From contig UVIF01000021.1 of NCBI GenBank assembly GCA_900596015.1, positions 124,001 through 188,000 of the forward strand: a stretch of 64,000 nt of DNA. The letters are read 5' to 3'. The notes below the pieces were generated by a model. That model was not told the DNA's origin. It did no database searches and worked only from the letters and a program-made list of their open reading frames with translations. How positions within the stretch are numbered: the stretch's first letter is position 1; the number at the start of each line of letters is the position of its first letter. A program made the position numbers and the translations under genes. Below are positions 1 through 64,000 of this stretch, in pieces. This DNA comes from Pseudomonas viridiflava. Lineage in GTDB: Bacteria; Pseudomonadota; Gammaproteobacteria; Pseudomonadales; Pseudomonadaceae.

Positions 1-788
1 TGGGCCTCGGCCAGCGACAGCTGCCCTGGCAACTCCAGGTGCAACTGCACGAACCAATGATTGCCCGACATGCGCGTGCGCAAATCATGGGCTCCGAGCA
101 CACCCGGCACATTGCACGCCAGCGCCAGCATTTGTTCACTGACATCCACTGGCAACTCCTTGTCCATCAGGATTGCCGTGCTTTCGCGAGCGATCTGCAC
201 CGCGCTCCACAGAATGTACAGCGCAATGCCTAAGCCAAAGAAGGCATCCAGCTGCGGCCAGCCATAACTGGCCAAAACCAGCGCTACCAAAATGCTGCCA
301 TTGAGCAGCAGGTCAGAGCGGTAGTGCAGCGAGTCCGCCCGCACGGCTGTCGAACCGGTTTCGCGGATGACCTTGTATTGCAGGGTCAGCAGCGCCACGG
401 TCAACGCCAAAGAAAGAATCATCACCGCGATGCCCACCCCAGCCGCGCCCAGCGGCTGCGGGTCCTGCACCTGCTTCCAAGCCTGGTAACCGATCAGCAC
501 CGCGCTCGAACCGATGAACAACGCCTGGGCCATCCCCGCCAGAGCCTCGGCCTTGCCGTGTCCATACCGATGATCGTCATCGGCCGGACGCAGCGCGTAG
601 TGCACCGCCAGCAGGTTGAGAAACGATGCCGCGCCATCGAGCACCGAATCGGTGAGCCCCGCCAGCAGACTCACCGAGCCACTGAGCCACCAGGCAACGG
701 CCTTGGCCACGATGAGAATGCTGGCGACCGCCAGCGACGCCCTTGTCGCCAGCCGCAGCAGACGTGCGTGTTCCTTGCTGGTTGCCAT
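1..788 (-). CDS. Cation diffusion facilitator (CDF) family efflux protein, 3' end cut by window edge
   Basis: The reverse strand from the ATG at 788 reads without a stop to the left edge, giving 262 residues of a protein whose last part lies outside the window. It is a CDF-type inner-membrane exporter that swaps a divalent metal such as Zn or Fe for protons. The visible signs are the paired acidic residues TDSVLD in the second membrane helix, the family motif HRYGHGKAE after it, and a later HYRSD (His-x3-Asp). These match the four-residue metal site known in YiiP/FieF. The part after the membrane helices (MSGNHWFVQLHLELPG) is the start of the cytoplasmic ferredoxin-like domain. The family fits clearly, but the metal preference cannot be read from the sequence. 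Confidence 0.9.
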   Translation of the reverse strand, partial: MATSKEHARLLRLATRASLAVASILIVAKAVAWWLSGSVSLLAGLTDSVLDGAASFLNLLAVHYALRPADDDHRYGHGKAEALAGMAQALFIGSSAVLIGYQAWKQVQDPQPLGAAGVGIAVMILSLALTVALLTLQYKVIRETGSTAVRADSLHYRSDLLLNGSILVALVLASYGWPQLDAFFGLGIALYILWSAVQIARESTAILMDKELPVDVSEQMLALACNVPGVLGAHDLRTRMSGNHWFVQLHLELPGQLSLAEA

Positions 789-797
789 TACAAATCC

Positions 798-1217
798 CTA
801 GATAACCGGCTTCAAGCCATACATGGCCAGCTGTTCGACGCTGCCGGTGTGCTGGATCAGGCGCGGATCGTCGAGCGGCAGGCTGCGGCCCAGCTCGGTT
901 TCCAGAATGGCCTGCAGCTTCAGGTTATCGACCTTGCCGTCGCGACCAATCGCCTGCTGCAGCTTTTCCGGCGCTACCTGCGCGGTCTTGCCGTCGTTGA
1001 GGTAGATCGCGCCGGTGGCGAAGTCCACACCGAAGGCAATCAGCCCCGGTAGCACATAAAAGAGGATACCGATGGCGTCCAGCGCCGCTACGACCGGGTC
1101 GATACGCCCTTCGATCTGCCCGCGCCGATCCGGCCAGAACAGGGTGCCGCAGCCGGTCAGTTGGGTTACCAAGGCAGCGACAACGGCGCCGCCGATCAAA
1201 CGTGAAGGAATACGCAT
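798..1217 (-). CDS. YceK/YidQ-like small lipoprotein
   Basis: This 139-residue protein has a lipoprotein signal: a basic start, a hydrophobic stretch, then the lipobox LTGC with Cys23 as the lipidated residue. The region after it (WPDRRGQIEGRIDPVVAALDAIG) and a central hydrophobic segment resemble the YceK/YidQ family of small envelope lipoproteins of unknown role. It lies just upstream of the CDF gene on the same strand, with only 9 bases between them, so the two may be cotranscribed. Homologues in Pseudomonas are sometimes misnamed as polynucleotide phosphorylase, and nothing here supports that. Confidence 0.8.
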   Translation of the reverse strand: MRIPSRLIGGAVVAALVTQLTGCGTLFWPDRRGQIEGRIDPVVAALDAIGILFYVLPGLIAFGVDFATGAIYLNDGKTAQVAPEKLQQAIGRDGKVDNLKLQAILETELGRSLPLDDPRLIQHTGSVEQLAMYGLKPVI

Positions 1218-1383
1218 GGCAATCTCCGCAAAATAGGCCGCAACGATACAAGCAAATGGTCAAGCCGAGTAGATGGACCGTGTTACCTGAGGGTCGGTTC
1301 GCTGACCTTGGCGTGCTATCCATACGTACTCGGCGCCTGCACCTCGGACCGGCGTTATACTTCGCGCCCGACCTGGAGCCTTC

Positions 1384-3891
1384 ATGATCTCGCTACCCAT
1401 CGACGCCGTCCTGCCTGCCCTGCGCCAAGCCCTGGCCGAGCGCCATGAAGCGGTGCTCGAAGCCCCGCCCGGCGCGGGCAAGACCACTCGCGTGCCTTTG
1501 GCGCTGCTGCACGAGCCTTGGCTGGGCGGGCAGACCATTCTCATGCTCGAACCGCGGCGCCTGGCCGCGCGGGCGGCGGCCGAGCGGCTGGCCAGCGAGT
1601 TGGGCGAGCAGGTCGGCGAGACGATCGGCTACCGCATCCGATTGGACAGCAAGGTAGGTCCGAACACCCGTATCGAGGTCGTGACCGAGGGTATTCTTAC
1701 CCGGCGCCTGCAGGATGATCCGGCCCTGGACGGGGTGGGGCTGGTGATCTTCGATGAGTATCACGAACGCAGTCTGGATGCCGACCTCGCGCTGGCCTTG
1801 AGCCTCAACGGCCGGGAGCTGCTGCGCGACGAGCCGCCGCTGAAGATCCTGCTGATGTCCGCCACCCTGGAAGGCGAGCGCCTGTCGGCGTTGCTCGACG
1901 AGGCTCCGGTATTGCGCAGCGAGGGCCGCATGTACCCGGTGGATGTGCGCTGGGGGCGGCCGTGGCAGCCGGGTGAGTTCATCGAGCCAAGAGTGGTGCA
2001 GGCCTGCCTCGACGCCCTCGATGAGCAGACCGGCAGCCTGCTGGTATTCCTGCCAGGCCAGGCCGAGATCCGCCGCGTGCATCAGCAGTTGGCCGAAGCC
2101 CTGGCTGGCAATGTGAATGTGCTGCTGTGCCCGCTGCATGGGGAGCTGGATCTCAATGCCCAGCGCGCCGCCATCGAGCCTGCGCCCGGTGGCAAGCGCA
2201 AGGTCGTGCTGGCGACCAACATTGCCGAAACCAGTCTGACCATCGACGGCGTGCGCGTGGTCATCGACGCCGGCCTGGCCCGCGTACCGCGTTTCGACCC
2301 CGGCAGCGGCATGACCCGCCTGGACACCCAGCGCATCTCCCGCGCCAGCGCCACCCAGCGGGCCGGACGGGCAGGGCGCCTGGAGCCGGGCGTGTGTTAT
2401 CGGTTGTGGTCCGAAGACCAGCACGCCCAGTTGGCGGCCTACGGCAGCCCGGAAATCCTCCAGGCCGACCTCGCCGGCCTGGCCCTGCAATTGTCACGCT
2501 GGGGTGTCGAGCCGGCTCAATTGACCTGGCTGGACCAGCCGCCCGGCGCGGCGTATGCCCAAGCCCAGGACCTGTTGCTGCGCCTCGGCGCACGCCTGCC
2601 CGACGGCCGTCTCAGCCCCCATGGCCAAGCCATGGCGCAGCTGCCGGCGCACCCGCGCATCGCTCATCTGTTGTTGCGCGGACATGCCTTGGGCCTCGGC
2701 GACATGGCCTGCGATGTGGCAGCATTGTTAGGTGAACGCGACATTTTGCGCGGTGCCGGTGCCGACCTGCACAGCCGCCTCGTGTTGCTGTCCGGCGAGC
2801 AGAAGGCCCAGCGCCAGAGCCACGGCGCCGTGCAACGCATACGGCAGTTGTCCCGGCAGTACCGCGGCTATTTGCGTGGCAGGCCGGCGACGCCTGTCGA
2901 GAACCCTGCGCACCCGCGCTGGCTGGGCTGCCTGCTGGCCCTGGCCTACCCGGATCGCGTGGCGCAGCAGCGTCGCGAAGGCGGCGCCGAGTACCGCCTT
3001 GCCAACGGCCGCGCTGCCTTGTTCGGCGAGGTGGACGGCTTGATGAAACAGGCCTGGATCGTCATCGCCGACCTGGGCAGTCGTCAGGGGCAGCGTGAGG
3101 AACGCATCTACCTGGCCGCCGAGTTCGATCCCGGGTTGTTCGATACGGTGCTGGCCGAACAGGTCAGCCGCGTCGATCACCTGGACTGGGACGAGCGCGA
3201 GGGCGTCCTGCGCGCCGAACGCCAGCGCAAGATCGGTGAGCTGATCCTCAGCCGCGAACCGCTGCCAGGGTTGGACACCGACGCCCGCGCCACGGCCCTG
3301 CTCGGCCTGGTGCGGCGCAAGGGCCTGGAGCTGCTGCCCTGGACCCCAGAACTGCGCCAGTGGCAGGCGCGGGTCGCGCTGCTGCGCGCGCTGGACACCC
3401 AGAACCCCTGGCCGGACGTCAGCGACGCGGCGTTGCTGAAGCAGCTGGAACACTGGCTGCAGCCGTACCTGGGCAAGGTCACACGCCTGAGCCATTTCGG
3501 CCAGCTCGACCTGTCCTCCATCCTGCGCAACAGCTTGCCCTGGCCGCTGCCACAGAAACTCGACGAGCTGGCGCCAACCCACATCGCCGTGCCGTCAGGG
3601 TCGTCGGTACGCCTGGACTACAGCGAGCAACCGCCGATCCTCGCGGTGCGCCTGCAGGAGCTGTTCGGCCTGGCGGAAACACCGCGCATAGCCGGTGGGC
3701 GGCAGGCGGTGAAACTGCACCTGCTTTCGCCGGCGCGGCGACCGGTGCAGGTGACCCAGGATCTGGCGAGTTTCTGGGCCAACACCTACGAGGAAGTGAA
3801 GAAGGATTTGAAGGGGCGGTATCCAAAGCATTATTGGCCGGAGGATCCGTTGGTGGCCGAACCGACTGCGCGCATCAAACCCCGCAAGTAA
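1384..3891 (+). CDS. hrpB: ATP-dependent helicase HrpB
   Basis: The 835-residue product is a DEAH/RHA-type helicase of the HrpB branch. Walker A (PPGAGKTTR) is near residue 29, the DEYH box lies in VIFDEYHERS, motif III reads LMSATLEG, and motif VI is QRAGRAGRLEPG. A winged-helix/HA2-like middle and the HrpB-specific C-terminal domain follow. The length is close to the usual 820-850 residues. HrpB is a non-essential helicase thought to act on RNA; its exact substrate is not established. The gene is divergent from the lipoprotein gene, with about 165 bases between them that must hold both promoters. Confidence 0.96.
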   Translation: MISLPIDAVLPALRQALAERHEAVLEAPPGAGKTTRVPLALLHEPWLGGQTILMLEPRRLAARAAAERLASELGEQVGETIGYRIRLDSKVGPNTRIEVVTEGILTRRLQDDPALDGVGLVIFDEYHERSLDADLALALSLNGRELLRDEPPLKILLMSATLEGERLSALLDEAPVLRSEGRMYPVDVRWGRPWQPGEFIEPRVVQACLDALDEQTGSLLVFLPGQAEIRRVHQQLAEALAGNVNVLLCPLHGELDLNAQRAAIEPAPGGKRKVVLATNIAETSLTIDGVRVVIDAGLARVPRFDPGSGMTRLDTQRISRASATQRAGRAGRLEPGVCYRLWSEDQHAQLAAYGSPEILQADLAGLALQLSRWGVEPAQLTWLDQPPGAAYAQAQDLLLRLGARLPDGRLSPHGQAMAQLPAHPRIAHLLLRGHALGLGDMACDVAALLGERDILRGAGADLHSRLVLLSGEQKAQRQSHGAVQRIRQLSRQYRGYLRGRPATPVENPAHPRWLGCLLALAYPDRVAQQRREGGAEYRLANGRAALFGEVDGLMKQAWIVIADLGSRQGQREERIYLAAEFDPGLFDTVLAEQVSRVDHLDWDEREGVLRAERQRKIGELILSREPLPGLDTDARATALLGLVRRKGLELLPWTPELRQWQARVALLRALDTQNPWPDVSDAALLKQLEHWLQPYLGKVTRLSHFGQLDLSSILRNSLPWPLPQKLDELAPTHIAVPSGSSVRLDYSEQPPILAVRLQELFGLAETPRIAGGRQAVKLHLLSPARRPVQVTQDLASFWANTYEEVKKDLKGRYPKHYWPEDPLVAEPTARIKPRK

Positions 3892-3898
3892 ACCCCAC

Positions 3899-5155
3899 CT
3901 ACCACACCGCAATGTCATACGTCAGGTACAGCCGATTGCTGTCGCGCCCGCGCGCGGTGTCGGAGCGATAGACATAGTTGCGCAGCTTAACCCCCAGGCC
4001 TTTCAAGGTGCCTGTCGGTACCACGTAGGCCAGTTCGATGTCGCGCTCCCACTCGTTCACGCCGGCAGGGCCCGACTTGCCGTCCGAGCCGCTGATGTAG
4101 CGGGTCATGAAACTCAGGCCGGGGAAACCCAGGTTCTTGAAGTCGTAGCCGTAACTGGCGAGCCAGGTCTTTTCATCTTCCTCGATGAATTTGCCGATGC
4201 CGACGTTGCTGAACGAGTACACGGTAGCGCCGTTGATGTAGGGCAGGCCGCCGTCGCCGTGGAGCTGCTGGTAGCCGGCGGCAACGGTGTGGCCTGCAAT
4301 CGCGAAGCTCAACTGACCGCTGAACATGCCATTGTCGATCTTTCCGGAATAGTGGTTGCCCTCATCCCGGCTGAAAAAATAGCGCAGGTCGCTGGTCAGT
4401 ACGCCGGCGCCCAGCGGCAGGGTATGCAGCAGGCCGAAGAAGTCCTGGTTGTAGAAGTCATCGAGCTGGCCGCGAAAGTAGCTGAGTCGCAGCTGCTTGT
4501 TCACGGTGTAGTCGGCGCCGGCATAGGTGAAGTCGCCACCCTCCCTGCCGGAATAGCCGTCGGGGATGATCGAGCGGCTGTCGGTGGAGTCACGCAGCTT
4601 GAACTGATCGAGTTGGCCGGCGGTGAGCAGCCAGTCATCGAAGTCTTTGCTGACGAGCTGGGTGCCTTGGTAGGTCTGCGGCACCAGGCGTGCGTCGTTG
4701 TAGACCAGCACCGGTGTCTTGGGCAGCAGGGTGCCATGCTTGACCACGGTGTGCGCGAAGCGCGCCTTGGCAGTGACGCCCAGGCTGGTCGACTCATCGG
4801 CTGCGCGACCGTCACCGTGCACGGGCAGCAGCCCGGTACCGCTGCGGCCACGGCCAGAGTCGAGCTTCACGCCCAACAGGCCGAGGGCATCGAACCCCAG
4901 GCCGAACGCTCCTTGCGTGTAGCCGGACTGGAAGTCCAGCAGCGCGCCCTGTGCCCACTCGGTGCGCTCGCTTTTGGCAGTGGCGGCGGCGCGCGGGCTC
5001 AGGCCGTTTTCATCACGGAAGTTTTCGTTGAAGTACACGTTGCGAAGTTGCAGCTTCAGCGTGCTGTCATCGATAAAACCTTGGGCGGTCGCCGAGCCTT
5101 GCAACAAAACGCTCAGGCACGGCAAAGCGAACCCGCCGATCAGGGTTGTACGCAT
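3899..5155 (-). CDS. OprD-family outer membrane porin
   Basis: The 418-residue protein starts with a cleavable signal peptide (cleavage near SATA-QG). It continues as an OprD-type 18-strand barrel, with the typical opening FIDDSTLKLQLRNVYFNENF and an aromatic C-terminus (RLYLTYDIAVW). OprD-family channels pass small carboxylates or basic amino acids. The gene sits 35 bases downstream of a CitMHS carrier gene on the same strand and beyond that a PrpF-type isomerase. That makes an OpdH-like role in tricarboxylate uptake the best guess, but this is inference from context. It converges on hrpB with only 7 bases between the stops. Confidence 0.92.
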   Translation of the reverse strand: MRTTLIGGFALPCLSVLLQGSATAQGFIDDSTLKLQLRNVYFNENFRDENGLSPRAAATAKSERTEWAQGALLDFQSGYTQGAFGLGFDALGLLGVKLDSGRGRSGTGLLPVHGDGRAADESTSLGVTAKARFAHTVVKHGTLLPKTPVLVYNDARLVPQTYQGTQLVSKDFDDWLLTAGQLDQFKLRDSTDSRSIIPDGYSGREGGDFTYAGADYTVNKQLRLSYFRGQLDDFYNQDFFGLLHTLPLGAGVLTSDLRYFFSRDEGNHYSGKIDNGMFSGQLSFAIAGHTVAAGYQQLHGDGGLPYINGATVYSFSNVGIGKFIEEDEKTWLASYGYDFKNLGFPGLSFMTRYISGSDGKSGPAGVNEWERDIELAYVVPTGTLKGLGVKLRNYVYRSDTARGRDSNRLYLTYDIAVW

Positions 5156-5190
5156 GGGTGAACTCTCTTCTTGTTATGGGTAGCGGGGGG

Positions 5191-6495
5191 TTATGCGAAC
5201 AGGCTGATTGCACCGGTCAGCAGGGCCAGGGCGGTCACCACCAGGGAGGTCAGTACCGCCCATTTGACGGTTGCCTTCTGAAAGTCGCCGATGTCGCGGT
5301 CGACCATGCCGACCAGCAATAACGTCGACGCCACCAGCGGGCTCATCAAGTGCACGGGCTGGCCGAGGATAGAGGCGCGGGCGATTTCCACGGGGGAGAT
5401 GCCATAGGCTGCCGCGGCATTGGCCAAAATCGGCACCACACCGAAGTAATAGGCGTCGTTGGACAGCACGAAGGTCAACGGCATGCTGGTCACCGCAACC
5501 ACCAGGGGGAACAGGTGGCCCCAGGAAGGCGGAATCATGTCGACCAGCGACTGTGCCAAGGCGTCGACCATCTTGGTGCCGCTGAAGATGCCAGCGAATA
5601 CGCCCGCCGCGAAGACCAGCAGCACCACCGTCATGGCGTTGCCGGAGTGGGCGAGAATGCGCTCCTTCTGGATGTCCAGCTGCGGGTAGTTGATCATCAG
5701 CGCCAGCACGAAGCCGATCAGGAACAGCACCGCCGAGTGCGCCAGGCCCATGACCAGCGCCACCATCACGCCGATCACCAGCAGCAGGTTGACCCAGACC
5801 AATTTCGGCCGCTTGTACGGTGTATCGCCCAGAATGGCCTCGATGTAGCACTCGCCGCCACCACTCTGCAGGTGCACGCTGCCAATGCGTTTGCGTTCGG
5901 CCCTGCCCAGCAGGTACGCGGTGAACACCACCCAGGCGGCGCCGCCCGCCATCGTCGGCAACAGCGGAATGAAATACTCGCTCGCGTCGATGCCCAATAC
6001 GGCAATGGCACGGGTGGCGGGGCCGCCCCAGGGCGACATGCCGCTCATGATGCCCAGCGCCAGCATGGCCACGGTGGCCAGGACCATCGGGTTCATGCCG
6101 ATGCGCTTGTACAGCGGCAGCATGGCTGCGCAGGTGATCATGTAGGTGGTGGTGCCGTCGCCGTCCAGTGCCACGGTCAGCGACAACAGCGCGGTGCCGA
6201 TGGCGATCTTCACCGGATCGCCGTTGACCTTCTTGAGGATCTTGCGGATCAAGGGGTCGAACAGGCCGGAGTCGATTATCAGACCGAAGAACAGGATGGC
6301 GAACAACAGCAGTGCAGCGGACGGGGCGACCACTTTCAGGCCATCGAGGATCATCTTGCCGGTGGTGCCGCCGAATCCGCCAATGATGGCGAACACGATC
6401 GGCACCACGGTCAGTGCGACGATGGGGGACAAGCGTTTGGACATGATCAGGTAGGTGAACACGACCACCATGGCTAAGCCTAACAGCGCCAGCAT
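5191..6495 (-). CDS. CitMHS-family citrate/tricarboxylate:cation symporter
   Basis: The 434-residue inner-membrane protein has about 12 hydrophobic segments and CitMHS landmarks such as ALDGDGTTTYMITCAAMLPLYKRIGMNP and MSPWGGPATRA. CitMHS carriers import citrate or related tricarboxylates, often as metal complexes, with a proton. The gene lies between the isomerase gene upstream (78 bases away) and the OprD porin downstream, in one orientation. The three probably form an operon for taking up and channelling one tricarboxylic acid. The true substrate could be citrate, aconitate or tricarballylate. Confidence 0.92.
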   Translation of the reverse strand: MLALLGLAMVVVFTYLIMSKRLSPIVALTVVPIVFAIIGGFGGTTGKMILDGLKVVAPSAALLLFAILFFGLIIDSGLFDPLIRKILKKVNGDPVKIAIGTALLSLTVALDGDGTTTYMITCAAMLPLYKRIGMNPMVLATVAMLALGIMSGMSPWGGPATRAIAVLGIDASEYFIPLLPTMAGGAAWVVFTAYLLGRAERKRIGSVHLQSGGGECYIEAILGDTPYKRPKLVWVNLLLVIGVMVALVMGLAHSAVLFLIGFVLALMINYPQLDIQKERILAHSGNAMTVVLLVFAAGVFAGIFSGTKMVDALAQSLVDMIPPSWGHLFPLVVAVTSMPLTFVLSNDAYYFGVVPILANAAAAYGISPVEIARASILGQPVHLMSPLVASTLLLVGMVDRDIGDFQKATVKWAVLTSLVVTALALLTGAISLFA

Positions 6496-6572
6496 ATGAG
6501 TTATCTCTTGTAGTTATTTGGGGAGTTGCGCTGATGCGAAAGCGGGTCACACAGGTTAGAGCGGATGTGGCC

Positions 6573-7655
6573 TCAACCGGCCAATCGGTGTGTCGTTGGC
6601 ACGTGGACATTGCCTGAGAACAATCGACGGGCCGTTCTCACGACCGAGGCTCGAACGGTACCGGCGTCGTGGCCGACGTAGGACAGGCTGACTTCGATGG
6701 CGCCGCTGGGGTGTTCGATCTTCACCGTGTTCAGGCGCTTCTGGTGGCGCTGGCCCAGCATCCGCTCCAGCACGGTCCCGTCGGTGACACAGGCGGTTGC
6801 CAGTCCGATCGAGCCGGTAATGGCCAGTGCCGTGTGGCAATTATGCGGCATGAAGTAGCGCACTTGCAGCGTGCCGCCGGCCTGGGGCGGGGCTACCAGC
6901 ACAGGCTTGGGGATGACCTTGTCGGTTACATCGCCCAGGCCCATCAACAGGCCGGCACGCAGGCGCAACGCTTCCAGGGTGCGAAGGAATCTGGGGTCGG
7001 CGTCGAGTTCGGCCGGGCTTTCATTGCCGGTCTTGCCCAGCTGTGTCGCTTCGACGAGCATCATCGGCATGGCCATGTCGATGCAGGTCACGGGGACATC
7101 GCCCAGCCAGTCCACGGTGGCACCGGTGGGAAACAGCTTGCCAGTCTTGCTGCCCGCTGCGTCGAGAAAGGTCAGCCCCACCGGGGCGGCAGTGCCGGGT
7201 ACGCCGTCGATCGCGGTATCGCCTTCGTAGGTGACCTTGCCGTCGGGCGTGCACACATCGGCGCAGATGAACGTGCCGGTATTGAGGTTGCGGATGCGCA
7301 CCTGAGTCACCCCCGACTGTGCCTGGACAAGGCCCTGATCGATGGCGAACGGGCCGACTGCGCAGAGCATGTTGCCGCAGTTGGGCGCGGTGTCCACACG
7401 TCGTTGCGAAACCATCACCTGGACGAACAGGTAGTCCACGTCCGCGTCCGGGTGATCGGAGCGAGAGACGATGGCCACCTTGCTGGTCTGTGGGCTGCCG
7501 CCGCCAATGCCATCGATCTCCAGCTCGTGCCCGGAGCCCATTGCATCCAGCAGCATCTCATCGCGCTCGGCCGATCTTGCCGGTAAATCGGAGGCCAGAA
7601 ACACTGGTCCTTTGGAGGTCCCGCCACGCATCAGTACGCAAGGAATCAGTTGCAT
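6573..7655 (-). CDS. PrpF-superfamily isomerase (GalD / 4-oxalomesaconate tautomerase-like)
   Basis: The 360-residue protein opens with the PrpF/GalD signature IPCVLMRGGTSKGPVFL and carries IDGIGGGSPQTSKVAIV, PNCGNMLCAVGPFA and a second-half MPHNCHTALAITG. It is a cofactor-free isomerase of the diaminopimelate-epimerase fold. Relatives tautomerise 4-oxalomesaconate (GalD, gallate pathway) or isomerise methylaconitate and aconitate (PrpF). The rest of the gallate pathway (galA, galB, galC) is not in the window. The neighbours are instead a CitMHS carrier and a porin, which points toward an aconitate-type substrate. It is the first gene of the leftward operon and is divergent from a LysR regulator. 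Confidence 0.88.
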   Translation of the reverse strand: MQLIPCVLMRGGTSKGPVFLASDLPARSAERDEMLLDAMGSGHELEIDGIGGGSPQTSKVAIVSRSDHPDADVDYLFVQVMVSQRRVDTAPNCGNMLCAVGPFAIDQGLVQAQSGVTQVRIRNLNTGTFICADVCTPDGKVTYEGDTAIDGVPGTAAPVGLTFLDAAGSKTGKLFPTGATVDWLGDVPVTCIDMAMPMMLVEATQLGKTGNESPAELDADPRFLRTLEALRLRAGLLMGLGDVTDKVIPKPVLVAPPQAGGTLQVRYFMPHNCHTALAITGSIGLATACVTDGTVLERMLGQRHQKRLNTVKIEHPSGAIEVSLSYVGHDAGTVRASVVRTARRLFSGNVHVPTTHRLAG

Positions 7656-7720
7656 AAGTCACGACTCTGGTAATCAATGGACGTCATTGATGTATTGGAG
7701 TGAAGATTTACACAGCTTGA

Positions 7721-7735
7721 ATTGCTAGATCCAAT
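7721..7735. promoter_or_regulatory. Candidate LysR-type operator (T-N11-A) in the divergent promoter
   Basis: ATTGCTAGATCCAAT has inverted arms ATTG/CAAT and contains T-N11-A, the usual core of a LysR-family binding site. It lies between the isomerase gene and the LysR gene, about 65 bases from the isomerase start, where such regulators normally act. No other site in this gap is as symmetric. Confidence 0.45.
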
Positions 7736-7812
7736 GCAAAGATCGTAGTGATTATTCCATCAAACGAAATAAAGAAGTGGCTGGAGCGTTCCGGCAGGGG
7801 AGAGCGAAATTC

Positions 7813-8703
7813 ATGCAATATGAGCTGGTCGACATACGATCATTCGTGAAAATCGCCGAAGTGGGCAGCTTTCACGAGGCGGCGGATCAGCTGCACATTT
7901 CTCAGCCGGCACTGACCCGGCGTATCAAGAAGCTTGAAGAAGGTCTGGGCACATCACTGCTCGACCGGACCACTCGCCGAGTCAGCCTGACCAGCGTCGG
8001 GCGCGACTTCCTGCCCAAGGCACGGCGCCTGCTCGACGATTTCGAAGACTCCATCCTCAACATCAAGGAGTTGGCCGAGCGGCAGGTAGGGCAGGTGACG
8101 TTGGCGTGCATTCCCACGGCGGCGTTCTATTTCCTGCCGTCGGTCATTCGTATCTACAACCAGCAATACCCGCAGATTCGCATCAGGCTTCTGGACCTCA
8201 GTGCCAACGAGGGGCTGGAGGCCGTTCTGCGTGGCGAGGCGGATTTCGGTATCAACATGATGAGCGGCCAGCATCCGGACATCGAGTTCCATGCCTTGGT
8301 CAAGGAGCCGTTCGTGCTGGCCTGCCGGCGCGATCATGAGCTGGCGAGTCGCAAGTCGGTGAAGTGGACCGAGCTGGCGGGCCATCAACTGATCGGGGTC
8401 GGCAGGCTGAGCGGCAATCGCATGCTGCTCGACAACGCCCTGGCAGGCTTGCCCTGGCGCTTGAAATGGTTCTACGAGGTGCAGCATCTGTCCACGTCGC
8501 TGGGCTTGGTGGAGGCCGGCTTGGGTATTTCAGTGATGCCCAGCCTGGCCATGCCGGCCGGGGAGCATCCCACCCTGGTGAGCGTACCGCTGATCGAACC
8601 GGTCGTGGACCGAACCCTGGGCCTGGTCACGCGACGGGGCAGCTCGCTGTCGCCCGCCGCCGAGAAGTTCGTTGCGATCTTGCTGGAGCAGTGGCCGCAA
8701 TAG
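7813..8703 (+). CDS. LysR-family transcriptional regulator
   Basis: The 296-residue protein has an N-terminal winged helix-turn-helix (FHEAADQLHISQPALTRRIKKLEEGLG) and a LysR effector domain (VTLACIPTAAFYFLPSVIRIYNQQYPQIRIR). I place the start at the ATG at 7813, because GGGGAG lies 8-13 bases upstream. A longer frame beginning at 7777 adds 12 residues that do not look like LysR sequence. It is transcribed away from the isomerase/CitMHS/porin operon and most likely controls it in response to the transported acid. Confidence 0.93.
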   Translation: MQYELVDIRSFVKIAEVGSFHEAADQLHISQPALTRRIKKLEEGLGTSLLDRTTRRVSLTSVGRDFLPKARRLLDDFEDSILNIKELAERQVGQVTLACIPTAAFYFLPSVIRIYNQQYPQIRIRLLDLSANEGLEAVLRGEADFGINMMSGQHPDIEFHALVKEPFVLACRRDHELASRKSVKWTELAGHQLIGVGRLSGNRMLLDNALAGLPWRLKWFYEVQHLSTSLGLVEAGLGISVMPSLAMPAGEHPTLVSVPLIEPVVDRTLGLVTRRGSSLSPAAEKFVAILLEQWPQ

Positions 8704-8770
8704 TCGCTACCGGCAAAAGAGTCCAGTGTTACAGGCTCGTTCGCCGGGGCGGATTTTGGTGTGAATCCTA

Positions 8771-8791
8771 GGGAATCTCCGAACAAGTCCC
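8771..8791 (+). repeat. Possible left terminal inverted repeat of the IS5-type remnant
   Basis: GGGAATCTCCGAACAAGTCC sits 44 bases before the transposase start and has the look of an IS5-group end. The matching right end, which would read GGACTTGTTCGGAGATTCCC, was not seen between 9237 and 9656. The call rests on resemblance only. Confidence 0.35.
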
Positions 8792-8834
8792 CAAATTTGA
8801 TGAAATACGCATGACCACTTGATCCGAGCCACCC

Positions 8835-9236
8835 ATGAGCCAGATGGGCTTTTCCGATTTCTAATATGCCGGCAAGCGCAAGCAGACAAGCCGCGAACGC
8901 TTCCTCGCCGAGATGAATCAGATCTCGCCCTGGGCAGCTCTGCTGGGCCTGATCGAACCGTTCCACCCAAAAGCTGGCGGGGGCAGAAAACCCTATCCTT
9001 TGGAAACCATGCTGCGCATTCATCTGCTGCAAAACTGGTTCTCCCTGAGCGACCTGGCCATGGAAAAAGTGCTCTACGAAATCACGCCCATGCGTCAGTT
9101 TGCACGCCTGACCCTGAGCACCTCGATACCTAAAGACACCACGATCATGAACTTTCGGAACCTGTTGGAAAAGCACCAACTGGCCCCCGCGATCGTCGCC
9201 GTCATCAACGGAAAACCGGGTGAAAAACGCCCTTAA
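8835..9236 (+). pseudogene. Truncated IS5-family transposase
   Basis: The frame starts with ATG at 8835 (MSQMGFSDF), is broken by a TAA at 8862-8864, and resumes as [36 protein letters not shown]. It continues through [26 protein letters not shown] to [19 protein letters not shown]. This is the N-terminal domain of an IS5-group DDE transposase. The protein stops at about 133 codons, where intact members have over 300, and the catalytic DDE core is missing. The last residues (GKPGEKRP) may come from the other side of an internal deletion. The element cannot transpose by itself. Confidence 0.85.
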
Positions 9237-9655
9237 CGCACAATGCATCATTCGACTTTCAGCAAATAACGTTATTTGCCGGGAAAATTTTTCGACTTGC
9301 CGCTGACGCGCGGCGAGTTGATCGGAATATCCTTAACTGATTAAGTCTTAGCATGCCTCAATGATGGAGTTATGTATAAGTGTTTTCGAATGGGTTATTG
9401 ATGTAAATTAAAATACTTGACGAGTGCTGTTCCCCTAAAGCGCATTGATGTCTGCATAAAAGTAATAAAATCATTAGGTTGCTGCTTAAGTCTCAATCGA
9501 GTTGGTGGATGGGAGCGGTATTGCCATTTGCCAAGGGTTTAACTAGAGTGACGTTTGAGAAGTGCGTACACCTCCGGTTTGAATATTCAGTAAATTGGCC
9601 AGCTCTTTGCTGGCTTAGGCTGGCGATACGATAAATTTAAATAGGGGCGCGGGCC
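9237..9655. other. AT-rich non-coding gap between the IS remnant and the glycosyltransferase gene
   Basis: No credible gene is present in these roughly 420 bases. Base composition is clearly lower in GC than the flanks. It holds the perfect 18-base palindrome at 9262-9279 and must hold the promoter of the glycosyltransferase gene, though I could not fix one promoter with confidence. A GGGGCG just before the ATG at 9656 is a possible ribosome binding site. Confidence 0.6.
9262..9279. repeat. Perfect 18-bp palindrome
   Basis: GCAAATAACGTTATTTGC is identical to its own reverse complement. It lies 26 bases after the transposase remnant and about 375 bases before the glycosyltransferase gene. It could be an operator for an unknown regulator or part of the mobile element's end. 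It has no loop, so it is a poor terminator. Confidence 0.6.
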
Positions 9656-11533
9656 ATGCGTGAATTATTGTCATCGATTATGCCGAGCTCTGATACGGTC
9701 GCTGCTTTCGCGGCTGGCTTTGCATTGAATACATCAATACTTGTGCTTGTCACAATGTTGGGTGCCTATCAGGCACGGTGGGCTGATAAAGGTGAAAAGT
9801 GGCAGATGCTCGTTGTCGTATCGCTGAGTACGTGCATGGCGCTACCATTTGCTCCGCCGATGGAAATAGTTTTCGTTGCAGCGATTACTGTCCTGATCTA
9901 TGCGGGAGTAAGGTGGTTGGCGCCGAACTTCAGTGTTGCGGGTGTCTGTTTTAGCCTGGGTACGCCACTCATACTTGTCGCCGGTGGTGTATGGTACTGG
10001 CAATGGCTTTCTGGTATGGGACTGTCTGGCTGGTATTTCACCCTGTTTGTTGCGTTACCGCTGATGAATGCGGCAGAAGCCTTACTGGACTATCTCCTTT
10101 ACATTGGAACTTACAGCTTATTGGTGCGAAAGATCTGGCATGAGCCCAATAGTCCCTTCTCACTTGGGATGGATAATTACGAGCCATTTGTTTCAATTCA
10201 TGTGCCTTGTCATGCAGAACCCCCAGAGCTTGTGGTGAGTACTTTGAACGCGCTGGCGCAACTGGATTATAAGAATTATGAGGTGGTTGTCTGTGACAAT
10301 AATACTGTTGATGTCGATCTATGGCGTCCGGTGGGGATTCATTGCGATAAGCTCAATGTGGAATTCGGAGCGAATAGGTTTCGATTCTTCCATGTGGATG
10401 GCATCAAGGGCGCCAAGGCCGGTGCATTAAACTACTGCCTTGATCGTACCCATCCAATGAGTGTGTTGATCGCGGTTGTGGATGCCGACTACATTGCGCA
10501 GCCAGACTTCTTGAGGGCGCTGACACCTCATTTTGAAGACCCTGACGTCGACTTCGTGCAGACGTCACATGATTATTATGATCATGCAAAGAGCTTGTAC
10601 AATAAATTCTGCTATTGGGAATACATGTTGGGGACAAAGTTTTCAATGGCTGGGTTGAACGAGCTTCACGCCGCTTTCACTATTGGTACCATGTGTGTTC
10701 TCAGGCGCCAAGCGGTAGAAGAGGCTGGTCGCTGGGCCCTTTGGTGCCTTACCGAGGATTCAGAGATTGCTATCCGGCTTAGGGCGAACGGTGGTAAGGG
10801 TCGCTATTTCAGAGACAGCTTTGGACGCGGTACGATCCCTGATACCTTCGAGGATCTTAAGCAGCAAAGATTCCGGTGGACCGCAGGTCCCGTTCAGCAG
10901 TTGATGGTGCATTGGCGACTGTTCTTGCCTAACTGTCTGGGGGGGTCGCCCCATTTGTCGAACTGGTCGAAATTGTTCGAGAGTGTGCGAAATATTCAAA
11001 TAATATTTGGGATAATGACCTTACTGGTGTCTGTCACCGTGGCGGTGGGGATGTTGATTCTTCCAGAAGATGCAGTGTTGGACACCTCCGCGCAGTTGCC
11101 GCCAGTGGCAATATTTATTGCTTTCGGTTTGTCGTTCAGTGCGTTTTTGATGACGGCAGCGGGCTATTGGCTGGCCGGATGCAGATCCTTCAGGATCATG
11201 CTCGGGTCGATGTTGGCCAGCGCAGCTCTCACTCACACGCGAATGATTGCGACGGTAGCGGCCTTGCTAAGAGTTCGATTGTCATGGAAGCGAACTCCTA
11301 AATTTACAAAGCATTTTGGTCTGGTGCGTGCACTGTACGCTACATCGCTTGAGATATTACTGGGTGGATTCATGATTGTTCTCCTCGTGGCAGTGGTGGC
11401 CCGAGTGGAAGAAATCGGGTGGATCGCCGTCCTGATTGCAGGTACAGGCCTGCTTCGGTTTGCGTTCACTCTTTTAGCAGCCCCGGTGGTCTGCGTACTA
11501 TCCATCAACTTACCTCCTTCCACGAAAGTGTAA
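9656..11533 (+). CDS. Membrane-bound family 2 glycosyltransferase (cellulose synthase-like)
   Basis: The 625-residue protein has N-terminal membrane helices (about residues 15-155), then a GT-A catalytic domain with IHVPCHAEPPELV near 181, the UDP-sugar Asp in CDNNTVD near 213, DADY at 276-279, TEDSE at 368-371 and QQRFRW at 404-409. C-terminal membrane helices follow. This D, DxD, TED, QxxRW set marks processive enzymes that make and export polysaccharides such as cellulose, curdlan or hyaluronan. No BcsB-like, PilZ or acetyltransferase partner is present, so the product is unknown. Its codons are far richer in A and T than those of its neighbours, and it lies beside a transposase remnant, which argues for horizontal acquisition. 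Confidence 0.88.
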   Translation: MRELLSSIMPSSDTVAAFAAGFALNTSILVLVTMLGAYQARWADKGEKWQMLVVVSLSTCMALPFAPPMEIVFVAAITVLIYAGVRWLAPNFSVAGVCFSLGTPLILVAGGVWYWQWLSGMGLSGWYFTLFVALPLMNAAEALLDYLLYIGTYSLLVRKIWHEPNSPFSLGMDNYEPFVSIHVPCHAEPPELVVSTLNALAQLDYKNYEVVVCDNNTVDVDLWRPVGIHCDKLNVEFGANRFRFFHVDGIKGAKAGALNYCLDRTHPMSVLIAVVDADYIAQPDFLRALTPHFEDPDVDFVQTSHDYYDHAKSLYNKFCYWEYMLGTKFSMAGLNELHAAFTIGTMCVLRRQAVEEAGRWALWCLTEDSEIAIRLRANGGKGRYFRDSFGRGTIPDTFEDLKQQRFRWTAGPVQQLMVHWRLFLPNCLGGSPHLSNWSKLFESVRNIQIIFGIMTLLVSVTVAVGMLILPEDAVLDTSAQLPPVAIFIAFGLSFSAFLMTAAGYWLAGCRSFRIMLGSMLASAALTHTRMIATVAALLRVRLSWKRTPKFTKHFGLVRALYATSLEILLGGFMIVLLVAVVARVEEIGWIAVLIAGTGLLRFAFTLLAAPVVCVLSINLPPSTKV

Positions 11534-11546
11534 TCCAGTCGATCAT

Positions 11547-11747
11547 TCAAAAAGCGTTGAAGGTGTGTCGCCTGGCCCAGGCCCCGGCCGCAAACGGTGC
11601 ATCGAAACGCGGACGCAGGCTTGGTTTCTGAATGACGGCGAGTGCGGTTTCCAGTCCCGTAATATGGTCCTCGATGGGCGGGCTCAGGCTGATCGTGCGT
11701 TGTGCCAATACATCGGACAGGGTTAGAGATGAGCTGCGGCCCGTCGC
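11547..11747 (-). pseudogene. 3' remnant of an unidentified GC-rich gene
   Basis: Reading leftward from just after the Tsx stop there are 66 open codons with no ATG. They end at TGA (11547-11549) and include LSDVLAQRTISLSPPIEDH and FDAPFAAGAWARRHTF. Composition and codon use are those of the Pseudomonas core, unlike the neighbouring glycosyltransferase. The lack of a start and the sudden beginning at the Tsx stop suggest the tail of a gene whose front part was lost in a rearrangement. I do not recognise the family. It could be fortuitous. Confidence 0.4.
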
Positions 11748-12539
11748 CTAGAACTGGTACTTCACCAACAAACTCGCCGTGTTCTGGTCGGTGGTAAAAG
11801 AGCCGTCATCCTTGATGCCATATTTGTCTGACCAGTAATCGTATTCCACACCCACATACAGATGCTTGGCTTCATAGCCCAGGCTTTTGCCCAGGTCATA
11901 CTTGATCTGCGGGTTGAAGTGCAGGTTGGCGTGGTAGTCGGACTGGTTGCTGCCGTGGCCGCTCTTGTTGTTCACCACCCAGTCGATGAAACCGTCGATC
12001 AGCAGGTTCGAGTTGCCCAGCGGCAGGGTGTAGGACCAGGCAGGAGTAATCTGCCAGGCACCGGAAGGCACGCGGTTGCCGTCGGGTTTGCGGTAGTAGA
12101 AATTCAGCTGGAAATAGTCGAAGCCGGGAATGGCCAGATCGAAGCCCGGACCTATCAGGTAGGCGTCGACGTCGTCATCGCCGAACTCGTAGGTGGTGGC
12201 GAGCAATATGTCTTTCACCGGCCCGAACGAGAGGTCCTGGCCCAGCAGCTTGCCGGCGCTGAAGCGCGGGCTGAACTCGCCATACAAACTGTAATTGCCG
12301 TTGCCGGACCGGGCGCCGTTATACCAACTGTTATCGACGAAGGCGAACAGATCGCCCCACGTCCATGCGCTGGCATGTTCCAGCGTGATGGTTTGCTGGA
12401 TGGCCGGATCGACATTGTAATTCTTGCCGTACAGATACGACACACTTTCGCCATGCCACAACAATGGTCCTTGCGCATGTGCGGCACCTGCCCCCAGCAG
12501 ACCCAACATGCACAGTGATGCTCCCCAAGCGTTCTTCAT
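11748..12539 (-). CDS. Tsx/OmpK-family nucleoside channel, outer membrane
   Basis: The 263-residue protein has a signal peptide (cleavage after AAHA) and a 12-strand-type barrel with Tsx/OmpK landmarks: WHGESVSYLYGKNYNVDP, SAWTWGDLFAFVDNSWYNG, YGEFSPRFSAGKLLG and an aromatic C-terminus, LLVKYQF. Tsx proteins let nucleosides cross the outer membrane. It lies 180 bases after the ydfG-like gene on the same strand. That makes it the likely outer-membrane partner of the BMP-type ABC importer, either at the end of the same operon or from its own promoter. Confidence 0.88.
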   Translation of the reverse strand: MKNAWGASLCMLGLLGAGAAHAQGPLLWHGESVSYLYGKNYNVDPAIQQTITLEHASAWTWGDLFAFVDNSWYNGARSGNGNYSLYGEFSPRFSAGKLLGQDLSFGPVKDILLATTYEFGDDDVDAYLIGPGFDLAIPGFDYFQLNFYYRKPDGNRVPSGAWQITPAWSYTLPLGNSNLLIDGFIDWVVNNKSGHGSNQSDYHANLHFNPQIKYDLGKSLGYEAKHLYVGVEYDYWSDKYGIKDDGSFTTDQNTASLLVKYQF

Positions 12540-12719
12540 GTTTTACCCATCAATCAATGTTTTATTTGGAGCGCACCGGTATTCGTCCGACAAATGTCCA
12601 GGACCGGGCGCCGTATTGGTGGGCAGACCACGCAGTTCGATAGCTGAACCTGCACAACGCGCAGGGGTGTAGCGCAATGGCGTCTTGAAAACCGAAACCG
12701 GTTGTACGACGCTTCTTGT

Positions 12720-14432
<1,713 letters not shown>

Positions 14433-14433
<1 letters not shown>

Positions 14434-15545
14434 CACTGTTCTCCTGTCTGGATGCGCCGCAAACGGTGGCGTATGAAGAAGTCCGACGAGGCCACGCAGA
14501 TCACCAGGATGGCCTGGATCAACTGCACCATCGAAAAGGGGATCTGGTAGAACACCTGCAGGTTGCGCCCGGCGACGAACAGCATCGCCACCACGAGCGC
14601 GACCACGGCGGCCGCGAACGGGTTGTTGCGGGCCAGAAACGCGATGAGGATTCCGGAGAAGCCATAGCCCTGATAGAACGACTGGGTCAACCGACCTTCC
14701 TGGCCTGCGCTGACGATGAAGCCTGCCACCCCGGCCAGAGCGCCGGAGAGCAACACGGTGCTGAGGATCATTCGCCGCACGGGGACGCCGACCGCGCTGG
14801 CGACCTTGGGGTTGGCATCGACGAAGCGCAGGTACAGTCCGGCGCGCGATACGCTGATGAACCACACGGCCAGGGCCATGATGACCAGGGCGATGACGAT
14901 CGCCACGTTGTAGCCGGCGAACAGGTCCGGCAGGCGTTCGAACGGCTGGAAGGCCGGTGAGTAGGGAAAGTTGTCGCGTGGATCTTTCCAACTGCCGTAG
15001 AGCAGGTGCAGCAGAAAGTTGGCGGCGATGTAGTTGAGCATCAGGGTCGAGATCACTTCGTTGACCTTCAGGCGCAACTTCAGCAGAACCGGGGCCAGGG
15101 TCCAGAGCATCGCGCAGGCGATGGCCGCTGCCATCATCAAGGGCAGGCGCAACGCTTCGGGGCCGACCTGGAAGATCGTGACGGCCGCGGCGCCAATGCC
15201 ACCCCAGATCATCTGGCCTTCCAGGCCCAGGTTCCAGAAGCGCGCGCGAAACGCCAGACAACCGGCCATGCCGACCAGAATCATCGGCGCCGCCTGGAAC
15301 AGCACGGCCTTGAAGTTGCCGGCATCGAGCAGCGTCTGGCCGACGAACTCTTCCAGCAGTTGATCGGCCGGCACGCCTGCTGCCACCAGAATGGCCGTGC
15401 TCAAGGCCAGGCCGACGATCACCGCGAGGCCGATCACCAGGGCCTGGCCGCTCCAGCCCATCTGCTGACGCAGCTCCAGGGTGTAGCGTCTGCCGAGCAG
15501 GGGTTGGCGTTGCGCCTTGATCAGGGGTTGGGAGAGTTCAGTCAT
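14433..15545 (-). CDS. Nucleoside-type ABC transporter permease (first)
   Basis: The 370-residue membrane protein has a 40-residue cytoplasmic start, then helices that include AGCLAFRARFWNLGLEGQM, a motif typical of the larger permease of BMP-type importers. It overlaps the ATPase gene by 8 bases (ATGACTGA) upstream and the second permease by 1 base downstream. Such tight packing is usual for a stoichiometric membrane complex. The substrate is inferred from the rutR/rut context and the Tsx channel, and was not read from residues. Confidence 0.9.
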
Positions 15546-17052
15546 GGCTTACCATCGCTTTGCCAATGGCCTGGCGGTCTGCCGGGCAGTCGAATTCGGC
15601 GACGATGCGGCCGCCATTCATCACACCGATGCGATCGGCCAAGGCCATGACCTCGTCAAGGTCTTCGCTGATCACCAGCACGGCTGCCCCGGCGTCACGC
15701 GCGGCGCGCAGGCGTGCATGCACCGCCTGGCTCGCGCGCACGTCCAGGCCACGGCTGGGGCTGTGCACCAGGATCAGTCGCGGATCACGGCTGAACTCGC
15801 GCGCGATCACCAACTTCTGGGCATTGCCGCCCGACAGCAGCGCCGCTTTCTGCTGCAGTGAGCGCACACCCTGCACATCGAAATCGGCCACGGCCTGGGC
15901 GGCATCTTCCAGCAGGCGTTGACCGCGCAAGCGCAGGAAGGAGCCGTAGCGCCCATCGTGCAATTGGCCGATGGCGAAGTTTTCCGCTACCGAGAGCGAG
16001 CCGGCCAGCGCGGCGCCGTATCGATCGGCAGGGATGGCGGCGATGCGCAGGGCCCGACGCTGTGCGGCGCTGGCGTTGCGCAGGTCGCCGAAGGGCTGCA
16101 GATGGATATCCCCTTCGGTGGGCTGTTCAAGGCCCATCAGGGCATTGGCCAACTCGCCCTGGCCATTGCCACCGACGCCGGCAATGCCGTAGATCTGCCC
16201 GGCACAGAGTGTCAGGTCGACGCCTCGCAGCGCGCCGGTGCCCGCCACGCTGGTGAGGTTCCTGACCCGCAGCAGCGGCTCGCCAGGCGTTGCCGGCAGG
16301 GCCGCGCCTTGGGGAGTCGACTCGCCCACCGTCAAGCGCACCAGTTCTTCGATGCTGACGCCCTGTGGGTCCAGGGTTTTTATCGTGCGACCGCCGCGCA
16401 TGACCGTAACCCGGTCGGCATAGCGTTTCACATCGGCCATTTTGTGCGTGACCAGCACCACGGCGGCGCCCTGGCGGGCAAAGGACTGCACGGTGCTCAA
16501 CAAGCGCTCTGCTTCCTGGTCGGTGAGCACGGCGGTCGGCTCATCGAGAATCAGGATGCGCGCGCCGGCCAGCAGCACCTTGAGGATTTCCACGCGTTGC
16601 TGCTCGGCCACCGACAGGGTGTCTACCACTTGGCGCGGATCGAGGACGAAGCCCAGTTCCTCGGCCTTGCTGGCGATGGTCTGCTCAAGCGCTGCAAGCC
16701 GCTTGCGATAGCTGCCTTCGCCCGGTTGCTCGGGCAGGGCCAGCAGGATGTTCTGCGCCACGGTGAAGGGGCGCACCAGTTTGAAGTGCTGGTGAACCAT
16801 GCCGATGCGGTGCCGGCTGGCATCCTTCGGGCTGTTCAGCCGCACGCTGTTATCGTCGATCAGCACGCTGCCGGTTTCCGGTGCGTACAGGCCTGCGGCA
16901 ATGTTCATCAGGGACGACTTGCCTGCGCCGTTCTCGCCGAGCAGGGCATGCACCTCGCCCCAGCGTGCGCTGAAGTCGGCTTCGCTGAGCGCCTTGAAAC
17001 CGTCGAACGATTTGCTGATACCAGTGAGTTGTAGCGCGTTGGCCTGGCTCAT
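15538..17052 (-). CDS. Nucleoside-type ABC transporter ATPase with two nucleotide-binding domains
   Basis: The 504-residue protein holds two ABC domains in tandem. The first has Walker A GENGAGKSS, signature LSVAEQQRVEILK and Walker B ILILDEPTA. The second has a degenerate Walker A (GVGGNGQGE) and signature LLSGGNAQKLV. This asymmetry is typical of the ATPases of BMP/nucleoside and sugar importers. I choose the ATG at 17052 (MSQANALQLTGISKSFDG), which overlaps the stop of the BMP gene as ATGA; a further upstream start would run 14 codons into that gene. Confidence 0.92.
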   Translation of the reverse strand: MSQANALQLTGISKSFDGFKALSEADFSARWGEVHALLGENGAGKSSLMNIAAGLYAPETGSVLIDDNSVRLNSPKDASRHRIGMVHQHFKLVRPFTVAQNILLALPEQPGEGSYRKRLAALEQTIASKAEELGFVLDPRQVVDTLSVAEQQRVEILKVLLAGARILILDEPTAVLTDQEAERLLSTVQSFARQGAAVVLVTHKMADVKRYADRVTVMRGGRTIKTLDPQGVSIEELVRLTVGESTPQGAALPATPGEPLLRVRNLTSVAGTGALRGVDLTLCAGQIYGIAGVGGNGQGELANALMGLEQPTEGDIHLQPFGDLRNASAAQRRALRIAAIPADRYGAALAGSLSVAENFAIGQLHDGRYGSFLRLRGQRLLEDAAQAVADFDVQGVRSLQQKAALLSGGNAQKLVIAREFSRDPRLILVHSPSRGLDVRASQAVHARLRAARDAGAAVLVISEDLDEVMALADRIGVMNGGRIVAEFDCPADRQAIGKAMVSHD

Positions 17053-18140
17053 TTCTGGGTCATCACGCCTTTGACGAACCAGTCCATTTTCCACAGGTCC
17101 GGATCGCTCATGACCTGGTCCGCAGCAAGCCGCTGTTGGCCATCGCGGTCGGACATCGGGCCTTTGTAGAGGGTTTTTGTGCCTGCCAGCAGTTCAGCCC
17201 GGGCCGCTTCGATCTTCGCCCGATTCTCGGGGCTGATCGCGGCGTCCTTGGTCAGGCTGATATCGGTGCCGCCCTGCTGCATCGACAGCAACGCGCCGTT
17301 GGCCTCGGGTACCCAGTTGCCCGCCATGATTTTCTTGATTTCAGGCGTCAGGAAGCGATCCCACACCCACATCGACGAGCACACCGTGGCTTTGGGCGCG
17401 AACTCGCTCAGGTCTCGATGATGACCGGTGCCATGAATACCGCGCTCTTGCGCCACGATCTGCGGAGTAGGGCTGTCGACATGCTGGCCGATCACGTCGA
17501 TGCCGTTGTCGATCAGCGCCATGGTCGCGGCGCGCTCTTTCACCGGGTCGTTCCACGCACCGGTGTAGAGGACGGTAACCGTGGCAGCGGGATTGATTTG
17601 CTGAGCGCCCAGTTCGTACGCGTTGATGGTCCAGTTGACCTGGCCGAAGGGGTTGGCGGCAACGAAGCCCAGCTTGCCTGATTTCGACGCTGCCCCAGCC
17701 GCCATGCCGCACAGGTACTGGCTTTCGTAGGTGCGGCCGTAGAAGGATTCGAGATTGGCGGCGTTGGTGGTGCCCGAACCATTGAGGAAGGCTACCTCGG
17801 GGTACTTCTTCGCCAGCGCCAGGAAGGTGTCGGAGTAACCGAATGCGGTGCCGATGATGATGTTGGCGCCGCGAGCGATCAGGCGGTCGACCACCGGGGT
17901 GACCGCCGCAGCGTTTTCGGGGACGCTTTCGACGTACTGGATTTTCTGATCCAGGCTTTTTTCGAGCTTGATGCGGGCTTCGTCGAAGGCCTGGGTCCAG
18001 CCACCGTCGTTGCGCGGGCTGATGTAGACCATGGCGATCTTGGCCGGGCCCTTGAGGGTGAGGCCCTCGGCGTATGCGGCACTCCCTGTCCCGTAGGCCG
18101 AAGCGGCGAGCAACATTCCTGGCAGCAGTGTCTTGAGCAT
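17049..18140 (-). CDS. BMP-family (PnrA/Med-like) substrate-binding protein of the ABC importer
   Basis: The 363-residue protein has a signal peptide ending near SAAYA-EG and the BMP fold motifs IAMVYISPRNDGGWTQAFDEAR and ANIIIGTAFGYSDTFLALAKKYPEVAFLN. BMP proteins such as PnrA bind purine or pyrimidine nucleosides in the periplasm, and Pseudomonas relatives may prefer pyrimidine bases. It is the first gene of the leftward operon BMP-ATPase-permease-permease-ydfG. It is preceded by a strong sigma-54 promoter (18224-18239) and by RutR-type and NtrC-type sites further upstream, so it is probably switched on by nitrogen limitation and by pyrimidines. Confidence 0.93.
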   Translation of the reverse strand: MLKTLLPGMLLAASAYGTGSAAYAEGLTLKGPAKIAMVYISPRNDGGWTQAFDEARIKLEKSLDQKIQYVESVPENAAAVTPVVDRLIARGANIIIGTAFGYSDTFLALAKKYPEVAFLNGSGTTNAANLESFYGRTYESQYLCGMAAGAASKSGKLGFVAANPFGQVNWTINAYELGAQQINPAATVTVLYTGAWNDPVKERAATMALIDNGIDVIGQHVDSPTPQIVAQERGIHGTGHHRDLSEFAPKATVCSSMWVWDRFLTPEIKKIMAGNWVPEANGALLSMQQGGTDISLTKDAAISPENRAKIEAARAELLAGTKTLYKGPMSDRDGQQRLAADQVMSDPDLWKMDWFVKGVMTQK

Positions 18141-18223
18141 GAGGCGCCTTCCTGAAATATGAGCGTGGGGCAGCAGGGCGCTGCCATGGCCAGAAATCTG
18201 CGCTTGGCCGCCCGAAGCTCGAA

Positions 18224-18239
18224 AGCAGCATCCGTGCCA
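18224..18239 (-). promoter_or_regulatory. Sigma-54 promoter of the BMP transporter operon
   Basis: On the reverse strand TGGCACGGATGCTGCT has GG (-24) and GC (-12) at the exact sigma-54 spacing, and nearly matches the consensus TGGCACG-N4-TTGCT. The start of transcription would fall near 18213, some 70 bases before the BMP start codon. An NtrC-type activator site lies about 80 bases upstream. Confidence 0.75.
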
Positions 18240-18293
18240 TATCAGAAAAACGCTTTTGAAACAGTGATTTGAGTTATTGCTAAGGCTTAATTC

Positions 18294-18307
18294 AGATCAT
18301 CTGGTCC
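18294..18307 (-). promoter_or_regulatory. RutR-type operator, transporter side
   Basis: On the reverse strand GGACCAGATGATCT fits the RutR pattern (known core GACCA-NN-TGGTC) with one arm exact and the other weaker. It joins directly to the 30-bp block shared with the rutA promoter, and lies between the NtrC-type site and the sigma-54 promoter of the BMP operon. Confidence 0.6.
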
Positions 18308-18331
18308 GAAGTAGAGCACTTGGTTTGTGCG
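18302..18331 (-). repeat. 30-bp regulatory block, copy facing the transporter operon
   Basis: These 30 bases are the exact reverse complement of 19186-19215 on the other side of rutR. The block contains an NtrC-type site and half of a RutR-type operator and points toward the BMP gene, just as the other copy points toward rutA. Confidence 0.9.
18316..18330 (-). promoter_or_regulatory. NtrC-type enhancer site, transporter side
   Basis: GCACTTGGTTTGTGC (GCAC-N7-GTGC) has the arm sequence and spacing of the enterobacterial NtrC site TGCAC-N7-GTGCA. It is about 80 bases upstream of the sigma-54 promoter at 18224-18239, a usual distance for an enhancer. Confidence 0.6.
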
Positions 18332-18352
18332 CCCGGCACGATTACAGGGCGT

Positions 18353-19075
18353 TCAGTTCGCTCTGGGTCGCACGCCATCGAGTATCAACCCGCGCAACCC
18401 CACCAGGACCTCTTCGAAGAACACCGGATCGTGCAGGGTCTTGCCGGTCACGGCCTCCACCTGGGTGCGGAAGTCGGCGTAATGCTGGGTGGTCGCCCAC
18501 AGCGAAAAGATGAAGTGGTGCGGGTTGACCGGCGCCAGTTGGCCCGTTGCGATCCAGTGCTCGATCACCGCGACCTTGGTGTCGACGGTTTCGCGCAGGG
18601 GCTGCTGCAGTTCACTGAGCATCAGCGGGGCGCCCTGCATGATCTCCATGCAGAACAAACGCGATTCCGCCGCGTGGTCACGGGAAAGTTCGAGCTTGGC
18701 TTTTATATAGGCACCGATGGCTTCTACCGGGTTCTTGTCGGCAGTGAAGTACTGCAGGGGGCTCAGCCAGACCTCCAGCAACTGCCTGAGCACGCTCAGG
18801 TAAAGGTCGTCCTTGCTGGAAAAGTAGTACAGCAGATTGGTCTTGGACACATCGGCCCGGGTGGCCACCTGATCGAGACTGCTGCCGTGCAGGCCATAGC
18901 GCGAGAACACATCCAGTGCGGCGCCCAGTATCGCGGTGCGCTTGCTTTCCATCAGTTGCAGCCGGCGCTTGAGTGCCGCGGCGCTGGGCTCTCGGGTCGC
19001 CTTGACCACAGGCTTGGGCTTGACGTTGCGCGCGCGCTTGGCACGGGGCTCATTGACGGGTGGCTGTTCTTTCAC
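18353..19075 (-). CDS. rutR: RutR, TetR-family regulator of pyrimidine utilisation
   Basis: The 240-residue protein matches E. coli RutR over its length: the helix-turn-helix (SRYGLHGSSLDQVATRADVSKTNLLYYFSSKDDLY), the ligand domain block SRLFCMEIMQGAPLMLSELQQPL, and the ending FSLWATTQHYADFRTQVEAVTG. RutR binds DNA as a dimer and lets go when uracil or thymine binds. I propose the GTG at 19075 as the start (VKEQPPVNEPRAKRAR). The open frame runs up to 19246, but that would place coding sequence across the NtrC and RutR sites. The gene lies between the two operons it likely controls. Confidence 0.88.
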   Translation of the reverse strand: MKEQPPVNEPRAKRARNVKPKPVVKATREPSAAALKRRLQLMESKRTAILGAALDVFSRYGLHGSSLDQVATRADVSKTNLLYYFSSKDDLYLSVLRQLLEVWLSPLQYFTADKNPVEAIGAYIKAKLELSRDHAAESRLFCMEIMQGAPLMLSELQQPLRETVDTKVAVIEHWIATGQLAPVNPHHFIFSLWATTQHYADFRTQVEAVTGKTLHDPVFFEEVLVGLRGLILDGVRPRAN

Positions 19076-19185
19076 GCGACTGGAACCTGCAGCTGGATGT
19101 AGACGGCCATGATAACGGGCGAATGTCTGCCGACGATACAGGCAGGGGAGCAGCGTGCATCGTTTTGCACCGGCAGCCGGAGAAA

Positions 19186-19215
19186 CGCACAAACCAAGTG
19201 CTCTACTTCGGACCA
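19186..19215 (+). repeat. 30-bp regulatory block, copy facing rutA
   Basis: This stretch is an exact 30-base inverted copy of 18302-18331. It starts at the NtrC-type site and ends inside the RutR-type palindrome. Because the two flanking operons are divergent, both copies stand in the same orientation relative to the genes they serve. Confidence 0.9.
19187..19201 (+). promoter_or_regulatory. NtrC-type enhancer site, rutA side
   Basis: GCACAAACCAAGTGC is a GCAC-N7-GTGC dyad like the NtrC consensus. It lies about 77 bases upstream of the sigma-54 promoter at 19278-19293. In E. coli the rut operon is known to be under NtrC control, which supports the reading. Confidence 0.6.
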
Positions 19216-19223
19216 ATTGGTCC
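19210..19223 (+). promoter_or_regulatory. RutR-type operator, rutA side
   Basis: GGACCAATTGGTCC is a perfect 14-base palindrome that fits the E. coli RutR core GACCA-NN-TGGTC exactly. It begins 8 bases after the NtrC-type site and lies upstream of the sigma-54 promoter of rutA. Repressor bound here could block NtrC or DNA looping. Confidence 0.75.
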
Positions 19224-19277
19224 ACAAGACTGCCAATTTTATTCATAACTTCATGAAAGATATAACTTAATCAAACA

Positions 19278-19293
19278 TGGCCCGATCCCTGCT
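19278..19293 (+). promoter_or_regulatory. Sigma-54 promoter of the rut operon
   Basis: TGGCCCGATCCCTGCT has GG (-24) and GC (-12) at sigma-54 spacing and matches TGGCACG-N4-TTGCT apart from two positions. Transcription would start near 19304, about 50 bases before rutA. Confidence 0.7.
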
Positions 19294-19355
19294 AAGTACC
19301 CTTTCATGCGCAACCTGTCCGGTGCGCAACGTTCATCACTCTGAGAGGGGCCCAC

Positions 19356-20437
<1,082 letters not shown>

Positions 20438-20438
<1 letters not shown>

Positions 20439-21178
20439 TGAATACGCCCGTGAACGTTTCCGGCGTGTCCCTGCCGCTGGACCCGCACCCTGCCCGTGAA
20501 CTGCCTGCACGCCCCGAAGCGCTGCGCATGAGAGCCAGTGAAACCGCGCTGGTGGTGGTCGACATGCAGAACGCCTACGCCACGCTGGGTGGCTACCTGG
20601 ACCTGGCCGGCTTCGATGTGTCGAGCACGGGGCCGGTGATCGCCGCCATTCAGCGATCCATTTCAGCGGCCCGCGCCGCTGGCATCCCGGTGATTTTCTT
20701 CCAGAACGGCTGGGACCCGGCCTACGTCGAGGCCGGCGGGCCCGGCTCGCCCAACTGGCACAAGTCCAATGCGCTGAAAACCATGCGCAAGCGCCCCGAG
20801 CTGCAAGGCCAGCTGCTGGCCAAGGGCGGTTGGGACTATGCCCTGGTCGACGAGCTCAAGCCCCAGCCGGGCGATATCGTGGTTGCGAAGACCCGTTACA
20901 GCGGCTTCTTCAACTCCACGTTCGACAGCACGCTGCGCGCGCGCGGTATCCGCAATCTGGTGTTCACCGGTATTGCCACCAACGTATGCGTCGAGTCGAC
21001 CCTGCGCGACGGCTTCCATCTGGAGTATTTCGGTGTGGTGCTGGCCGATGCCACCCACCAGGCCGGGCCGGCATTCGCGCAGCAGGCAGCGTTGTTCAAC
21101 ATCGAAACCTTCTTTGGCTGGGTCTCCAGCGTCGATGACTTCTGCACCACCTTCGCCCCTGTCGGGCAACCCTCCTGA
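20438..21178 (+). CDS. rutB: RutB, ureidoacrylate amidohydrolase
   Basis: The 246-residue isochorismatase-like hydrolase releases CO2 and ammonia from ureidoacrylate to give aminoacrylate. The catalytic triad is visible as Asp in [10 protein letters not shown], Lys in [11 protein letters not shown] and Cys in [11 protein letters not shown]. The ATG at 20438 shares its A with the stop of rutA (TGATG), which fixes the start; a longer open frame to 20270 lies inside rutA. Size and motifs match E. coli RutB. Confidence 0.96.
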
Positions 21179-21188
21179 GGACGCACAG

Positions 21189-21572
21189 ATGACCAAGCAA
21201 TCGATTATCCCTGCAGGCACCGGCAAGCCCCTGGCGCCGTTCGTTCCAGGCTCCCTGGCCGATGGCGTGCTGTACGTGTCCGGCACCCTGCCGTTCGACA
21301 AGGACAACAACGTGGTGCACGTCGGTGACGCGGCAGCGCAGACCCGTCACGTGCTGGAGACCATCAAGGGTGTGGTGGAAACGGCCGGCGGTAACCTGGA
21401 TGACGTGACCTTCAACATGATCATGATCCGCGACTGGGCCGACTACCCCAAGGTCAACGAGGTGTACGCCGAGTACTTTGCCGGCGAGAAGCCTGCGCGC
21501 TATTGCATCCAGTGCGGTCTGGTCAAGCCCGATGCGCTGATCGAAATCGCCAGCATCGCGCACATCGGCTGA
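21189..21572 (+). CDS. rutC: RutC, 3-aminoacrylate deaminase (RidA/YjgF family)
   Basis: The 127-residue protein is a small trimeric RidA-fold enzyme that deaminates 3-aminoacrylate toward malonic semialdehyde. Motifs are [21 protein letters not shown] and the substrate-binding Arg in [21 protein letters not shown]. The start is the ATG at 21189, 10 bases after the rutB stop, with GAGGACGC in front. Length equals the E. coli protein to within a residue. Confidence 0.95.
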
Positions 21573-21592
21573 CACTCACTGCGGAGGTTTGC

Positions 21593-22375
21593 ATGTACCA
21601 CGCCATACACGGTCGGCAGGATGCCGACGCACCCACCCTGGTACTGAGTTCGGGGCTCGGCGGTTCGGCCGGGTTCTGGGCTGGTGACCTGGCGCTGCTC
21701 GGCGAGCATTTTCGCGTCGTGACTTACGATCATGCCGGCACCGGGCGCAGCCCTGCGCAACTGCCGGAAGGCTACCGAATCGCGCACATGGCCGAAGAGC
21801 TGCTGGCACTGCTCGATGAACTCGACATCGAACAGTGCCATTTCATGGGCCATGCCCTGGGTGGACTGGTTGGGCTGGAACTGGCAGCGATGTGCCCGGA
21901 GCGGTTGAGCAGCCTGGTGCTGATCAACGCCTGGAGCAGCCCCAATCCACACAGCGCCCGTTGCTTTGCGGTACGCAAGAACCTGCTGCGCCACTGCGGC
22001 TCGCAGGCTTACGTACAGGCGCAGGCGCTGTTCCTGTATCCCGCCGACTGGATCGCCAGCAATGGCGCGCGTCTGGCCGAAGACGAGGCCCATGCTCTGG
22101 CCAATTTTCCCAGCCATGACAACCTGCTGCGGCGGATCAACGCGCTGGAAACCTTCGACATCGAATCGCGGCTGCAGGGCATTCATACGCCCACGCTGCT
22201 GATCGCCAACCGCGACGACATGCTGGTGCCGTGGCAGCGTTCCCGGCACCTGGCCGATCAACTGCCCAACGCCACGCTGGTGGTACTCGAATATGGCGGG
22301 CACGCGTCAAGCGTCAGCGATCCGCAACCCTTCCATCATGCTGTGCTGGACTACTTTCAAGGACTCTCACTATGA
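21593..22375 (+). CDS. rutD: RutD, alpha/beta-hydrolase of the Rut pathway
   Basis: The 260-residue alpha/beta-hydrolase-fold protein speeds the hydrolysis of aminoacrylate and related intermediates. The nucleophile elbow reads GHALGG, with Ala where Ser is normal; E. coli RutD has the same change, so this is a family trait and not damage. [15 protein letters not shown] and [15 protein letters not shown] also match RutD. GCGGAGG lies 9 bases before the ATG at 21593, and the stop overlaps rutF as ATGA. Confidence 0.93.
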
Positions 22376-22887
22376 CCGCGCCTCATTCGCTTCCCGTCGA
22401 GCGTCAAGCCTTCCGTGACGCCATGGCCGGCCTGGCCGCCGCCGTCAACGTCATCACCACCGACGGCCCCCATGGGCGCGCGGGCTTCACTGCCACGGCG
22501 GTGTGCAGCGTGACCGACCAGCCACCGACGCTGCTGGTGTGCATTAATCGCACTGCATCGGTGTACGAGTCGTTCACGGGCAACGGCACGGTGTGTGTCA
22601 ATACGTTGGGAAATGGCCAGCAGGCGCTGTCCAACGCCTTTGGCGGCAAGACGCCCCAGGCGCAGCGCTTCGAGGGTGGCTGCTGGAGCCAGGGGGTCAC
22701 CGGTGCGCCGATACTGGAAGGGGCCAAGCTGTCTTTCGACTGCAAGATCACCAGCAGTACCAGCGTCGGTACCCACGACATTCTGGTGTGCGAAGTGCTG
22801 GATATTCGCCAGCAAAACGAAGCCGATGTACTGGTCTACTTCGCTCGCCGTTACCACGAGCTGGCCGGCACCCAGGCCAGCGCCTGA
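22372..22887 (+). CDS. rutF: RutF, FMN reductase (NADH) for RutA
   Basis: The 171-residue flavin reductase provides reduced FMN to RutA. Typical segments are [43 protein letters not shown] and the C-terminal YFARRYHEL. The ATG at 22372 overlaps the rutD stop. It is the last gene of the operon: in E. coli rutE lies between rutD and rutF and rutG follows, but here both are missing. Confidence 0.95.
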
Positions 22888-22896
22888 ACGCAGTGG

Positions 22897-23550
22897 TCAG
22901 TCAGCCTTGCTCATCAACATGAACAGGCGAAACAACACGACGCTGGGCAGCAGTTGCAGGAAGCTGTTGACGCTGTCCACCAGCAGCCGCACCAGCGTGG
23001 GCTGGGTGTCGGTCCAGGCCATGGCGCTCAGGCCGTCGAGCAGCCACAGCGGGATCATGATCGCCAGCAGGGTGAACAGGATCGGCCAGAACTTGCCCTT
23101 GGTCATGTCGAAGCTTTCGCGCATGGCCTGCAAGGGGGTGATGTTGCGCAGCACCAGCAGGTATTCCGAGAACGACAGCTTGATCATCAGGTACAGGCCC
23201 GGCAGCACGAACAGCCACATGCCGAACATGATCAGCAGGGTGCTGAGGGCAGCCATCAAGGCGAAGCGCGGCCACAGGTGCAGGGCCTTGCCCAGCAGGT
23301 GCCGACCCTGCGGCTCGTAGCCGTCGGTGCGGGCATCGAGAAACAGGATCAGCGCGGCGGTGTACAGCGGGTAGAACAGCAAGCCCACCGCCACGTCGTA
23401 CATGACCGTGGCGTCGGGGCCACTGGCGCGTGCCACCAGTTCGCGCGCCAGGGCCTCGCAGACCACCAGCGGCAGGCACAGGCGCAGGATCGCCCACAGG
23501 TTGATGCGGAAGAAATAGAACGAGTCGCGCAATACGATCAGCGGGTTCAT
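22897..23550 (-). CDS. YciC-like (UPF0259) integral membrane protein
   Basis: The 217-residue protein has about six hydrophobic helices and opens with NPLIVLRDSFYFFRINLWAIL, as in the YciC family of inner-membrane proteins of unknown function. The inner part LLGKALHLWPRFALM and ITPLQAMRESFDMTKGKFWPIL is typical of the same group. It converges on rutF with nine bases between the stops and appears to be a single-gene unit. Confidence 0.82.
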   Translation of the reverse strand: MNPLIVLRDSFYFFRINLWAILRLCLPLVVCEALARELVARASGPDATVMYDVAVGLLFYPLYTAALILFLDARTDGYEPQGRHLLGKALHLWPRFALMAALSTLLIMFGMWLFVLPGLYLMIKLSFSEYLLVLRNITPLQAMRESFDMTKGKFWPILFTLLAIMIPLWLLDGLSAMAWTDTQPTLVRLLVDSVNSFLQLLPSVVLFRLFMLMSKAD

Positions 23551-23771
23551 GGGGCCGGGTCACAGGTCAAAAAGCAGGCCGACACTTTAGCCGATGGTGG
23601 CGCTTTTCAACACCCGGCCCGCAGGCTGCGAACGGCGGCAATGCGGGAGGGTGAACAAAGTTTAATCGCGGCCGGTCATTGAAAGGCGGGGCGCGAGCCC
23701 CATCATTGCAGCAGAACCGACGCACTGTGCGCCGGCTGTACCCATTTTGTGAGCAATCGAGCGAGGTCGCC

Positions 23772-24494
23772 ATGAACACTGATGAACAAAGCTTGATCGA
23801 CGGTCTGTTTACCCGCCTTCAGCAGGCCGAAAAGGAAGGCAGTGCGCGCGATGCGCAGGCCGACGAGCGCATCAAGGGGCACGTCGCCACCCAGCCGGCC
23901 GCGCCTTATTACATGGCCCAGGCGATCCTGGTCCAGGAGGCTGCGATCAAGCGTTTGAGCGAGCAGAACCAGCAGTTGCAGAGCGAACTGCAACAGGCGC
24001 GCAGCCAATCGGCTGCGCCGGCGCAGCAGGGCGGTGGTGGTTTCCTGTCGAGCATTTTCGGCGGCGGCACGCGTGATGCGCAGCAGCCTGCGCGGGCAGT
24101 GCAGCCGCAGGGCAATGGCTGGCGCGAGCCGGCCCGCCAGGCGCCGGCTTACCAGCCGCCGCCACAGCAGAACTACGCCGCCCCAGGTGCCCAGGCGCCG
24201 GCCGCAGGTGGCGGTTTCATGCGCGGCGCCTTGCAGACGGCCGCGGGTGTTGCCGGGGGTGTGATGCTGGCGCAGGGTATCAGCAGTCTGTTTCACCATG
24301 ACAACCCGCAAGAGATCGTCGAGGTGATCAAGGAAGAACCAGCCCAGGCAAGCGACAGCGGCGGCTGGAACGACAGCGGTGACGCCCAGCAGGTGAGCAA
24401 TGACAGCTGGAACGACCAGGGCGGGCTGGCCGATGCCGGTTACGACAGCAGCGGCGACAGTGGCTTCTTTTCCGACGATGATGATTTTGTGTAA
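23772..24494 (+). CDS. DUF2076 family protein
   Basis: The 240-residue protein has the DUF2076 layout. An N-terminal helical part (MNTDEQSLIDGLFTRLQQAEKEG) is followed by a coiled coil around residues 60-80 (EAAIKRLSEQNQQLQSELQQ), a Gln/Pro/Ala-rich linker, a glycine-rich hydrophobic segment (MRGALQTAAGVAGGVMLAQG) and an acidic Asp/Ser/Gly-rich tail. These proteins are thought to be periplasmic ligand-binding or membrane-associated, but no role is established. The start is the ATG at 23772, with GAGGTCGCC in front. Confidence 0.85.
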   Translation: MNTDEQSLIDGLFTRLQQAEKEGSARDAQADERIKGHVATQPAAPYYMAQAILVQEAAIKRLSEQNQQLQSELQQARSQSAAPAQQGGGGFLSSIFGGGTRDAQQPARAVQPQGNGWREPARQAPAYQPPPQQNYAAPGAQAPAAGGGFMRGALQTAAGVAGGVMLAQGISSLFHHDNPQEIVEVIKEEPAQASDSGGWNDSGDAQQVSNDSWNDQGGLADAGYDSSGDSGFFSDDDDFV

Positions 24495-24502
24495 GGCCTG
24501 AG

Positions 24503-24652
24503 AGCCTCTTCGCGGGCAGAGGGCTCGTCGACCTGCCTTTACATTGTTCGGTGGAGCTCATGGCCTCTTCGCGGGCAGAGCCCGCTCCCACAGGATCGCG
24601 CACAACTTTGTGGGAGCGGGGCGGGCGGCGAGCCCTCTGCCCGCGAAGAGGC
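24503..24652. repeat. REP elements: one single copy and one inverted pair
   Basis: A truncated copy (CCTCTTCGCGGGCAGAGGGC) is at 24503-24530. It is followed by an inverted pair at 24562-24594 and 24609-24652 built on the Pseudomonas REP core CGCGGGCAGAGCCCGCTCCCAC. The pair can fold as one hairpin and probably ends transcription of the DUF2076 gene. Confidence 0.85.
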
Positions 24653-24735
24653 CGGCACTGACACCCCATCCTCACCCCAACACTGGCATACTGGCTATCC
24701 AGAAGCTCAGGCGCCCAGCGCGACGAGGAAGTGCG

Positions 24736-25215
24736 GTGAAGAAGATCGCGGTGTTCGCCGATGTACAGAACCTTTACTACACCGTGCGCCAGGCCTACGG
24801 CTGCCATTTCAACTATGCCGCGCTGTGGGCCGACATTGGCCAGCGTGGGCAGATCGTCGAAGCCTATGCCTACGCCATCGACCGGGGCGACAGCAAGCAG
24901 CAGCAGTTTCAGCAGATCCTGCGCAACCTCGGCTTCACGGTCAAACTCAAGCCCTACATCCAGCGCAGCGATGGCTCGGCCAAGGGCGACTGGGATGTGG
25001 GCATCACCATCGATATCATGGACGCCGCCGATCATGTCGACGAAATCGTGCTCGCCTCGGGCGACGGCGACTTCGACCTGCTGCTCGATCGCATCATCGG
25101 CAAGCATGGCGTCGAGGCCGTCGCCTATGGGGTGCCGGGCCTGACCGCCAACTCACTGATCCGCGCCGCCACCCGCTACGTGCCCATCGAAGGTGCGTTA
25201 CTGTTGAAGAACTGA
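24736..25215 (+). CDS. NYN (PIN-like) domain nuclease family protein
   Basis: The 159-residue protein is a single NYN domain of the LabA/DUF88 type. Acidic residues that would hold Mg2+ are seen in VFADVQNLYY, KGDWDVGITIDIMD and LASGDGDFDLLLD. Such proteins are predicted ribonucleases acting in RNA turnover; no partner is proven. The start is GTG at 24736 with GAGGAAG in front; the open frame to 24544 lies in REP sequence. It is 12 bases upstream of an exonuclease gene, so the two are probably cotranscribed. Confidence 0.85.
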   Translation: MKKIAVFADVQNLYYTVRQAYGCHFNYAALWADIGQRGQIVEAYAYAIDRGDSKQQQFQQILRNLGFTVKLKPYIQRSDGSAKGDWDVGITIDIMDAADHVDEIVLASGDGDFDLLLDRIIGKHGVEAVAYGVPGLTANSLIRAATRYVPIEGALLLKN

Positions 25216-25227
25216 GGTTTCACCGCT

Positions 25228-25839
25228 TTGGAACGCATTGCTGTCATCGACTTCGAAACCACTGGCATCTCGCCGAACATGGGCTGCCGCGCCACGGAAA
25301 TTGCCGTGGTCATGCTCGAGCGCGGCGAAATCGTCGGGCGCTACCAGAGCCTGATGAACGCTGGCTTGCCCGTGCCCGGCTTCGTCGCCAGCCTGACCGG
25401 CATCACCACGGCCATGGTGCGCAAGGCACCACCGGCCGCCGAGGTCATGGCCGAAGTCGCCGAGTTCGTCGGCAGCACGCCGTTGCTGGCGCACAATGCC
25501 TCCTTCGACCAGAAGTTCTGGGACCACGAGCTGAGCCTGCTGCGTCGCCAGCGGGTGCAGAGCTTTGCCTGCTCGATGCTGATGGCCAGGCGCCTGTTCC
25601 CCGGCGCGCCGAACCACAAGCTGGGCACCTTGACCCAATGGGCGAAACTGCCGCACACCGGCCAGGCTCACCGAGCCATGGCCGACGCCGAGATGGCCGC
25701 GAACCTGGCCCAGCACCTGGCGCGCGAGCTGCGTGAACGGCATGGGCTGGCCGAGGTGTCCCACGGGTTGTTCTGCAAGCTGCAGAAAGTGCCGATGGCG
25801 AAGATGCGCGAGGTGTTGCAGAAGCATCGATTGGCGTAG
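25228..25839 (+). CDS. DnaQ-like 3'-5' exonuclease
   Basis: The 203-residue protein is a DEDD-superfamily exonuclease. Motif I is VIDFETTGISP, motif II lies in LLAHNASFDQKFWDHEL, and motif III reads HRAMADAEMAANL, which makes it DEDDh. It resembles the epsilon-type proofreading domain but is a stand-alone gene with a short helical tail. The start appears to be TTG at 25228 (MERIAVIDFETTG), with GAGG about 15 bases upstream. It follows the NYN gene closely, suggesting a joint job in nucleic acid processing. Confidence 0.88.
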   Translation: MERIAVIDFETTGISPNMGCRATEIAVVMLERGEIVGRYQSLMNAGLPVPGFVASLTGITTAMVRKAPPAAEVMAEVAEFVGSTPLLAHNASFDQKFWDHELSLLRRQRVQSFACSMLMARRLFPGAPNHKLGTLTQWAKLPHTGQAHRAMADAEMAANLAQHLARELRERHGLAEVSHGLFCKLQKVPMAKMREVLQKHRLA

Positions 25840-25847
25840 GGCTGGAG

Positions 25848-25890
25848 GGCCTCTTCGCGGGCAGAGGGCTCGCCGCCCGGTTCCCACCAG
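25848..25890. repeat. REP element, single copy
   Basis: GGCCTCTTCGCGGGCAGAGG followed by GCTCGCCGCC is a single REP arm just after the exonuclease stop. Confidence 0.75.
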
Positions 25891-25925
25891 GAAAGAATAA
25901 AAACACACCATGGACGACCTTTGAA

Positions 25926-26825
25926 ATGCCTGCTCAATCCCGCTTTCCGTTGTTGCTCATCGGCGCCTTTCTTGCTCTGTATTTCGTCTGGGGCTCGACG
26001 TACCTGTTCATCCGTATCGGCGTCGAGTCCTGGCCACCGTTGCTGATGGCCGGGGTGCGCTTTCTCATTGCCGGAACCCTTCTCTACACCTTCCTGCGCC
26101 TGCGCGGGGCGCCCAACCCCAGCTGGCCGCAATGGCGCGCGGCCGGGTGCGTGGGCATCCTGCTGCTCAGTTGCGGCAACGGCGGCGTGACGGTTGCCGA
26201 ACACGCGGGCGTGTCGTCCGGGGTAGCGGCGCTGGCCGTGGCCACGGTGCCGCTGTTCACCTTGTTCTTCGGCCTGTTTCGCGGCCAGCGCAACACCCGT
26301 CTGGAGTGGGCCGGTATCGTTCTCGGGCTGATCGGCATCGGCCTGCTCAACCTGGGTTCCAACCTGCAGGCCAGTCCGCTGGGCGCCGCCTTGCTGATTT
26401 TCGCGGCGGCCGCGTGGGCCTTCGGTTCGGTGTGGAGCCGCAGCCTGCCCTTGCCCCAGGGCGCCATGGCGGCTGCGGCGGAGATGCTCATCGGCGGCGC
26501 GGTGCTGCTGCTCGGCAGCCTGATTTACGGCGAGCGCCTGCAGCAATGGCCGACCGCCGCTGGCTGGGGCGCGCTGGCCTACCTGGTGTTCTTTGGCTCG
26601 ATCCTGGCCTTCAGTGCTTACATGTACCTGCTCAAGCACGTGCGCCCAGCGGCCGCCACCAGTTATGCCTACGTCAACCCGGCAGTGGCCGTGCTGCTGG
26701 GCATTCTGTTCGCCGGCGAACACATCGGCGTCGAGGAATGCGTGGCGATGGCGGTGATCATCGGCGCGGTGGTGTTGATCGGGGTGCCGCAATGGCGCAA
26801 GGCGAAAGCGCTGCCGACAGGGTAA
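25926..26825 (+). CDS. YedA-like EamA/DMT-family transporter
   Basis: The 299-residue protein has ten hydrophobic helices in two EamA repeats and the YedA-type motifs FVWGSTYLFIRIGVESWPPLLMAGVRF and YAYVNPAVAVLLGILFAGE. EamA proteins are usually drug/metabolite exporters, often for amino acids. The substrate is not visible. It ends 39 bases before rhlE, so some cotranscription is possible. Confidence 0.88.
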   Translation: MPAQSRFPLLLIGAFLALYFVWGSTYLFIRIGVESWPPLLMAGVRFLIAGTLLYTFLRLRGAPNPSWPQWRAAGCVGILLLSCGNGGVTVAEHAGVSSGVAALAVATVPLFTLFFGLFRGQRNTRLEWAGIVLGLIGIGLLNLGSNLQASPLGAALLIFAAAAWAFGSVWSRSLPLPQGAMAAAAEMLIGGAVLLLGSLIYGERLQQWPTAAGWGALAYLVFFGSILAFSAYMYLLKHVRPAAATSYAYVNPAVAVLLGILFAGEHIGVEECVAMAVIIGAVVLIGVPQWRKAKALPTG

Positions 26826-26864
26826 ACTGCCGGCCATTGCGAAACATCTTCTGACGGTAGACCC

Positions 26865-28199
26865 ATGACATTCGCCACCCTTGGCCTGATCGAACCCCTG
26901 CAGCGCGCCCTTGAAACGCTTGGCTACCAGACGCCGACTCCGGTGCAGGCCCAAGCCATTCCCGCAGTGCTGGCCGGCCGCGACCTGATGGCCGCGGCCC
27001 AGACCGGCACCGGCAAGACCGCCGGTTTCGCCCTGCCATTGCTGCAGTTGCTGGCCATGGAAGGGCCCAAGGTGGCGAGCAATTCGGTGCGCGCGCTGGT
27101 GCTGTGCCCCACGCGCGAGCTGGCCGAGCAGGTTCACGCCAATATCGTCGAGTACGGCGAGCATCTGCCGTTGAGCACCTATGCCGTGTACGGCGGGGTC
27201 AGCATCAATCCGCAGATGATGAAACTGCGCAAGGGCGTCGACCTGCTGGTGGCGACGCCTGGGCGCCTGCTCGATCTGTATCGGCAGAACGCGGTCAAGT
27301 TTTCCCAACTGCAGACCCTGGTGCTCGATGAAGCGGACCGCATGCTCGACCTGGGCTTCTCCGAGGAACTGCGGGACATCTACGCGGCTTTGCCGAAGAA
27401 GCGTCAGACCTTGCTGTTCTCGGCGACCTTCTCCGATGCCATTCGCTTGCTCGCCGGGCAGATGCTCAACGACCCGCTGAGCATCGAAGTCAGCCCGCGC
27501 AACGTGGCGGCTAGCTCGGTGCAGCAGTGGATCGTGCCGGTGGACAAGAAACGCAAGGCCGAACTGTTCTGCCATCTGCTGAAAAAACAGCGCTGGAAGC
27601 AGGTGCTGGTGTTCGCCAAGACCCGCAACGGCGTCGACGCGCTGGTCGAGAAGCTGCAGGGGCTGGGCATCAACGCCGACGGCATTCACGGCGACAAGCC
27701 CCAGGCCACGCGCCAGCGTGCGCTGGATCGCTTCAAGGCCTCGGAGGTGCAGATCCTGGTGGCCACTGATGTCGCTGCGCGCGGCCTGGACATCGAAGAC
27801 CTGCCGTTGGTGGTCAACTTCGACCTGCCCATCGTCGCCGAAGACTACATTCACCGCATCGGTCGCACCGGTCGGGCCGGAGCCACGGGCGAGGCGATTT
27901 CGCTGGTCTGCGCCGATGAGGTGCAGCTGCTGTCGGCCATCGAAACGCTCACCCGACAGACGCTCAAGCGTGTCGACGAGCCTGACTTCGTGCCCGACCA
28001 CCGCGTGCCGGACACCGATGCCAGTGGCCAGGTGGTGAAGAAACCGAAAAAACCGAAGAAGCCCAAGGTCAGTGGCAGCAAGAAGAACCTGGGCAAGTGG
28101 GTCGACAGCGGCGATTCACCGGTGGATGTGCTGCCGGTGGTCAAGCCGGTGCGCAAGGTCCCGGTGTTCAATACCGGGCCGCGCAAGCGCAAGCCTTGA
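26865..28199 (+). CDS. rhlE: DEAD-box RNA helicase RhlE
   Basis: The 444-residue protein has all helicase motifs in order: Q motif near residue 22, AQTGTGKT, PTRELAEQ, DEADRMLD, SAT (LLFSATF), ARGLDIEDL and HRIGRTGRAG. A basic tail (KKPKKPKKPKVSGSKKN) follows. RhlE remodels RNA in ribosome assembly and mRNA decay. The lysine-rich tail is typical of Pseudomonas RhlE and probably binds RNA. The long REP palindrome just after the stop likely ends the transcript. Confidence 0.93.
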   Translation: MTFATLGLIEPLQRALETLGYQTPTPVQAQAIPAVLAGRDLMAAAQTGTGKTAGFALPLLQLLAMEGPKVASNSVRALVLCPTRELAEQVHANIVEYGEHLPLSTYAVYGGVSINPQMMKLRKGVDLLVATPGRLLDLYRQNAVKFSQLQTLVLDEADRMLDLGFSEELRDIYAALPKKRQTLLFSATFSDAIRLLAGQMLNDPLSIEVSPRNVAASSVQQWIVPVDKKRKAELFCHLLKKQRWKQVLVFAKTRNGVDALVEKLQGLGINADGIHGDKPQATRQRALDRFKASEVQILVATDVAARGLDIEDLPLVVNFDLPIVAEDYIHRIGRTGRAGATGEAISLVCADEVQLLSAIETLTRQTLKRVDEPDFVPDHRVPDTDASGQVVKKPKKPKKPKVSGSKKNLGKWVDSGDSPVDVLPVVKPVRKVPVFNTGPRKRKP

Positions 28200-28208
28200 G
28201 ATGTGTGG

Positions 28209-28322
28209 GGCCTCTAGGGCCTCTTCGCGGGCAGAGCCCGCTCCCACAAGTTAAAGAGAATGCTGACCCTGTGGGAGCGGGGCGGGCGGCGAGCCCTCTG
28301 CCCGCGAAGAGGCCCTAGAGGC
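28209..28322. repeat. Long REP palindrome (REPIN) after rhlE
   Basis: Two inverted REP copies are extended by further matching bases on the outside (GCCTCTAGGGCCTCTTCGCG at the left mirrored by CGCGAAGAGGCCCTAGAGGC at the right). The roughly 114-base stretch can therefore fold into one long hairpin between the convergent rhlE and flavoprotein genes. Confidence 0.9.
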
Positions 28323-28327
28323 AAACA

Positions 28328-29554
28328 TCACCCCCGCGCCAGCCACTCCAGCACGCCATCCGCCGCGCGCCGCCCGCTGGCGAAACAGGCTGTCAGCAGA
28401 TAGCCCCCGGTAGGCGCCTCCCAGTCCAGCATCTCGCCGGCACAGAACGTGCCTGGCACGGCGCCGAGCATCAGGCGCTTGTCCAGCCCTCGCAAGTCCA
28501 CACCGCCCGCCGTGCTGATGGCCTCGTCCAGTGGGCGCGCGCGCACCAGTGTCAGCGGCAGGGCCTTGATCGCCAAGGCCAGCGCATCGAGATCGGTGAA
28601 GGTCTGCGCGTCGGACAATTCCCGCAGAAGCCCGGCCTTCAAACCCTCCAGACCCAGTTGCCCTTGCAGGTGGCGCGCCATGGATTTCGAGCCGCGCGGC
28701 TTGTGCAAGGCGCTCCGGACTTTATCCACAGGGTGATCCGGCAGCAGGTCGAGGTGCAGGTTGGCGCTTCCCGCCTGGTTGATCGCCTCGCGAATCCGCG
28801 CTGACAGCGCGTAGACCAGACTGCCTTCGACACCTGTCTGGGTCAGCACGAACTCACCCTTGCGCGCAGGCTCGCCAGCCAACCCCAGGGCGACGTTCTT
28901 CAGCGGTGCGCCGGCGAACTTCTCCCGCAGCAGCGCGCTCCAGCCAGGCACGTCGAAGCCGCAGTTGGACGGTTGCAGCGGCTTGATCGGTACACCGCGA
29001 TCATGCAACCACGGCACCCAGGCGCCGTCGGAACCCAGCCGCGCCCAACTGGCGCCACCCAATGCCAACACCGTGGCATCTGCACGTACGGCCAATTCGC
29101 CTTGCGGATTGGCAATGCGCAAGCTGCCGTCGGCGTTCCATCCCAGCCAGCGGTGGCGGGTGTGGATAACCACCCCAGCCTCGCGCAGACGCTTGAGCCA
29201 GGCACGCAGCAGCGGTGCGGCCTTCATGTCGGTAGGGAATACCCGTCCGGAGGTGCCGACGAAGGTCTGGATGCCCAGCCCGTGAATCCATTCGCGCAGC
29301 CGTGGCCCATCGAAGGGGTCCAGCCACTCCCGAACGTCCTGCGCACGTTCCGCATAGCGAGACACGAAGGCAGGGTAGGGCTCGGAATGGGTGATGTTCA
29401 TGCCACCAACGCCAGCCAGGAGGAATTTGCGGCCCACCGACGGCATGCCGTCGTAGACCTCGACGGTCACGCCGGCCAGGCTCAGCACTTCGGCGGCCAT
29501 CAGGCCTGCCGGGCCGCCGCCGATCACGGCAACGCGAGGGGAAGAAGAGGGCAT
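28328..29554 (-). CDS. HI0933-like/TIGR03862-type NAD(P)/FAD-dependent oxidoreductase
   Basis: The 408-residue flavoprotein has an N-terminal dinucleotide fold (VAVIGGGPAGLMAAEVLSLAG), the family block GRKFLLAGVGGMNITHSEP, and the C-terminal FAD motif CAGEMLDWEAPTGGYLLTACFASGR. The HI0933/YhiN group are FAD proteins of unclear substrate. Length and motifs point to the TIGR03862 subgroup common in Pseudomonas. It converges on rhlE across the REP palindrome. Its promoter would lie in the DnaA-box-rich gap. Confidence 0.88.
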   Translation of the reverse strand: MPSSSPRVAVIGGGPAGLMAAEVLSLAGVTVEVYDGMPSVGRKFLLAGVGGMNITHSEPYPAFVSRYAERAQDVREWLDPFDGPRLREWIHGLGIQTFVGTSGRVFPTDMKAAPLLRAWLKRLREAGVVIHTRHRWLGWNADGSLRIANPQGELAVRADATVLALGGASWARLGSDGAWVPWLHDRGVPIKPLQPSNCGFDVPGWSALLREKFAGAPLKNVALGLAGEPARKGEFVLTQTGVEGSLVYALSARIREAINQAGSANLHLDLLPDHPVDKVRSALHKPRGSKSMARHLQGQLGLEGLKAGLLRELSDAQTFTDLDALALAIKALPLTLVRARPLDEAISTAGGVDLRGLDKRLMLGAVPGTFCAGEMLDWEAPTGGYLLTACFASGRRAADGVLEWLARG

Positions 29555-29609
29555 GGAAACGGATCGACAGGGGAAAGAACGAGAATTCTACACGGCTCGT
29601 TCCGGTCCT

Positions 29610-29891
29610 GTATCCACAGGCGACGTTGATCAATATTTGATCGGCTTCCTGAAAGCCCCGCAGCGCGTGGCCTGCAGCCTGTTTTGCGCAGGTTATCCAC
29701 ATGCGGTTGCACAGCGGATGTGGGTAACTGCTGTGGCGTGTGCAAAACCGCTCACCGCTTTTGATCAAAAAATGATCACATCCCCCAAGCCCCCGGCTGT
29801 GCGCGACGTCAGCCGCTTATGCGCAGATTATCCACAGGCGGTTGCACAGCCACTGTGCGTAACTTATCCACCGCCGCAACACTGTGCATAA
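29610..29891. other. Cluster of DnaA-box-like sequences with GATC-containing AT-rich tracts
   Basis: This gene-free gap between the flavoprotein and lysO carries three exact matches to TTATNCACA: 29693-29701 and 29828-29836 on the plus strand, 29883-29891 on the minus strand. It also has four one-mismatch copies (29610-29618, 29719-29727 minus, 29854-29862 minus, 29864-29872). Two AT-rich tracts with paired GATC sites lie at about 29625-29644 and 29758-29780. A 31-base unit around the boxes is repeated at 29685-29715 and 29820-29850. It looks like a DnaA-binding locus. Function, whether titration, regulation or replication, is not shown by sequence. Confidence 0.65.
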
Positions 29892-29892
29892 C

Positions 29893-30807
29893 TCATACGG
29901 TCAGGAAAAACACCATCAGCAAAGGGCCGATCAAGGTCAGCAGAAAACCGCTGACCAGGGCCACTGGGAGCAATTCGGCCGGGCACTTCTGCTTGACGAT
30001 CGGCAAGGTCGAATCCAGCGACGTGGCACCGCCTGCAGCGATGCACTGCAAGGGCCGTCGGGCACCCAGGGCATAAAGCAAACCGATGGCGAGGATCTCG
30101 CGGAACAGATCGGTCAGCAGCGCCATGGCGCCAAAGGCTTCACCAGCATGGTGGCCGACCAGCACGCCGGACAAGGTAAACCAGCCGAAGCCGCTGGACA
30201 GTGCCATGGCAATGGCCAGCGGCTGGCCGGTGGCCCAGGCGGCGAGCAGGCCGCCCAGCAGTGAACCGATCACCACCATGGCAGGAATCTTCAGCGTGCG
30301 CAGCGAGTACCACGACGGGTCGGGCCGGACCCCGTAGAGGTCCAGCCCGACCAGCACGATCAGTACATAGAGGAAGTAGCTGGTGGAGGGCCAGGCGAAC
30401 CCCGAGCCGTCGGCAGCGCCCCACAGGTGATACATGCCGACCCCCAGTGCCAGTGCCAGCAGGGCGATCAGACACTCCTTGAGCGGTGGGATAATGGCCG
30501 CCAGCCCTTGGCGAGTCGACGCCGGGCGAACCACGGCAGCGGTGGTGCCCCACGACAGCAACAACCACGGCACGGCAGTAGTGAGCAGGGCGAAGACCAG
30601 CGCGGTGAACGCCGATTCGCGCGCCGAGTTCAAGGCGCCCAAGACGTTGCCGAATTCGTAGCCGATGGAAAACAGCAGCAGCCAGATGAACGGGGTGATC
30701 AGCTTCACCAGTCGCTGGCGCAGGGCAGGGCTGATGAAGATTGCCAGCAGCCAGCCGCCGGCCAGCGCCAGCAGGATGGGCAGGAGTGAAGCGACGATCG
30801 AAAGCAT
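29893..30807 (-). CDS. lysO: LysO (YbjE-type) lysine exporter
   Basis: The 304-residue membrane protein matches the LysO family, which exports L-lysine and the toxic analogue thialysine. The conserved second half is clear: ALSSGFGWFTLSGVLVGHHAG, LLTDLFREILAIGLLYALG and CIAAGGATSLDSTLPIVKQ. These match E. coli LysO blocks ASGFGWYSLSGILL and CGATSMDFTLPVLQ. About eight helices are predicted. The stop is 2 bases from the last DnaA-type box. Confidence 0.9.
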   Translation of the reverse strand: MLSIVASLLPILLALAGGWLLAIFISPALRQRLVKLITPFIWLLLFSIGYEFGNVLGALNSARESAFTALVFALLTTAVPWLLLSWGTTAAVVRPASTRQGLAAIIPPLKECLIALLALALGVGMYHLWGAADGSGFAWPSTSYFLYVLIVLVGLDLYGVRPDPSWYSLRTLKIPAMVVIGSLLGGLLAAWATGQPLAIAMALSSGFGWFTLSGVLVGHHAGEAFGAMALLTDLFREILAIGLLYALGARRPLQCIAAGGATSLDSTLPIVKQKCPAELLPVALVSGFLLTLIGPLLMVFFLTV

Positions 30808-30947
30808 TGTTGCAGGCCTTGTGCAAAATCCATGGAGTGTTGCGCGTAACGAAGGCCGGCATTATTTCAGATGCGCAGTGCGTATGGCTGGGCTTTTTCC
30901 AGTTGGCGGCACCCGAGCCAAAAGCCGGTGCCGCCTGCTGCCCTGGG

Positions 30948-32687
30948 TCAGTCGTCGATCTGGATACGGCCGATCACGGCGCCGGCCTCGAAGTAGTCAC
31001 CAGCCTGCTGGCTGATGTGTACGCGGCCAGCACACGGGGCAAGCACCGAGCTTTCCATCTTCATCGCTTCGACCACTGCCACCGCCTGGCCACTGGACAC
31101 CGTCGCGCCGTCTTCCACGACCCAGGTGTGCAGGTTGCCCGCCACCGGCGTGAGCAACGCCTGCGGATCGACGTCTGCAGCGGCCGTTGCGTGCGGTGGG
31201 GCAGCGGCTGGCGCATCCAGGCTCATGCCACGCAGCAGTGCGGTTGGCAGGCCAAGCGCGTGGCGCTTGCCATCGATCTCGACGAAGGTGCGCAGAATGT
31301 CCGTGTCGGCCACGGGTGCGGCGCGCGGCGCAAGGGTGATGGCCTCGGCGAAGTCGGTTTCGATCCAGCGCGTGTGCACGGCGAAGCCATCGCTGCCGGT
31401 GAAGTCCGGGTGATCCATGACGGCTCGGTGGAACGGCAGCACCGAGGCGATCCCCTCGATGCGGAACTCGGCCAGGGCGCGCCGGGCGCGGGCAATGGCC
31501 TGCTCGCGGGTGGCACCGGTGACGATCAGTTTGGCCATCATCGAGTCGAAGTGACTGGGCACGCTCGAACCGCTGGTCACGCCGCTGTCCAGGCGCACGC
31601 CTGGGCCGAACGGTGGCAGGAACTCGTCGATGTGCCCGGGAGTGGGCAAAAAGCCCTTGCCCGGGTCTTCGGCATTGATGCGAAATTCGAAACTGTGACC
31701 GCGCGGCGCCGGGGTTTCAGCGAACGACAGCGGCAAGCCGTCGGCGATGCGCAGTTGCTCGATCACCAGGTCCACGCCGGTGGTCTCTTCGGTGACCGGG
31801 TGTTCGACCTGCAGGCGCGTGTTGACCTCCAGGAATGACAAGGTGCCGTCCTGGCTGAGCAGGAATTCGACCGTGCCGGCGCCGACATAACCGGCCTTGG
31901 CGCAGATGTCGCGGGCCGATTGGTGAATGCGCTCGCGCTGCTGTTCAGTGATGAACGGCGCGGGCGCTTCTTCCACCAGCTTCTGGTTGCGGCGCTGCAG
32001 GGAGCAGTCGCGCGTACCGACGACCACGACCTGGCCATGCTTGTCGGCCAGTATCTGCGCTTCGATGTGCCGGGGCCGGTCGAGAAACTGTTCCACGTAG
32101 CATTCGCCACGGCCGAAGGCGGTCTCTGCCTCACGCACCGCCGAGGCGAACAGCTCAGCCACTTCGTCCAGGCGCCAGGCGACTTTCATGCCGCGCCCAC
32201 CCCCCCCGAACGCGGCCTTGATGGCGATCGGCAAGCCGTGCTGTTCGGCGAAAGCCAGCACCTCATCGGCGCTTGCCACCGGGCCCGGTGTACCGGCAAC
32301 CAGGGGCGCGCCGACGGCCTGGGCGATCTTGCGCGCTTCGACCTTGTCGCCGAGCACGTCGATGGTCTCGGGATTGGGGCCGACCCAGATCAGCCCCGCG
32401 TCGATGACCGCGCGGGCGAAATCGGCCCGTTCCGAGAGAAAGCCATAGCCCGGATGCACGGCGTCGGCGCCACTGCGCCGGGCCACGTCCAGGAGTTTCT
32501 CGATGTTCAGGTAGGTCTCGGCGGGCCGCTGGCCATCGAGCCCGTAGGCTTCATCGGCGTGGCGCACGTGCAGCGCGTCGATGTCGGCATCGGCATACAC
32601 CGCCACGCATTGCACGCCATGGTCGCGGCAGGCACGGGCGATGCGCACGGCGATCTCGCCGCGGTTGGCAATCAAGAGCTTTTTCAT
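30948..32687 (-). CDS. Biotin carboxylase with C-terminal BCCP domain
   Basis: The 579-residue protein joins a biotin carboxylase (ATP-grasp motif [29 protein letters not shown]) to a biotin-carrier domain with the biotinylation site VEAMKMESS near residue 540. It makes carboxybiotin from bicarbonate and ATP but contains no carboxyltransferase. Its ATG overlaps the stop of the upstream pxpBC fusion gene by four bases (ATGA). Since KipI/KipA domains form the carboxyltransferase half of urea carboxylase, the two adjacent proteins may form one split biotin-dependent enzyme. An ordinary acyl-CoA carboxylase role is less likely in this context. Confidence 0.9.
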
Positions 32688-34303
32688 GGAAGTCTTTCCA
32701 CATCGGCAGAGGAAGAAGGGGCGGGCGCGGTGGGCTGGATTTCTTCGAAGGCGGCCACCGGGTTGAAACGAATCCGTGCATTGACCGGTATCTGCCCTGC
32801 CAGGTCGAGGTGGTAACTGGCGACCACAGCGATGACCGGGTAGCCGCCGGTCAGCGGGTGGTCGGCCAGGAACAATACGGGCTGGCCGCTGGCCGGCACC
32901 TGGATCGCGCCCACGGCGGTGCCTTCGCTGGGCAGCTCGTGCGGGTTGCTGCGGGTAAGCGGCGTTTCACCGGCCAGACGAATGCCGACGCGGTTGGATT
33001 GCGCCGTGACCTGCCAGAGCTGGCTGCTCAAGCGCTCGATGGCGTCGGTGGTGAACCAGTCGCTGCGCGGCCCCATCAGCACATCCAGGGTGACGATGTC
33101 GGCTGTTTTGGGCAGGGCGAACGCCGGGGCTTCGCTCAGCGACACGCTGGTGCCGCCCGTTGGCGGGGTGAACCCCAGTTGGTCTCCCGCAGCCAGGGCG
33201 GGCGGGCCGACCTGGGCCAGGGTGTCGGTCGACAGGCTGCCGAGCACCGGCGCCACGTCGAAGCCGCCGCGGATGGCCAGGTAGCTGCGCAGCCCGGCGC
33301 TGGGCGTGCCGAGGGTGACCGTGTCCCCCGGTACCAGTTCGATGGGTCGATAGTTGTCCACAGGCCATTGCAGGCCACTGGCGCTGGTGAGGGTGACTGG
33401 CGTTTGTGCGCCGGTGAGGGCGATCACGGCGTGGCCGTGGCAGACGAAGCTCAGCCCGCCGAGCACGGTTTCCACGCAGGCCGTGTTCGAGGGGTTGCCG
33501 ACCGCACGGTTGGCGGCCCGCAAGGCGCTCAGGTCCAGCGCGCCGGAGCGGGACACGCCCTGGCCGGTCTGGCCAATGCGACCGGTGTCCTGCAGCACGC
33601 TGTGCAGGCCGGGGCTGAGAATCTGCAGGTACGCGCCGCTCGGCGGCAGGGCCGCAGCGGGCTGGCTGGGCACGGGCAAGCCACCTGCAGGCAGCGGCCC
33701 GGCATCGATGAAGCGCACCTTGTAGCCGGGGCGTAGCAGGGCCGGTTCGGCGCGCTCCAGGTCCCACATCTGCAAGGGCGTGACGCCGATGATCTGCCAG
33801 CCACCGGGGCTGGCCTTGGGATAGATGCCGCTGAACTCGCCGGCCAGCGCTACGGCACCCGCCGGTATGCGCGTGCGCGGCGTCTGCCGGCGCGGTACCT
33901 GGAATCCGGCGCCGCCGGTCAGGTAGCCGAAGCCCGGCGCGAAACCGCAGAACGCCACGCTGTAATCCTCGGCGGTATGGCGGCGGATCACTTCGGCGCG
34001 GCTGATCTGCAGCAGCGCGGCGACCTCGTCGAGGTCTTCGCCGTTGTAGTGCACGGGAATGTCCACCCGGCGCTGCTCGGCGGCCCGGCGTTGGCCCAGG
34101 TCCTGACAGGCGACGTGGTCGACCAGCGCCTGGCGGGTAATGGCGCTGGGGCGGAACTGGATCAGCAGTGTCCGCGCGGCCGGGATGATTTCTTCCACCC
34201 CCGCCAGCGGCTCGGCGCTCAAGGCGTCGAACAGGGCCAGGGTCTGCTCCAGGTCGTTCAGCTCGACCAGCACGGTGTCCAGGTTGACCGGTAGAAAACG
34301 CAC
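32684..34303 (-). CDS. pxpBC: Fused PxpB-PxpC (KipI-KipA) 5-oxoprolinase subunits / carboxyltransferase-like protein
   Basis: The 539-residue protein joins a KipI/PxpB domain (about residues 1-215; [30 protein letters not shown]) to a KipA/PxpC domain (about 225-520; [34 protein letters not shown]). With PxpA these act as a bacterial ATP-dependent 5-oxoprolinase that opens pyroglutamate to glutamate. The same domains are the carboxyltransferase part of urea carboxylase. The gene lies 9 bases after pxpA and overlaps the biotin carboxylase gene. In B. subtilis and E. coli the two halves are separate genes. Confidence 0.9.
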
Positions 34304-34312
34304 GGCAATCTC

Positions 34313-35113
34313 CTAGGGGTGGGACGCGCCGTTCGGCACATCGCTGACGGGCGCTGCGGCAAACGCCTGCAGGTGCATGTTCGCCTGCTCCAGCACGCGG
34401 CGCAGCTCGCGGGCCATGGCCACGGCGGCCGGGCTGTCGCCGTGCACGCAGATCGAGTCGGCCTGGATGCGCGTGATGCTGCCGTCGATCGCCTCCAGCG
34501 TGCCGTCTTCGACCAGGCGCAGCATGCGCTGGGCGATGAGTTGCGGATCGTGCAGGACCGCGCCGGGCTCGCGGCGTGAAACCAAAGTGCCTTCTGGCGT
34601 GTAAGCGCGGTCGGCGAAGGCCTCGGCAATGCACGTCAGGCCTTGCTCACGTGCCAGTTCGATCAGGCTCGAGCCGGCCAGAGCCACGAGTACCAGGCTG
34701 GGATCGACTGCGCGGATTGCAGCGATCACGGCCAATGCCTGACGGCGATCATGGGCGATGGTGTTGTACAGGGCGCCATGGGGTTTGACGTAGGTCACGC
34801 AGGTTCCGGCTGCTCTGGCCAGGCCCTGCAGCGCGCCGATCTGGTAGATCACGTCGGCGGTCAGCTCGTCGCTGGCCACATCCATGTTGCGGCGGCCGAA
34901 GCCGACCTTGTCCGGGTAGGACACATGGGCGCCAATGCTGACCTGCCGGGCCGCAGCAGCCCTGAGAGTGCGCAGGATGCCGGCCGGATCGCCGGCGTGG
35001 AAGCCGCAGGCAACGTTGGCGCTGGTCACGATGTCGAGCATGGCATCGTCGTCGCCCATGCTCCAGGCGCCGAAGCTTTCGCCCAGGTCGCTGTTGATAT
35101 CTATGCTTGGCAT
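34313..35113 (-). CDS. pxpA: PxpA (LamB/YcsF family) 5-oxoprolinase subunit
   Basis: The 266-residue protein is of the LamB/YcsF family. Conserved residues lie in [40 protein letters not shown] and [10 protein letters not shown], which line the active site. PxpA with PxpB and PxpC hydrolyses 5-oxoproline, a damage product of glutamine and glutathione metabolism, at the cost of ATP. It is 28 bases downstream of a YcsG-like permease gene and directly precedes pxpBC, the same gene order idea as ycsFG-kipIA in Bacillus. Confidence 0.93.
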
Positions 35114-35141
35114 TGAAGAGATTCCTTGTTCTTGGTCTGGT

Positions 35142-36389
35142 TTAGACGACCGTGAGGAAGGCGAAGATCGGCCCGACCGACTTGATCGCCATGTACCAGG
35201 TCAGCAGGCACGTCAGCAGGCCCAGCACCAGCAGCCAGCGAGGGTAATGGTAGCCGCCCATCAGGTCGGAACGGCGCCAGCCAACATAGGTGAAAATGCT
35301 CAGGCCAATGGGCAAAATCAGCCCGTTGAAACCACCGGCGAACAGCAGCAGAGCGGCGGGCGCGGTGCCCAGCAGCACGAAGATCAGCAGCGACACGGCG
35401 ATGAACACCGTTGTCGCGCGGTTACGCGCCTGCTCGCTGATGTTGGGTGCAAACACCGTGATGAAGGAAATCGAGGTATAGGCGGCGCCGATCACGCTGG
35501 TGATGCCGGCGGTCCACAGGATCAGACCGAAGATGCGCAGGCCGAACTGTCCGGCAGCCGCTTCGAAGGCTTGTGCCGCAGGGTTGGCGCCCTGGCCGGA
35601 GATGTCGATGATCACGCCGCTGGCGACCACCCCGAGGATGGCCAGAAAGAGCACGTAGCGCATGATGCCTGTGACCAGGATGCCGCTCAGGGCCGCCTTG
35701 TTCACGGCGTCCAGGTTCTCGATCCCGGTGGTGCCGCGGTCGAGCAGGCGGTGCGCGCCGGCGTAGGTGATGTAGCCGCCCACGGTGCCGCCGACGATGG
35801 TGGTGATGATGGCGAAGTCCACGGTTTCGGGCAGGATGGTCTGGTACAGCGCCTGACCCAGCGGCGGGTTGGAAACGAACGCGACGAACAGGGTCATGCC
35901 GATCATCACCAGGCCCAGCACCACCATCAATCGATCCACGGCCACGCCGGCGCGGCGCGACATGAAGATGCCGATGGCCACCAGCGCACTCAATGCGCCG
36001 CCCCATTTGGGGTCCAGGCCCATCAACGCATTCAGCCCCAGGCCGGCGCCGGCGATGTTACCGACGTTGAACACGAAGCCACCGAAGATGACCAGTACGG
36101 CCAATACGTAGCCGCTGCCGGGGATGGCCTTGTTGGCGATATCGGCCGCGCGCATCCGGGTCAGGGCGACGATGCGCCACACGTTCAGCTGGACCACGAA
36201 GTCGATGAGGATCGACGCCAGGATGCCGAACGCGAACGCCGCGCCCATCTTGGCCGTGAACGTGGCGGTCTGGGTAATGAAGCCCGGGCCGATGGCCGAC
36301 GTCGCCATCATGAAGATCGCGGCGATCAGGGAAGAGCGACGCGCCTTGGTGAAATCCTTGGCGGTCTGTGTCGCGGCTGTCTGTGTCAC
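35142..36389 (-). CDS. NRAMP-like permease (YcsG type)
   Basis: The protein has about 11 membrane helices and NRAMP-like blocks such as [18 protein letters not shown] and [18 protein letters not shown]. The metal-binding DPGN of true NRAMP helix 1 is replaced by GPGF, so a metal substrate is unlikely. In Bacillus the relative YcsG is encoded with the 5-oxoprolinase genes, so uptake of 5-oxoproline or a similar lactam or amide is the natural guess. I choose GTG at 36389 ([13 protein letters not shown]), preceded by AGGAAC; the longer frame to 36485 would cross the divergent promoter. That gives 415 residues. Confidence 0.85.
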
Positions 36390-36483
36390 GGCATCGTTCC
36401 TGCGATGGGAGATGACAGGGACAGAGCAATGAGCATGCCAGAGCCTGATAATCTGACCGAGAGTGTTGATGTGCGTGCTCTGC

Positions 36484-36496
36484 ATTGTTCAACAAT
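36484..36496. promoter_or_regulatory. Candidate GntR-type operator
   Basis: ATTGTTCAACAAT is a perfect inverted repeat (ATTGTT-C-AACAAT) containing the TTGT/ACAA arms seen in many FadR/VanR-type sites. It lies in the gap between the permease and gntR genes, 95 bases from the permease start. Confidence 0.5.
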
Positions 36497-36506
36497 ACTT
36501 TTAACC

Positions 36507-36535
36507 TTGACCCACAATTTGCACCATTTTGTAAC
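36507..36535 (+). promoter_or_regulatory. Possible sigma-70 promoter of the gntR gene
   Basis: TTGACC and TGTAAC are spaced by 17 bases just downstream of the palindrome, pointing toward the GntR gene. The -35 fits well and the -10 only moderately. The palindrome is 10 bases upstream of the -35. Confidence 0.35.
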
Positions 36536-36643
36536 GCTTGCGGTTGTCGTCGTTACTTAATGATGCACGGCGGTGGCATTCGCCTTGCCTGTGATCGGGC
36601 AGTGAGTGAACATCGAACCGACTTTTTCGCGCCTGGACCGTAC

Positions 36644-37309
36644 ATGAATGACATTGCGCTTCCCCTGCCTCGTTCGTTGGGCGAATCCATCACCCAGGAG
36701 ATTCGCCGGATGCTGGTGGAAGGTGAGCTGGTCCCCGGCCAGCGCCTGTCCGAGGCCGCCCTGGCGGAAACCCTGCAGATCTCGCGCAACACCCTGCGCG
36801 AGGCCTTCAGGGGCCTGACCCGTGAAGGCCTGCTCAAGCACGAGCCGAATCGCGGCGTGACCGTGGCGGTGCCGGACATGGCGTCGATCATCGACATCTA
36901 CCGGGTGCGCCGCTTCATCGAGTGCCAGGCTCTTGCCCAGGGCTATCCACTGCACCCTGGCACCGTGCACATGCGCGAAGCGGTTGCCATGGGCAAGCAG
37001 GCTGGCGAGGCCAAGGACTGGAAGGCGGTGGGCACCGCCAACATGATGTTCCACAAGGCGGTCGTCGAATTGGCCGACAGCCCGCGCCTGGAGTCGTTCT
37101 ATGCGCAGATTTCGGCCGAGTTGCGCCTGGCCTTCGGCCTGCTCGACGATCCGCGCTTCCTGCACATGCCCTACCTGGACATGAACGGCTCCATTCTGCA
37201 GTGCCTGGAAGAAGGACGTGCGCAGGAGGCCACGCAGTTGCTCGAGGCCTATCTGGTGCGTTCGGAGCGCACTGTGCTGGCGGCCTACGAGCGCAGTACC
37301 CGGCGATAG
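36644..37309 (+). CDS. GntR-family (FadR/VanR-type, FCD domain) regulator
   Basis: The 221-residue protein has an N-terminal winged helix-turn-helix (GQRLSEAALAETLQISRNTLREAFRGLTREGLL) and an all-helical FCD effector domain whose metal-binding pattern includes FHKAVVELADSPRLESF. I start at ATG 36644 (MNDIALPLPRSLGESI); the open frame to 36485 covers the promoter. It is divergent from the permease-pxpA-pxpBC-biotin carboxylase operon and most likely controls it. Confidence 0.9.
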   Translation: MNDIALPLPRSLGESITQEIRRMLVEGELVPGQRLSEAALAETLQISRNTLREAFRGLTREGLLKHEPNRGVTVAVPDMASIIDIYRVRRFIECQALAQGYPLHPGTVHMREAVAMGKQAGEAKDWKAVGTANMMFHKAVVELADSPRLESFYAQISAELRLAFGLLDDPRFLHMPYLDMNGSILQCLEEGRAQEATQLLEAYLVRSERTVLAAYERSTRR

Positions 37310-37480
37310 CGCGCTTGGCCGAGCGCAACGCCTTGTGTCGAAAGGCCTGCTCGACCTGCTGGTATGCGCCGTTGGTCTTGCCGTGAAAACTCCCCTGACA
37401 CCTCGCGTTCGAAAGGAGCGGGACGGTGTTTGCCACGCCGAATCAGGCCGGGGCGAGCGGGTATCGACAAGGAATCAGCA

Positions 37481-38041
37481 ATGAGCGGGATCCTCCAACT
37501 TGAAAGTGCGCGACTGATCTTGCGTCAGTGGCGAGACAGCGATTTGCCGGCGTTTGCGGACATGTGCGCCGATCCGCGGGTCATGCGTTATTTTCCCGAA
37601 ACCCTGGGACGGCTGCAGAGCGCCGCCGTGATCGGCCGCGTGCGTGGCCATTTTGCCGAATTGGGTTACGGCCTGTGGGCGCTCGAGCGCAAGGACAGTG
37701 GGCAGTTCATCGGCTTCGCCGGATTGGGCCAGGTGGGTTTCGATGCGCCTTTTGCCCCGGCTACCGAGATTGGCTGGCGCCTGGCCTATGAGCACTGGGG
37801 CCTGGGTTTCGCCAGCGAGGCGGCCTGGACCTGTTTGGATTGCGCTTTCGGCCGCCTGGCTCTGGACGAGGTGGTGGCGTTCACGGCGGTGGCCAATGTG
37901 TCGTCAGAGAAAGTGATGCAGTCGATCGGCATGCTGCGCGACCCAGAGGGCGACTTCGACCATCCGAACCTGCCCGGGCATGAATTGCAGCGGCACATGC
38001 TGTACCGCATCACCCAGGATCAGTGGCAGCACACTCGCTAG
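37481..38041 (+). CDS. GNAT-family N-acetyltransferase (RimJ/RimL type)
   Basis: The 186-residue protein starts LQLESARLILRQWRDSDLPAFADMCADPRVMRYF, the usual opening of RimJ/RimL-type acetyltransferases. The acetyl-CoA loop lies around GWRLAYEHWGLGFASEA and the ending VMQSIGMLRDPEGDFDHP is typical. It transfers an acetyl group to an unknown amine. The start is ATG 37481 with AAGGAA in front. It stands alone between gntR and tesB. Confidence 0.9.
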   Translation: MSGILQLESARLILRQWRDSDLPAFADMCADPRVMRYFPETLGRLQSAAVIGRVRGHFAELGYGLWALERKDSGQFIGFAGLGQVGFDAPFAPATEIGWRLAYEHWGLGFASEAAWTCLDCAFGRLALDEVVAFTAVANVSSEKVMQSIGMLRDPEGDFDHPNLPGHELQRHMLYRITQDQWQHTR

Positions 38042-38134
38042 CGCTCCCACAGGTGTTCGCGACGCAGGTGTCCGCTATCATTGCGCCCATTTGGTTCTGC
38101 CTATGTGGGTAATGCCTATGCCGAGGAGTTTTGA

Positions 38135-39004
38135 ATGAGCCATGTGTTGGACGATCTGGTCGAGCTGCTGAGCCTGGAACCCATAGAAGAAAACCTGTTC
38201 CGCGGCCGCAGTCAGGACCTGGGCTTTCGCCAGCTGTTCGGTGGCCAGGTGCTGGGCCAGTCGTTGTCGGCTGCCAGCCAGACGGTCGAGCCCGATCGCC
38301 ACGTGCATTCGCTGCATGGCTACTTCCTGCGCCCCGGCGATGCCCAGCTGCCGGTGGTGTACATGGTCGACCGAGTGCGTGACGGCGGCAGTTTCAGCAC
38401 GCGCCGGGTGACCGCCGTGCAGAAGGGCCAGCCGATCTTTACCGGTACCACCTCGTTTCAGTACGACGAGGAAGGCTTTGCCCATCAAAGTGTGATGCCC
38501 GAAGTAGTCGGGCCGGAAAACCTGCCCACCGAACTCGAGCTGATGCAGCAGGTGGCCCATCTGATCCCTGCGCACATGCGTGACAAATTGCTGTGCGGCA
38601 AACCCATCGAGATGCGCCCCGTGGCCGAGCGCGACCCGTACAACCCCACGCCGACCGATCCGATCAAATACATCTGGTTTCGCGCCGACGGCGCACTCGC
38701 CCAGACCCCGGCCTTGCACAAGTACGTCATGGCCTATGCCTCGGACTTCAACCTGCTGACCACCTCGTTGCTGCCCCACGGCAAGTCGGTGTGGCACCGC
38801 GACATGCAGATCGCCAGCCTCGATCACTCACTGTGGTTCCACGGCAATCTGGTCGCCGACGACTGGCTGTTGTATGCCCTGGACAGCCCCTGGGCGGGCA
38901 ACGCACGCGGCTTCGCCCGCGGCAGTGTGTACAACCGCGCCGGCCAGTTGGTGGCGTCATCGGCCCAGGAAGGTCTGATCCGCCATCGGCAGGACTGGTC
39001 ATGA
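38135..39004 (+). CDS. tesB: TesB, acyl-CoA thioesterase II
   Basis: The 289-residue double-hotdog thioesterase hydrolyses medium- and long-chain acyl-CoA. Conserved blocks are FRGRSQDLGFRQLFGGQVLGQ, HSLHGYFLRPGD, DGGSFSTRRVTAVQ, the second-half ASLDHSLWFHG with the catalytic Asp, and the C-terminal GSVYNRAGQLVASSAQEGLIR. GAGGAG lies 8 bases before the ATG. Its stop overlaps the HAD gene start (ATGA). Confidence 0.95.
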   Translation: MSHVLDDLVELLSLEPIEENLFRGRSQDLGFRQLFGGQVLGQSLSAASQTVEPDRHVHSLHGYFLRPGDAQLPVVYMVDRVRDGGSFSTRRVTAVQKGQPIFTGTTSFQYDEEGFAHQSVMPEVVGPENLPTELELMQQVAHLIPAHMRDKLLCGKPIEMRPVAERDPYNPTPTDPIKYIWFRADGALAQTPALHKYVMAYASDFNLLTTSLLPHGKSVWHRDMQIASLDHSLWFHGNLVADDWLLYALDSPWAGNARGFARGSVYNRAGQLVASSAQEGLIRHRQDWS

Positions 39005-39588
39005 GCCTGGCGCGGGTTCGCCATTGGGTGTTCGACCTGGACGGCACGCTGACCGTGGCCGTGCATGACTTTGCCGCCATTCGCCGTCATCTTGAGATTC
39101 CGCCGGAGGCCGATATCCTCGGTCATCTGGCCGCATTGCCAGCCGATGAGTCGAAAGCCAAGCATGCCTGGTTGCTGGAGCACGAGCGTGCTCTGGCGGT
39201 GGGCTCGACGGCGGCGCCCGGGGCTGTGCAACTGGTGCGTGAACTGGCCGATCGGGGCCACCGCCTGGGGATTCTTACGCGCAACGCGCGCGAACTGGCG
39301 CACATCAGCCTGCAGGCGATCGGCATCGCCGGCTGTTTTCAAGCCGGCGATGTGCTGGGCCGCGACGAAGCTGCGCACAAGCCAGACCCGGCCGGGCTAT
39401 TGCACTTGGCCAGCGCCTGGCGCGTGCGCCAGCCGGACATGGTCATGGTGGGGGATCATCGGATGGACCTGCAGGCCGGCCGAGCGGCTGGCACCGCCAC
39501 GGTGCTGGTCAACCAGCCGGAGAACCTCTGGCCGGAGCTGGCGGACTGGCATGCGCTGGACTGCGCGCACCTGCGCGAACTGATCTGA
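39001..39588 (+). CDS. HAD-superfamily hydrolase (phosphatase-like)
   Basis: The 195-residue protein has HAD motifs I (FDLDGTLT), II (ILTRN), III (HKPDPAG) and IV (MVGDHRMDLQAG), with a short cap domain. It should dephosphorylate a small metabolite. The substrate is unknown. It is translationally coupled to tesB by a 4-base overlap, but a functional link is not evident. Confidence 0.9.
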   Translation: MSLARVRHWVFDLDGTLTVAVHDFAAIRRHLEIPPEADILGHLAALPADESKAKHAWLLEHERALAVGSTAAPGAVQLVRELADRGHRLGILTRNARELAHISLQAIGIAGCFQAGDVLGRDEAAHKPDPAGLLHLASAWRVRQPDMVMVGDHRMDLQAGRAAGTATVLVNQPENLWPELADWHALDCAHLRELI

Positions 39589-39593
39589 ACCCG

Positions 39594-39618
39594 CCACCAC
39601 CTGCTGGGCAGGTGGTGG
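39594..39618. terminator. Strong hairpin between convergent HAD and metallopeptidase genes
   Basis: CCACCACCTGC and GCAGGTGGTGG form a perfect 11-base stem around a 3-base loop. No T run follows on either strand, so termination efficiency is uncertain. Confidence 0.5.
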
Positions 39619-39630
39619 TGGGCAAACCAT

Positions 39631-40518
39631 TCAGAGGCTCTTGGCCGCGAACGTATCGCACTGGGCGATCTGGCCCTGGGCGAAGCCGGCCTTGAACCAG
39701 CGCACGCGCTGCGCCGAGGTGCCGTGGGTGAACGAATCGGGCACTACACGCCCCTGGCCCTGCTGTTGCAGACGGTCGTCGCCGATGGCATTGGCGGCGT
39801 TCAAGGCTTCTTCGATGTCACCCGGCTCCAGCCAGTTCAAGCGCTTCTGCCCATTGAACGCCCAGACCCCGGCGAAGCAATCGGCCTGCAGTTCCTGACG
39901 CACCAGCAAGCCATTGGCACCTTCCATGCGCTGGCCACCCTGACGAGCTTTCTGCACCTGATCCGACACGCCCAGCAAGGTCTGTACGTGATGACCCACC
40001 TCGTGAGCGATCACGTAGGCCTGGGCGAAATCGCCGGCGGCGCCGAAACGCTGGGACATTTCGCGGAAGAACGCCATGTCCAGATACACCTGCTGGTCGG
40101 CCGGGCAATAGAACGGTCCGCTGGCCGCCGTCGCGTAGCCACAGGCCGACTGCACCTGGCCGCTGAACAGGATGAGCTTGGGTTCCTTGTAGGTCTGGCC
40201 ACCTTGCTGGAAGATCTGCTTCCAGGTGTCTTCGGTATCGCCCAGTACCGTGCTGACGAATTCGGCCTGCTCATCGTTGGCCGGTGGCGCCTTGCGCTGG
40301 CTGGTGTCGACCGGCGCGGCCTGCTGGCCCTGGCCGGTCAGTTCACCGAGAATCTGCATGGGGTCCTGCCCGGTCAGCAGGCCGAAGCCGACGATCAGCA
40401 CCACGGCGGTCAGGCTCAGGCCCTTGCCGCCCATGCGCATCCCGCCGCCGCCACTGCCGCCACCATCACCGCGGGCATCCACGACGTTATCGCTGCGTCG
40501 GCCTTTCTTCCATAACAT
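39631..40518 (-). CDS. YpfJ-type neutral zinc metallopeptidase
   Basis: The 295-residue protein has a charged, glycine-rich start (GDGGGSGGGGMRMGGKG), one membrane anchor at about residues 32-48 and a metallopeptidase domain with HEVGHH (AYVIAHEVGHHVQTLLG). The domain also has the family ending RVRWFKAGFAQGQIAQCDTF. The YpfJ/zinc-metallopeptidase family is membrane-anchored with the catalytic part probably in the periplasm. Substrates are unknown. Cysteines at FSGQVQSACG, SGPFYCPAD, LQADCFAG and IAQCDTF could form disulfides. Confidence 0.9.
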   Translation of the reverse strand: MLWKKGRRSDNVVDARGDGGGSGGGGMRMGGKGLSLTAVVLIVGFGLLTGQDPMQILGELTGQGQQAAPVDTSQRKAPPANDEQAEFVSTVLGDTEDTWKQIFQQGGQTYKEPKLILFSGQVQSACGYATAASGPFYCPADQQVYLDMAFFREMSQRFGAAGDFAQAYVIAHEVGHHVQTLLGVSDQVQKARQGGQRMEGANGLLVRQELQADCFAGVWAFNGQKRLNWLEPGDIEEALNAANAIGDDRLQQQGQGRVVPDSFTHGTSAQRVRWFKAGFAQGQIAQCDTFAAKSL

Positions 40519-40660
40519 GGCAAATCCTCACTCGATTCATGCATAACCATTCGGGTATGCCTGTGACCGTGTTTTTCAATATTCGTTGTCGGTCATTTCC
40601 TTGAGACTAGTCCGAAGCCTGAAAACAGGTCCTCTATAAATCGAATAACAGGAGAACGGC

Positions 40661-41380
40661 ATGTCTTCCCAAGACAGCAGTCGCTTCATCATCCGTGATC
40701 GCAACTGGCACCCCAAGGCGCTGACGCCCGACTACAAGACCTCGACCATGCGCTCGCCGCGCCAGGCCTTGGTGAGCATTCCGCAGTCGGCCAGTGAAAG
40801 CACCGGCCCCAACTTCGCCCACCTCAAGTTCGGCGAGTTCGACAACGACCTGCTGCTCAACTACAACCATGGCGGCTTGCCGATCGGCGAGCGGATCATT
40901 CTGGCCGGGCGCGTCTGCGACCAATTCGGCAAGCCGATTGCCAATACCCTGGTGGAAATGTGGCAGGCGAACGCCGGTGGCCGCTATCGGCACAAGAACG
41001 ACCGCTACCTGGCGCCCCTGGACCCCAACTTCGGCGGTGTCGGCCGCACGCTGACCGACAGCGAGGGCTACTACAGTTTCCGTACCATCAAGCCGGGCCC
41101 GTACCCTTGGCGCAACGGGCCGAACGACTGGCGCCCGGCCCACGTGCATTTCTCGGTGAGCGGCCCGTCGATCGCCACCAAGTTGATCACCCAGCTTTAT
41201 TTCGAAGGCGACCCGCTGATCCCGATGTGCCCCATCGTCAAGTCGATCAACGACCCCGAGGCGGTGCAGAGCCTGATCGCCAGGCTGGACATGGCCAACG
41301 CCAATCCGATGGATTGCCTGGCCTACCGTTTCGACATCGTGCTGCGCGGTCAGCGCAAGACTCACTTCGAAAACCGTTGA
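40661..41380 (+). CDS. pcaH: PcaH, protocatechuate 3,4-dioxygenase beta subunit
   Basis: The 239-residue subunit carries the Fe(III) site: Tyr in [11 protein letters not shown], Tyr in PGPYPWRN, and the two His of [11 protein letters not shown]. With PcaG it opens protocatechuate between the two hydroxyls to beta-carboxy-cis,cis-muconate, the entry to the beta-ketoadipate pathway. AGGAG lies 8 bases before the ATG. The rest of the pca genes are not in the window, as is normal for the P. putida group. Confidence 0.97.
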
Positions 41381-41391
41381 GGGGAATCGAC

Positions 41392-41997
41392 ATGCCTATC
41401 GAACTGCTTAAAGAAACCCCGTCACAAACGGCTGGCCCCTACGTTCACATCGGCCTGGCCCTGGCGGCGGCCGGCATCGAGCCGCGCGAGCATGAAATCT
41501 GGAACCAGATGGCCAAGTCCGAAGCGCCGGGCGAGCACATCCTGCTGTTGGGCAATGTCTACGACGGCAATGGCCATCTGGTGCGCGACTCGTTCCTGGA
41601 ACTGTGGCAGGCCGATGATCAGGGCCACTACCATATCGATTTCGACCAGGACCAACCCTTCAACAGCTTTGGCCGTACCGCCACGACGTTCGATGCCGGC
41701 GAGTGGACCGTGCAGACGATCAAGCCAGGCGTGGTGAACAACGCCGCTGGCGTACCGATGGCGCCGCACATCAACATCAGTCTGTTCGCCCGCGGGGTGA
41801 ACATTCACCTGCATACGCGGCTGTATTTCAGTGACGAGGCGGAAGCCAACGGCAAGGATCCGGTGCTGAATCTGATCGAACAACCCGCGCGCCGGGAAAC
41901 CCTGATTGCAACGCGCTGCGAGGTGGACGGCAAGCTGGCCTACCGTTTCGATATGCGTATCCAAGGGGAAGGGGAGACGGTGTTTTTCGATTTCTGA
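41392..41997 (+). CDS. pcaG: PcaG, protocatechuate 3,4-dioxygenase alpha subunit
   Basis: The 201-residue subunit shares the intradiol dioxygenase fold (SQTAGPYVHIGLA, VRDSFLELWQADDQGHYH, APHINISLFARGVNIHLHTRLYF) but lacks the iron ligands, as known for alpha subunits. It completes the active site next to the PcaH iron. It begins 11 bases after pcaH with GAGGGGAA as ribosome binding site, so both subunits are made together. Confidence 0.96.
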   Translation: MPIELLKETPSQTAGPYVHIGLALAAAGIEPREHEIWNQMAKSEAPGEHILLLGNVYDGNGHLVRDSFLELWQADDQGHYHIDFDQDQPFNSFGRTATTFDAGEWTVQTIKPGVVNNAAGVPMAPHINISLFARGVNIHLHTRLYFSDEAEANGKDPVLNLIEQPARRETLIATRCEVDGKLAYRFDMRIQGEGETVFFDF

Positions 41998-42017
41998 TTG
42001 GAGATTGCGGTGCCTTC

Positions 42018-42174
42018 ATTCGCGGGCAGAGCCCGCTCCCACAGGTCTCCCATGTGACCTCTGGGCAATCTGTGGGAGCGGGCTCTGCCCGCGAATGGGA
42101 GCACCGCGATTCAAAGCCCGCTCTGGGCAATCTGTGGGAGCGGGCTCTGCCCGCGAATGGAAGCACCGCGATTC
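42018..42174. repeat. Three REP elements with a 62-base tandem duplication
   Basis: REP cores are at 42018-42044, 42070-42098 and 42132-42160. The last two are part of a tandem duplication with a 62-base period (about 42060-42112 and 42122-42174, differing at one base). The block lies between the convergent pcaG and aldo/keto reductase genes. Confidence 0.9.
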
Positions 42175-42185
42175 AAGGCCCTACC

Positions 42186-43010
42186 TCAATCCCACTTGGG
42201 CGCAAAATCCGGGCTCACCAATCTTTGATCCTTGGGCAGCGCCGCAATGATCCGACGATCTTCATCGTCCAACTGCACCTTCAGCGCATCCAGGTTGCTC
42301 TGCTGGTTGGCTTTGCTCGCCGCCTTCGGAATTGCCGCCACGTTCTCCTGATCCAGCAGCCACTTGAGTGCCACCTGGGTCGGTAGCACGCCATGCTTTT
42401 CGGCAATCGCCTGCAGCTCGGGAATCTGCGACACCTTGTTGCGCACCAACGGGCTGTAGGCGGTCAGCGCCATGTCATGTTTGCGGGCATAGTCGAGCAG
42501 GGCGTTCTGGCCCAGGGTGACATGGTATTCAACCTGGATCGCCGCCAACGGGGCGTTCAACTCCTCCATGACATGGCGCAGCAGCGGCAGGGGAAAGTTC
42601 GCCACGCCGATGTTCAGCGCGCGGCCGTCCTGCTTGAACGACACCAGGGTGTCGATGGCTGCTTTCACATCCCAGCCCTCCTGGCCGGGCCAGTGGATCA
42701 GGAACAGGTCGATGTAGTCGCTTTGCAGCGCGTTCAGGGTGTTCTGGAACGATTCGCGCATCGCGTCGGGCGCCAGCTTGTCCCACCAGACCTTGCTGGT
42801 GACATGAATGTCGCCGCGCGGCACCCCGGACTCGGTCAGGCCACGACCCACGGCGGCCTCGTTGTTGTAGCCGGCGGCGGTATCGATGTGCCGGTAGCCC
42901 AGTTCCAGTGCCTGAATCACGGCTAAGGTGCATTCCTCGCCGAGCATCGGCCAGGTGCCAAGGCCCAGTTTCGGCATCTTCAGGTGCTGCGCGTTGGTGA
43001 TGAGTTGCAT
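42186..43010 (-). CDS. Aldo/keto reductase (DkgB-like)
   Basis: The 274-residue NADPH-dependent reductase has the (beta/alpha)8 family marks: LGLGTWPM, the catalytic Asp and Tyr in YRHIDTAAGYNNEAAVG, Lys in VTSKVWWDKL, His in DLFLIHWPG, and cofactor-binding IPKAASKANQQSN. It is closest to the 2,5-diketo-gluconate reductase B type, which reduces small aldehydes and ketones. It starts 24 bases after the flavoprotein gene on the same strand and is probably cotranscribed with it under the IclR-type regulator. Confidence 0.9.
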   Translation of the reverse strand: MQLITNAQHLKMPKLGLGTWPMLGEECTLAVIQALELGYRHIDTAAGYNNEAAVGRGLTESGVPRGDIHVTSKVWWDKLAPDAMRESFQNTLNALQSDYIDLFLIHWPGQEGWDVKAAIDTLVSFKQDGRALNIGVANFPLPLLRHVMEELNAPLAAIQVEYHVTLGQNALLDYARKHDMALTAYSPLVRNKVSQIPELQAIAEKHGVLPTQVALKWLLDQENVAAIPKAASKANQQSNLDALKVQLDDEDRRIIAALPKDQRLVSPDFAPKWD

Positions 43011-43034
43011 GTCGATCTCCTTCTCTACTGGCGT

Positions 43035-44756
43035 TTATTCGTCCCGCGTCGCCCCGGCAATATGCCGAGCGGCGACGTAGCCGAAGGTGGCGGCAGGGCC
43101 CAGGTTGATGCCCCCGGCCGGGTAATGGCCGCCCATGATGCTGGCCATGTCGCTGCCGGCGGCGTACAGCCCGGCAATGGGCAGGCCCTGACGATCGAGC
43201 ACCTGTGCGTGCTCATTGGTCTTGAGCCCGGCGAAGGTGCCGAAGCTGCCCGCTTCAACCTTGACCGCATAGAACGGCCCCTGTTCGATCGGTGCCACGC
43301 ACGGGTTGGGCCGGTGCAGCGCATCGCCCTGCTTGCGGTTGTAGGCGCTGCCGCCGCGGCCGAATGCCGGGTCCTGCCCCTGGCGCGCGTGCCGGTTGAA
43401 GTCGTCCACCGTACGGCGCAGCCCCGCCGGGTCGATGCCGCAGGCGCTGGCCAATGCCTCCAGCGTGTCGCTCACCTTGAGATAGCCGCTGTCGATGTGC
43501 GGCTTGAGCGGTAGCGGAAAGGGCCGTGAGATGCCCAGCCCGTAGCGGCGCTGGAAGGTGTGACTGCAGATCAGCCATGAGGCAACTTCCTCGCCGGGAG
43601 CATGGGCCACCATGGCTTTCACGTAGTCATGGTAGCCGTCGGCTTCGTTGACGAAGCGCTTGCCGTTGGCCAGGACGCCGATGATGCCGGGCTTGGCCCG
43701 TTCGATAATGTGCGGAAAGTGGCCGACGCTGCCGTCGGCGTAGGGCACTCGCGAGACCGGGCACCAGGCTGCGGCCGAAGCCAGTTCGGTGGCCACTTCG
43801 CCGCCGGCCGCCTCGCCCAGGCGCAGCCCGTCGCCTTCGACGCCCAGCGGTGGCAGGGCCAGGTGCTCACGGCCAGTGGGCGTGCGCGGGAACAGGCTGC
43901 GACGCCGCTCGATATCGTTGGCGAAACCGCCAGTGGCCAGCATCACGGCCTTGCGCGCGCTGATCGTGACCTCACCCCTGGCCGTCTCGACCACGGCACC
44001 GCACACCCGCGAGCCCTGCATCGACAACCGCCGGACCGGCGCCGACTCCCACAGCAGAACGCCCAGATCATCGGCCGACTTCACCAGCCGCGCCACCAGC
44101 GCTACACCGTTGCGCAGTTGCATGGCGCGTCCGTGCCAGGCGAGGTCGAACAGATGTCGGCCCACGCGCTGGCTGACGTGCAGTAGCGAACGCCAAGATC
44201 GAGTCAGCGTAAGAAAGGCGCTCAGGTCCGCCCCCGCCATGATGGGCATGCCCAGGAAGGAGGTTTCGCGCATCGTTCTGCGCAATCGCTTGAGCAACTG
44301 CTTGTCCAGTTGGCGTGCGTCGTAGGGGGCCGCGATGACCGAGCGGCCACCGGTGCCTGCGCCCGGGGTATCGCCATGGATATCGGCGATGGCATTGCCG
44401 TCGGCGAATTGCAGACGGGTGTGTTTCTCGAAGAACGCGACCATCTTCGGGGCGGCTTCTAGAAAGGCATCAACCCGCGTCGGATCGAAGTGCACGCCCA
44501 GTTCATGTTGCAGGTAGGTGCGAGGCAGGGCCGGATCCTCATCGATGCCGGCGCGCCGGGCCAACGGATTGCGCGGCACCCACATCCAGCCACCGGACCA
44601 GGCGGTTGCGCCGCCAAAGGTGCTGTCCTTTTCGACCACGATCACGCTCAGTCCGTGGTAGGCGGCGGTGACGGCCGTGGCCAGGCCTGCGGCCCCCGAG
44701 CCGATCACCAGTACATCGCACTCCACAGGGGGCGTTACGCAATCGGACGCAGGCAT
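43035..44756 (-). CDS. Fumarate reductase/3-ketosteroid dehydrogenase-type FAD flavoprotein
   Basis: The 573-residue protein has an FAD-binding fold at the start (CDVLVIGSGAAGLATAVTAAYHGLSVIVVEKD), the FGGATAWSGGWMWVPRN block, ATGGFANDIERR in the middle, and the C-terminal GLYAAGSDMASIMGGHYPAGGINLGPA. These enzymes add or remove a carbon-carbon double bond next to a carbonyl. The size and ending fit the 3-ketosteroid Delta1-dehydrogenase branch. Neighbouring oxidoreductases and pcaHG suggest a ring-shaped substrate on the way to an aromatic acid, but this is inference. Confidence 0.88.
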   Translation of the reverse strand: MPASDCVTPPVECDVLVIGSGAAGLATAVTAAYHGLSVIVVEKDSTFGGATAWSGGWMWVPRNPLARRAGIDEDPALPRTYLQHELGVHFDPTRVDAFLEAAPKMVAFFEKHTRLQFADGNAIADIHGDTPGAGTGGRSVIAAPYDARQLDKQLLKRLRRTMRETSFLGMPIMAGADLSAFLTLTRSWRSLLHVSQRVGRHLFDLAWHGRAMQLRNGVALVARLVKSADDLGVLLWESAPVRRLSMQGSRVCGAVVETARGEVTISARKAVMLATGGFANDIERRRSLFPRTPTGREHLALPPLGVEGDGLRLGEAAGGEVATELASAAAWCPVSRVPYADGSVGHFPHIIERAKPGIIGVLANGKRFVNEADGYHDYVKAMVAHAPGEEVASWLICSHTFQRRYGLGISRPFPLPLKPHIDSGYLKVSDTLEALASACGIDPAGLRRTVDDFNRHARQGQDPAFGRGGSAYNRKQGDALHRPNPCVAPIEQGPFYAVKVEAGSFGTFAGLKTNEHAQVLDRQGLPIAGLYAAGSDMASIMGGHYPAGGINLGPAATFGYVAARHIAGATRDE

Positions 44757-44800
44757 GGGGCGAATCTCCAGAGCGGCAGGTGGGTCGACTTATATTTTAT

Positions 44801-44815
44801 AGAACCTGGTTCCAC
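44801..44815. promoter_or_regulatory. Candidate IclR-family operator, flavoprotein/iclR side
   Basis: AGAACCTGGTTCCA contains the perfect dyad GAACC-T-GGTTC. Read on the minus strand (GGAACCAGGTTCTATAAAAT) it resembles the site before the Gfo/Idh gene at 45747-45760. It sits in the gap between the flavoprotein and the regulator gene. Confidence 0.5.
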
Positions 44816-44897
44816 ATTCTATGGATTGCTGGCCGAATCGCCAAGTGTAGAATCGGCAGAATTTTTCTACCCGTTCCAACTTTCCGAGAGCCCTATC

Positions 44898-45674
44898 ATG
44901 GCCGGCAGTCAGATCGAACGGGCGCTCAGCCTGCTTGAGCGCCTCACCAACGAACCCCGCGGCCAAGCCCTGCAGGCCCTTGCCGAGCAATTGGGCATGC
45001 CCAAGAGCGCGGCCCATCGCATGCTGTCCGAACTGAGCCGGTTGGGGTATGTGCGGCAGAACACCGAAACCTTGCGCTACCACCTGTCGACCAAGCTGGT
45101 TGCGCTGGGCTTCCAGTACCTCTCGGGCAGTGGCGCCGATATCGTCCAGCCGATTCTCGATCGCCTGGCTCAGGACACAGGCGAACTGGTGCGTCTTGGA
45201 GTGATCGAGGGTGACCGACAAACCTGGATCGCCAAATCCCAGGGCGCTCGCTCCGGCCTGCGCTATGACCCGGAAATGGGGCGCGATGCGCCCTTGTTCT
45301 ACACCGCTTCCGGCCACGCCTGGCTGGCCACGTTGAGCGATGCCAAGGCGCTGGCCCTGGTGGAGCAGCAAGGTATTGCCAGCCGTGACGACTTCGGGCC
45401 CAACGCCCCGCGTTCCAATGCCGATCTGCTCGAGCGTCTGCGCCTGGCCCGCGAAGCCGGCTATGCCTGGGTGGTCGAGAGCTCCGCGCTGGGCACTTCG
45501 GCCCTGGCTGCGGTCATCCGGCATCCACGGGACGCTCACGTGGTCGGTGTGCTGAGCGTTGCCGGGCCCAGCGCGCGATTGTCAGAGGCACGCCTGCATG
45601 AATTGGCGAATGGGCTGTTGGCTGCGGCACAGGAGCTGTCTCAGGTCAGCCTGGCGTCGGAGCTGTTCAGCTGA
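44898..45674 (+). CDS. IclR-family transcriptional regulator
   Basis: The 258-residue protein has an N-terminal winged helix-turn-helix (ALQALAEQLGMPKSAAHRMLSELSRLGYVRQ) and the IclR effector domain (LAQDTGELVRLGVIEGDRQTWIAKSQGARSGLRYDPEMG). I take the ATG at 44898 (MAGSQIERALSLLERL); the longer open frame runs through the promoter into the flavoprotein gene. It is divergent from the flavoprotein operon and is followed by the Gfo/Idh gene, and probably controls both. Confidence 0.92.
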   Translation: MAGSQIERALSLLERLTNEPRGQALQALAEQLGMPKSAAHRMLSELSRLGYVRQNTETLRYHLSTKLVALGFQYLSGSGADIVQPILDRLAQDTGELVRLGVIEGDRQTWIAKSQGARSGLRYDPEMGRDAPLFYTASGHAWLATLSDAKALALVEQQGIASRDDFGPNAPRSNADLLERLRLAREAGYAWVVESSALGTSALAAVIRHPRDAHVVGVLSVAGPSARLSEARLHELANGLLAAAQELSQVSLASELFS

Positions 45675-45746
45675 GCGTTGGAACAGCGATGCCGTCTGGG
45701 TCCGTCGATTCGTCGCCAATCCGTTATCCATGACTTGAAATATTCC

Positions 45747-45760
45747 GGAACTCGGTTCTA
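45747..45760. promoter_or_regulatory. Candidate IclR-family operator before the Gfo/Idh gene
   Basis: GGAACTCGGTTCTAAATAA matches the minus-strand sequence at 44801-44815 and its flank (GGAAC-NN-GGTTCTA followed by an A/T-rich run). It lies 36 bases before the proposed start codon. Confidence 0.5.
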
Positions 45761-45795
45761 AATAAGTGGAGAGAATAAAAACAAAGGATTTCATC

Positions 45796-46848
45796 GTGAC
45801 CGTCCCTCTGCGAATTGCCCTGATCGGTGCCGGCACCATGGGCCGACAGCATTACCAGCACCTGCGAGAGGTGGATGCAGCCCAACTCTGCGCCATCGCC
45901 GACCCCGGTCCTCAGGCAGCCGCGTTCGCCGCTGAATGTGCGGTGCCGCATTTCACCGATCATCGGCAGATGCTGGCGCAGGTAGCGCCTGCAGCTGTCA
46001 TCGTTGCCAACCCGAATGCTCAGCATGTGCGCACGGCACTCGATTGCCTGGCAGCCGGTGTGCCCGTGCTGCTGGAAAAACCGGTGGGGGTCGATCTGGA
46101 CGAAGTGGCCGCGCTGGTGGCTGCCAGCGCCGCCAGCGGCGTACCGGTCCTGGTCGGTCATCACCGGCGGCACAACCCGATGATCAGCCGGGCCCGGCAA
46201 GTCGTGCAAAGCGGCGTGCTCGGCCGTCTGACCACGGTGACGGCGCTGTGGCAGCTGCAGAAGCCCGACAGTTACTTCGACATCGCCTGGCGTCGCGAAC
46301 CAGGGGCAGGAATGCTGCTGACCAACCTGATTCATGACCTCGATCTGCTGCGCTACCTGTGCGGCGAAGTCCGCCAGGTGCAGGCTTTCGGCAGCAATGG
46401 CATTCGCGGCTTCGGCAACCACGACAGTCTGGCGGTGTTGCTGCAGTTCGAAAACGGCGCGCTGGGCACCTTGACCGGTTCCGACGGTGTGGCTGCGCCC
46501 TGGAGTTGGGAACTCGGCTCGGGCGAGAACCCGGTTTATCCACGCCAGGCCGATCAGCCGTGCTACCTGCTGGCTGGCACTGCCGGTGCGCTGAGCGTGC
46601 CGCAACTCAAGCGCTGGCATTACGCCGAACCGGGCGCAGGTTGGCATGAGCCCTTGCTGCAGGTGCAGGAAACCTTTGACTCTGCAGAGGCGTTGCGCGT
46701 GCAGCTGGAGCATTTCGTCGAGGTCGCGCGTGGGCGCGCCGAGCCACTGGTGAGCGCAGCGGATGCCGCGCGCACCCTGGCGTTGGTCGACGCCATCGGC
46801 GAAGCGATACGCAGCGGATGCGCCTGTGCGCCACGCGCCTTGGGCTAG
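45796..46848 (+). CDS. Gfo/Idh/MocA-family NAD(P)-dependent oxidoreductase
   Basis: The 350-residue protein has an N-terminal Rossmann fold (IALIGAGTMGRQHYQHLREV), the family motif EKPVG and the active-site region VLVGHHRRHNPMISRARQVV, then the alpha/beta C-terminal domain with HDLDLLRYLCGEVRQV. Members oxidise hydroxyls of sugars and cyclitols such as inositol. I choose GTG at 45796 because AAAGGA lies just upstream; ATG at 45766 would add ten residues without any such signal. It begins the second arm of the IclR cluster, followed 69 bases later by the TIM-barrel gene. Confidence 0.9.
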   Translation: MTVPLRIALIGAGTMGRQHYQHLREVDAAQLCAIADPGPQAAAFAAECAVPHFTDHRQMLAQVAPAAVIVANPNAQHVRTALDCLAAGVPVLLEKPVGVDLDEVAALVAASAASGVPVLVGHHRRHNPMISRARQVVQSGVLGRLTTVTALWQLQKPDSYFDIAWRREPGAGMLLTNLIHDLDLLRYLCGEVRQVQAFGSNGIRGFGNHDSLAVLLQFENGALGTLTGSDGVAAPWSWELGSGENPVYPRQADQPCYLLAGTAGALSVPQLKRWHYAEPGAGWHEPLLQVQETFDSAEALRVQLEHFVEVARGRAEPLVSAADAARTLALVDAIGEAIRSGCACAPRALG

Positions 46849-46917
46849 CCCGGTGGGTTGGCTGACATCCTCGTGCCCTGGCCACCGTCGTCCCTTTCAC
46901 GCTCCAAGGAACCGTCC

Positions 46918-47733
46918 ATGACCCACCGTATCCTGTCCCTGGCCGCATTGACGGTGCTCGAGCTGTCGCCTCCCGAGATGGTCGAAGTCGCTGCCCGCGC
47001 CGGCTATAGCCACGTCGGCCTGCGTACCGAGCCGGCTACTGCCGAGGAGCACCACTATCCGCTGCTGCGCGACAAGGCATTGCAACGCCAGACCGCCGCA
47101 CGGTTGCGTGACACCGGCATCAAGGTGCTGGACATCGAAATCCTGCGGCTCAAGCCGTTTACCCGCGTGGCGGAGTTCGAAGCTCACCTGGCCTTGGGCG
47201 CCGAGTTCGGTGCGAGCGAATTGCTGGTGGCGGGTAATGATCCAGACGTGCAAAGAGCCAGCGACAACCTGGCCGAGCTGTGCGACCTGGCGCGGCCCTA
47301 TGGCATTCATCCGCACCTGGAATTCATGCCGTGGACCGACTGCCCGGACCTTGCCAGTGCGATGGTCATGCTCGACAAGGCCGGTCGCGACAATGCCTGC
47401 GTCCTGGTCGATGCCTTTCATTTCGACCGCTCCAACTCGCGACTCGAAGAGCTGCGCACCCTGCCGGCGCACCGCTTGCGTTATGCCCAGCTGTGCGACG
47501 TGGCCGGACCGCGTCCCGCTGACATGGCCGAGATACTGCGCCAGGCGCGCCAGGAACGACGTTTTCCCGGAGACGGTGATTGCGACCTGGTCGGCCTGCT
47601 GCGGGCACTGCCGGCGGATATCCCGCTGAGCCTGGAGATACCCACGGCACGCCTGCTGGAAGAGGGTGTGAGCGCTTATGAAAGAGCGCGGATGGCCCTC
47701 GAGAAAACCCAGGTGTTATTGGCTGGGATCTAG
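46918..47733 (+). CDS. Sugar phosphate isomerase/epimerase-like TIM-barrel protein
   Basis: The 271-residue protein is an AP-endonuclease-2-type TIM barrel (Xyl isomerase-like). It has GYSHVGLRTEPA near the start, metal ligands likely in HLEFMPWTD, CVLVDAFHFDRSNS and YAQLCDVAGPRP, and Glu in PLSLEIPTARLL. The same fold serves as IolE dehydratase, as epimerase and as the dehydratase half of QuiC. Here it is cotranscribed with a Gfo/Idh oxidoreductase, a pair often seen in cyclitol and sugar-acid breakdown. AAGGAACC precedes the ATG. Confidence 0.85.
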   Translation: MTHRILSLAALTVLELSPPEMVEVAARAGYSHVGLRTEPATAEEHHYPLLRDKALQRQTAARLRDTGIKVLDIEILRLKPFTRVAEFEAHLALGAEFGASELLVAGNDPDVQRASDNLAELCDLARPYGIHPHLEFMPWTDCPDLASAMVMLDKAGRDNACVLVDAFHFDRSNSRLEELRTLPAHRLRYAQLCDVAGPRPADMAEILRQARQERRFPGDGDCDLVGLLRALPADIPLSLEIPTARLLEEGVSAYERARMALEKTQVLLAGI

Positions 47734-47750
47734 GGTGGGGTCACCGGCTC

Positions 47751-47778
47751 CTGTGGGAGCGGGCTCTGCCCGCGAATA
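47751..47778. repeat. REP element, single copy
   Basis: CTGTGGGAGCGGGCTCTGCC followed by CGCG forms a single REP hairpin between the convergent TIM-barrel and MFS genes. Confidence 0.8.
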
Positions 47779-47803
47779 GCCGCACCGCGAACCCCTGCCT
47801 GGC

Positions 47804-49144
47804 TCAAACCCCCTGCGGCACCATGCGCGGTGCCATCAGGTACAACCACACCAGGGCAATGAAATACATCGCCGGAATGATCGTGAACAGCACCGTGTAG
47901 TCGTTGTTGGTCACCGTCAGGATGTACCCCACCACCTGCGTCATGAACATCCCGCCCACCGCTGCGCACATGCCGCCGAAGCCGAACACCGTGCTCATCA
48001 TGTGCTTGGGCGTGTAGTCCATCACCACGCTCCAGATATTCGCCGTCCACGCCTGGTGCGCGGCAATGGCCAGCGAAATCGCCGCCACGGCTACCCACAG
48101 GTTGGCCGCGCCAGCGGCGAACACCACACTGATGATCGCTAGAGCAAACACCAGCATCGACAACAGCCGCGCCTTGACCGGCTGCATGCCGCGTCCGATC
48201 AGGAACGACGACAGCACGCCGCCGCCCACGCTGCCGACGTCGGCACTCAGGTAGATGATGATCAGCGGAATGCCCATCTGGGTGACGTCGATGCCCAACT
48301 GGTATTGCTGATTGAGGAACGGCGGCAGCCAGTACAGGTAGAACCAGAACACCGGGGCCGTCATCATGAACGCCCCGGCGAAGGCCCAGGTGCCGCGCAT
48401 GGTCATGATCTTCCAGAACGGCACGCCCGCTTGTTCGGGTGCTTCCTGATCCTGGATGTATTCCAGTTCGCTGGCCTTGACCCGGGGGTGCTGGTCCGGG
48501 TCGAAGTACTTCAGGCCCCAGAACACCGCCCAGGCCAGACCCAGCAGGGCGATGGTGAGAAACACCGCCTGCCAGCCCCAGACGCTGAGGATCAGTGGCA
48601 GCATCATCGGCGTCAGCAGGGCGCCCACGTTGGTCCCGGCATTGAAGATGCCAGTGGCCACCGCGCGCTCCCTGGCCGGGAACCACAGCCGGGTGGTCTT
48701 CACGCAGGCCGGGTAGTTGGCCGCCTCGGTGAGCCCGAGAATGAACCGGCAGACCATGAAGCCCACCGCCGAAGTCGCCAGGCCATGGGCGCCGGTGGCC
48801 AGGCTCCAGAGCAGCACCGCGCAGAAGAACACGCGCTTGACGCCGATCCTGTCGATCAAGCGGCCCTGCAGCAGGAAGCCGATCGCGTAGCCCACCTGAA
48901 ACCAGAAATTGATGTTGGCGTAGTCCATCGCCGTCCAGTTCATTTCCTTGGCCAGAATCGGCTGCATCACGCCCAGCGCGGCGCGGTCGATGTAGTTCAG
49001 GGTGGTCGCGAAGAACACCAGGGCGAGCATGCCCCAGCGAGTCTTGCCGACCGCGGCGCCGGCTTTGACCATGTCCCGGAAACCGACTTTGGCATCAGGC
49101 GCCTGTTGGGCGCGGGGCAGGGCGGAGCTGTGGGGTTGTGTCAT
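47804..49144 (-). CDS. MFS transporter (ACS type), probable hydroaromatic acid importer
   Basis: The 446-residue carrier has 12 membrane helices and the anion:cation symporter landmarks RWGMLALVFFATTLNYIDRAALG, QGRLIDRIGVKRVF and ILGLTEAANYPACVK. Proton-driven ACS carriers import sugar acids and aromatic or hydroaromatic acids. I take the ATG at 49144 (MTQPHSSALPRAQQ). The gene is divergent from quiC and shares with it the palindrome-bearing gap, so quinate, shikimate or dehydroshikimate is the most likely substrate. Confidence 0.88.
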   Translation of the reverse strand: MTQPHSSALPRAQQAPDAKVGFRDMVKAGAAVGKTRWGMLALVFFATTLNYIDRAALGVMQPILAKEMNWTAMDYANINFWFQVGYAIGFLLQGRLIDRIGVKRVFFCAVLLWSLATGAHGLATSAVGFMVCRFILGLTEAANYPACVKTTRLWFPARERAVATGIFNAGTNVGALLTPMMLPLILSVWGWQAVFLTIALLGLAWAVFWGLKYFDPDQHPRVKASELEYIQDQEAPEQAGVPFWKIMTMRGTWAFAGAFMMTAPVFWFYLYWLPPFLNQQYQLGIDVTQMGIPLIIIYLSADVGSVGGGVLSSFLIGRGMQPVKARLLSMLVFALAIISVVFAAGAANLWVAVAAISLAIAAHQAWTANIWSVVMDYTPKHMMSTVFGFGGMCAAVGGMFMTQVVGYILTVTNNDYTVLFTIIPAMYFIALVWLYLMAPRMVPQGV

Positions 49145-49688
49145 GGTTGGGGCCTTCCGTACAGGCGCGGTGGGCAGGAGCCACCGCCGAACTTCGACTG
49201 AGCGCGGCGCAGTCCGATACAGCGGCGTGCACGGTATCAGAGACGTCGCCGTCAGGGGTGCGCTCGGTGGGGTCAGACAGGTGCGTCTTGGTAGTCTTCG
49301 ACGCAATCGGGGACGGGTACGGACACGGCGCAGAAGCGGATAGGGGTGTGCATGAGCGATTACCTGGGTTCTTGAAATTCTTATGGGGTGTTGACCGGCG
49401 GTGCTGACGGTCCGCGCTCGGTCGATTGGCAAAATGTGCATCGACCAGCTTCACTGTCGGGAACGATGGTGGGCACACGGCCCCAGCGAATCAATCGACT
49501 CATGCGGTAATTGGTCGATAATCGCACGCAAAACTAACTGGTTGGTACGTGCTCGGGTAGAGTAGCAAGCTGATACAACCACTTCTTTCATCACGGTTTT
49601 GCCTGCTTGCAAGGGCACGGCAGAACTGCAGAAAAAGGCTCGTTTCGAGGCCTCCCCGTAAGCCCTCGAGCAGCCATTGGAGCGTGCC
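49145..49688. other. Divergent regulatory gap between the MFS gene and quiC
   Basis: No credible gene is seen in these roughly 540 bases. They must hold both promoters. The only strong signal is the TetR-type operator candidate at 49530-49548, about 140 bases before quiC. Composition is less GC-rich than the genes from about 49360 onward. Confidence 0.6.
49530..49548 (-). promoter_or_regulatory. Candidate TetR-type operator, quiC/MFS promoter
   Basis: On the minus strand the sequence GTACCAACCAGTTAGTTTT agrees at 15 of 19 positions with GTACGAACTAGTTACTTAC in front of the AroE-like gene (53306-53324). Both lie before quinate-pathway genes near a TetR regulator gene. Confidence 0.5.
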
Positions 49689-51599
49689 ATGCAGCGTTCG
49701 ATCGCCACCGTGTCCCTGAGCGGTACCCTGCCGGAAAAACTCGAAGCCATTGCCGCCGCCGGTTTCGATGGCGTGGAAATCTTCGAAAACGACCTGCTGT
49801 ACTACGACGGCAGCCCCCGGGAAGTTCGGCAGATGTGCGCCGACCTGGGCATCGCCATCACCCTGTTCCAGCCGTTCCGTGACTTCGAAGGCGGCAACCG
49901 TTCGCGCATGGCGCGCAACTTCGACCGCGCCGAGCACAAGTTCGATTTGATGCAGGAACTGGGCACCGATCTGGTGCTGGTGTGCAGCAATACCGCTGCC
50001 GACTCCCTGGGCGAACAGCAGATTCTCGTCGACGACCTGCGCCAATTGGCCGAGCGCGCCGACAAGCGTGGCCTGCGCATCGGCTACGAAGCCCTGGCCT
50101 GGGGCCGCCACGTCAACACCTACCAGCAGGTCTGGGACATCGTTCGCCAGGCCGACCACAAGGCCCTGGGCGTGCTGCTCGACAGCTTTCACACCCTGTC
50201 GCTCAAGGGCGATCCGCGTGCGATCGCCGACATTCCCGGTGAGAAGATCTTCTTCGTGCAGATGGCCGACGCGCCCATTCTGGCCATGGACGTGCTGGAG
50301 TGGAGCCGACATTTCCGCTGCTTCCCCGGGCAGGGCGAGTTCGACCTGCCGGGCTTTCTCGCGCCGATCATCAAGACCGGCTACACCGGGCCGTTGTCTC
50401 TGGAAATCTTCAACGACGGTTTCCGGGCCGCACCGCCTCGGGCCAACGCGGCCGACGGCTTGCGCTCGCTGCTGTACCTCGAGGAAAAAACCCGCAAGCT
50501 GCTGGAGCAGGAGGCCACGGCGGTGCCCAATCTGGACATTCTCTTCGCGCCCCCGGCTGTGGATGAATACCAGGGCATCGAGTTTCTCGAGTTCGCCGTG
50601 GACGAAAGCCTGGGCGCCAAGCTCAGCCATTGGCTGCAGCAACTGGGTTTTGCCAAGGCCGGCCAGCACCGTTCCAAAAACGTCAGCCTGCTGCGTCAGG
50701 GCGATATCAATCTGATTCTCAACGCCGAACCCTATTCTTTTGCCCACAACTTCTTCGAATCCCACGGCCCGTCACTGTGCGCCACGGCGTTGCGGGTCAA
50801 GGACAGCGCCAAGGCACTGGAGCGCGCCGTGGCCTACAAGGCCCAGCCTTTCCGCGGTCTGGTCGGCCCCAACGAGCGCCAGCTGGCCGCCGTGCGGGCC
50901 CTGGATGGCAGCCTGATCTACCTGGTGGACGACGCCAGCGATGGGCCGACCATCTACGAGTCCGATTTCAGCCTCAGTGCGCCCGCGGCGACACCCGGCA
51001 TGCTCAAGTCCATCGACCACATGGCCATGGCCATACCGCCGGACACCCTCGACAGCTGGGTGCTGTTCTACAAGACCGTGCTGGACTTCAAGGCCGACGA
51101 CGAGGTGGTACTGCCCGACCCTTATGGCCTGGTGAAAAGCCGTGCGGTGCGCAGCCAGTGCAGCTCGATCCGCCTGCCGCTGAACATCTCGGAGAACCGC
51201 AACACAGCGATCTCCCATGCGCTGTCGACTTACCGCGGCTCGGGCGTGCATCACATCGCCTTCGACTGCGACGACATTTTCGCGGCCGTGAGCAAAGCCA
51301 AGGAGGCTGGGGTGGCACTGCTGGACATCCCGCTCAACTATTACGACGACCTGGGCGCGCGGTTCGATTTCGACGACGAATTCCTCAGCGAGCTGGCGTA
51401 CTACAACGTGCTGTACGACCGTGACGCCAACGGTGGCGAGCTGTTCCACGTGTACACGGAGCCGTTCGAGGAGCGTTTCTTCTTCGAGGTGCTGCAGCGT
51501 CGTGGTGGCTATGCCGGCTATGGCGCGGCCAACGTCGCCGTGCGGCTGTCGGCCATGGCCAAGGCGCGCGCCGGTGGCATCCGTCACGCCAAGCTGTGA
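49689..51599 (+). CDS. quiC: QuiC, 3-dehydroshikimate dehydratase with HPPD-like C-terminal domain
   Basis: The 636-residue fusion has an N-terminal TIM-barrel dehydratase that turns 3-dehydroshikimate into protocatechuate. The metal ligands known for the P. putida enzyme are all present: Glu134 (IGYEALA), Asp165 (VLLDSFH), Gln191 (FVQMADA) and Glu239 (LSLEIFND). The C-terminal half is a VOC/4-hydroxyphenylpyruvate dioxygenase-like domain (IDHMAMAIPPDTL, VHHIAFDCDDI, YTEPFEERFFFEVLQR). I use the ATG at 49689, a few bases after GGAGCG. The product feeds directly into PcaHG. Confidence 0.94.
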   Translation: MQRSIATVSLSGTLPEKLEAIAAAGFDGVEIFENDLLYYDGSPREVRQMCADLGIAITLFQPFRDFEGGNRSRMARNFDRAEHKFDLMQELGTDLVLVCSNTAADSLGEQQILVDDLRQLAERADKRGLRIGYEALAWGRHVNTYQQVWDIVRQADHKALGVLLDSFHTLSLKGDPRAIADIPGEKIFFVQMADAPILAMDVLEWSRHFRCFPGQGEFDLPGFLAPIIKTGYTGPLSLEIFNDGFRAAPPRANAADGLRSLLYLEEKTRKLLEQEATAVPNLDILFAPPAVDEYQGIEFLEFAVDESLGAKLSHWLQQLGFAKAGQHRSKNVSLLRQGDINLILNAEPYSFAHNFFESHGPSLCATALRVKDSAKALERAVAYKAQPFRGLVGPNERQLAAVRALDGSLIYLVDDASDGPTIYESDFSLSAPAATPGMLKSIDHMAMAIPPDTLDSWVLFYKTVLDFKADDEVVLPDPYGLVKSRAVRSQCSSIRLPLNISENRNTAISHALSTYRGSGVHHIAFDCDDIFAAVSKAKEAGVALLDIPLNYYDDLGARFDFDDEFLSELAYYNVLYDRDANGGELFHVYTEPFEERFFFEVLQRRGGYAGYGAANVAVRLSAMAKARAGGIRHAKL

Positions 51600-51606
51600 A
51601 GGCGTG

Positions 51607-51636
51607 CCCGCAGCGCAGGTGTGCTGCGGGCTTTCC
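51607..51636 (+). terminator. Rho-independent terminator after quiC
   Basis: CCCGCAGC (51607-51614) pairs perfectly with GCTGCGGG (51623-51630) and is followed by CTTTCC. The T run is short, so the terminator is moderate. Confidence 0.6.
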
Positions 51637-51693
51637 ATGGGCGCGCGGCGCGCCGCATAATGGCCGCTGACCAACGACGGCCGTGAGCCCAGC

Positions 51694-52365
51694 ATGACTA
51701 CGATCTCAGAGGCGGACGCGCAATCGACCGACGTTCCTCGCAAGCCCCGCAAGAACAACCCCGAGAAGACCCGCGAGAACATCCTGCAGGCCGCCATCAC
51801 CGAGTTCGTCGAGCAGGGTCTGGCGGGCGCGCGCGTGGATGCCATTGCCGAGCGTACGCACACCTCCAAGCGCATGATCTATTACTATTTCAGCAGCAAG
51901 GAGCAGCTTTACCTGGAGGTGCTGGAAAAACTCTATGGTGATATTCGCGGCACCGAAGCGAAGTTGCATCTGGACGAGCTGACGCCGGTGGAAGGCATCC
52001 GGCGGTTGGTGGAGTTCAGCTTCGATCACCATGATCGCAACGAGGATTTCGTGCGTATCGTGTGCAACGAAAACATGCACAAGGGCGAGTACGTCAAGAA
52101 GTCCACGAGCATTCGCGAGTTGAACAAGACCGTGCTGCTGGCGTTGGCCGACCTGCTGCGGCGTGGTACCGAGCAGGGCGTGTTTCGTCCGGGCCTGGAT
52201 GCCATGGACGTGCATTTGCTGATCAGCTCGTTCTGCTTCTACCGAGTGTCCAACAAGCACACCTTCGGCGAGTTGTTCCAGGTCGATTTCAACGAAGCCA
52301 CGTTGAAGCTGCACCACCGCGAAATGCTCTGCGAATCGCTCCTGCGCTTCATCAAGGCCCCGTAG
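51694..52365 (+). CDS. TetR-family regulator of the quinate/shikimate genes
   Basis: The 223-residue protein has a helix-turn-helix (GLAGARVDAIAERTHTSKRMIYYYFSSKEQLYLEVLEKLYGD) and an all-helical ligand domain (CNENMHKGEYVKKSTSIRELNKTV, FCFYRVSNKHTFGELF). It follows quiC and faces the AroE-like gene in a convergent way. Shared operator-like sequences before quiC/MFS and the AroE-like gene suggest it governs all of them. The ligand is probably a pathway acid. Confidence 0.9.
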   Translation: MTTISEADAQSTDVPRKPRKNNPEKTRENILQAAITEFVEQGLAGARVDAIAERTHTSKRMIYYYFSSKEQLYLEVLEKLYGDIRGTEAKLHLDELTPVEGIRRLVEFSFDHHDRNEDFVRIVCNENMHKGEYVKKSTSIRELNKTVLLALADLLRRGTEQGVFRPGLDAMDVHLLISSFCFYRVSNKHTFGELFQVDFNEATLKLHHREMLCESLLRFIKAP

Positions 52366-52411
52366 CAGCGGCGCAAGCCGCGTCCGGCCGCACCGCGTAG
52401 TGGGTTTTGAC

Positions 52412-53263
52412 TTATCCGTTCATTTCAGCGAAATGCGCCATCATGCGTTCGGCATCGGCTTGCCGGCCGCTGAACAGCTCGAAGGCCTTCACCGCCTGGA
52501 ACACCGCCATGGTGCCACCGTCCAGCGTGCGGCAACCCAAGGCGCGGGCTTCACGCAGCAGTTCGGTCTCGAGCGGAAAATAGACGATTTCGGCCACCCA
52601 CAACGCCGGGTGCAATGCCGCCTTGGGCACGGGCATGCCTGGCAGCTTGGCCATGCCCATCGGCGTGGTATTGACCAGACCGTCGGCCTCGGACAAGGCC
52701 GCCAGCAGGTCACTGCCCACGCGCGCCGGCTGCCCCGGGAAATGCTGGTTGAGGTTGTCCGCCAAGGCCTGCGCCCGTGCCGGCTCGACATCGAAAATGC
52801 TCAGTTGCCCCACACCCTCGAGCAGCAACGCATGGGCCACTGCCGCACCGGCGCCACCGGCGCCCATCTGCACCACACGGTCGCGCTTGGCACCCTGCAT
52901 GCCGCGGCGAAAACCTTCGGCGAAACCCAGGCAGTCGGTGTTGTGGCCCACCCGTTTGCCGTCCTTGAGCACCACGGTATTCACCGCGCCGATCCCTGCC
53001 GCTTCCGGCGACAGCTCATCGAGCAGGGGAATGATCGCCTGCTTGGCGGGGAAGGTGATGTTCAAGCCGGTGAAGCTCATGCGCTGAGCGGCAGTGAGCA
53101 GCTCTTCGAGAGCGCCGTTGTCGAGCTTCAGCGCATCCAGATCGATCAACCGGTAGACGTAACCCACGCCTTGCGCGGCGCCTTCGCGCTCGTGCATGGC
53201 CGGGGTACGGGACTGCTGGATACCGGCGCCGATCAGGCCTGCCAGGACGTTATTGCCGCTCAT
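52412..53263 (-). CDS. AroE/YdiB-like shikimate/quinate dehydrogenase
   Basis: The 283-residue protein has the shikimate-binding domain with catalytic Lys in NITFPAKQAIIPLLDEL and Asp in HNTDCLGFAEGF. The nucleotide fold follows, with MGAGGAGAAVAHAL and LVNTTPMGMAKLPGMPV. Its place beside quiC, with a shared operator-like site, suggests a catabolic enzyme that oxidises shikimate or quinate with NAD(P), distinct from biosynthetic AroE. Cofactor choice cannot be settled by eye. Confidence 0.9.
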   Translation of the reverse strand: MSGNNVLAGLIGAGIQQSRTPAMHEREGAAQGVGYVYRLIDLDALKLDNGALEELLTAAQRMSFTGLNITFPAKQAIIPLLDELSPEAAGIGAVNTVVLKDGKRVGHNTDCLGFAEGFRRGMQGAKRDRVVQMGAGGAGAAVAHALLLEGVGQLSIFDVEPARAQALADNLNQHFPGQPARVGSDLLAALSEADGLVNTTPMGMAKLPGMPVPKAALHPALWVAEIVYFPLETELLREARALGCRTLDGGTMAVFQAVKAFELFSGRQADAERMMAHFAEMNG

Positions 53264-53305
53264 CGGGTGACTCCATTGTTATTGTTTGTGCAATGGAGAT
53301 AAATT

Positions 53306-53324
53306 GTACGAACTAGTTACTTAC
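53306..53324 (+). promoter_or_regulatory. Candidate TetR-type operator, AroE-like gene promoter
   Basis: GTACGAACTAGTTACTTAC is centred on the 8-base palindrome AACTAGTT and matches the site at 49530-49548. It lies 43 bases before the AroE-like start codon. Confidence 0.5.
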
Positions 53325-53359
53325 GTCAAATGGTTTTCGACGATGGCGCATGGCGCGCC

Positions 53360-54445
53360 TCAACGGCGCACCAGCAGGACCCCCGATTCCATGTGGTGGG
53401 TATACGGAAACTGGTCGAACAGCGCGCACTTGGCCACTTTGTGGGTGTCATGCAGCTGCTGGATGTTGGCCGCCAGGGTTTCCGGATTGCAGGAGATGTA
53501 CAGGATGTTGTCGAAGCGCCGGGTCAGCTCGCAGGTGTCTGCATCCATGCCGGCCCGCGGCGGATCGACGAATACGCTACCGAAGTCATAGGCCTTGAGA
53601 TCGATGCCCTGCAAGCGGCGGAAAGGACGCACCTCGTTCAGCGCTTCGGTCAGCTCTTCGGCCGACAGACGCACCAGCGTCACGTTATCGACCCCGTTGT
53701 CGTCGAGGTTGTGCAGGGCGGCGGCAACCGACGTCTTGCTGATCTCCGTGGCCAGGACCTTGCGCACTCGGGTGGCCAGCGGCAGGGTGAAATTACCGTT
53801 GCCGCAGTACAACTCCAGCAGATCATCGTCACGCGGGCCCAGGGCCTCGTACGCCCAGTTGAGCATCTTCTGGTTGACCGTGCCGTTGGGCTGGGTGAAC
53901 GCACCCTCGGGCTGGCGATAGCGGAAGGTACGGCCAGCGACTTCGAGCGCCTCGACTGCATAGTCGCGGCCGATGACCACACGCTTGCCCTTGGAACGAC
54001 CGATGAGGCTCACGCCCAGATCGCTCGCCAACTGCTCGGCCGCGCGCTGCCAGTGCTCGTCCAGCGGTCGGTGGTAGCACAGGGTCACCATGGCGTCGCC
54101 GTCCAGCGTGGTCAGGAACTCCACCTGGAACAGCTTGTTGCTCAGCGCTGCATCGTTCTGCCAGGCGGCTTTGAGGCGCGGCATCAGCTCGTTGATGCGG
54201 GTGCTGGCAATGGGAAAGCTGTCGATCAGGATCGGTACATGCTTCTCGCCGGGAGCGAACATCGCATAGTGACGCTGGCCTTCCTCGCGCCACAGGCGAA
54301 ATTCCGCACGCAGCCGGTAGTGCTCGCGCGGCGAATCGAAGACAGCGGGTTGCGGTGCGTCGAACGGCGCCAGCAGCGTGCGCAGGCGCGCTACCTTTTC
54401 GTCCAGTTGCCGGGTGTAGGAGGAGGGGTCGAGAACAGCACTCAT
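53360..54445 (-). CDS. trmA: TrmA, tRNA (uracil-5-)-methyltransferase
   Basis: The 361-residue enzyme methylates U54 of tRNA to ribothymidine using S-adenosylmethionine. Motifs are [14 protein letters not shown] for cofactor binding, [13 protein letters not shown], the catalytic Cys in [11 protein letters not shown] and the catalytic Glu in [12 protein letters not shown] at the end. Length equals that of E. coli TrmA within a few residues. It overlaps the purine permease gene by 4 bases, so translation is coupled. Confidence 0.96.
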
Positions 54446-55734
54446 GGATACCAGCCCAGTTTCACAACGAACAGAATGGAAAGGATCACCAGCGCCGAAT
54501 TCAAGTCGCGGGTGCGGCCCGCCAGCAGCTTGATCAAGGTCCAGGCGATGAAGCCGAAGGCGATGCCGTTGGCGATCGAATAGGTCAAAGGCATGGCCAG
54601 GGCAGTGACCACCACCGGTGCGGCTTCGGTGATGTCGTCCCAGTCGATCTCAGCCAGCCCCGAGGCCATCAATACCGACACGAAGAACAGCGCCGGCGCC
54701 GTGGCGTAGGCAGGTACGCTGCCAGCCAGCGGAGCGAAGAACAGCGCCAGCAGAAACAGCACCGCAACCACGATGGCGGTCAGCCCGGTACGGCCACCGG
54801 CACTCACACCGGCGGCGGACTCGATGTAGCTGGTCGTGGTGGAGGTGCCCAGCAGCGAGCCGGCCATGGCCGCCGTGCTGTCGGCAATCAACGCGCGGCC
54901 CATCTTCGGCATGTGGCCGTCCTTGCCCATCAGGCCGGCGCGCTTGGCAACGCCGATCAAGGTCCCGGAGTTGTCGAACAGGTCCACGAAAAGGAAAGCG
55001 AAGATCACGCTCAGCAGGCCGATGTCCAGGGCCCCGGCGATGTCCAGCTGCATGAACGTCGGCGCCAGCGAAGGCGGCATCGACACCAGGCCGTTGAAGG
55101 GGCTGAAGCCCAGCAGGATCGAGGCAGTGGTCACCACCAGAATGCCGATCAGCACCGCTCCGCGAACCTTGCGCGCCTCCAGGGCGACGATCAGGAAGAA
55201 GCCGAGGATCGCCAGCACCGCGCTGGGCTTGGTCAGGTCGCCCATGCCCACCACCGTGGCCGGATTGCCGACCACGATGCCAGCGCCCTGCAGGGCGATC
55301 AGCGCCAGGAACAGGCCGATGCCGGCGGCGATGGCCGAGCGCAGCGGCAGGGGAATGCTGTTGACGATCCATTCGCGGATGCGAAAGATCGACAGCAGGA
55401 AAAAGCACACGGCCGAGATGAACACCGCACCCAGCGCCACTTGCCAGGTGTGGCCCATGTGCAGGACCACGGTGTAGGTGAAGAAGGCGTTCAGGCCCAT
55501 GCCGGGCGCCAGGGCGATCGGGTAGTTGGCGATCAGGCCCATGATCGTCGAGCCGATGGCGGCAGCCAGGCAGGTCGCGACGAAGACCGCGCCCTTGTCC
55601 ATGCCGGTTTCACCCAGGATGCTGGGGTTGACGAACAGGATGTAGGCCATCGCCAGGAAGGTCGTCACCCCGGCGAGTATTTCCGTGCGCACGTTGGTGT
55701 TGTGCGCCTTGAGTTGAAACAGCCTTTCCAGCAT
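54442..55734 (-). CDS. NCS2-family (AzgA-like) purine permease
   Basis: The 430-residue permease has about 12 helices and AzgA landmarks: [62 protein letters not shown] and [25 protein letters not shown]. AzgA carriers import adenine, guanine or hypoxanthine with protons. I choose the ATG at 55734 ([18 protein letters not shown]); the longer open frame enters the promoter gap. Its stop overlaps the trmA start. Confidence 0.9.
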
Positions 55735-55970
55735 GCCTGCTCCCTGTGGCGCTTTTTGCGCCGTTGCCGTTGTTGTCGAGTGTTGTCGTGTCGACCCTGA
55801 TAGCAAAGCACATCCGGGCGGTAAAAAAAGCCGCGCATCATACCAGCAGCACCGCATGGAAACACTCATCAGCTCGTCTGAACGAATGGCGACCGCTCAA
55901 AGTCGTACCTGCAAACGACGCGACAAGAAAAATGTCGCGCAGCAAGCTGAATTACCGTGAGGTCGACCCG

Positions 55971-56489
55971 ATGAGCACGCTTTCTCCCAGCGCTGGTACG
56001 CAGCCGTACGCCAGCCACAGCATTTCCCTGCAACTCAATGGCCAGTCACGTCAACTCGACGTGCTGCCCTGGACCACGCTGCTGGACCTGTTGCGCGAGC
56101 AACTCGACCTGGTCGGCAGCAAGAAAGGCTGCGACCACGGCCAGTGCGGTGCCTGCACCGTGCTGCTCAATGGCAAGCGGGTCAATGCCTGCCTGACCCT
56201 GGCCGTGATGTGCGATGGCGCAGAACTGACCACCATCGAAGGGTTGGCGCAGGGTGACCAACTGCATCCGGTCCAGGCGGCGTTCATCAAGCACGACGCT
56301 TTCCAGTGCGGTTACTGCACGCCGGGGCAGATCTGCTCCGCCGTTGGCCTGATCAACGAAGGCCGTGCCGAATCCAGCGCCGACATCAAGGAATTGATGA
56401 GTGGCAACCTGTGCCGCTGCGGCGCCTACAGCAACATTCGCGCGGCCATCGAAGAAGTGGTCGAAGTGCAGGGGGGTGAGCGCTCATGA
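55971..56489 (+). CDS. [2Fe-2S] subunit of a PaoA/YagT-like molybdenum hydroxylase
   Basis: The 172-residue protein has the plant-type [2Fe-2S] site GCDHGQCGACTVLLNGKRVNAC and the second, all-helical site with CGYCTPGQI and LCRCGAYSNI. It passes electrons within the three-subunit aldehyde/xanthine oxidase-type enzyme encoded here. The start is ATG 55971 with GAGG in front. E. coli PaoA carries a twin-arginine signal; none is seen here even in the upstream frame. The stop overlaps the next gene (ATGA). Confidence 0.9.
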   Translation: MSTLSPSAGTQPYASHSISLQLNGQSRQLDVLPWTTLLDLLREQLDLVGSKKGCDHGQCGACTVLLNGKRVNACLTLAVMCDGAELTTIEGLAQGDQLHPVQAAFIKHDAFQCGYCTPGQICSAVGLINEGRAESSADIKELMSGNLCRCGAYSNIRAAIEEVVEVQGGERS

Positions 56490-57475
56490 ATCCGTTTACC
56501 TACGCCAAGCCTGCAGGCGTCGATGAAGCCGTACGCCTGGCCGGCCCGCACTCGCGTTTCATCGCCGGTGGCACCAACCTGCTCGACCTGATGAAAGAAA
56601 ACGTCCTGCAGCCCGAGCAGCTCATCGACATCACCGGTCTGCCTCTGCGCGAAGTCGAGGAGACCGCCAACGGCGGCGTGCGCATCGGCGCATTGGTGAG
56701 CAATGCCGACCTGGCCTGGCATCCGTTGATCGAACAGCGTTACCCATTGCTCAGCCAGGCGATTCTGGCGGGCGCATCGCCGCAGCTGCGCAACATGGCC
56801 AGCACCGGTGGCAACCTGCTGCAACGCACGCGTTGCTACTACTTCTATGATTCGAAGATGCCGTGCAACAAGCGCGAACCTGGCACCGGCTGCCCGGCCA
56901 AGGACGGCCTGAATCGCATTCACGCTATTCTTGGGGCCAGCGAGCAATGCGTGGCCACCCATCCTTCGGATATGTGTGTGGCCTTGGCAGCCCTGGCTGC
57001 CGTGGTTCATGTACAAGGCCCGAACGGCGCGCGCACCATCGAGTTCGCCGATTTTCATCGCCTGCCTGCTGACGCCCCCGAGCGCGACAACCAATTGGCC
57101 GATGACGAGCTGATCACCGCAGTGGAATTGCCTGCCGCCGGCTTCACCGCCCACAGCCAGTACCTGAAGATTCGCGATCGGGCGTCCTATGCGTTCGCAC
57201 TGGTCTCGGTTGCGGCCGCTCTGGAACTCGACGGCGAGACCATCCGCGACGCCCGCCTGGCGCTGGGCGGGGTGGCTCACAAGCCATGGCGCGACGAGGC
57301 GGTGGAACGCCTGCTGATCGGCCAGCCCGCCACTGCCGAAACCTTTGGCAAAGCCGCCGACCTGTTGCTGCAGGACGCTCGCGGCCTGCAACACAACACC
57401 TTCAAGATCAAGCTGGCCCGCCGCGCGATAGTCCGTGCCCTGAGCGATGCCGCAAAAGGGGAGATGCAGCCATGA
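56486..57475 (+). CDS. FAD subunit of a PaoB/YagS-like molybdenum hydroxylase
   Basis: The 329-residue subunit binds FAD (IAGGTNLLDLMKENV, ASPQLRNMASTGGNLLQRTR). It also carries a Cys-rich loop (RCYYFYDSKMPCNKREPGTGC) that in E. coli PaoB holds an extra [4Fe-4S] cluster. This feature separates it from ordinary xanthine dehydrogenase FAD domains. It overlaps both neighbours by four bases, so the three subunits are made together. Confidence 0.9.
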   Translation: MNPFTYAKPAGVDEAVRLAGPHSRFIAGGTNLLDLMKENVLQPEQLIDITGLPLREVEETANGGVRIGALVSNADLAWHPLIEQRYPLLSQAILAGASPQLRNMASTGGNLLQRTRCYYFYDSKMPCNKREPGTGCPAKDGLNRIHAILGASEQCVATHPSDMCVALAALAAVVHVQGPNGARTIEFADFHRLPADAPERDNQLADDELITAVELPAAGFTAHSQYLKIRDRASYAFALVSVAAALELDGETIRDARLALGGVAHKPWRDEAVERLLIGQPATAETFGKAADLLLQDARGLQHNTFKIKLARRAIVRALSDAAKGEMQP

Positions 57476-59661
57476 GCACACTCGGCCAACCCATGGACCG
57501 CGTCGACGGTCTGCTGAAAGTGACGGGTCAAGCGCGCTACGCCGGCGAGTTCCCGGAAGACGGCCTGTTGTTCGGCAGCGTTGTCTCCAGCACCATCGCC
57601 AACGGTCGAGTGGTTTCCATCGACGCTTCCAAGGCGCTGGCGCTGCCCGGTGTGGTGGCCGTGATCGACCACACCAACCGGCCGAAACTGGCCAGCTACG
57701 ACGAAAAATACGAAGACGACGACTCCGCCGACGGCTCGCCGTTTCGTCCACTGTACAACGACAACGTGCTTTACAGCGGTCAGCCCCTGGCCTTGGTCGT
57801 CGCGGAAAACCTGGAACTGGCCCGCCATGCAGGCGCTCTGGTGCACATCGAATACGCCCAGGAATCCCACCAGACCGACCTGCGCGCCCAGCTGTCCGCC
57901 GCCAAGCCGGCACCCGCCGAGCTGCCTGAGCCACGTGGCGATTTCGCCGGGCAATTCGCAGCTGCGCCGATCACAGTCGACGCGACCTACGACACACCGG
58001 TCGAGCACCACAACCCGATGGAGCCCCACGCCAGCACCGCGCTCTACCAGGCCGATGGCAGCCTGGTCATCCACGACAAGACCCAGAGCACGCAGAACTG
58101 TCAGACCTACCTGTCCAACGTGTTCGGCATGGACAAGGAGCGCATCCGTGTCATGGCCGCCTTTGTCGGCGGAGCCTTCGGTTCCGGCCTGCGTCCGCAG
58201 TATCAGCTGCCTTTGGCCGTCATGGCGGCACTGCACCTCAAGCGCTCGGTGCGCGTCACCTTGACCCGTCAGCAGATGTTCACTTTTGGCTACCGCCCAC
58301 GTACCGTGCAGCAACTGCAGCTGGCCTGCAGTGCCGATGGCAAGCTGCAGGCGGTCGGCCACACCGCGACCGGGCAGACCTCGCGCTTCGAAGACTTCTC
58401 CGAGCACGTCGTGGAATGGAGCGGCATGCTCTACCACTGTGACAACGTCAAGCTGACCTACAACCTGGTGCCGCTGGACGTGTTCACGCCGCTGGACATG
58501 CGGGCACCGGGTGCAGCCCTGGGCATGATCGGCCTGGAGTGCGCGATGGACGAGTTGGCCGTGGCGGCCAGGATCGACCCGGTCCAGCTGCGCTTGGTCA
58601 ACTTCTCCGACACCAATCAGAATGAAGGCAAGCCGTATTCCAGCAAAGAGCTCAAGGCCTGCTATCAGCAGGGTGCCGAACGCTTCGGCTGGAGCCAGCG
58701 CAAGGTCGAGCCGCGCAGCATGCGCCGCGATAACCAACTGGTAGGCATGGGCATGGCGGGTGGGGTCTGGGAAGCCATGCAGATGCCGGCCAGCGCCAAG
58801 GCCAGGCTGGACAAGCAGGGCAAGCTGGTGGTGAGCAGTGCGACCACCGACATCGGCACCGGTACCTACACCGTGATGACCCAGATTGCCGCTGCGGCGG
58901 CCGGCGTCGCTGCGCAGGACGTGGAATTCAAACTGGGCGACTCGTCGCTGCCTACGGCTCCGCTGCAGGGTGGCTCGTTCACCGTGTCTTCGGTGGGTAC
59001 GGCGGTGCAGCAGGCCTGCGAGGCACTCAAGGCCAAGTTGATTCACGCGGCCAGCCAGGTTCAGCCGGCATTTGCCGACGTTGATCCTGCCCAGGTGTTC
59101 GTCGAGAACGGCGAACTGCGTTGCCCTGGCCACCATTTGTCGCTGGCGAACCTGGCCAGCATCGACGGCTCGGACACTTTCGAAGCGCAGGTCGACGCCA
59201 AGCCGGACAAGAAGCGCGAAGGCTATGCCACGGCCACGCATTCGGCGGTGTTCGTTGAAGTGGAGGTCGACGAAGACCTGGGCACCATCCGCGTGACCCG
59301 TGTGGTCAGCGCCGTGGCCGCCGGTCGCGTGGTCAATCCGAAAATGGCCCGCAGCCAGATTCTCGGTGGCGTGGTCTGGGGCCTGGGCATGGCGCTGCAG
59401 GAAGAAACCCAGACCGACCATAATCTGGGCCGGTTCATGAACCACAGCCTGGCCGAGTATCACATTCCAGTGAACGCGGACATTAACGACATCGAAGTGA
59501 TCTTCGTCGACGAGCCCGACGACATCGTCAACGCCCTGGGCTCCAAGGGCGTCGGTGAAATCGGTATCGTCGGGGTTGCCGCTGCTGTGGCCAACGCCAT
59601 CTACCACGCCACCGGCAAGCGGGTCCGCGAGTTTCCCATCACGCTGGACAAGGTGCTCTGA
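57472..59661 (+). CDS. Molybdopterin-binding subunit of a PaoC/YagR-like hydroxylase
   Basis: The 729-residue catalytic subunit has RVDGLLKVTGQARYAGE at the start, molybdopterin-binding segments such as FVGGAFGSGLRPQYQLPLAV, LRAP-like MRAPGAALGMIGLE, and the catalytic Glu in GSKGVGEIGIVG near residue 698. It hydroxylates aldehydes or N-heterocycles with water as oxygen source. Length fits PaoC. Neither a PaoD/XdhC-type maturation gene nor an MCD synthesis gene is nearby. The substrate is unknown. Confidence 0.92.
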   Translation: MSTLGQPMDRVDGLLKVTGQARYAGEFPEDGLLFGSVVSSTIANGRVVSIDASKALALPGVVAVIDHTNRPKLASYDEKYEDDDSADGSPFRPLYNDNVLYSGQPLALVVAENLELARHAGALVHIEYAQESHQTDLRAQLSAAKPAPAELPEPRGDFAGQFAAAPITVDATYDTPVEHHNPMEPHASTALYQADGSLVIHDKTQSTQNCQTYLSNVFGMDKERIRVMAAFVGGAFGSGLRPQYQLPLAVMAALHLKRSVRVTLTRQQMFTFGYRPRTVQQLQLACSADGKLQAVGHTATGQTSRFEDFSEHVVEWSGMLYHCDNVKLTYNLVPLDVFTPLDMRAPGAALGMIGLECAMDELAVAARIDPVQLRLVNFSDTNQNEGKPYSSKELKACYQQGAERFGWSQRKVEPRSMRRDNQLVGMGMAGGVWEAMQMPASAKARLDKQGKLVVSSATTDIGTGTYTVMTQIAAAAAGVAAQDVEFKLGDSSLPTAPLQGGSFTVSSVGTAVQQACEALKAKLIHAASQVQPAFADVDPAQVFVENGELRCPGHHLSLANLASIDGSDTFEAQVDAKPDKKREGYATATHSAVFVEVEVDEDLGTIRVTRVVSAVAAGRVVNPKMARSQILGGVVWGLGMALQEETQTDHNLGRFMNHSLAEYHIPVNADINDIEVIFVDEPDDIVNALGSKGVGEIGIVGVAAAVANAIYHATGKRVREFPITLDKVL

Positions 59662-59994
59662 GGAGCCTGGCCCGACAGGTGCCTGCGCGGTACCTGTCGG
59701 GCCTTTTCGGGTAACAGATAGCCTCTCCAAACCCCATACCAGAGGAAAGTAAACCGGGTGCGACATCTGGTCGTGCGGCACTAAACCACACAGGCCAAGG
59801 CTGCAAACAAGGCTACTCTTTGAAGGTGTCTTCATCCATGTCAACGCCTCGTCTGGCGCGGCATGGCGGCCAAACGGCCACAATCCCTGCGACGTGGACT
59901 CCACTAGAACGAAGTCATCAGACCGCGCTCCCCTCGCAGGGGCCGCTGGCATGGGCCGCCCGCCTGCGCCGGTTCACCTGATAGAGGAAGCCCC
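59662..59994. other. Gap between the hydroxylase operon and cioA
   Basis: Apart from the terminator at 59670-59706 no gene is visible. The last 230 bases must hold the cioAB promoter. I found no ANR box (TTGAT-N4-ATCAA) here. Confidence 0.55.
59670..59706 (+). terminator. Rho-independent terminator after the molybdenum hydroxylase operon
   Basis: GCCCGACAGGT and ACCTGTCGGGC form an 11-base perfect stem, extended inward by further pairs, followed by CTTTTC. Confidence 0.8.
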
Positions 59995-61431
59995 ATGTTC
60001 GGTTTAGAGGCAATCGATCTCGCCCGAATGCAGTTTGCGTTTACGGTCTCGTTCCACATTCTGTTTCCCGCCATCACCATCGGTCTGGCCAGCTACCTGG
60101 CTGTGCTCGAAGGCATGTGGCTGAAAACCCGTGACGACACCTACCGCGATCTGTATCACTTCTGGTCGAAGATATTCGCAGTCAACTTCGGCATGGGCGT
60201 CGTGTCCGGTCTGGTGATGGCGTACCAGTTCGGCACCAACTGGAGCCGCTTCTCCGACTTCGCCGGTGCCGTCACCGGGCCTTTGCTGACCTACGAAGTG
60301 CTCACTGCGTTCTTCCTGGAAGCGGGCTTCCTGGGTGTCATGCTGTTCGGCTGGAACCGCGTGGGCCGTGGCCTGCACTTCTTCTCGACGATAATGGTGG
60401 CAATCGGCACGCTGATTTCCACGTTCTGGATTCTTGCGTCCAACAGCTGGATGCAGACCCCCCAGGGCCATGCGATCATCGACGGCCGGGTGATTCCGGT
60501 CGACTGGTTCGCGGTCATCTTCAACCCCTCGTTCCCGTATCGCCTCGTGCACATGTCCATTGCCGCGTTCGTGGCCACGGCGTTCTTCGTCGGCGCCTCG
60601 GCGGCCTGGCACCTGCTGCGCGGTCGCAACACCCCGGCCATCCGCCGGATGTTCTCCATGGCCATGTGGATGGCACTGATCGTGGCGCCCGTGCAGGCCT
60701 TCGTGGGTGACATGCACGGCTTGAACACGCTCGAGCACCAACCGGCCAAGATCGCCGCGATCGAAGGCCACTGGGAAAACGAGGGTGACGAGGCAACGCC
60801 GCTGATCCTGTTCGGCTGGCCCGACATGGAAGCGGAGAAGACCCGTTTCGCCGTCGAGATTCCCTACCTGGGCAGCCTGATTCTGACCCACAGCCTGGAC
60901 AAGCAGGTACCCGCGCTCAAGTCGTTTGCCAAGGAAGACCGTCCCAACTCGACCATCATTTTCTGGTCGTTCCGCGTCATGGCCGGACTGGGCATGTTGA
61001 TGATCTTCGTCGGTCTGTGGAGCGTATGGCTGCGCAAGAAAGATGCGCTGTTCACCTGCCGTCCGTTCCTCTACCTGACCCTGTGGATGGGGCCATCGGG
61101 CCTGATCGCGATACTGGCGGGCTGGTTCACCACCGAGATCGGCCGTCAACCGTGGGTGGTCTACGGCCTGATGCGCACCGCTGACGCCTCCTCCAACCAC
61201 AGCATCGGCCAGATGACCTTCACTCTGGTGATGTTCGTCGTGGTGTATTTCGCGCTGTTCGGCGTGGGCCTGGGCTACATGATGCGCCTGGTACGCAAGG
61301 GTCCCAAGGCGCACGAAGACAAGATCAACTCCGGTGGCCCTGGTACCCAGCGCACGCCTGCACGTCCTCTTTCGGCTGCCCATGAAGGCACCGAAGAAGG
61401 CCACACCGACACCTTGAGCAAGGGGCACTAA
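59995..61431 (+). CDS. cioA: CioA, cytochrome bd (CIO-type) quinol oxidase subunit I
   Basis: The 478-residue subunit binds the hemes and quinol: His21 in FAFTVSFHILFPAITIG, the segment GFLGVMLFGWNRVGRG, and KTRFAVEIPYLGSLI near the quinol region. The Q loop is short, as in the cyanide-insensitive oxidases of Pseudomonas. It reduces O2 to water without pumping protons and works at low oxygen or when heme-copper oxidases are blocked. AGGAAGCCCC precedes the ATG. cioB follows after two bases. Confidence 0.95.
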   Translation: MFGLEAIDLARMQFAFTVSFHILFPAITIGLASYLAVLEGMWLKTRDDTYRDLYHFWSKIFAVNFGMGVVSGLVMAYQFGTNWSRFSDFAGAVTGPLLTYEVLTAFFLEAGFLGVMLFGWNRVGRGLHFFSTIMVAIGTLISTFWILASNSWMQTPQGHAIIDGRVIPVDWFAVIFNPSFPYRLVHMSIAAFVATAFFVGASAAWHLLRGRNTPAIRRMFSMAMWMALIVAPVQAFVGDMHGLNTLEHQPAKIAAIEGHWENEGDEATPLILFGWPDMEAEKTRFAVEIPYLGSLILTHSLDKQVPALKSFAKEDRPNSTIIFWSFRVMAGLGMLMIFVGLWSVWLRKKDALFTCRPFLYLTLWMGPSGLIAILAGWFTTEIGRQPWVVYGLMRTADASSNHSIGQMTFTLVMFVVVYFALFGVGLGYMMRLVRKGPKAHEDKINSGGPGTQRTPARPLSAAHEGTEEGHTDTLSKGH

Positions 61432-61433
61432 GC

Positions 61434-62441
61434 ATGGGTATCGACCTTCCGTTCATCTGGGCCGTGATCATCGTCTTCGGCATCATGATGTACGTGATCA
61501 TGGACGGCTTCGATCTGGGCATCGGCATCCTGTTCCCCTTCATGCAGGACGAAGGTGACCGCGATGTCATGATGAATACCGTGGCGCCGGTCTGGGACGG
61601 CAACGAAACCTGGCTGGTCCTGGGCGGTGCGGCGTTGTTCGGCGCCTTCCCGCTGGCCTACTCGGTGGTGTTGTCGGCGCTGTACCTGCCGCTGATCCTG
61701 ATGCTGATGGGCCTGATCTTTCGTGGCGTGGCGTTCGAGTTCCGCTTCAAGGCCACTGCGGCCAAGCGCCATGTCTGGGACAAGGCGTTCATTGGCGGCT
61801 CGCTGGCGGCCACGTTCTTCCAAGGCGTGGCACTGGGTGCGTACATCGACGGCATTGCAGTGGTCGACCGCAACTATGCCGGTGGTGGCTTCGACTGGTT
61901 GACGCCGTTCAGCCTGTTCTGCGGGTTGGCACTGATCGTTGCCTACGCGTTGCTCGGTTGCACCTGGCTGATCATGAAAACCGAAGGCAGCCTGCAGCAG
62001 GCCATGCACAAGCTGGCGCCGCCGCTGACCTACGGGCTGCTGATCGTGACCGGTATCGTCAGCATCTGGACGCCGCTGGCCCATGACGACATCGCCACGC
62101 GCTGGTTCAGCACGCCGAACCTGTTCTACTTCCTGCCCGTGCCGATCCTGGTGCTGGCCACGGTCGTCGGCCTGCTGCGCTCGGTGAAACGCAACGCCCA
62201 CTACACGCCGTTCCTGCTGACCCTGCTGCTGGTGTTCCTGGGCTACAGCGGGCTGGGCATCAGCCTGTGGCCGAACATCATCCCGCCGTCGATCTCGATC
62301 TGGGACGCGTCGTCGCCGCCGCAGAGCCAAGGGTTCATCCTGGTGGGCACGCTGTTCATCATTCCGATCATCCTGGTGTACACCTTCTGGAGCTACTACG
62401 TGTTCCGCGGCAAGGTTACCCACGAAGACGGCTACCACTAG
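61434..62441 (+). CDS. cioB: CioB, cytochrome bd (CIO-type) quinol oxidase subunit II
   Basis: The 335-residue membrane protein has nine or so helices and the CydB-type marks YVIMDGFDLGIGILFPF, VWDGNETWLVLGGAALFGAFP and GLIFRGVAFEFRFKA. It forms the oxidase dimer with CioA. Start and stop are closely packed in the operon, with the DUF2474 gene 52 bases downstream. Confidence 0.95.
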   Translation: MGIDLPFIWAVIIVFGIMMYVIMDGFDLGIGILFPFMQDEGDRDVMMNTVAPVWDGNETWLVLGGAALFGAFPLAYSVVLSALYLPLILMLMGLIFRGVAFEFRFKATAAKRHVWDKAFIGGSLAATFFQGVALGAYIDGIAVVDRNYAGGGFDWLTPFSLFCGLALIVAYALLGCTWLIMKTEGSLQQAMHKLAPPLTYGLLIVTGIVSIWTPLAHDDIATRWFSTPNLFYFLPVPILVLATVVGLLRSVKRNAHYTPFLLTLLLVFLGYSGLGISLWPNIIPPSISIWDASSPPQSQGFILVGTLFIIPIILVYTFWSYYVFRGKVTHEDGYH

Positions 62442-62493
62442 TCCAACCGCCGCTGCCCAAGCCGCAAGGCCTGGGTCGGGCAGGAGTAGAAGC

Positions 62494-62655
62494 ATGAGCG
62501 AGAAACCGATCGTTACGCACAGCGAAGAGAAAAAGCCCTTGTGGAAACGCCTGGGCTGGCTGGTGGTGATCTATGCCGGCAGCGTCGTCGCGCTGGGCTT
62601 GTTTGCCATGTTGATCCGCCTGTTCATGACGGCGGCGGGGATGAAATCCCATTGA
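62494..62655 (+). CDS. DUF2474 micropeptide, CydX-like third subunit of CIO
   Basis: A 53-residue gene begins with ATG at 62494 after a good AGGAG site: MSEKPIVTHSEEKKPLWKRL, then the single membrane helix GWLVVIYAGSVVALGLFAML, ending FMTAAGMKSH. Its position after cioAB and its layout match DUF2474 proteins, which are thought to act as small stabilising subunits of bd oxidases, as CydX does. The assignment rests on these features only. Confidence 0.85.
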   Translation: MSEKPIVTHSEEKKPLWKRLGWLVVIYAGSVVALGLFAMLIRLFMTAAGMKSH

Positions 62656-62692
62656 ATCCCATCAGTGCTGCTTTGGCAGTGCTCATTTTACA

Positions 62693-62718
62693 GCCCTCCT
62701 TGCGGAGGGCTTTTTTTT
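62693..62718. terminator. Bidirectional terminator between the cio operon and rlmG
   Basis: GCCCTCC and GGAGGGC form a 7-base stem with a 4-base loop (TTGC), followed by eight T on the plus strand. It ends the cio transcript. Confidence 0.9.
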
Positions 62719-62751
62719 GCCTGAGGGCAACTTAATGCCTGTGCAGTGCGC

Positions 62752-63876
62752 CTACTTGCGTGCGCGCAGCACCACGAACTTGGGCGTGGACGCGACCTGT
62801 TCGACGGCCCGGAACAGGCGCGCCAGTTTGCTGTGATAGCCCAGATGACGATTGCCGACAATGTACAGGTCGCCGCCGGCAACCAGGGCCTCGCGCGCTT
62901 GCTGGAACATCCGCCACGCCAGGAAATCGCCCACCACTTGCTGCTGATGGAACGGCGGGTTGCACAACACCACGTCCAGCGACTGCGGTGCCTGGCCCGC
63001 CAGGCCATCACCGGCACGCACCTCGACCTCCCGGGCACCCAGGGCTGCTTGCCAGTTCTCTCGCGCCGATTGCACGGCCATGAACGATTCATCGACCAGC
63101 GTGTAGTGCGCGTCCGGGTTGGCCAAGGCGCTGGCGATGGCCAGCACGCCGTTGCCGCAGCCCAGGTCGGCCACGCGCGCCGAGCCCAGGTTGCGCGGCA
63201 GGTGGGGGAGGAATGCGCGAGTGCCGATGTCCAGGCCCTCGCGGCAGAACACGTTGGCGTGGTTGAGCAGCGTCAGTGCAGGTTCGTCCAGCGCATAGCG
63301 GGTAGGGTAGGGCGATACCTGTACGGGTTTTTCTTCATGGGTAGCGATCAACAGCCTGGCCTTCTTGACGGCCAATGAAGGTCGCATCGTGCCGATGTAT
63401 TTTTCCAGCAGGTCGCCGGCGGCGTGAGGCAGGTGCTTGACCATGCCGGCGGCCACCACCTCGGCGCCGGGTGCCAGATGGCCGTGCAGGCGGATGAGTT
63501 GTTCTTCGAGCAGGGCGAGGGTCTTGGGTACACGCACCAGCACGCGGTCGAACCGACCTTGCACATTGGTGCTGGCAGGGATGAACTCGACGCTGTCGAA
63601 TGGCTGGCCGTTGCGCGTGAGGTTCTTTTCCAGCCCCAGCGCGCCGAGGAACGAATCGCCGCTGCTGACCACCTGTACGACGCTCTGCAGACTGATGGCC
63701 AGGGCGCCGAAGCTGTCGTTGAGAATCAGCACGCGAGCTTGGGCTGGCAGCGGGTGCTCGGCCATGTAGGCCAGCAGGTACTCGTCCGCCGCATCGAACG
63801 CCTGCAGCGGTTCGTTGGGTTGATCGGGCTGGCGGATCAGATCGAGTTCAGCAAAGGGCGAGGTCAGTACAGGCAT
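62752..63876 (-). CDS. rlmG: RlmG, 23S rRNA (guanine1835-N2) methyltransferase
   Basis: The 374-residue enzyme has a non-catalytic N-terminal half (LQAFDAADEYLLAYMAEHPLP) and a SAM-dependent half with VADLGCGNGVLAIASA and the N2-guanine signature NPPFHQQQ. It methylates G1835 of 23S rRNA. I start at the ATG at 63876 (MPVLTSPFAELDLIRQ); a GTG four codons upstream is also open, but neither has a clear ribosome binding site. RsmC is the alternative family, and the N-terminal half fits RlmG better. Confidence 0.92.
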   Translation of the reverse strand: MPVLTSPFAELDLIRQPDQPNEPLQAFDAADEYLLAYMAEHPLPAQARVLILNDSFGALAISLQSVVQVVSSGDSFLGALGLEKNLTRNGQPFDSVEFIPASTNVQGRFDRVLVRVPKTLALLEEQLIRLHGHLAPGAEVVAAGMVKHLPHAAGDLLEKYIGTMRPSLAVKKARLLIATHEEKPVQVSPYPTRYALDEPALTLLNHANVFCREGLDIGTRAFLPHLPRNLGSARVADLGCGNGVLAIASALANPDAHYTLVDESFMAVQSARENWQAALGAREVEVRAGDGLAGQAPQSLDVVLCNPPFHQQQVVGDFLAWRMFQQAREALVAGGDLYIVGNRHLGYHSKLARLFRAVEQVASTPKFVVLRARK

Positions 63877-63977
63877 GGCAAAGGGCACGGAGGCGGCAAT
63901 AAAGCCGCGATTCTACCCGATCGCACGCGTGCCTGTAGGCGCGGTCATCGGCCGCGAAAGCCGCACCGCAGCCGTAT

Positions 63978-64000
63978 CCTGTGGGAGCGGGTTCTACCCG
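63978..64000. repeat. Partial REP element at the right edge
   Basis: CCTGTGGGAGCGGGTTCTAC is the first arm of a REP copy cut by the window end. Confidence 0.7.

Follow-up and report, generated by a model that had tools for sequence, protein, structure and literature searches.

In the usual picture, a repressor of a σ54 promoter either competes for the promoter itself or acts on the activator. In Escherichia coli, where a σ54 site at the rutA promoter has been observed by ChIP-seq (PMC4591121), the absence of RutR left rutA expression unaffected in exponential growth (PMC10891134), which indicates that other control is needed too; RutR is also reported to repress rutR (PMC10891134). RutR regulons have been reconstructed across Proteobacteria (PMC5343134), and membership of the importer described below may already have been predicted there. 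Two further systems bear on the present one. In Pseudomonas sp. ADP, the atzDGEHF and atzRSTUVW operons are both σ54 dependent, induced by nitrogen starvation and governed by one shared specific regulator (PMC6834077). In synthetic NtrC/σ54 enhancers with TetR, LacI or TraR bound in the loop, an in-phase repressor can lower expression, and insertions and deletions have been tested in natural Vibrio qrr enhancers rather than in rut (PMC4740811).

The window, by which we mean the whole 64,000-nucleotide stretch of DNA analysed here, contains a module of the E. coli type, with a σ54 −24/−12 element, NtrC-type boxes, a RutR palindrome and an adjoining rutR. The rutR gene (18353..19075, minus strand; start codon uncertain; PRK15008 276.8 bits, cut-off 230) lies between two copies of this module. 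One copy precedes rutA (19356..20438, plus strand; TIGR03612 700.8 bits, cut-off 498.3), which is followed by rutB, rutC, rutD and rutF (20438..22887, plus strand), all four above their model cut-offs. The other copy, inverted, precedes a minus-strand operon that begins with a BMP-type substrate-binding protein (17049..18140; PF02608), continues with an ATPase and two permeases (13507..17052) and ends with a YdfG-like short-chain dehydrogenase (12720..13478; NF007829 302.4 bits, below the cut-off of 411).

The stretch 18302-18331 matches the reverse complement of 19186-19215 without a mismatch, as the original prediction had it, and the repeat grows to 37 bp at 92% identity once the flanks are included. 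Each 30-bp copy joins the expected NtrC-type dyad, GCAC-N7-GTGC, to a RutR-type dyad, GACCA-NN-TG. Specifically, the proximal NtrC-type site of rutA occupies 19187..19201 (plus strand, GCACAAACCAAGTGC) and that of the importer, with the same sequence, 18316..18330 (minus strand). The RutR operator core, which we call O1, is a perfect dyad in front of rutA (19211..19222, plus strand, GACCAATTGGTC) and has one mismatch in front of the importer (18295..18306, minus strand, GACCAGATGATC). The two predicted σ54 promoters, with exact GG-N10-GC spacing, are present at 19278..19293 (plus strand, TGGCCCGATCCCTGCT) for rutABCDF and at 18224..18239 (minus strand, TGGCACGGATGCTGCT) for the importer operon, each starting 67 bp past the start of O1. 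The predicted distance of about 80 bases between block and promoter needs correction: from the end of the block to the start of the promoter 16-mer it is 63 bp, and from the start of the NtrC site 91 bp.

A chance origin of this arrangement was rejected on the basis of copy-number, shuffle and 398-genome controls. A search of the whole genome (4.51 Mb, ≤3 mismatches) finds the 30-bp block at these two places and nowhere else (control, 0 matches), and 40 shuffles of the window yielded no pair of a RutR core (≤1 mismatch) and a σ54 site (≤2 mismatches) at 65-68 bp. The individual elements are not significant singly: GCACN7GTGC was seen 6 times in the window against 4.04 expected, and σ54-like 16-mers (≤2 mismatches) 9 times in its 64 kb. 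A looser pattern of RutR plus GGC-N8-TGC gave 3 matches in this genome against 2 for its control, with only one at rutA. A σ70 scan found no site, and terminator-like sites were near the chance level (13 seen, 8.8 expected).

By hand count, the module was found in 66 of 398 Pseudomonadaceae genomes, about five of which look like chance matches by eye (G117, G1165, G1203, G1139 and G1291), and 32 have at least two copies; the control pattern had 0 matches in the same 398 genomes. Among the 30 loci retrieved, 27 have the module 5′ of rutA, bmp, an oxygenase gene or rutG, the three without such a row being L113, L116 and L125. When 293 genomes of the order were scanned for RutR plus σ54 sites, 15 of them yielded 16 matches in all. 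By tblastn, five of the matches are 5′ of rutA, all 82 nt long, and no rutA was found at the other 11, one of which is also 82 nt long. Conservation next to rutR homologues, the check named in the original prediction, was observed in Pseudomonadaceae and relatives. This conservation, over differing linkers and loops in those 66 genomes, largely refutes the idea that the 30-bp identity merely records a recent duplication or gene conversion flanking rutR with no common function. That idea draws on the 9-bp linker, whose sequence is shared by both copies here and in P. baltica but not by the two copies of L005 or of L006. We regard it as very improbable; conversion may explain the identity of the linker, not the module. 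An inversion of rutR between the inverted copies was also rejected: rutR is divergent from rutA in every compared locus that has both genes.

To describe the geometry, we compared the regions upstream of rutA and of transporter-side genes in the fetched loci and the window, picking the best RutR-like and the best σ54-like site per region independently of spacing. The RutR core was derived from the sites themselves, and σ54 sites were scored with the known consensus string. Alignments starting past residue 15 or with <200 nt upstream were left out beforehand, and L038 and L045, which have rutR without a rutA match, contributed no rutA promoter. Both an O1 and a σ54 match were present in 122 of the 127 upstream regions examined, giving 62 non-redundant loop clusters at 75% identity. 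The five regions without the motif pair are E. coli rutG, the bmp genes of L046 and L054 (where the module lies 5′ of an oxygenase gene instead), L066, and the rutA of L088, a distant RutA locus of a seventh family in which none of the motifs was found. Three rows (L057 rutA; L046 and L054 oxygenase) were shifted by 19 bp onto O1, the initial pick having been O2, a second RutR-like element described below, or an upstream site with a tied score.

The 122 promoters come from six families (Pseudomonadaceae; f6, f26, f35 and f185 of the same class; and that of E. coli) and share a common anatomy of distal NtrC slot, proximal NtrC slot, O1, IHF-like site and σ54 promoter. The distance from the start of O1 to the start of the promoter is 65-67 bp in 58 of the 62 clusters (67 in 37, 66 in 14 and 65 in 7), with 68, 69, 55 and 78 bp once each; the far exceptions, 55 and 78, are about one helical turn off, and the 65-69 bp range itself spans almost half a turn. 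Its standard deviation is 2.2 bp, compared with 20.2 bp for the distance from promoter to ATG, which ranges from 50 to 144 bp; the spacing statistics are not independent, since the promoters are related by descent. Loops of equal length have a mean identity of 0.397, against 0.283 when shuffled, indicating a conserved length over a drifting sequence. A requirement of NtrC looping alone could explain the fixed spacing.

The transporter-side copies follow the same rule: in 17 of 17 clusters O1 and the promoter are 65-67 bp apart, a figure that for two of them includes the 19-bp shift from O2 to O1. This matters for the possibility that O1 serves mainly the autoregulation of the divergent rutR, its proximity to the enhancer being incidental. 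The rutA copy does sit in the rutR-rutA intergenic region, and the reported repression of rutR by E. coli RutR would fit such a role, but the importer, oxygenase and rutG copies keep the distance, and on the other side of the importer copy in the window lies the rutR 3′ end alone. We therefore consider autoregulation unlikely as the main role of O1, and reject it as the sole one on account of the transporter copies.

What stands behind the module on this side varies. Where rutG replaces the importer beside rutR (L058, L060 and L065), rutG has its own module, which suggests that the module goes with the transporter role and not with one gene lineage. In Stutzerimonas, Pseudomonas and further Pseudomonadaceae, some loci have it 5′ of a 2OG-Fe(II) oxygenase gene, which in L046 and L054 is followed by the BMP importer; these copies hint at an additional pyrimidine- or purine-modifying step. 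The oxygenase gene behind the module in L053 (11527-12606) is of the DIOX_N/2OG-Fe(II) type, and in L046 an isochorismatase-like ORF (6745-7401; recognised by eye) lies immediately 3′ of rutR.

The transporter-side operators are also the weaker ones. In O1, all 7 BMP clusters have TGATC, all 7 oxygenase clusters have either TGATC or CGATC, and all 3 rutG clusters have AGGTC. Within genomes, the transporter O1 has more mismatches than the rutA O1 in 27 of 30 pairs, an equal number in 3 and never fewer; at least 4 of the 30 pairs repeat one genome (window/L119, L005/L123, L012/L121, L015/L059), and without repeated genomes the asymmetry remains solid, at 23 of 26 pairs with 3 equal.

Upstream of O1, 44 of the 62 clusters have a proximal NtrC dyad that begins 24 bp before it and retains 7 or all 8 of the core bases; 16 have no proximal NtrC site, and two with an intermediate score were placed in neither group. 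The distal slot, which begins 44 bp before O1, is looser: 6 or more of its 8 bases are present in 26 of the 44 promoters with a proximal NtrC site and in 8 of the 16 without. In the window, the distal slot of rutA (19167..19181, plus strand) retains the GCAC half alone, and that of the importer (18336..18350, minus strand, GCCCTGTAATCGTGC) is nearly complete. Nine rutA clusters from Pseudomonas lack the proximal NtrC site; in 7 of these, the transporter of the same locus has an NtrC-type module, which suggests that uptake is the easier switch. Upstream of rutA in three loci of one family (L093-L095), the NtrC region resembles three GCAC half-sites repeated every ~21 bp, with eroded second halves.

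NtrC itself is encoded in the genome (791.9 bits, cut-off 558.6). The pattern of NtrC plus σ54 sites has 4 matches genome-wide, namely the two module copies, a P-II gene that we take to be glnK, and a ureE-headed operon (L142; G000:C11, ~347 kb, in this genome). The activator acting at GCACN7GTGC might instead be another σ54 enhancer-binding protein, given the many further NtrC-like matches in the genome, which lie below the cut-off. We hold this to be quite unlikely: the two remaining pattern sites precede the P-II gene and the ureE-headed operon, albeit with 2 matches for the reversed control pattern as well, and the motif agrees with the NtrC box that PMC8743547 quotes for E. coli.

The least expected result concerns the proximal slot itself. 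A RutR-like 12-mer stands out at one offset alone, exactly 19 bp before O1, and we call it O2. In the window it overlaps the proximal NtrC site of rutA (19192..19203, plus strand, AACCAAGTGCTC; degenerate, 2 mismatches), with a counterpart in the importer copy at 18314..18325 (minus strand); both are putative RutR sites. Where a proximal NtrC site is present, O2 has a mean of 2.52 mismatches in 10, the value over offsets being 7.4; in the 16 promoters that lack such a site, the corresponding values are 3.81 and 7.6. When only the 7 positions set by RutR and not by the NtrC core are counted, proximal NtrC slots match at 5.48 (44 promoters), slots without NtrC at 4.25 (16) and distal NtrC slots at 1.31 (35). 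At the base where NtrC and RutR conflict, the NtrC base C is present in 44 of 44 NtrC-type slots and the RutR base G in 8 of the 16 NtrC-less slots. With a match at 1 of these 7 positions in E. coli, O2 is not a general feature.

The loop between O1 and the promoter is also organised. Its consensus reads YAANNNNTTGATW, in agreement with the IHF consensus that was used for scoring the loops. At 32 bp before the promoter, the mean number of IHF mismatches is 2.21, compared with 5.55 across all offsets, and a match at 0-1 mismatch occurs in 47 of 62 loops, compared with 15.8% of shuffled loops; 36 of these 47 lie 31-33 bp from the promoter, in one orientation. The length exceptions keep this IHF-promoter interval of 31-33 bp, and the one-turn steps of the exceptions (L011 and L013, E. 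coli) fall in the interval from O1 to IHF (24, ~35 and 46 bp). Both IHF-like sites of the window are weak, with 2 mismatches each to the consensus: that of rutA (19246..19258, minus strand; TAACTTCATGAAA on the plus strand) is at a position fixed in relatives, and that of the importer (18259..18271, plus strand; CAAATCACTGTTT on the minus strand) was counted by eye, the best match of the scan in this loop lying elsewhere, likewise with 2 mismatches.

These tightly fixed IHF and promoter positions, together with the absence of O2 from E. coli, would suit a simpler account in which the spacings follow from NtrC-IHF-σ54 geometry alone, with RutR a weak modulator of the ordinary kind and O2 unbound. 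Against it, the RutR-specific bases distinguish proximal from distal NtrC slots and persist where the NtrC site is lost, and O1 is still 65-67 bp from the promoter in the 16 promoters that have no proximal NtrC site. We judge this account rather unlikely.

RutR matches the solved E. coli RutR structure at 4.4e-72, shares 108 of 202 aligned residues with E. coli RutR, is 99.6% identical to the RutR of P. baltica, a near relative of the host, and scores 347.9 bits against TIGR03613, just under the cut-off of 368. A RutR match of at least 57% identity occurs in 18 of 199 genomes of the genus, and rutA is sparse, in 3 of 369 genomes of the class, 9 of 390 of the order and 8 of 147 in the family of G828. 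The Rut pathway of the window, rutABCDF, is incomplete: neither RutE nor RutG has a match within it, and the best RutG match genome-wide reaches 272.1 bits, with a cut-off (758.65) that the E. coli control also missed. These gaps may be filled by the importer and by the YdfG-like dehydrogenase, which has 53% identity with E. coli YdfG, a RutE substitute. A YdfG-like gene is also found 3′ of rutF in L059, L061, L062 and L064, a placement in line with a RutE-like role, though L059 and L064 also have RutE. A gene for a Tsx-like outer-membrane nucleoside channel (11748..12539, minus strand; PF03502 65.8 bits, cut-off 27.2) lies ~180 bp 3′ of the importer operon and may or may not belong to it; in L059 and L064 such a gene also follows the permeases.

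The binding protein of the importer matches AtzT (6pi5) at 1.9e-63 and 3s99 at 2.6e-53. Its nearest solved relatives are AtzT, with guanine and 2-hydroxyatrazine as ligands, and a protein from Brucella that has adenine in its model. Its ligand is likely a nucleobase, and on our reading of the alignment the polar residues of the AtzT pocket seem altered. The operon probably imports pyrimidines, with uracil or thymine suggested as cargo by the genomic context. The single pyrimidine regulon of the original prediction stands as far as the shared NtrC/RutR/σ54 module is concerned, while its import arm is a reading of that context.

Altogether, we propose that two copies of a composite σ54 enhancer join rutABCDF breakdown and the importer into one nitrogen-scavenging regulon. 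Under nitrogen limitation, phosphorylated NtrC would occupy the distal and proximal slots and activate σ54 RNA polymerase through the loop, probably with the help of IHF. RutR without uracil would bind O1, between enhancer and promoter and on approximately the same DNA face as both, and would probably also occupy O2, which is weaker and overlaps the proximal NtrC site. From this arrangement, we infer that RutR blocks the enhancer, by excluding NtrC at O2 and hindering looping at O1, and leaves the promoter unblocked, and that uracil or thymine, also a RutR ligand, frees it. The one-mismatch operator of the importer should open first, so that inducer would enter before the catabolic operon is fully opened.

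The original prediction spoke of a lock next to the enhancer. The RutR operator does adjoin the enhancer, far from the promoter, which makes an enhancer lock the natural reading; the lock itself is our interpretation of the sites. We consider it probable that AND logic governs both operons, with uracil-free RutR acting as a lock on the NtrC enhancer and not on the promoter. A stronger version is conceivable, and we offer it tentatively, as somewhat more doubtful than not: a TetR-family repressor would act on a σ54 promoter by no route other than its enhancer, which it would disable by means of a dual-specificity NtrC/RutR site and an in-phase loop operator, with the locked unit following the transporter role whichever transporter is present and a selected weaker operator opening uptake first. 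The finding is wider than the prediction and includes the IHF-like site, the distal slot, the O2 bases, the weaker transporter operator and the rutG module.

The literature searched, largely open access, yielded no account of the fixed geometry, of O2 overlapping the NtrC site or of the copies at transporters. Across six gammaproteobacterial families, a repressor seems to be kept at a fixed place in the activator loop, with far exceptions about one turn away, as the synthetic-enhancer work predicts (PMC4740811); this would turn an engineered enhancer principle into a testable natural one. The compact motif GCACN7GTGCTC-N7-GACCA further provides a tool for finding pyrimidine importers and linked enzymes.

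The closest comparison is with rutA of E. coli K-12. The original prediction had assumed a different promoter layout there, and this had to be rejected: the order of elements and the 24-bp NtrC-RutR spacing are shared, and the E. coli layout is one turn longer overall. Like the module, E. coli rutA is preceded by a pair of NtrC-like boxes, each with one mismatch and spaced by 21 bp, a RutR core 24 bp after the second box, a divergent rutR and an IHF-like site (1 mismatch) 32 bp before the σ54 promoter. Unlike it, E. coli has an O1-IHF interval longer by one helical turn, an O1 with 2 mismatches, no recognisable O2 and a single module copy, no motif pair being found 5′ of rutG; the single copy follows from the position of rutG within the rut operon. 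The atz system (PMC6834077) resembles rut in its divergent catabolic and ABC importer operons, and AtzT is the closest solved relative of the rut importer's binding protein, whereas the atz regulator is AtzR, not RutR. Finally, the tolerance of 10-11 bp insertions and deletions predicted for synthetic enhancers (PMC4740811) resembles the series of 55, 67 and 78 bp seen here; the term “rut” has 0 occurrences in that paper. Quenching-type repression inside the NtrC-σ54 loop is thereby a candidate mechanism, to which the geometry and these one-turn steps conform. Unlike the synthetic constructs, the rut module is natural and conserved, contains an IHF-like site and has an operator that overlaps the enhancer.
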